NCBI GenBank assembly: GCA_014189675.1
Contig: DVAE01000021.1
Span: 1 to 19,649 of the forward strand
Length of the DNA: 19,649 nucleotides
DNA from: Candidatus Undinarchaeales archaeon SRR5007147.bin71
Lineage (GTDB): Archaea; Undinarchaeota; Undinarchaeia; Undinarchaeales; Undinarchaeaceae
Direction: 5' to 3'
Numbering within the stretch: position 1 is the stretch's first letter; each line of letters starts with the position of its first letter. Position numbers and translations under genes: made by a program. The notes below the pieces were generated by a model. The model did not search any database. It was given only the letters and a program-made list of their open reading frames with translations, and was not told the origin of the DNA. Of the stretch, positions 1-19,649 are shown one piece after another.

Positions 1-72
1 GAAGAGGGCGCTGAAGGAGCCAAGGAAGAGGGCGCTGAAGGAGCCAAGGAAGAGGGCGCTGAAGGAGCCAAG
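1..72 (+). repeat. Three perfect tandem 24-bp repeats in coding sequence
   Basis: The unit starts GAAGAGGGCGCT and ends GAAGGAGCCAAG. It occurs at 1-24, 25-48 and 49-72, with a partial fourth copy starting at 73. Each unit encodes EEGAEGAK. The copies are identical at the base level, synonymous positions included, which points to recent slippage or unequal exchange. The array probably continues upstream of the window. Confidence 0.95.
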
Positions 73-111
73 GAAGAGGACGGAAAAGAAAAGAAAGAGG
101 GAGACAAGTAA
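1..111 (+). CDS. 3' end of a gene with Glu/Gly/Ala/Lys repeat tail, probably ribosomal protein L11
   Basis: Frame 1 is open from the first base to TAA at 109-111. It encodes three perfect copies of EEGAEGAK followed by a Lys/Glu-rich end, so only a low-complexity C-terminal tail is visible and no domain can be read. The identity is inferred from position: archaeal operons usually run L11-L1-L10(-L12), and L1 follows 66 bases downstream on the same strand. A charged tail would be an extension beyond the usual end of L11. The L10 gene in the same cluster also ends in a Glu/Lys/Ala tail, which fits. It could instead be another gene altogether. Confidence 0.55.
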   Translation, partial: EEGAEGAKEEGAEGAKEEGAEGAKEEDGKEKKEGDK

Positions 112-122
112 GCTTTAAATAA
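111..122 (+). promoter_or_regulatory. TATA-box promoter for the L1-L10 genes
   Basis: AGCTTTAAATAA, with the TATA core TTTAAATA at 114-121, lies just after the stop codon of the upstream gene. Archaeal spacing of about 26 bases puts the transcript start near 144. That gives a leader of roughly 34 bases before the L1 ATG at 178. L1 and L10 could therefore be transcribed independently of the upstream gene. Confidence 0.6.
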
Positions 123-155
123 GGCCTCTTTCATAGTTTAGACTCATCCGACGTA

Positions 156-173
156 CTACCATTTGGTAGGAGG
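156..173 (+). promoter_or_regulatory. Leader hairpin overlapping the L1 Shine-Dalgarno
   Basis: CTACC (156-160) and GGTAG (165-169) form a perfect 5-bp stem around the loop ATTT. The Shine-Dalgarno AGGAGG sits at 168-173, four bases before the ATG at 178, so the 3' arm takes in its first two bases. The predicted mRNA begins just upstream, so the hairpin would make up much of the leader. L1 autoregulates its own mRNA in several archaea and bacteria. A role here is an inference. Confidence 0.45.
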
Positions 174-177
174 ACAT

Positions 178-858
178 ATGGAGCAAAAACACGTACAAGA
201 AGCAATCAAACAAGCCCGTGAAAATTCCAAAAAGAGGAATTTTTCCCAGACTTTTGACTTAGTTGTATCTCTAAAGGATTTTGACCTCTCTAAACCGGAG
301 AACAAAGTCAAGGAAGAAGTTGTTCTGCCGGCAGGTCGAGGGAAGCCTGTCAGAATTGGAGCAATTGCTGAGGGTGAACTCGCAGAAAATGCTAAAAAAT
401 CAGGCATTGAAATTATAGTTAGCAAGGCAGACCTTCAGAAGATGCAGGATGACAAGAAATCTGCAAAAAAACTTGTAAATCAGGTTGATGTTTTCATAGC
501 CTCCCCAGATCTCATGGCAGAGGTTGGAAAGACTCTGGGTCCGCTTCTAGGCCCACGAGATAAAATGCCAAAACCACTTCCACCGACGGCCCCTCTTGAA
601 GCTTTTATACAGAGGACAAACAAGGTCGTTAATGTAAGGACAAGAGACCAGCCAATAATCCAGTGTCTTGTCGGTACTGAGGCTATGAAGGATGAGGAAA
701 TAGGCCAGAATCTTATGGCTGTTCTTACTGTTCTTGAAAACAAACTTCCTAAGGGCCTCGGAAATATAAAAGCCGCTTATGTAAAACTTACGATGGGCAA
801 GCCTGCACTTATTGGCGGAAGCAAAATACAGGAAGATTCTGAGGGAGGCGAAGAATAA
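178..858 (+). CDS. rpl1: 50S ribosomal protein L1 (uL1)
   Basis: This 226-residue protein is close to full archaeal L1 length. L1 binds 23S rRNA at the L1 stalk, helps E-site tRNA leave, and in several species represses its own mRNA. The core is recognisable: VVLPAGRGKPVRIG early on, then a central GPLLGPRDKMPKPLPP stretch (about residues 118-133), and a late conserved KLPKGLGNIKAAYVKLTMGKP stretch (about 188-208). The end, EDSEGGEE, is a short acidic tail. I chose ATG 178 because AGGAGG lies four bases before it. The in-frame TTG at 163 would place that site inside the gene. The stop TAA overlaps the next ATG (TAATG), indicating translational coupling with L10. Confidence 0.95.
   Translation: MEQKHVQEAIKQARENSKKRNFSQTFDLVVSLKDFDLSKPENKVKEEVVLPAGRGKPVRIGAIAEGELAENAKKSGIEIIVSKADLQKMQDDKKSAKKLVNQVDVFIASPDLMAEVGKTLGPLLGPRDKMPKPLPPTAPLEAFIQRTNKVVNVRTRDQPIIQCLVGTEAMKDEEIGQNLMAVLTVLENKLPKGLGNIKAAYVKLTMGKPALIGGSKIQEDSEGGEE
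221..243 (+). promoter_or_regulatory. 8-bp inverted repeat early in the L1 coding region
   Basis: AAAATTCC (221-228) and GGAATTTT (236-243) are perfectly complementary around a 7-base loop. This lies about 43 bases into the gene. In Methanococcus the L1 autoregulatory site is inside the start of the L1 coding region, so this is a candidate site. The internal loop typical of L1 targets was not identified, and an AT-rich repeat of this size can arise by chance. Confidence 0.25.
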
Positions 859-2075
859 TGAGGGAAGGCGATGTTCCTCAGCAGAAGGTAGATCTCGTCA
901 ATGAGCTTGTCAGTTTAATAAATGAAAATTCAGTTGTCGCGCTTTTAGATATTACAAATCTTCCTTCAAAACAACTTTTGCAGATGAAGCACGCCCTTCG
1001 TGGCAAGGCTGTAGTGAGAATGGCAAGGAAGAGTTCTATTTTACGTGCTCTCGAGCAGACAGACGGAAAGGGACTTGTTGAGTATTTGAAAGGAATGCCT
1101 GCTATTCTTGTCTCTTCAGAAAATCCCTTCATGCTTTCAAAAATTCTGAAAGAAAGCAAAGCGACCGCCCCTGCAAAAGAGGGCACAACTTTGAATAAGG
1201 ATATAGTAATTCCTGCAGGTGAAACTTCCTTTGCTCCTGGTCCTATCGTAGGCGAAATGCAAACAATGGGAGTTAAAGCAGCAATCGAGGGCGGAAAAGT
1301 TGTTGTAAAAGAAGACTCAGTTCTTGCAAAAGAAGGAGAAGTCGTGGACAAACAAAAGGCGGATCTTATGGCGAAACTTGAACTTGAGCCAGTTGAAATT
1401 GGTCTTGGGATGCTTGCAGCATATGAAAATGGTTTAATTTTCACTTCAGATGTTCTTGACATAGATACTGAGGAAACTCTGGGTCAGCTTGCAGCTTCAG
1501 TTGCAAATGCAATCAGTCTTGCCTACAGTATCAAATATCCAACAAGCGATAATATTGAAATGTTCATAAAAGAGGCATTCGTACAGGCAAAGGGTCTTGC
1601 CATGGAAGCAGGTTATATGTGCAGTGCGACCTCCGAGGACTTACTGAAACAGGCAGCAGGAGAGGCTTCTGCCCTAGAAAGCAAAGTTCCAGAAGCTCCA
1701 GCAGAGGATTCAAAAGAAGAATCAGAAGAGAAATCTGAGGAGGCTTCTTCTGAGGAAGAGCCTAAAGCTGAAAAAAGCGAAGAAACTCCAGAAGAGGAAA
1801 AGAAGGAAGAAAAATCTGAAGCCCCTGAAGAAAAGCCAGCAAAGAAAGAAGCTCCAGCAGAAGAGCCAGCAAAGGAAGAAGCGCCTGCAGAGGAAGCTTC
1901 CCCTGAAGAATCTAAAGAGGAAACTCCAGTAGAAGAAAAAACAGAAGAAGAGCCAGCAAAGGAAGAAAAGAAGGAAGACTCTAAAGAAGAAAAAGCAATT
2001 GAAGAGCAGTCAACTGAGGATCTTCTTGCGCAAAACGAAGAAGAGATTAAGAAAGAGAAAAAAGAAACAGGATAA
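858..2075 (+). CDS. rpl10: 50S ribosomal protein L10/P0 (uL10) with a long Glu/Lys/Ala/Pro tail
   Basis: Archaeal-type stalk base protein of 405 residues, longer than the roughly 300-350 usual in Archaea. Residues 1-105 are the rRNA-binding domain, with typical RGKAVVRMARKS at 48-59. Residues 106-180 are the archaeal/eukaryotic insertion domain, including PGPIVGEMQTMGVKA. Residues 185-265 are the helical spine that carries L12 dimers. From about 271 to the end the protein is a low-complexity tail rich in E, K, A, P and S, with PAKEEAPAEE-like repeats. The usual archaeal C-terminal factor-binding motif (GLGALFG-like) is absent; the protein ends KKEKKETG. Start: GGAGG at 844-848 lies nine bases before ATG 858, and TAATG overlaps L1. 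The L12 gene that normally follows is missing. The stop abuts the convergent neighbour's stop. Confidence 0.95.
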   Translation: MREGDVPQQKVDLVNELVSLINENSVVALLDITNLPSKQLLQMKHALRGKAVVRMARKSSILRALEQTDGKGLVEYLKGMPAILVSSENPFMLSKILKESKATAPAKEGTTLNKDIVIPAGETSFAPGPIVGEMQTMGVKAAIEGGKVVVKEDSVLAKEGEVVDKQKADLMAKLELEPVEIGLGMLAAYENGLIFTSDVLDIDTEETLGQLAASVANAISLAYSIKYPTSDNIEMFIKEAFVQAKGLAMEAGYMCSATSEDLLKQAAGEASALESKVPEAPAEDSKEESEEKSEEASSEEEPKAEKSEETPEEEKKEEKSEAPEEKPAKKEAPAEEPAKEEAPAEEASPEESKEETPVEEKTEEEPAKEEKKEDSKEEKAIEEQSTEDLLAQNEEEIKKEKKETG

Positions 2076-2585
2076 TTATAGTGCCAATATCCACATAAAG
2101 TAGCCACTGAATATCCAGAAGACTGGAATACTTATGAGTGGCTCGAGCATTATGTTAAGAATCTTTTTCGGCATTGTCCTGCCCATCAAGACACCTATCA
2201 CTATAGAGCTTCCCCATTTTACGACGCTCACAACGAAGCCGAGCATCGGCCAGCCGAGCAAATTCACAATATATGCTCCGTAAAATGAGGCCAATGTTAC
2301 CATCGGCACAAGCGTGAAGAAGCTTACAATCATCATTGTCATATCCTTTCTCAGTATGAAGTGCGCCGGAAGTATTGACAGAAGACCTATGACGAAAGTC
2401 GGTCCAAATCCAAAGGCCATAGCAATTACAGTCAATATAAGATTGGATATCGAAAATCCCGGAACATAGAAGAACAGAAGCTCGCTTACGAAGAGCATCA
2501 TCACAAATGCAAAGAGCCATAGCGATGCCATTGTTATGCTATTTCCCGGAAGGGCGGCAAAAATAGACATCATCGTAATTGACAT
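2076..2585 (-). CDS. Small multi-pass membrane protein of unknown function
   Basis: This 169-residue hydrophobic protein has about five to six membrane segments, with small Lys/Arg loops such as LRKDM and TMPKKI. I do not recognise the family. The size and helix pattern recall substrate-binding S components of ECF vitamin transporters, but no diagnostic motif supports that. An upstream in-frame extension could add 45 residues. I chose ATG 2585 because a TATA box at 2608-2616 is centred about 26 bases before it, giving a leaderless mRNA, and because the extension reads across the alaS promoter. The stop TAA directly abuts the L10 stop on the other strand. Confidence 0.7.
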   Translation of the reverse strand: MSITMMSIFAALPGNSITMASLWLFAFVMMLFVSELLFFYVPGFSISNLILTVIAMAFGFGPTFVIGLLSILPAHFILRKDMTMMIVSFFTLVPMVTLASFYGAYIVNLLGWPMLGFVVSVVKWGSSIVIGVLMGRTMPKKILNIMLEPLISIPVFWIFSGYFMWILAL

Positions 2586-2607
2586 GTTGCAATTATCGCG
2601 AGAATTG

Positions 2608-2616
2608 TATAAATAA
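2608..2616 (-). promoter_or_regulatory. TATA box for the membrane-protein gene
   Basis: Read on the minus strand this is TTATTTATA, centred about 26 bases from ATG 2585. The transcript would start at or next to the ATG. It is one of two divergent boxes in the 88-base gap before alaS. Confidence 0.6.
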
Positions 2617-2642
2617 TCACTCCTTGTTTTCTTTGTGAGAAC

Positions 2643-2650
2643 TTTATTAA
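2643..2650 (+). promoter_or_regulatory. TATA box for the alaS operon
   Basis: TTTATTAA is centred about 27 bases before ATG 2674, predicting a leaderless alaS mRNA. Another ATG at 2664 is out of frame and soon closed. Confidence 0.55.
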
Positions 2651-2673
2651 ACGCCAATATCATATGGTGAGTT

Positions 2674-5493
2674 ATGGATTTGAAGCGCCTTAAGGAGGAT
2701 TTAAAGCGTAAAACAGACAAAGACCCTTCAAGCTATTATGCAGTCTCTGTTCTCGAGGAGAAGGGCTTCCGCAGGGAAAAATGTGTAAAATGCTCGAAAT
2801 TTTTCTGGACTGCATCAGACAGCAGTCTCTGCGGGGATCCTGAGTGCTCGGGCAGCTATACTTTCATAGGTGATCCTCCTACAAAAAACAAGCTTGATTT
2901 TATACAGGTCTGGAAAAATTTCTCAAAATTCTTCAATAAGGCAGGTTACGAGTCAATAAATCGCTATCCAATCGTTGCCCGCTGGCGAGATGATGTTTAC
3001 TGGAATAATGCATCTATATACAATTTTCAGCCCCACGTTGTTTCAGGGGAAGTTGAGCCTCCTGCCAACCCACTCGTTGTTCCGCAGCTGTGCGCAAGAT
3101 TTAATGATATAGATAATGTCGGAGTTACCGGAAGACATTACACTTCCTTCGTTATGATTGGCCAGCATGCCTTTACTCCTCCTGACAAATTTGAGCAGGA
3201 CAAATATTTCAGAGATATTTTTGACTGGCTTGTAAAAGGAATAGGGATAGCTCCTCACGAGCTGAAATTCCATGAGGACCAATGGGGGGGAGGAGGAAAC
3301 CTGGGACCATGTATGGAGTGGTTTGCACGTGGACTCGAGCTTGGCAATCAGGTTTACATAAACTATGAATACGGAGACGATGGAGTTCGTGATCTCGATT
3401 TAAAAGTTCTTGATATGGGCTCAGGTCAGGAAAGATATTCATGGCTAAGCCACGGAACTGACACGAGCTACGAGGCTAACTACCCAACTGCAGTCAAACA
3501 GCTCTACAAAGTCTCTGGAGTAAAGCCGGACAGGACGCTCCTTTCCAGATTTCTGCCATATTCAGGTCTTTTGAACTCAGAGGAAGTCAGTAGTATAGAT
3601 AAAGCCTGGGATGGAGTTGCAAAGCATCTTGATGTGGATACCAAAGTTCTTCGGGAAGAAATAGCTCCTCTCACTTCTCTCTATGCAATCGGAGATCATA
3701 CAAGGACACTCCTTATCTCAATAAATGATGGGGCAATCCCCTCAAATGTCGGGGGCTGCTACAATCTTAGGGTAATTCTTCGGCGTGCCCTCAGCTTTAT
3801 AGATAAGTATGACTGGAATTTAGACCTTTCTGACATATGCGAGACGCATGCTAAATATCTCAAGCCGCAGTATCCTGAGCTTCTTGAAAATCTTGAAAGT
3901 GTTCGCGAGATATTGGATTATGAAAAATCAAAATATATTTCAACCCGCAAAAAATCGAAGCAGATTGTAATGCAAGCAATAAAGAAGGGAGTTACTGACT
4001 CTGTTCTCATAGGTCTTTATGATTCTCACGGAGTTTCTCCTGAATATGTCAAAGAGCTTGCCTCCGAGGACGGAAAAACTGTAAAAGTTCCTGAGAATTT
4101 CTACGCCCTCGTTGCGGAACGGCATCCTGAAGTCGAAAAGAAGGCAAAGCCCAAGAAAGCTGATGTCTCCGGAATAGCAGAAACAGACATGCTTTACTAC
4201 AAACATTTCAACAGGAAATTCAAGTTCGATGCCAAGGTTCTGAAGCTCATTGGAAAGGATAAACTTGTTCTTGACAAAACACTCTTCTATCCAACAGGTG
4301 GTGGTCAGGAGCACGATACAGGAAGTCTAAATGACTACAAAGTTGTTGATGTCAACAAAAGTTCTGGTGTAGTTATACACACTCTGGATAAACACAATCT
4401 AAAGGCAGGTGATAAAGTTCATGGAATAGTTGACAAAGAGCGTAGACTTGCACTTGCTAAAAATCACACAGCAGCACATATTGTCGGGGGGGCAGCCCGT
4501 CAGATTCTGGGTCCGCACACTTGGCAGACGGGAAGTCAGATAGATCTTGACAAGGGACGACTTGATATAAGTCATTATAAGGCTATCACTGCTGAGGAAG
4601 TTTCTGAAATAGAAAAATTGGCAAACAAAGTCGTTGCAGAAAACCGTAAGACGGAAAAGGTTCTTGAGGACCGCACAAAAGCAGAGAAGAAATATGGCTT
4701 CATTCTTTATCAAGGAGGCGTCGTTCCCGGAAATCAAATACGGGTCATGAAAATCCCCGGTCTTGATATCCAGGCCTGTGGAGGGACTCATCTGGACTCA
4801 ACCGGTGAAGCCGAGGGAATCAAAATAATAAAGACTGAAAAAATACAGGACGGTGTTGTCAGACTGGTATTTGTTGCTGGAAAGGGTCTCTTGAAGGAGC
4901 GCAGACAGAAGGAAGAGTCCATCGAAAAGGCCGTCTCCGAACTTGTAAAGGACTTCGTCACAGGACCTATTTCAGAATCAGATATTCTTGAGTCTTCCCG
5001 AATTCTTCGCGTCCAAAAAGAACAGCTTAGCAAGACACTTCTAAGGTTCCTGGATGAAGTTGGCTCAATGCAGAAAGAGCTCGGTGAGGAGACAGACCTC
5101 GGCAAGTTCAAAAGCCTTAGGGACTTCACTGTTTCTGTGTTTGATGACTGGAAGAGTCTCTCAAAAGACAAGGCTGCGCTTGAGCTTCGTATTTTGTCAG
5201 AAAAAGCGGAAAAAATCACTGCTTCAGCTGGAAAGTCAAAACTTATTGTGATTGATGGAGATTTCGGAGAGTCCATGAAACTTGCATCTCTAATCACAGC
5301 CAATAGTCCAGAGCTTGCAGTCCTCTTCAGTGGCAAGGGTCGAACTGTCCTAATCGCTGGTAGAAAGAGCGGTCTTGACTCACAAAAAGCTTTAAATAAA
5401 CTACTCCCGAAAGCCAAAATTAGCGGAAATCCACACAGAGCCATGGCAGACAAGCCGCTCAAAGATATAAAGGAAGTCGCAAAGAAATTATGA
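2674..5493 (+). CDS. alaS: Alanyl-tRNA synthetase, archaeal type
   Basis: This full-length 939-residue class II synthetase charges tRNA-Ala. The N-terminal part has the archaeal Cys cluster (C37, C40, C53, C58). The catalytic core includes GGGGNLGPCMEWFARG (205-220) and IGDHTRTL (339-346). The second half is the editing domain that clears mischarged Ser and Gly: FYPTGGGQ (538-545), the HxxxH metal motif HTAAH (598-602), and its partners C702 and H706 in CGGTH. The C-terminal DHHA1-like domain ends with RAMADKPLKDIKEVAKKL. All expected elements are present, with no sign of damage. The stop overlaps the next start (ATGA), so a tRNA synthetase is coupled to a surface-protein gene. Confidence 0.97.
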   Translation: MDLKRLKEDLKRKTDKDPSSYYAVSVLEEKGFRREKCVKCSKFFWTASDSSLCGDPECSGSYTFIGDPPTKNKLDFIQVWKNFSKFFNKAGYESINRYPIVARWRDDVYWNNASIYNFQPHVVSGEVEPPANPLVVPQLCARFNDIDNVGVTGRHYTSFVMIGQHAFTPPDKFEQDKYFRDIFDWLVKGIGIAPHELKFHEDQWGGGGNLGPCMEWFARGLELGNQVYINYEYGDDGVRDLDLKVLDMGSGQERYSWLSHGTDTSYEANYPTAVKQLYKVSGVKPDRTLLSRFLPYSGLLNSEEVSSIDKAWDGVAKHLDVDTKVLREEIAPLTSLYAIGDHTRTLLISINDGAIPSNVGGCYNLRVILRRALSFIDKYDWNLDLSDICETHAKYLKPQYPELLENLESVREILDYEKSKYISTRKKSKQIVMQAIKKGVTDSVLIGLYDSHGVSPEYVKELASEDGKTVKVPENFYALVAERHPEVEKKAKPKKADVSGIAETDMLYYKHFNRKFKFDAKVLKLIGKDKLVLDKTLFYPTGGGQEHDTGSLNDYKVVDVNKSSGVVIHTLDKHNLKAGDKVHGIVDKERRLALAKNHTAAHIVGGAARQILGPHTWQTGSQIDLDKGRLDISHYKAITAEEVSEIEKLANKVVAENRKTEKVLEDRTKAEKKYGFILYQGGVVPGNQIRVMKIPGLDIQACGGTHLDSTGEAEGIKIIKTEKIQDGVVRLVFVAGKGLLKERRQKEESIEKAVSELVKDFVTGPISESDILESSRILRVQKEQLSKTLLRFLDEVGSMQKELGEETDLGKFKSLRDFTVSVFDDWKSLSKDKAALELRILSEKAEKITASAGKSKLIVIDGDFGESMKLASLITANSPELAVLFSGKGRTVLIAGRKSGLDSQKALNKLLPKAKISGNPHRAMADKPLKDIKEVAKKL
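5388..5399 (+). promoter_or_regulatory. Possible internal promoter near the end of alaS
   Basis: AGCTTTAAATAA is identical over 12 bases to the promoter words at 111-122 and 16954-16965, which sit at promoter distance from gene starts. Here it lies inside alaS, 91 bases before the surface-protein ATG at 5490. A transcript from it would start near 5418 with a leader of about 70 bases. It could let the surface protein be expressed apart from alaS. It also simply encodes ALNK-type codons, so chance is possible. Confidence 0.3.
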
Positions 5494-8400
5494 CAAGGAA
5501 ACTAGCCTACCTCGCATTTCTGTTTTCAGTAGTATTCCTCTCCGCCTCAGCTCTTAGCTACGACCCTTTTGTTCTTGGAACTAATTCCATAGTTCTTGAC
5601 GGTTCAAATGACTATGTTACTGTTTCAGATGACACTTCACTAGCACTCACAAATGTCACTATTGCAGCCTGGCTTAATGTCACTCTAGGCTCCGCTTCTA
5701 CGACAATACTTTCTAAAGACTCTTCTTACAAACTCGAAATAGATGCAAACGGTAAGCTCAAAGCCTCACTGTATGACTCCAGCGCCTGGAATTCTGTCAC
5801 TTCAAATATAGCGCTTCCCTCAAATGAATGGATTTTTATTACAGTAACTTTTGATGGAGCTGACATTAATCTATATGTTGACGGAGTATTAAATCAAAGT
5901 TCAAGTCCTTCTCCTACAATTTCACTTGCTTCCAGTACTAATGACCTGTATATCGGCTCAGCAGCTGGCAGCTCAAGCTTCTTTGGTGGTTCAATAGATG
6001 ATATTGCTGTATGGGACTCTGCTCTCAGCCAGAGTGACATCACCTCAATTTACAACAGCGGAAGTGGAATTTCTGATCTTACACAGACTTACAGTACAAA
6101 TTTAGTTGGCTACTGGAACTTCGATGAGGGCAGTGGAAATTCTGCTTCAGATTCCTCAGGACAGGGAAATGACGGAACTCTTTCAAACGAATGGATGTGG
6201 GCTGACCTCTATCTAAGTATAGGCGGTCACGGTGTTCCTACAAAAGCTATACCAAGGTTAGTCTCAGAGGACGGAGCAGTTCGCATCTACTACAATGCGA
6301 CTGCTCAGTATCAGGCATGCAGAGTCTATGACAGCAGTGGGTTCACCGCATGTGGTAACACTCCTTACACTATAAGAGCAATCAGTGACGCCTGCCCTTC
6401 CTCTTCAGGTTCTACTCTGGAGATGAACTTAAGTGGTTCTTATACCTACTCATTTGAGATCTGGAAGGATAGTTCCTCCAATCAACAAAGCCGACCTAAT
6501 ATAATATTAGGAGGCTCTCTCAAGGTTTCTAGCCCCTCTAATTTTGGCAAAGGAGAGCCTCATAACTTCGGTTCATTTAACGACAACAACTACAGCATTT
6601 TCCAGCAGATAGACTTAAACTCAAGTATAGTCCACGATGCAGACATTTCTAAACACCGAGGTCTTTTCTACCAGCTTTACAGGGTTAGTGACTGCGGTCT
6701 AGTCCCTTCCGGCAGTCTAAGCCTTGTCGGAGCCGTTAACAATCTAAATCCTGCAAGTTCATTTGACCTCAGTGTAACAAAGCCGACAGACTGTTCTCAA
6801 GGTCAGACCTGCCACTATGTTGGAGAGCTTCTCTTTCAGGAGGCGACGCATTCTGGTCCACTCTCTGGAGGGGCCCTCTTTGAGTTCACTTTCGAACGGG
6901 CACTTGGTGACCTTACTCTAAGTGAGTCGTCAGCCAATCTGGGTGCTGTTCCGGCTGGCGTTTCGGTCATAAGAAATGTCACACTGACGAACAGTGGTGT
7001 TGCCCAGTTCACAGGTCTTTCTGCACACTCCAATAACACAAACCTTAGCGTAAGCTTGGGTCAGTCAAGTCTTGGAGTGAATCAAAGTACACTTCTTACA
7101 ATAAATGTTACGGCTCCTTCCAACGCCATAAATGGTTCTTTCAATGAGCTAATAATAATTAACGGTACGACTTCAGGAACTCTGAAATCTGTCAACTACA
7201 CACTTCAGTTCAGCTTCCAGTCAGCCTTCTCTGCTTCTCCCTCAAGTGTTGATTTTGGGGCCTTAGAGCAGGATGAAAATAAGTCGAGTACTATAAGTCT
7301 GAGTAACTCCGGTCTTGCAAACGTGACAAATATAACTGTAAGTACAAGTGCAACTGAGCTGTCCATTGATGACGAGGGTCCCTTCGATGTGGCTCTCAGT
7401 GCCACAAAGTCCTTGAAACTGACTCTTTTAACAACTGCAATCATGGCAGATGGAAATTATACAGAAAGTGTCACAGTTTCCTATAGTGGTGGCCAGATAA
7501 TAATTCCTGTCACCTATCAGCTGAAAAAGCAGCTCGGTACTCTCTCATTTAGTCCTCCCTCAATTTCCTTCGGAACAATAGAGCGAGGGAAGTCGATGAC
7601 ACAGAATATAAGCATCATGAATGGTGGAAATGCCGCAGTGTCTGCTCTGACTTTCACAGCTCCTAGTGAATTCTCTGTAAGTCTGAGCGCTACATCAATT
7701 CCAGTGAACGGCTCAATAACTGGGTCTGTTACAGTCTCAGTTTCCTCTGATGCTGATGCAGGATTTAAGGCAGAGTCAGTCGTCTTCAAAAGCGTGGGTG
7801 TTTCAAATACTCTGTCTGTAAGCTACACAGTTCCTTCTGCTCCACCTGCTCCAAAAATGGATGTGGCACCAGCCACTTGGGATTTGGGAACTGTTTCTCC
7901 TGGAACTTCCGATACAAAGACTTTCACAGCAACAGTTCTTTCCGGTGACACAAAGGATATAACTGCAGCTATAACATTGGAAACCTCAATCAAAAACGCT
8001 GTTAGCCTTTCAACATCAAGCCTGTCAATAGGCGGAGGAAACGGAACTCCATCTGTCACTGCGACTCTGACGGCTCCGGATGAAGAAGGTCTTTACAGAG
8101 GAAAAATATTCTTCAAATTCTCCTACAAGGGCAAGACTCTCGAGACAATATCAATTCCTGTAACAATTGAGGTCAAAGAAGATCTAGTTTCCCTTGTTTC
8201 ATCAGCTCAGGGAAGATACTCTTCAACACAAAGGGGAATAGACACTCTTAAGGCGCAGGCGGGACTCGGAAAACTTTCTGATAGTATGACAGCCTCACTT
8301 GGTGAGGCTGATACTATGATGTCTGAAGTCAACTCACTTCTGCAGCAGGCAACACAATCGGCTCAACAGGGCAGAAGCGATCAGGTCAAGACTCTGATAG

Positions 8401-8873
8401 GTCAGATTAACTCAAAACTTAGCAGTGCTGACGAGATTGTCAGGCAGATTCAGATACAATCCGAATCGAGCAAGAAGGAGACAAAGAGGAATCTGACTCC
8501 ATTGTTCATAGGACTTGGTGTTCTTGCATTGATAGGAGGCCTCGCACTCTCTTTGAGAGAGGGATGGATTCCTGTATATAAGTCAGAGAAAGCTATGGCA
8601 GTGTTCAAGAAACTACATCTTGCAGGATTCCTGAAAAAGCCGGCGGATATATCCTCGCGTTCACATCTGAAGCCTGGAAGGCCGCTTGGAGCCTCAGTTT
8701 CTAAACATTCTGCTGCTCCAGACAGGAAACCTGAAGTTCCTGCTCCAGGTATGTCTCCTGAAAAACAGGCACGACTGAAAAAAGAATGGGCAGAATATTA
8801 TAAGAGGCATCCTGACTATGCACGCTATGTGCAGCAGCAGTACAGGAGCTATGGAAACAGGAGGTACAAATGA
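5490..8873 (+). CDS. Large membrane-anchored surface protein with LamG lectin domain and Ig-like repeats
   Basis: The protein has 1127 residues. A signal peptide (1-23) is followed by a LamG/concanavalin-like domain (about 32-235), with VLDGSNDYV near its start, SIDDIAVWDSALS at 168-180 and YWNFDEGSG at its end. Residues 240-470 are an unrecognised Cys-containing region. Four Ig-like ASH/CARDB-like repeats follow (about 475-575, 578-678, 682-782, 788-895), each with a pattern like FGxxxxGxSxxxxxxxxNxG. Then come a helical stretch (900-998), one membrane helix (1003-1022) and a basic tail of about 105 residues. More than 20 N-X-S/T sequons lie in the outer part. The architecture suggests an envelope adhesin or glycan-binding protein anchored by its C-terminus; the ligand is unknown. 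ATGA overlaps occur at both ends, so it is co-translated with alaS and the TraB-like gene. Confidence 0.85.
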   Translation: MTRKLAYLAFLFSVVFLSASALSYDPFVLGTNSIVLDGSNDYVTVSDDTSLALTNVTIAAWLNVTLGSASTTILSKDSSYKLEIDANGKLKASLYDSSAWNSVTSNIALPSNEWIFITVTFDGADINLYVDGVLNQSSSPSPTISLASSTNDLYIGSAAGSSSFFGGSIDDIAVWDSALSQSDITSIYNSGSGISDLTQTYSTNLVGYWNFDEGSGNSASDSSGQGNDGTLSNEWMWADLYLSIGGHGVPTKAIPRLVSEDGAVRIYYNATAQYQACRVYDSSGFTACGNTPYTIRAISDACPSSSGSTLEMNLSGSYTYSFEIWKDSSSNQQSRPNIILGGSLKVSSPSNFGKGEPHNFGSFNDNNYSIFQQIDLNSSIVHDADISKHRGLFYQLYRVSDCGLVPSGSLSLVGAVNNLNPASSFDLSVTKPTDCSQGQTCHYVGELLFQEATHSGPLSGGALFEFTFERALGDLTLSESSANLGAVPAGVSVIRNVTLTNSGVAQFTGLSAHSNNTNLSVSLGQSSLGVNQSTLLTINVTAPSNAINGSFNELIIINGTTSGTLKSVNYTLQFSFQSAFSASPSSVDFGALEQDENKSSTISLSNSGLANVTNITVSTSATELSIDDEGPFDVALSATKSLKLTLLTTAIMADGNYTESVTVSYSGGQIIIPVTYQLKKQLGTLSFSPPSISFGTIERGKSMTQNISIMNGGNAAVSALTFTAPSEFSVSLSATSIPVNGSITGSVTVSVSSDADAGFKAESVVFKSVGVSNTLSVSYTVPSAPPAPKMDVAPATWDLGTVSPGTSDTKTFTATVLSGDTKDITAAITLETSIKNAVSLSTSSLSIGGGNGTPSVTATLTAPDEEGLYRGKIFFKFSYKGKTLETISIPVTIEVKEDLVSLVSSAQGRYSSTQRGIDTLKAQAGLGKLSDSMTASLGEADTMMSEVNSLLQQATQSAQQGRSDQVKTLIGQINSKLSSADEIVRQIQIQSESSKKETKRNLTPLFIGLGVLALIGGLALSLREGWIPVYKSEKAMAVFKKLHLAGFLKKPADISSRSHLKPGRPLGASVSKHSAAPDRKPEVPAPGMSPEKQARLKKEWAEYYKRHPDYARYVQQQYRSYGNRRYK

Positions 8874-9703
8874 GTATAGAAATTATCGCTGAAGGAGCGC
8901 ATGATGTTGCGCATTCTGTGTTTGAATCGAGGGAAATACTAAAGAAGAGACCGGATGCTGTTTTCCTCGAACTTCCATCAAGTCCTTTCCAAAAAATTCT
9001 GTCTGCATACAGCTCAGGGAAACTTACTGATGTTCAACTGAAAAAGAAGCTCCTCGCGGCAATTTCTGCGGAGAAGAAAGAGGTAGATCATGATCTTGTT
9101 GATAAGTTCATTGTTGGAGAGCTTGAGATGGAGGAGCTTGAATCGATTGAGACTGAGGGTCGCGAATTTCACGTGATGAAATCTGCGAAGAAAGTCGGTG
9201 CCGAGCTTCACGCTGTGGACATCCCTTTGGACAAGCTTGACCCATATCTGACTAAAAAAGTAAAAGAAGAGCATCTAAAAATGGCAAAAGTTGCCTTCAG
9301 TACAAAGAGGCTACCCTTCATAGCCTGGGAATTGGCCGATTTGTTCCACTACCCATTCTATTTCCTTGAGAGGCTTGTGAGAAATCCTTCAATAAAAATC
9401 ACTAATCCTTTTATACATAATATAAATGAAAATAAGATGGCAAAACTCGGAGCGAAATATGACCGCTGGGTTCAGAGGCTAGTCCTCCCTTTGTTTATGC
9501 ATATGCCTCTCAGCCGCGAACTAAAGGATGCAATCAAGGTGGGCTACATACTTGGTGAGATGGACGTTCTTAGAGAGCGCTTTATGGCGGCAAAAATCAC
9601 AAAACGATATAGAGAACTTGAAAAGGAGCTCGGACGTGAACCTAATATTATCGTTATAGTGCACTTGTGGAGCTCGGCAGAGCTTGAGCGACTACTGCCT
9701 TAA
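8870..9703 (+). CDS. TraB/GumN-family protein, diverged
   Basis: This 277-residue protein has the TraB outline. The N-terminal strand IIAEGAHDVAHS precedes a helix and KPD-like strand (KRPDAVFLELP), as in TraB GTAHVSxxS...PDxVxxEL. A middle AKKVGAELHAVDIPLD element follows, then LRERFMAAKI, like the ERDxxMAxxI motif. The final strand NIIVIVHLWSSAELERLL resembles the family's terminal GxxH segment. Both histidines remain, but the glycine of each GxxH motif appears lost. The family includes TIKI metalloproteases and PrgY, which acts on peptide pheromones. Archaeal members are uncharacterised, and activity here is doubtful. Start: AGGAGGT at 8859-8865 precedes ATG 8870, which overlaps the previous stop. 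The stop abuts the leuS stop on the opposite strand. Confidence 0.7.
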   Translation: MSIEIIAEGAHDVAHSVFESREILKKRPDAVFLELPSSPFQKILSAYSSGKLTDVQLKKKLLAAISAEKKEVDHDLVDKFIVGELEMEELESIETEGREFHVMKSAKKVGAELHAVDIPLDKLDPYLTKKVKEEHLKMAKVAFSTKRLPFIAWELADLFHYPFYFLERLVRNPSIKITNPFIHNINENKMAKLGAKYDRWVQRLVLPLFMHMPLSRELKDAIKVGYILGEMDVLRERFMAAKITKRYRELEKELGREPNIIVIVHLWSSAELERLLP

Positions 9704-12367
9704 TTACTCTACAAATATTGCCGGTTTCATAACATCTCCGGTACTTGCCTTTTTATTGTCACTGTCTTCTGCGTCAATAAGCTGGATATCGCATCCAAAT
9801 TCTGTTTTCAGTTGCTCAAGACCCTCTTCAAGCGCCTTTCTGACCTCTTCCTTGCTCAGAATGACTTCAGGAAGTTCGAATTTCCTTTTCTGCAGTCTCT
9901 GAACATATTTGGCAAGCTCTTTTGCGTGTTTCTTCAAGTCAGAATTCTTCATCATAGCTCCAATATCTTTTCCTGCTTTAAATTCTGAATAAGTAAGATA
10001 CTTCCACTCCGGTGCTACGAAAAGCCTTATCTTGCTCGGCTCTTTTCCAACAAGTTCTATAACCTTTCTCATATCGCTTGCAGTGTTTCTTAGTAAATCT
10101 TCTCCAAGCTCCATTTTCTCATCAAGATATTCCTCAGAGGCCTCTGGCCAGCTCCCCTCTGCAAGCATTTTCTTGTTCCCAATTTTCTCCCAAAGCTCCT
10201 CTGCCAGGTGCGGGGAAAAAAGGCTGAACATTTTTATCATGTTTTCTACGCAGTCAGAGAAAACAGCAGAATTGGCGCTTTCAGAATACTTGTTGAGCTC
10301 TGTTACAAGGGACATAAGAGACCCGATTGCAAGGTTCATCTGGAAATTTTCCATGTTGTCTGAGACAGTTTTTATTGTCCTATGAGTTTTCGCAAGAATA
10401 TGCATGTCCTTGCTGCTCAGTTCTCCGTATTTTCCCTTCTTAATCTTCTTCAGGTTCTTCTCAACAAGCGAATTAACTCGGACAATGAAGCGATATACTG
10501 ATTCGACTCCTGCGTCGCTCCAGTCAAGCTCTTTCTCCGGAAGCGCAGTGAAAAGCATAAAAGTTCTTGCAGTGTCTGCCCCGTATTTTTCTATTATTTC
10601 TCCGGGCTCAACAATATTTCCACGGGATTTGCTCATCTTTGCGCCATCCTTTATTACCATTCCCTGGCAAAGCAGGCGCTTGAAAGGCTCGTCTACTCCA
10701 CACAGACCAATATCACGCAGAACCTTTGAAAAGAATCTTGCATAGAGGAGGTGCATTATGGCATGCTCTATTCCTCCGATGTACTGGTCGACTGGTGCCC
10801 AAAACTTGGCAGATTTTTTAGAGAAAGGCTCCTTTGAATTCCGTGGATCAAGATATCTGTAGAAGTACCAGGAGGAATCTACAAAAGTGTCCATTGTGTC
10901 TGTCTCTCTTTTTGCAGATCCTTTGCATTCTGGACATTTTGTTTTAACGAAAGTTTCATTCGAAGTGAGTGGATTTCCCTTGCCTGTAAATTTAACATCA
11001 AGAGGTAATTCTACAGGAAGATCCTTTTCAGGTACAGGAACTGTTCCACACTTTCCACAATATATTACAGGAATTGGCGTTCCCCAATATCTCTGTCTGG
11101 AAAGAAGCCAGTCCTTGAGTTTGTACTGGACTTCTTTCTTTCCTAATTTTTCCTTTTCAATATAAGTTGCTATAGCTTCTATAGCTTCTAGGCTTCCCTT
11201 CCCATCGAATTTTCCTGAGTTAGCAATAATTCCCTCACCGACATAGGCTTCTGCCATTTTTTCAGGATTCAGTTTTTTCCGTTCAGGCTGAATGACTACC
11301 TTTATTGGTATTTTATATTTCTTCGCGAACTCAAAATCCCGCTGATCATGCGCAGGGACTGCCATTATGACTCCAGTTCCGTAGTCCATCAGGACAAAAT
11401 TTGCTATGTATATTGGAATCTCCTCTCCTGTAAGTGGGTTTATTGCGTGCTTTCCGATAAACATACCTTCTTTCGTGTAATCTTCTGCAGAACGAGAGAA
11501 TTTTTCCTCAAGAAGAACCTTGTCAACGAATTTTTTGACATCCTTTTCGTATTTTGTTCCCTTAACTAATTCTGAAACTTTCGGATGTTCTGGAGCGTAG
11601 ACCATATATGTTGCTCCGTAAATAGTATCTGGCCTTGTTGTGAATACTTTGATGTCTTCATTTGTCTCCTTCTGCTTGAAATTTATAAGAGTCCCTTCAG
11701 ACCTTCCAATCCAGTTTCTCTGCATCGTTTTTACTTTGTCCGGCCACTCCTCTAACTTGTCTATATCGCTTAGTAATTCTTCAGCGTAATCTGTAATTTT
11801 GAAGAACCATTGTTCAAGATCCTTCATCGATACTGGATTCTTACAGCGCCAGCATTTTCCGTTCTCTACCTGCTCATTCGCCAAAACAGTGCCACAGGAC
11901 TCACACCAATTTATCGGAGCCTCCTTCTTATAAGCAATTCCGCGTTCCAACATTTTCAGGAAAATCCACTGGTTCCAGCGGTAATAATCTGCTTTGCAGG
12001 TCTGAACTTCTCGGTTCCAGTCATAGCTGAGTCCCAAGGACTTAAGTTGCTCCGTCATTTCAGACATCATCTTGTCTGTCCACTTTGCCGGCTGCGTTTT
12101 CTGTGCAATTGCAGCGTTCTCTGCAGGAAGTCCAAAAGCGTCGTAACCCATCGGATATAAGACATTCCAGCCCTTCATTCTCTTATATCGTGCAAATGAA
12201 TCTCCTATTGAATAATTCCGGACGTGTCCCATATGAATCTTGCCGCTCGGATATGGAAACATCTCAAGAACATAATACTTATCTTTAGAAGAGTCCTCTC
12301 TGGTTTTGAATACTCCCTTACTTTCCCATCGTTTCTGCCATTTTTTCTCTATTTTGCGATGCTCCAT
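9704..12367 (-). CDS. leuS: Leucyl-tRNA synthetase: bacterial-type core with archaeal-type C-terminal domain
   Basis: Class I synthetase of 887 residues for tRNA-Leu. The N-terminal core is bacterial-type: EMFPYPSGKIHMGHVRNYSIGD (HIGH motif at 45-48), a zinc ribbon (C155, C158, C172, C175), and an editing domain with TTRPDT (243-248) and GVIMAVPAHDQRDFEFA (key Asp near 341-344). A second Cys set (437, 440, 478, 481) and KMSKS (577-581) follow. The leucine-specific insert before KMSKS is absent, as in some bacteria. After the anticodon domain (FSPHLAEELWE) the bacterial VNGKVR-type end is missing. From about 750 the sequence matches archaeal LeuRS tails: LKKHAKELAKYVQRL and the end VMKPAIFVE. 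ATG 12367 fits leaderless initiation; GTG 12373 is an alternative. The gene is convergent with the TraB-like gene. Confidence 0.93.
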   Translation of the reverse strand: MEHRKIEKKWQKRWESKGVFKTREDSSKDKYYVLEMFPYPSGKIHMGHVRNYSIGDSFARYKRMKGWNVLYPMGYDAFGLPAENAAIAQKTQPAKWTDKMMSEMTEQLKSLGLSYDWNREVQTCKADYYRWNQWIFLKMLERGIAYKKEAPINWCESCGTVLANEQVENGKCWRCKNPVSMKDLEQWFFKITDYAEELLSDIDKLEEWPDKVKTMQRNWIGRSEGTLINFKQKETNEDIKVFTTRPDTIYGATYMVYAPEHPKVSELVKGTKYEKDVKKFVDKVLLEEKFSRSAEDYTKEGMFIGKHAINPLTGEEIPIYIANFVLMDYGTGVIMAVPAHDQRDFEFAKKYKIPIKVVIQPERKKLNPEKMAEAYVGEGIIANSGKFDGKGSLEAIEAIATYIEKEKLGKKEVQYKLKDWLLSRQRYWGTPIPVIYCGKCGTVPVPEKDLPVELPLDVKFTGKGNPLTSNETFVKTKCPECKGSAKRETDTMDTFVDSSWYFYRYLDPRNSKEPFSKKSAKFWAPVDQYIGGIEHAIMHLLYARFFSKVLRDIGLCGVDEPFKRLLCQGMVIKDGAKMSKSRGNIVEPGEIIEKYGADTARTFMLFTALPEKELDWSDAGVESVYRFIVRVNSLVEKNLKKIKKGKYGELSSKDMHILAKTHRTIKTVSDNMENFQMNLAIGSLMSLVTELNKYSESANSAVFSDCVENMIKMFSLFSPHLAEELWEKIGNKKMLAEGSWPEASEEYLDEKMELGEDLLRNTASDMRKVIELVGKEPSKIRLFVAPEWKYLTYSEFKAGKDIGAMMKNSDLKKHAKELAKYVQRLQKRKFELPEVILSKEEVRKALEEGLEQLKTEFGCDIQLIDAEDSDNKKASTGDVMKPAIFVE

Positions 12368-12391
12368 AGCCACATATTATGTTAGGGTCTG

Positions 12392-12398
12392 TTTTTAA
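12392..12398 (-). promoter_or_regulatory. Probable TATA box for leuS
   Basis: On the minus strand this reads TTAAAAA, centred about 28 bases from ATG 12367 and 22 from GTG 12373. The spacing favours the ATG. The box is weaker than the others in this window. Confidence 0.4.
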
Positions 12399-12420
12399 TG
12401 TTTTCAAGGAGGATTCAACA

Positions 12421-12429
12421 TATATTTAA
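12421..12429 (+). promoter_or_regulatory. TATA box for the glycan cluster
   Basis: TATATTTAA is centred about 33 bases before ATG 12458, giving a transcript start near 12452 and a leader of only a few bases. It contradicts the upstream in-frame ATG at 12398, which would lie before the promoter. Confidence 0.55.
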
Positions 12430-12457
12430 GCATGACAATCCTCTCTTGCTTGACAAT

Positions 12458-14098
12458 ATGAAAAAATATGTCCCGATATTGGCTATGCTTGCCGCTTTGC
12501 TGGCTGTGTCTGTATTTGTTCCCTCAGCGCTTCCGGAGTCCCCTCTTAAGAGTCCTTCAAATCCCTACGAGTTTGCCGAGTCAAACAGCTACAAAGCAGA
12601 GTGGGCTTTCTCAAAAGCGAACAATGCTCTCAATATATGGATGGATTACCAGAATCAGGGAACGATGCTCTTCCCTCAACATCCTGTTCACACCCCAGTC
12701 GATGTAGCTCGCGAGTGGATTAAAAAAGACTCCTATCACTGGACTAGCGAAAACAGCGCAGCTGATTTGTATCCCTTCCTTGTAATCGGCTCATTTTATC
12801 TAAATTCTTCATATTCCGATTCACTCGAATTAACAATGGAAATGGAAAGAGCGATTTCAGGCGAAGGTCTTCCAAAGAATATAGACATAAGAAGCGGAAA
12901 AATAATTCCTTCCCTTGTCCAGAGTGACAGTTCACTGAGGTCTCTTGACGCAGAAATATTTGGCGCATCCGAGTATGTAAAAGACGGGCTTCTTCCAATC
13001 ATTGAGCTTAAGGGGAGCAGCATATGGTCTGCAAGGGCACTTGAAATTCTTGACAGAATAATTGAGGGCTCTCCAGTTGAGACAGAGTTTGGAAAAATCC
13101 CCTCAAGCGGGACAGAGGCTAATGGAGAAATGCTGCAAAGCCTGACACGAGCCTACCGGTTTACTGGTGATTCAAAATATCTTGAGGCTGCACAAAGAAT
13201 AGGCAATTTTTATTCTGATATCATAGACAAACGAGGTGGAATTCCTTGTGACTGGGACTTCGTTTCCGGAGATTGTGCCAGTGAGTTCAATCTCAGGGAC
13301 CATGGAAATGAGCTTGTTCCAGGGATGCTGGAGTTGCTCTATCTTGAAAAGTCAGAAGACCCAGAAGCTTACTCTCAGCGCCTTCCTTCTGTAAGTCTTA
13401 TGCTCGACTCTTTGCTGGAAATTGGTATTAATGAAGACCACATCTGGATATCAAAAGGGAAGTTGAATGACAATTGGGGTTATCTATTGAATGCTTACTA
13501 CCAGTTTTATAGTCTCACAGGTGAAGAAAAGTATCTCGCTGCTGTTACAAATTCCTTGGAAAACCTGCACAAGTATTCTGACTGGGGCCGTACGGATGCA
13601 TACGCGGATACTGTAGAAAGCGCTCTCTATCTAGCTGGCTATGTTGAAATGCCGGACAGTGTTTTTATCTGGATGGATGAAATGATGGGGGATATGAACA
13701 GGATTGGGCTGGAGCACGACTACAAGGACGGAAATTATATCCGGACAAGTCTGATGTATGCTCTGTATCACACAAAGGGAGCCTACCTTGAAGAGTGGAG
13801 CTCTGGAACCAGAATCGGCGGACACATTGAAAATGGTGCTCTGTATCTTCATATTTCCGTTGATGAGCCAAGAAATCTTACTATAATGCTAGACACCCCT
13901 CGCCACTCAAATATTCTAGGTCTTGAAAGAAACTATCCGAGACTAAATGCCTTCCCTGAGTGGTATGTTGTTTCAGACTCTTCATATACAATCACTGTTG
14001 ATGAGTTTTCAGAAACTGTCTCAAATAATCTTAGAAATGGTTTTTCGGTTCATGTGGATGACAGCGTTAATATTAAAATAGAGCCAAACTATGGGTAG
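12458..14098 (+). CDS. Exported alpha/alpha-barrel (six-hairpin glycosidase-like) protein
   Basis: This 546-residue protein has an N-terminal signal or membrane segment (MKKYVPILAMLAALLAVSVFV). The body is made of repeated helix pairs with aromatic and acidic positions. Examples are GEMLQSLTRAYRFTGDSKYL at about 223-242 and NWGYLLNAYYQFYSLTGEEK at about 339-358, each ending in a TGD/TGE-x-KYL turn typical of alpha/alpha toroid glycosidases and epimerases. The last 90 or so residues look like a beta-rich domain. No catalytic pair can be assigned confidently. It heads a run with two glycosyltransferases, so a role in trimming or modifying an envelope glycan is plausible but inferred. The start is set by the TATA box; an upstream ATG at 12398 is in frame but precedes the promoter. 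The GT2 gene begins eight bases after the stop. Confidence 0.65.
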   Translation: MKKYVPILAMLAALLAVSVFVPSALPESPLKSPSNPYEFAESNSYKAEWAFSKANNALNIWMDYQNQGTMLFPQHPVHTPVDVAREWIKKDSYHWTSENSAADLYPFLVIGSFYLNSSYSDSLELTMEMERAISGEGLPKNIDIRSGKIIPSLVQSDSSLRSLDAEIFGASEYVKDGLLPIIELKGSSIWSARALEILDRIIEGSPVETEFGKIPSSGTEANGEMLQSLTRAYRFTGDSKYLEAAQRIGNFYSDIIDKRGGIPCDWDFVSGDCASEFNLRDHGNELVPGMLELLYLEKSEDPEAYSQRLPSVSLMLDSLLEIGINEDHIWISKGKLNDNWGYLLNAYYQFYSLTGEEKYLAAVTNSLENLHKYSDWGRTDAYADTVESALYLAGYVEMPDSVFIWMDEMMGDMNRIGLEHDYKDGNYIRTSLMYALYHTKGAYLEEWSSGTRIGGHIENGALYLHISVDEPRNLTIMLDTPRHSNILGLERNYPRLNAFPEWYVVSDSSYTITVDEFSETVSNNLRNGFSVHVDDSVNIKIEPNYG

Positions 14099-14106
14099 TT
14101 GTTATA

Positions 14107-15111
14107 ATGAAAAAAGTTCCTCGCGTAGCTGTAATTCTTCCTGCATACAGGGAAGATCCGGCACTCTTTGAAGATGCCCTTAGAGCAGTTTCTGCACAGA
14201 CTTATAGAAACTTCGTCTTTTATATTATTCTTGATTCAGCCTGCTCAGAAGAGGTAAGAAATACAGCGCAAAAATTTTCCAAGTCACGAAAAAATGTAAA
14301 AGTTATACAGGATAAAAAGCGGGGATCAGCGGCACATAGAAATCTCGGGACTCGAAAAGCAGGAAGTGTGGATTATTTCGCTTTCATAGATTCTGACTGC
14401 ATAGCTAAAAAAGACTGGCTGGAAAATCTCGTCTCTGAGATGGATGCTCAGCCTCCAAGTGTTGGTTGTGTCGGCGGGATAAACCTTTCAAAAGAAAGTT
14501 CACTCCTTCCAAGAGCAATCTCTAGGGCAGAAAGCTCCTTTATGGGCGGTGGTTCAATAAGCGGTCAGACTTCAACAAGAAGAAAGAAGCGCTTTGTTAA
14601 TTCTCTTCCAAACTGCAACGCCCTTTATCGCAGGGAGTGCTGGTCAGAGAATCAGCAGGATGAGTCTTTTATCAAAGGTCAGGACGCTGAGTTCAATCTC
14701 CGTCTCTCAGAGCAGGGATGGAAGTTTTTACAAATACCCTCTTCTGTTGTATACCACAAGCGCGATGATTCTCTGTCTTCCTACTCCAAAAGAATGCGAG
14801 AATATGGCTCTGCTGTAGTCGATATTATCAGGAAGCAAGGTCTACAGGGTCTCAGAAGGTTCTGGTACAGCGCCGGAGTTTCAACTTTCTATGTCCTGCT
14901 ATTTGCACTCCTTGTATATTCATCGCTCAGCCCACCAGTCTTCGGTATTTTTTTGAATTTGGCACTTGCCTACTTAGCTCTCTTAAGCTTTTCCGCCCTT
15001 CTTACAGTCCGCTGGGGTAGTTTCTTGCCATGTCTTCTAGCAGTTCCAGTTCTTGTTATTCAACACGCGTCTTACTCAATAGGCTTTGTCAGGAGACTCT
15101 TAGGTCTATGA
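14107..15111 (+). CDS. Family 2 glycosyltransferase with C-terminal membrane helices
   Basis: The protein has 334 residues and a GT-A fold. It begins VAVILPAYREDPALFEDALRAV and has the metal/nucleotide-sugar DxD as DSD at 95-97 (FAFIDSDC). An acidic GQDAEFNLRL motif follows at 191-200, the usual ED-type catalytic region of inverting GT2 enzymes. Three hydrophobic helices (about 258-280, 282-300, 304-325) anchor it in the membrane with the active domain inside the cell. It probably adds a sugar to a lipid-linked or envelope glycan; donor and acceptor cannot be read. No clear Shine-Dalgarno precedes ATG 14107, so it may depend on translation of the gene upstream. Its stop overlaps the next start (ATGA). 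Confidence 0.88.
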   Translation: MKKVPRVAVILPAYREDPALFEDALRAVSAQTYRNFVFYIILDSACSEEVRNTAQKFSKSRKNVKVIQDKKRGSAAHRNLGTRKAGSVDYFAFIDSDCIAKKDWLENLVSEMDAQPPSVGCVGGINLSKESSLLPRAISRAESSFMGGGSISGQTSTRRKKRFVNSLPNCNALYRRECWSENQQDESFIKGQDAEFNLRLSEQGWKFLQIPSSVVYHKRDDSLSSYSKRMREYGSAVVDIIRKQGLQGLRRFWYSAGVSTFYVLLFALLVYSSLSPPVFGIFLNLALAYLALLSFSALLTVRWGSFLPCLLAVPVLVIQHASYSIGFVRRLLGL

Positions 15112-16955
15112 AAAAATTTGTCACACCTTCACATCTGTATAAAATTCCGCTAATTTCTGGAATTATTCTTGTTGTTCTAGGAGTTCTTGCCCTTCTCTAT
15201 CGCCAGGATATTTTGCAGTATGTTATTATGAATTCTGATACATCAAATACCCTCTATCTCCGCAAGCTTGCGCGTGTTGCAACACTCCCTTATGAACTCT
15301 TTATCTCAGGAGCAATGTTTCTCATAGCCTCCTACATCACAAAAAACTTTGACAAAGTTTCTCATCTGTTTAAGTCTGTGGGCTCAGGAAAGAAAGCACT
15401 TTTTGCCTTTATCCTAGTGATGCTTGTTGTCATCGTAATCGGTATCTTCCTTCTATTTTTCCAGAGAATAGAGGGGCAGGATGAGGGCATACATCTAAAC
15501 AGTGCGAAGCTGTCATATGAAGGTAAAATGCCATATGTCGATTTTATTTATCTGAAAGACCCACTTTTTACTTACGTTGCAGGCTTCCCTCTTCTGTTGT
15601 TTGGATTTGATTTGTACGGAGGTCGTATTGCAGCACTTCTGATAAAACTTCTGATGTTTTACCTTGTTTTCTCTGCCACAAAACGCCTGACAAAAAGCGA
15701 ATGGTATGGTGTCCTTGCAGCGTCTTTAGTGGCTTTTCATTTAATGTATCATGGAAGCACGGTAACTCTTGATACTTCGTCAACAATTCCTGTGCTCTTC
15801 CTCTTGCTGGGAATTCATTCTCTTACTTGGAAGCTCCCAAGTTCCAAAAAAGCACTTATATCAACTCTAATGTTTTCAGCGTCTATTGCTACAAGAGCAT
15901 TTGCGGCTCCTGCAATTCTTTTCTTATTGTGGTACTTATGGAAGCTAAAATCCGGAATCAAAAATGTCCTGGTCTCTCTTGCAACGGGGATTATTTTCCT
16001 TCTGGCAGTCTATGTTCCATTCTTCGTCGCTGATTTCCAGAAGGCTTTCTTTGGCTTTGCCGGAGCTCCTCTTACTAGGAGTGTTATATTTCCAGCAGAA
16101 AGAACAGTCAATTATTTCCTTTTTGAAATAACACAGGGCACACTGTCCGCCGCGGTTTTTGACAAACTGTTTGTTTTGTCTCTCACCATTTTCTATAATT
16201 TTATTATCTACGGAACGATTGCTATAACTGCATTTGCTCTGTTCAGGTCAGGAAGGGTAAAATGGTCGCCTGAGGATAGAAAAATGTATATTCTTCTCTT
16301 CGGAGTATTTGCTGCAATCACTATAGTTTCTTCTCTAGTTCCAAGTCCTGCTAGCTACAGTTACAGTCTGTCATTCCTACCTCTGGGGGCAGTTGTCGCA
16401 GCAGTAGGCTTGAAACACCTTCTTAATAATTATCCTCGGGAAAAACTTCTCGCCATAGCCGGAGTTCTTATCATTTTGACGGTTTCATTTTCTCTTCTCC
16501 AATACCCCAGATTCCGTCTTGATTATAGTGAGGACGGTTCTCTTAGATTTCCTATAAATGAAGTTTCTGAAGTTGCAGAGTTCGTGAAACTTAACACACC
16601 TGGAGGAAGTGAAATAATAACTTTTGAAATTCCAATTGCTCTTGAAGCAGACCGTGCCGTGGTTCACGGCTTTGAGCGGGGCTATTTTGGCTTCTTCTTA
16701 TTCGACAGTGATAAAGCCCGGTCTGTCAACGGTATGAACTCTGAAATTTATGCAGGGCATTTGGAAAGCAGAGATGCCTCTGCTGTTGTAATGAGTCAGA
16801 GAAAAACAGACAAGTTTTTCGAACTAATTCCTTCTGAGGACAGCGAATTAATTATGGAAGCTCTCTCTGAAAACTACTATCTTGCAAAGACTTTTGACCA
16901 GGTTACAGATTGGGGAAGTGTCAGGGTTTATCTTCCTCTAGAGGTACAAGAATAG
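15108..16955 (+). CDS. GT39/ArnT-like multi-pass membrane glycosyltransferase
   Basis: This 615-residue protein has many membrane helices. After the first helices an outward loop carries RIEGQDEGIHLNSAKLSYEG, with the acidic pair DE at 125-126, then KMPYVDFIYLKDP. This matches the DE...GKxPYxDF signature of GT39/PMT/ArnT-type GT-C enzymes, which use polyprenyl-phosphate sugars to glycosylate proteins or lipids. A soluble C-terminal part (about 500-615) follows the last helix, probably on the outer face. ATG 15108 is chosen for its ATGA overlap with the GT2 stop and AGGAGA at 15091-15096. An in-frame start at 15030 would add a Ser-rich segment inside the GT2 gene. Donor and acceptor are unknown. 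The large surface protein nearby is one conceivable target. Confidence 0.82.
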   Translation: MKKFVTPSHLYKIPLISGIILVVLGVLALLYRQDILQYVIMNSDTSNTLYLRKLARVATLPYELFISGAMFLIASYITKNFDKVSHLFKSVGSGKKALFAFILVMLVVIVIGIFLLFFQRIEGQDEGIHLNSAKLSYEGKMPYVDFIYLKDPLFTYVAGFPLLLFGFDLYGGRIAALLIKLLMFYLVFSATKRLTKSEWYGVLAASLVAFHLMYHGSTVTLDTSSTIPVLFLLLGIHSLTWKLPSSKKALISTLMFSASIATRAFAAPAILFLLWYLWKLKSGIKNVLVSLATGIIFLLAVYVPFFVADFQKAFFGFAGAPLTRSVIFPAERTVNYFLFEITQGTLSAAVFDKLFVLSLTIFYNFIIYGTIAITAFALFRSGRVKWSPEDRKMYILLFGVFAAITIVSSLVPSPASYSYSLSFLPLGAVVAAVGLKHLLNNYPREKLLAIAGVLIILTVSFSLLQYPRFRLDYSEDGSLRFPINEVSEVAEFVKLNTPGGSEIITFEIPIALEADRAVVHGFERGYFGFFLFDSDKARSVNGMNSEIYAGHLESRDASAVVMSQRKTDKFFELIPSEDSELIMEALSENYYLAKTFDQVTDWGSVRVYLPLEVQE

Positions 16956-16965
16956 CTTTAAATAA
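16954..16965 (+). promoter_or_regulatory. TATA-box promoter for the 128-residue orphan
   Basis: AGCTTTAAATAA overlaps the stop of the preceding gene. The TATA core at 16957-16964 is centred about 27 bases before ATG 16988, so the mRNA would be leaderless. The 12 bases are identical to the promoter upstream of L1. Confidence 0.65.
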
Positions 16966-16987
16966 TTTCTGCTACATCTTAACAAGT

Positions 16988-17374
16988 ATGAACAAAATCC
17001 CAAGCAAGGTTCGCTTAGTTCTGAAAGATCTTAATCAGGATGACTCTGAGCTTGCCGAGCTATGCATATCAAGAGTAACAGAGCTTTTGCAATCCAGCGG
17101 CTGCTCAGATGCGAGGTCATGGGCTACAAACATACTTCCTATGGTCCTTGGTGAAATGGCAGAAGTTGAAGAGGCCGGAGATCTTGATGAGTGGCTCTTG
17201 GATCTTGATGGTGCTGAGTATGAGGTTGTCTTTGGTGTTCAGCAGGTATTCAGTGAAATTCAGGACAAGCTTGCAAAGCGTTCTCCTGAGGATATAAGGG
17301 ATACACTAATTTATTCTATAGAAAAAACACTGTCTGAGATTGACAGAGTAAGGTATCAAAGGCTTTACGGCTGA
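16988..17374 (+). CDS. Small acidic helical protein, unknown
   Basis: This 128-residue soluble protein is rich in Glu, Asp and Leu and predicted largely helical by eye (for example LGEMAEVEEAGDLDEWLLDLD in the middle, and EKTLSEIDRVRYQRLYG at the end). I do not recognise a family. There are no Cys pairs or membrane segments. ATG 16988 is preferred over an in-frame start at 16910 because the strong TATA box lies between them. It is transcribed from its own promoter. Its last ten bases overlap the end of the convergent cutA gene. Confidence 0.75.
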   Translation: MNKIPSKVRLVLKDLNQDDSELAELCISRVTELLQSSGCSDARSWATNILPMVLGEMAEVEEAGDLDEWLLDLDGAEYEVVFGVQQVFSEIQDKLAKRSPEDIRDTLIYSIEKTLSEIDRVRYQRLYG

Positions 17375-17667
17375 GAACTCCAGTCCGTATAGTCTGTGTT
17401 CACATCTTCAACATTTATTTTTAATATTGCTGGTATTTTATAGCTGTGCAGTTCATGTATTCTCTTCTTAACTATTTCAAAATCTGCACTCGTTTTTACA
17501 ATAAGAATGGCTTCATTAGATTCCTCTATTTTGCCCTTTTCTAAATAAATCGAGCTACAATTCGGGGTAATATTTACGCAGAATGCCAGACCCTCCTCAA
17601 CTAATGTTTTCCCAATCTTCTTAGCGTCTTCTTTATTCTGTGTTGTAGTGTATATCAAATACATCAT
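17365..17667 (-). CDS. cutA: CutA1 divalent-ion tolerance protein
   Basis: This 100-residue protein has normal CutA1 length. The family forms trimers with a ferredoxin-like fold and is tied to copper or divalent-metal tolerance, though its exact role is unsettled. Visible hallmarks are YTTTQNKEDAKKIGKTLVEEGLAFCVNI near the start, then SSIYLEKGKIEESNEAILIVKT (about 38-59), and finally KIPAILKINVEDVNTDYTDW, matching the EVPEI...NPDYLxWL end. ATG 17667 overlaps the endonuclease V stop (ATGA), so the two are translated together. A second ATG at 17664 is possible. The 3' end overlaps the orphan gene on the other strand by ten bases. Confidence 0.92.
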   Translation of the reverse strand: MMYLIYTTTQNKEDAKKIGKTLVEEGLAFCVNITPNCSSIYLEKGKIEESNEAILIVKTSADFEIVKKRIHELHSYKIPAILKINVEDVNTDYTDWSSQP

Positions 17668-18323
17668 ATCTGTCCTATCTTTTGTATGAGCTTCTCGTTT
17701 GCAACTCTGAGAGGCTCCGGTATTTTCTCGAGTGTTGTTTTACCAACGATTTCTGCAGCAGTCTTTATCGATACTCTATGACCTGGGCTTACGTAAAGCC
17801 TCGGTGATCTTGCACTCGTTTTGACAACTTCCCCTACAATTTCTTCTTCATCTAGTATCAAATTTTTTCCGTCAACTGTTTTCACCTCTCCACAGAGAAG
17901 CTCATTCGAAACTGCTATCGTCGGTATGTTCATCGACAGCCCTACATGGCACGCTATTCCAAACTTTCTGGGATGGTTTATTCCATGTCCCTTAATCATC
18001 AACACATCTGGTATGTCAAAGCTAGTTATGCTATCTGCGATTGCCCTTCCTTCTCTGAATCCTCCGAAGGTCGGGAGGTCTGGTATTTTGCTTTGTTCTT
18101 CAATAAAATCTTGCTTTAAAATCTCGAACTTTGAATAATTTTCATCCACCTTTAAAATTGCCAGAGATACCTTTATGATGTTCCCTCTCGAGTAGCTCGT
18201 TACTCCACCTATTGTCTCTATTTTCATAGGGAGCTTGTCCTCAATAATCAGGTCTTCATGAAACTTCTCCTGGAGTTCCGATGCAGATAAAATTGTTATT
18301 TTATCAGGGAAAAACTTGCTCAT
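17664..18323 (-). CDS. nfi: Endonuclease V homologue lacking key catalytic residues
   Basis: The 219 residues align along the whole endonuclease V family: FREGRAI (89-95), GHGINHPRKFGIACHVGL (112-129), IPTIAV (133-138), LYVSPGHR (176-183) and IPEPLR (201-206). Family enzymes cut near deoxyinosine using D43, E89 and D110 (Thermotoga numbering). Here E91 remains, but the first Asp (GVDLSF-type motif) reads GGVTSYS with T42, and the DGxG motif reads KGHG with K111. The wedge PYIP is PDLP (81-84), and the lysine of GVAKS is N140. H182 is kept. A binding or regulatory pseudoenzyme seems likelier than a nuclease, yet the frame is intact and conserved. ATG 18323 lies about 24 bases from a TATA box. 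It forms an operon with cutA. Confidence 0.85.
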   Translation of the reverse strand: MSKFFPDKITILSASELQEKFHEDLIIEDKLPMKIETIGGVTSYSRGNIIKVSLAILKVDENYSKFEILKQDFIEEQSKIPDLPTFGGFREGRAIADSITSFDIPDVLMIKGHGINHPRKFGIACHVGLSMNIPTIAVSNELLCGEVKTVDGKNLILDEEEIVGEVVKTSARSPRLYVSPGHRVSIKTAAEIVGKTTLEKIPEPLRVANEKLIQKIGQI

Positions 18324-18343
18324 AATCTTAAATAGACGAAAAG

Positions 18344-18351
18344 ATTTATAG
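18344..18351 (-). promoter_or_regulatory. TATA box for the endonuclease V-like gene and cutA
   Basis: On the minus strand this reads CTATAAAT, centred about 24 bases before ATG 18323 in the 32-base gap after the upstream gene. It predicts a leaderless mRNA. Confidence 0.55.
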
Positions 18352-18355
18352 CTCT

Positions 18356-19024
18356 TTAGGCTGCTCCCTTCTCTTGATTGTTATCAAAAGGTGATTTGTA
18401 TGTGAGTCGCCCGGCCTTTGACAGGTTTTTGCTTGCTGTGTTTCGTATATTTAGAAGCTCTAGCTTGGAGGAGTGGCACATTCCTTGTAGTTCATCTATA
18501 AGGTTTCTAATGGATTCAAGGACTAGCCTCGCTTTTCTAGCTTTTTTGGAAACGCTATCTCCTGAACGATTTGACAGAACGGTCATTATCCATATGTGGG
18601 CCGGCTTCTTGGCTCTATCAACGTCCGAATACTTTGCTATTACTGAGTCCATCTGTATTATGCTCGAGTCGATGAAGCTTATTAGCTTGCTACAGGAGTT
18701 TGAGGGATTCTGAGTATAGTCTCCAAGGAAGCTCTTCAAGGTCTCATCAGTTCTGTGTGCGCTTTTTATTATCTGAAACTTTTTGAGTAAGTTCGAAAGC
18801 TCTCCGTTGAGAGCCTGTAGGGAGGGTGCTATTGAACGAACTTTCTGCATTTCACAGGAGTCTGCTGATTCTATAAGTTCATCTATTCTGCAGCGACTGC
18901 TTGCTGTTAAAAATTTAATTTTCCTGGATCTAATGTCGTCTATGAAGTTGGAAGATTCGTCAATAAGTCTCAGGACACAATCTGCGTATTCTTTCTCAGT
19001 TCCGAGCATAATAGGGTCTGACAT
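18356..19024 (-). CDS. Helical Ser-rich protein of unknown function
   Basis: This 222-residue soluble protein is made almost wholly of helix-like stretches with heptad-like Leu/Ile spacing, such as IRNLIDELQGMCHSSKLELL near 172-191. It has scattered Cys and many Ser. The end is polar and basic (KSPFDNNQEKGAA). I recognise no family or catalytic motif. It lies upstream of the endonuclease V-like gene on the same strand but has its own promoter, and a second promoter separates the two. A divergent orphan gene starts 73 bases away. Coiled-coil or partner-binding roles are guesses only. Confidence 0.7.
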   Translation of the reverse strand: MSDPIMLGTEKEYADCVLRLIDESSNFIDDIRSRKIKFLTASSRCRIDELIESADSCEMQKVRSIAPSLQALNGELSNLLKKFQIIKSAHRTDETLKSFLGDYTQNPSNSCSKLISFIDSSIIQMDSVIAKYSDVDRAKKPAHIWIMTVLSNRSGDSVSKKARKARLVLESIRNLIDELQGMCHSSKLELLNIRNTASKNLSKAGRLTYKSPFDNNQEKGAA

Positions 19025-19042
19025 AATATCTTTTAGTCTTTC

Positions 19043-19051
19043 TTATTTAAT
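19043..19051 (-). promoter_or_regulatory. TATA box for the helical Ser-rich gene
   Basis: On the minus strand this reads TTAAATAAG, centred about 23 bases before ATG 19024. It faces away from the box at 19069-19075. Confidence 0.5.
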
Positions 19052-19068
19052 ACTTTTTATCGCAAGTG

Positions 19069-19075
19069 TTTTATA
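19069..19075 (+). promoter_or_regulatory. TATA box for the last gene
   Basis: TTTTATA is centred 26 bases before ATG 19098, predicting a leaderless mRNA. Together with the opposite box it forms a 73-base divergent promoter. Confidence 0.55.
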
Positions 19076-19097
19076 GGTAATTAGACAAAAAAGTTCT

Positions 19098-19649
19098 ATG
19101 GCAGAAGATATACAGGAAATAAACGTTGTTCCTGAAGGTGAATCTCTCGGAAGTGAGGATGTCAAGAAAGAGCTTGAGGCGCTGGAAGAAATTCTTGGCA
19201 AAATTGTTCACCCTGTGGCTGTACATCATCGTGATCTTGCATCAAATATGAAGAAAGTAGTCAATTCTCTGAAGGAGGAGATTAAACGCTCTGAAAAGGA
19301 TTCTGCCGAGGCACACGAGGGTGTGGATGAACATCTCTTTCTTGCATCTCTTGCCCTGGTATCAATAGTTCGCAGTCTGATTACATATTATAATGAGAGG
19401 AAAAAAGGAGCGTCTGAAGATGAGAAAGCTCACATAGACAAGATTCTTTCGTCTCTTAATTTCTCTACAAGTGTCAAACGCGGAGTGACAACTTGGACTG
19501 GAGAAGGTCCTCTTATGTCAGCCGCAAGGAATATACGCCAGTTGGCTGAGATTAAGGCAGATGAAACCGGAAAGCACACTTGGAGACTCAGGGGTCACGA
19601 AGTTCGGATAGCCGGAAAGGCAGCCCACAAGACTGGAAAAGAGCTTGCC
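19098..19649 (+). CDS. Helical protein of unknown function, 3' end beyond the window
   Basis: An open frame runs from ATG 19098 to the window edge, giving 184 residues without a stop. The start reads MAEDIQEINVVPEGESLGSE. A helical region with many His, Glu and Lys follows, including PVAVHHRDLASNMKKVV and HEGVDEHLFLASLALVSIV, then a more mixed part (GVTTWTGEGPLMSAARNIRQ). There is no signal peptide or clear membrane segment, and I recognise no family. The TATA box 26 bases upstream and a clean frame support it as real. Confidence 0.75.
   Translation, partial: MAEDIQEINVVPEGESLGSEDVKKELEALEEILGKIVHPVAVHHRDLASNMKKVVNSLKEEIKRSEKDSAEAHEGVDEHLFLASLALVSIVRSLITYYNERKKGASEDEKAHIDKILSSLNFSTSVKRGVTTWTGEGPLMSAARNIRQLAEIKADETGKHTWRLRGHEVRIAGKAAHKTGKELA

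Follow-up and report, generated by a model that had tools for sequence, protein, structure and literature searches.

A leucyl-tRNA synthetase with a bacterial-type core and an archaeal C-terminal tail in an Undinarchaeales archaeon

Introduction

Bacterial-type leucyl-tRNA synthetase (LeuRS) has been described in haloarchaea, where Andam et al. (2012) located a recombination breakpoint at position 780 or 628, according to the alignment used, and where a short C-terminal fragment united all haloarchaea with 47% support (PMC3436685). Fang et al. (2014, NAR 42:5109), as cited in PMC4427996 and PMC9437257, reportedly describe LeuRS of Natrialba magadii that are bacterial but have tRNA-binding domains of archaeal type. 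In Haloferax, leucine identity resides in A73, the variable-arm loop nucleotides A47c-G47d and a U at the base of the arm (PMC9976931). Sequence-specific reading of the variable arm has been described as unique to Archaea, and in E. coli LeuRS the arm is dispensable (PMC9976931).

A further case of this known but rare bacterial-core/archaeal-tail design is encoded in a 19,649-nt stretch of DNA, hereafter the window, comprising positions 1 to 19,649 of contig DVAE01000021.1 from Candidatus Undinarchaeales archaeon SRR5007147.bin71 (GCA_014189675.1). An earlier note on this DNA, made from the sequence alone, had proposed that a bacterial core is fused to an archaeal domain that reads tRNA and had cautioned, with the haloarchaea in mind, that the design might not be unique; the caution was correct, as the design is published there. 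Like the N. magadii enzyme, so far as the accounts of the latter go, the window LeuRS combines a bacterial-type core with an archaeal tRNA-binding domain in an archaeal host that has archaeal tRNA-Leu. Its host belongs to another, small-genome phylum, and it is the single LeuRS found, whereas N. magadii reportedly has two copies, LeuRS1 and LeuRS2.

The LeuRS-B of Haladaptatus aligns with residues 2-887 of the window LeuRS at 42%. The window enzyme falls outside the haloarchaeal LeuRS-B clade: in a quick tree that included a single row from haloarchaea, the only usable one obtained when LeuRS-B was sought in plasmids, the Haladaptatus core pairs with that of genome G022 (99) and the window core is placed elsewhere (99). 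The G022 enzyme (L203) is acidic, and the archaeon it comes from has a genome of 1.0 Mb and is possibly a halophile. Its core pairs with L171 from the Haladaptatus plasmid, a pairing compatible with host-symbiont transfer, and the two tails do not clearly pair (p-AU 0.30 for one clade, with long branches and acidic make-up).

Bacterial LeuRS (T. thermophilus 1H3N, E. coli 4AQ7, Neisseria 6YKK) resemble residues 1-750 of the window LeuRS in sequence, motifs and fold, but have a short VNGKVR-type C-terminal end that it lacks. Archaeal LeuRS (TIGR00395/PRK12300, P. horikoshii 1WZ2) share the C-terminal domain of the window enzyme to its last residue and differ in the core. A literature search, with most subscription journals outside its coverage, found no report of bacterial-core LeuRS in small-genome archaea, nor any description of the wider pattern set out below. 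The part that looks new is the repeated exchange of core and tail.

Gene and Genomic Setting

The features of the gene are listed below in window coordinates.

9704..12367, minus strand: leuS, chimeric leucyl-tRNA synthetase, 887 aa, intact open reading frame with ATG start
12224..12256, minus strand: HIGH motif region PYPSGKIHMGH, residues 38-48, bacterial wording
11159..11719, minus strand: editing domain of leucyl-tRNA synthetase, PF13603, residues 217-403, bacterial type, with TTRPDT and GTGVIMAVPAHDQRD inside
10625..10639, minus strand: KMSKS, residues 577-581
10061..10408, minus strand: anticodon-binding domain, PF08264, residues 654-769
10118..10450, minus strand: bacterial-to-archaeal junction zone, residues 640-750; log-odds flat, peak at residue 708
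9707..10114, minus strand: archaeal-type C-terminal tRNA-reading domain, residues 752-887
9707..9727, minus strand: KPAIFVE, archaeal LeuRS end motif, residues 881-887

The neighbours of leuS are archaeal and include ribosomal proteins uL1 and uL10 (the latter with its insertion domain), AlaRS, endonuclease V and CutA1. The uL10 protein (window 858-2072) has 405 aa in all and carries a very long acidic tail rich in lysine and glutamate. The host genome amounts to 624 kb in 39 contigs and is 83% complete; searches of it with a general class I model and an archaeal LeuRS model found no second LeuRS. The sole LeuRS found is presumably the working leucyl-tRNA synthetase of the host, with the charging activity that this role implies. 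Named relatives are the metagenome-assembled genomes (MAGs) Euryarchaeota archaeon ARS1358, archaeon UBA55 and archaeon UBA543. Elsewhere in all three genomes of the window's genus, a methionyl-tRNA-synthetase-like gene has one in-frame TAA in or beside the match (G000:C27:1169-1915, G001:C2:95289-95741, G002:C3:26327-26995), which may be an upstream stop or the mark of a split gene.

Bacterial Core and Archaeal Tail

The strings on which the earlier note relied (PYPSGKIHMGHVRNYSIGD, MAVPAHDQRDFEFA, LKKHAKELAKYVQRL and VMKPAIFVE) are all found in the window LeuRS, and motif inspection bore out the bacterial wording of its HIGH, editing and KMSKS regions. Against TIGR00396, the bacterial model, residues 1-750 score 1008 bits (cut-off 548.4), and the match stops 63 positions short of the model's end. 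The archaeal models TIGR00395 and PRK12300 match up to their final position, at residue 887. The archaeal part amounts to the last ~137 residues, and its earlier description as 135 or so residues from about 750 was accurate. Over the whole protein TIGR00395 yields 315.9 bits, far below its family cut-off of 648.5, because the core is bacterial. The short C-terminal domain with a VNGKVR-type motif that marks a typical bacterial LeuRS is absent, as had been noticed, and the motif is present in 41 of 41 bacterial-host relatives.

When the tail alone (residues 744-887) was compared with solved structures, the one LeuRS matched was P. horikoshii 1WZ2, at residues 825-967 (E 6e-12); bacterial LeuRS gave no match. 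A tail profile recovered the same chain at 1.7e-42 and human LeuRS more weakly. The C-terminal domain thus matches archaeal and human LeuRS rather than any known bacterial LeuRS end, and within it W788 and K789 are conserved, as is the end motif. Scored column by column, bacterial against archaeal, the window LeuRS climbs by 1393 bits to a peak near residue 708 and falls by 185 thereafter; 39 bacterial controls drop by at most 3 bits after their peak, in profiles that were built from the control rows and so favour them. The exact crossover can be placed within about residues 640-750 and no more finely.

Structure models agree with this division. The full-length model (pLDDT 90) matched bacterial LeuRS over residues 1-751, with Z mostly 44-46, and no archaeal LeuRS appears among the 50 matches listed because bacterial LeuRS fills them; the tail was therefore folded and searched separately. 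The tail model (mean pLDDT 95) retrieved 1WZ2 (TM 0.79) and human LeuRS in Foldseek and nothing significant beyond. Profiles, structures and the separate trees described below all uphold the chimera.

Spread Among Archaea

Bacterial-core LeuRS with an archaeal tail turns out to be common in small archaea. In the window's order, the chimera is present in three genomes of the genus and in two others, and the sixth genome, G003, has a fully archaeal LeuRS; these six genomes make up the sample of the phylum. In the phylum of G024, which includes genomes whose LeuRS resemble those of Woesearchaeota MAGs, bacterial-core LeuRS was found in 46 of 87 genomes and archaeal LeuRS over the cut-off in 24 of 87, with no genome common to both lists. 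The tail follows the domain of the host: archaeal hosts (small-genome archaea plus a single Haladaptatus plasmid) contribute 53 full-length bacterial-core rows, every one of which has an archaeal-type end, and all 41 bacterial-host rows have a bacterial-type end. Nearly all archaeal chimeras are known from draft metagenome-assembled genomes. Assembly error was considered as their source and set aside, since three genomes of the genus and dozens beyond it share the chimera.

Variants of the design were also seen. Among the bacterial-core rows from archaeal hosts, L026, L028, L227 (G071) and L237 (G110) have an archaeal tail that is shortened but still finishes with the archaeal end motif. Four chimeric LeuRS of other small archaea, L294 (G072), L295 (G074), L297 (G093) and L062, carry a serine-hydrolase-like alpha/beta-hydrolase domain of about 178 aa in the editing region, after residue 237 in window LeuRS numbering; it was assigned to PF06821 in the two tested (E 1e-11 and 1e-8) and has an HSLGG or HSLGA elbow. 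L297 additionally holds a 126-aa Nudix domain (PF00293, E 5e-12) in the editing region after residue 361, and at this same site L296 (G086) has a 94-aa insert of unassigned family.

Phylogeny of Core and Tail

The core and the tail were placed in separate trees, and the two segments did not group with the same bacterial clade. In the core tree, three label changes suffice for the archaeal-host rows. The window core lies in a clade, supported at 99 (99/97 in the careful tree), with Woesearchaeota, Elusimicrobiota and Clostridia rows, and bacteria bearing bacterial tails nest beside it. Because the bacterial rows were collected with the window LeuRS as query, any inference about the donor is biased.

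In the tail tree (111 rows, 148 usable columns, many open forks), bacterial-core and archaeal-core rows are mixed by lineage, with 15 label changes by parsimony; starred branches alone force at least five, and no bootstrap tree manages with just one. One clade of all bacterial-core tails was rejected (p-AU 0.0002 with 111 rows; 3e-78 with 47 rows, very small values in such two-tree tests denoting strong rejection rather than exact probabilities). Since whole-gene transfer cannot mix labels on the tail tree, core-tail exchange is required, and the conflict between the trees requires several such events. The clearest case is family f39, in which four bacterial-core rows share one tail clade with the archaeal-core enzyme of G092 (100/100). 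Between G095 and G092, members of the same genus, core identity is 17-37% to residue 580 and tail identity mostly 36-88%. L230, a row within f39, has the family tail, but its core falls with those of L226 and L028 (100/98 and 100/100). Strong rejection also met the forcing together of f39 cores (p-AU 5e-8) and of the L230 tail with its core kin (p-AU 2e-66), both groups having been picked after the trees were seen. Tails group by host lineage and cores regroup differently; core and tail have therefore recombined repeatedly, with the junction within residues ~640-750.

Within the order to which the window belongs, the tails of the five chimeras group with that of the archaeal-core G003 (96/82; 99/82 in the reduced set), and the five tails nearest to G003 in the whole set are those same five. 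When the remaining mixed lineages are omitted, holding the bacterial-core tails in one clade costs 37 log units but is not rejected (p-AU 0.06), and the order chimeras as a clade without G003 are not rejected (p-AU 0.40). Local grafting in the order is likely on these grounds. The earlier suggestion that the archaeal tail was kept or regained holds in general, with tails following host lineage; for the window's order, clade support and nearest neighbours speak for it, and the test values leave a single shared fusion standing.

Host tRNA-Leu and the Predicted Function of the Tail

The host tRNA-Leu genes found have the anticodons GAG, UAG, UAA and CAA. The variable-arm loop reads UUAG in all four, while the stems of the arm differ among isoacceptors. 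Counting from the anticodon stem placed A47c-G47d in the three intron-free tRNA-Leu, A73 is present wherever the gene end is readable, and the loops of host tRNA-Ser are unlike UUAG. The structural counterpart of the tail, 1WZ2, is a complex of P. horikoshii LeuRS with tRNA-Leu.

With its intact motifs and fold, the core would activate leucine, charge tRNA-Leu and edit errors as in bacterial LeuRS. The tail is predicted to bind the host's archaeal tRNA-Leu at the tip of its long variable arm and to read A47c-G47d, because it is homologous to 1WZ2, because the same nucleotides are identity elements in Haloferax, and because the loop occurs in the host tRNA genes. Bacterial-type cores without an archaeal tail would probably do poorly on archaeal tRNA-Leu.

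Origin of the Chimera

The favoured reading is that of a working chimera whose tail reads host tRNA-Leu and which reflects repeated joining of a bacterial core to a resident tail (joint probability roughly 0.8). A mobile bacterial core would have recombined onto an archaeal tail already resident in the lineage, with more than one origin, this being the presumed direction of each exchange. It is proposed that the resident tail is retained because the archaeal tRNA pool selects for it. The alternative of one ancient bacterial-core/archaeal-tail fusion, passed on by descent and transfer in one piece and never again exchanged, could draw on the strong clustering of archaeal-host core rows, whose three changes on the core tree are what one or a few transfers would give, and on the p-AU of 0.06 in the window's order alone. 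This alternative is nevertheless very unlikely, given that one clade of bacterial-core tails is rejected at both sample sizes, that archaeal-core and bacterial-core enzymes of one genus have tails in common, and that bacterial-tailed bacteria nest beside the window core. A further alternative would place such bacterial-type cores outside Bacteria, and haloarchaeal LeuRS-B has been placed at the base of Bacteria (PMC3436685). The window core, however, is nested with Elusimicrobiota and Clostridia rows instead of being basal, and the window tail falls together with that of the archaeal-core enzyme from the same order, leaving this alternative scarcely credible.

Functional drift of the tail has also to be weighed, in which the domain would have moved to another job and charging would proceed mainly through the bacterial core with the variable arm unread. 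The dispensability of the arm for E. coli LeuRS (PMC9976931) and the few relatives with shortened tails (L026, L028, L227, L237) would suit such a course. Against it stand the conservation of W788, K789 and the end motif, the invariance of A47c-G47d in the host tRNA-Leu genes found and the archaeal end of every bacterial-core enzyme from archaeal hosts, and drift is accordingly judged highly improbable. Returning to repeated joining of cores to resident tails, a broader form of this reading has a somewhat better than even chance: across small-genome archaea the tRNA-reading LeuRS tail would be fixed and lineage-bound, and the catalytic and editing core replaced many times, with a junction that recurs close to where the anticodon-binding domain ends. 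These replacements would have run from one bacterial core to another and between bacterial and archaeal ones. As the bacteria with sister cores have bacterial tails, the tail rule would be valid across domains.

Implications

Cross-domain transfer of synthetases is usually viewed as whole-gene replacement, and here an essential enzyme seems to have been swapped in parts. The tRNA-reading part would be the one held back by the host tRNA, which makes co-adaptation with tRNA directly testable. Whole-gene LeuRS trees of archaea combine two histories.
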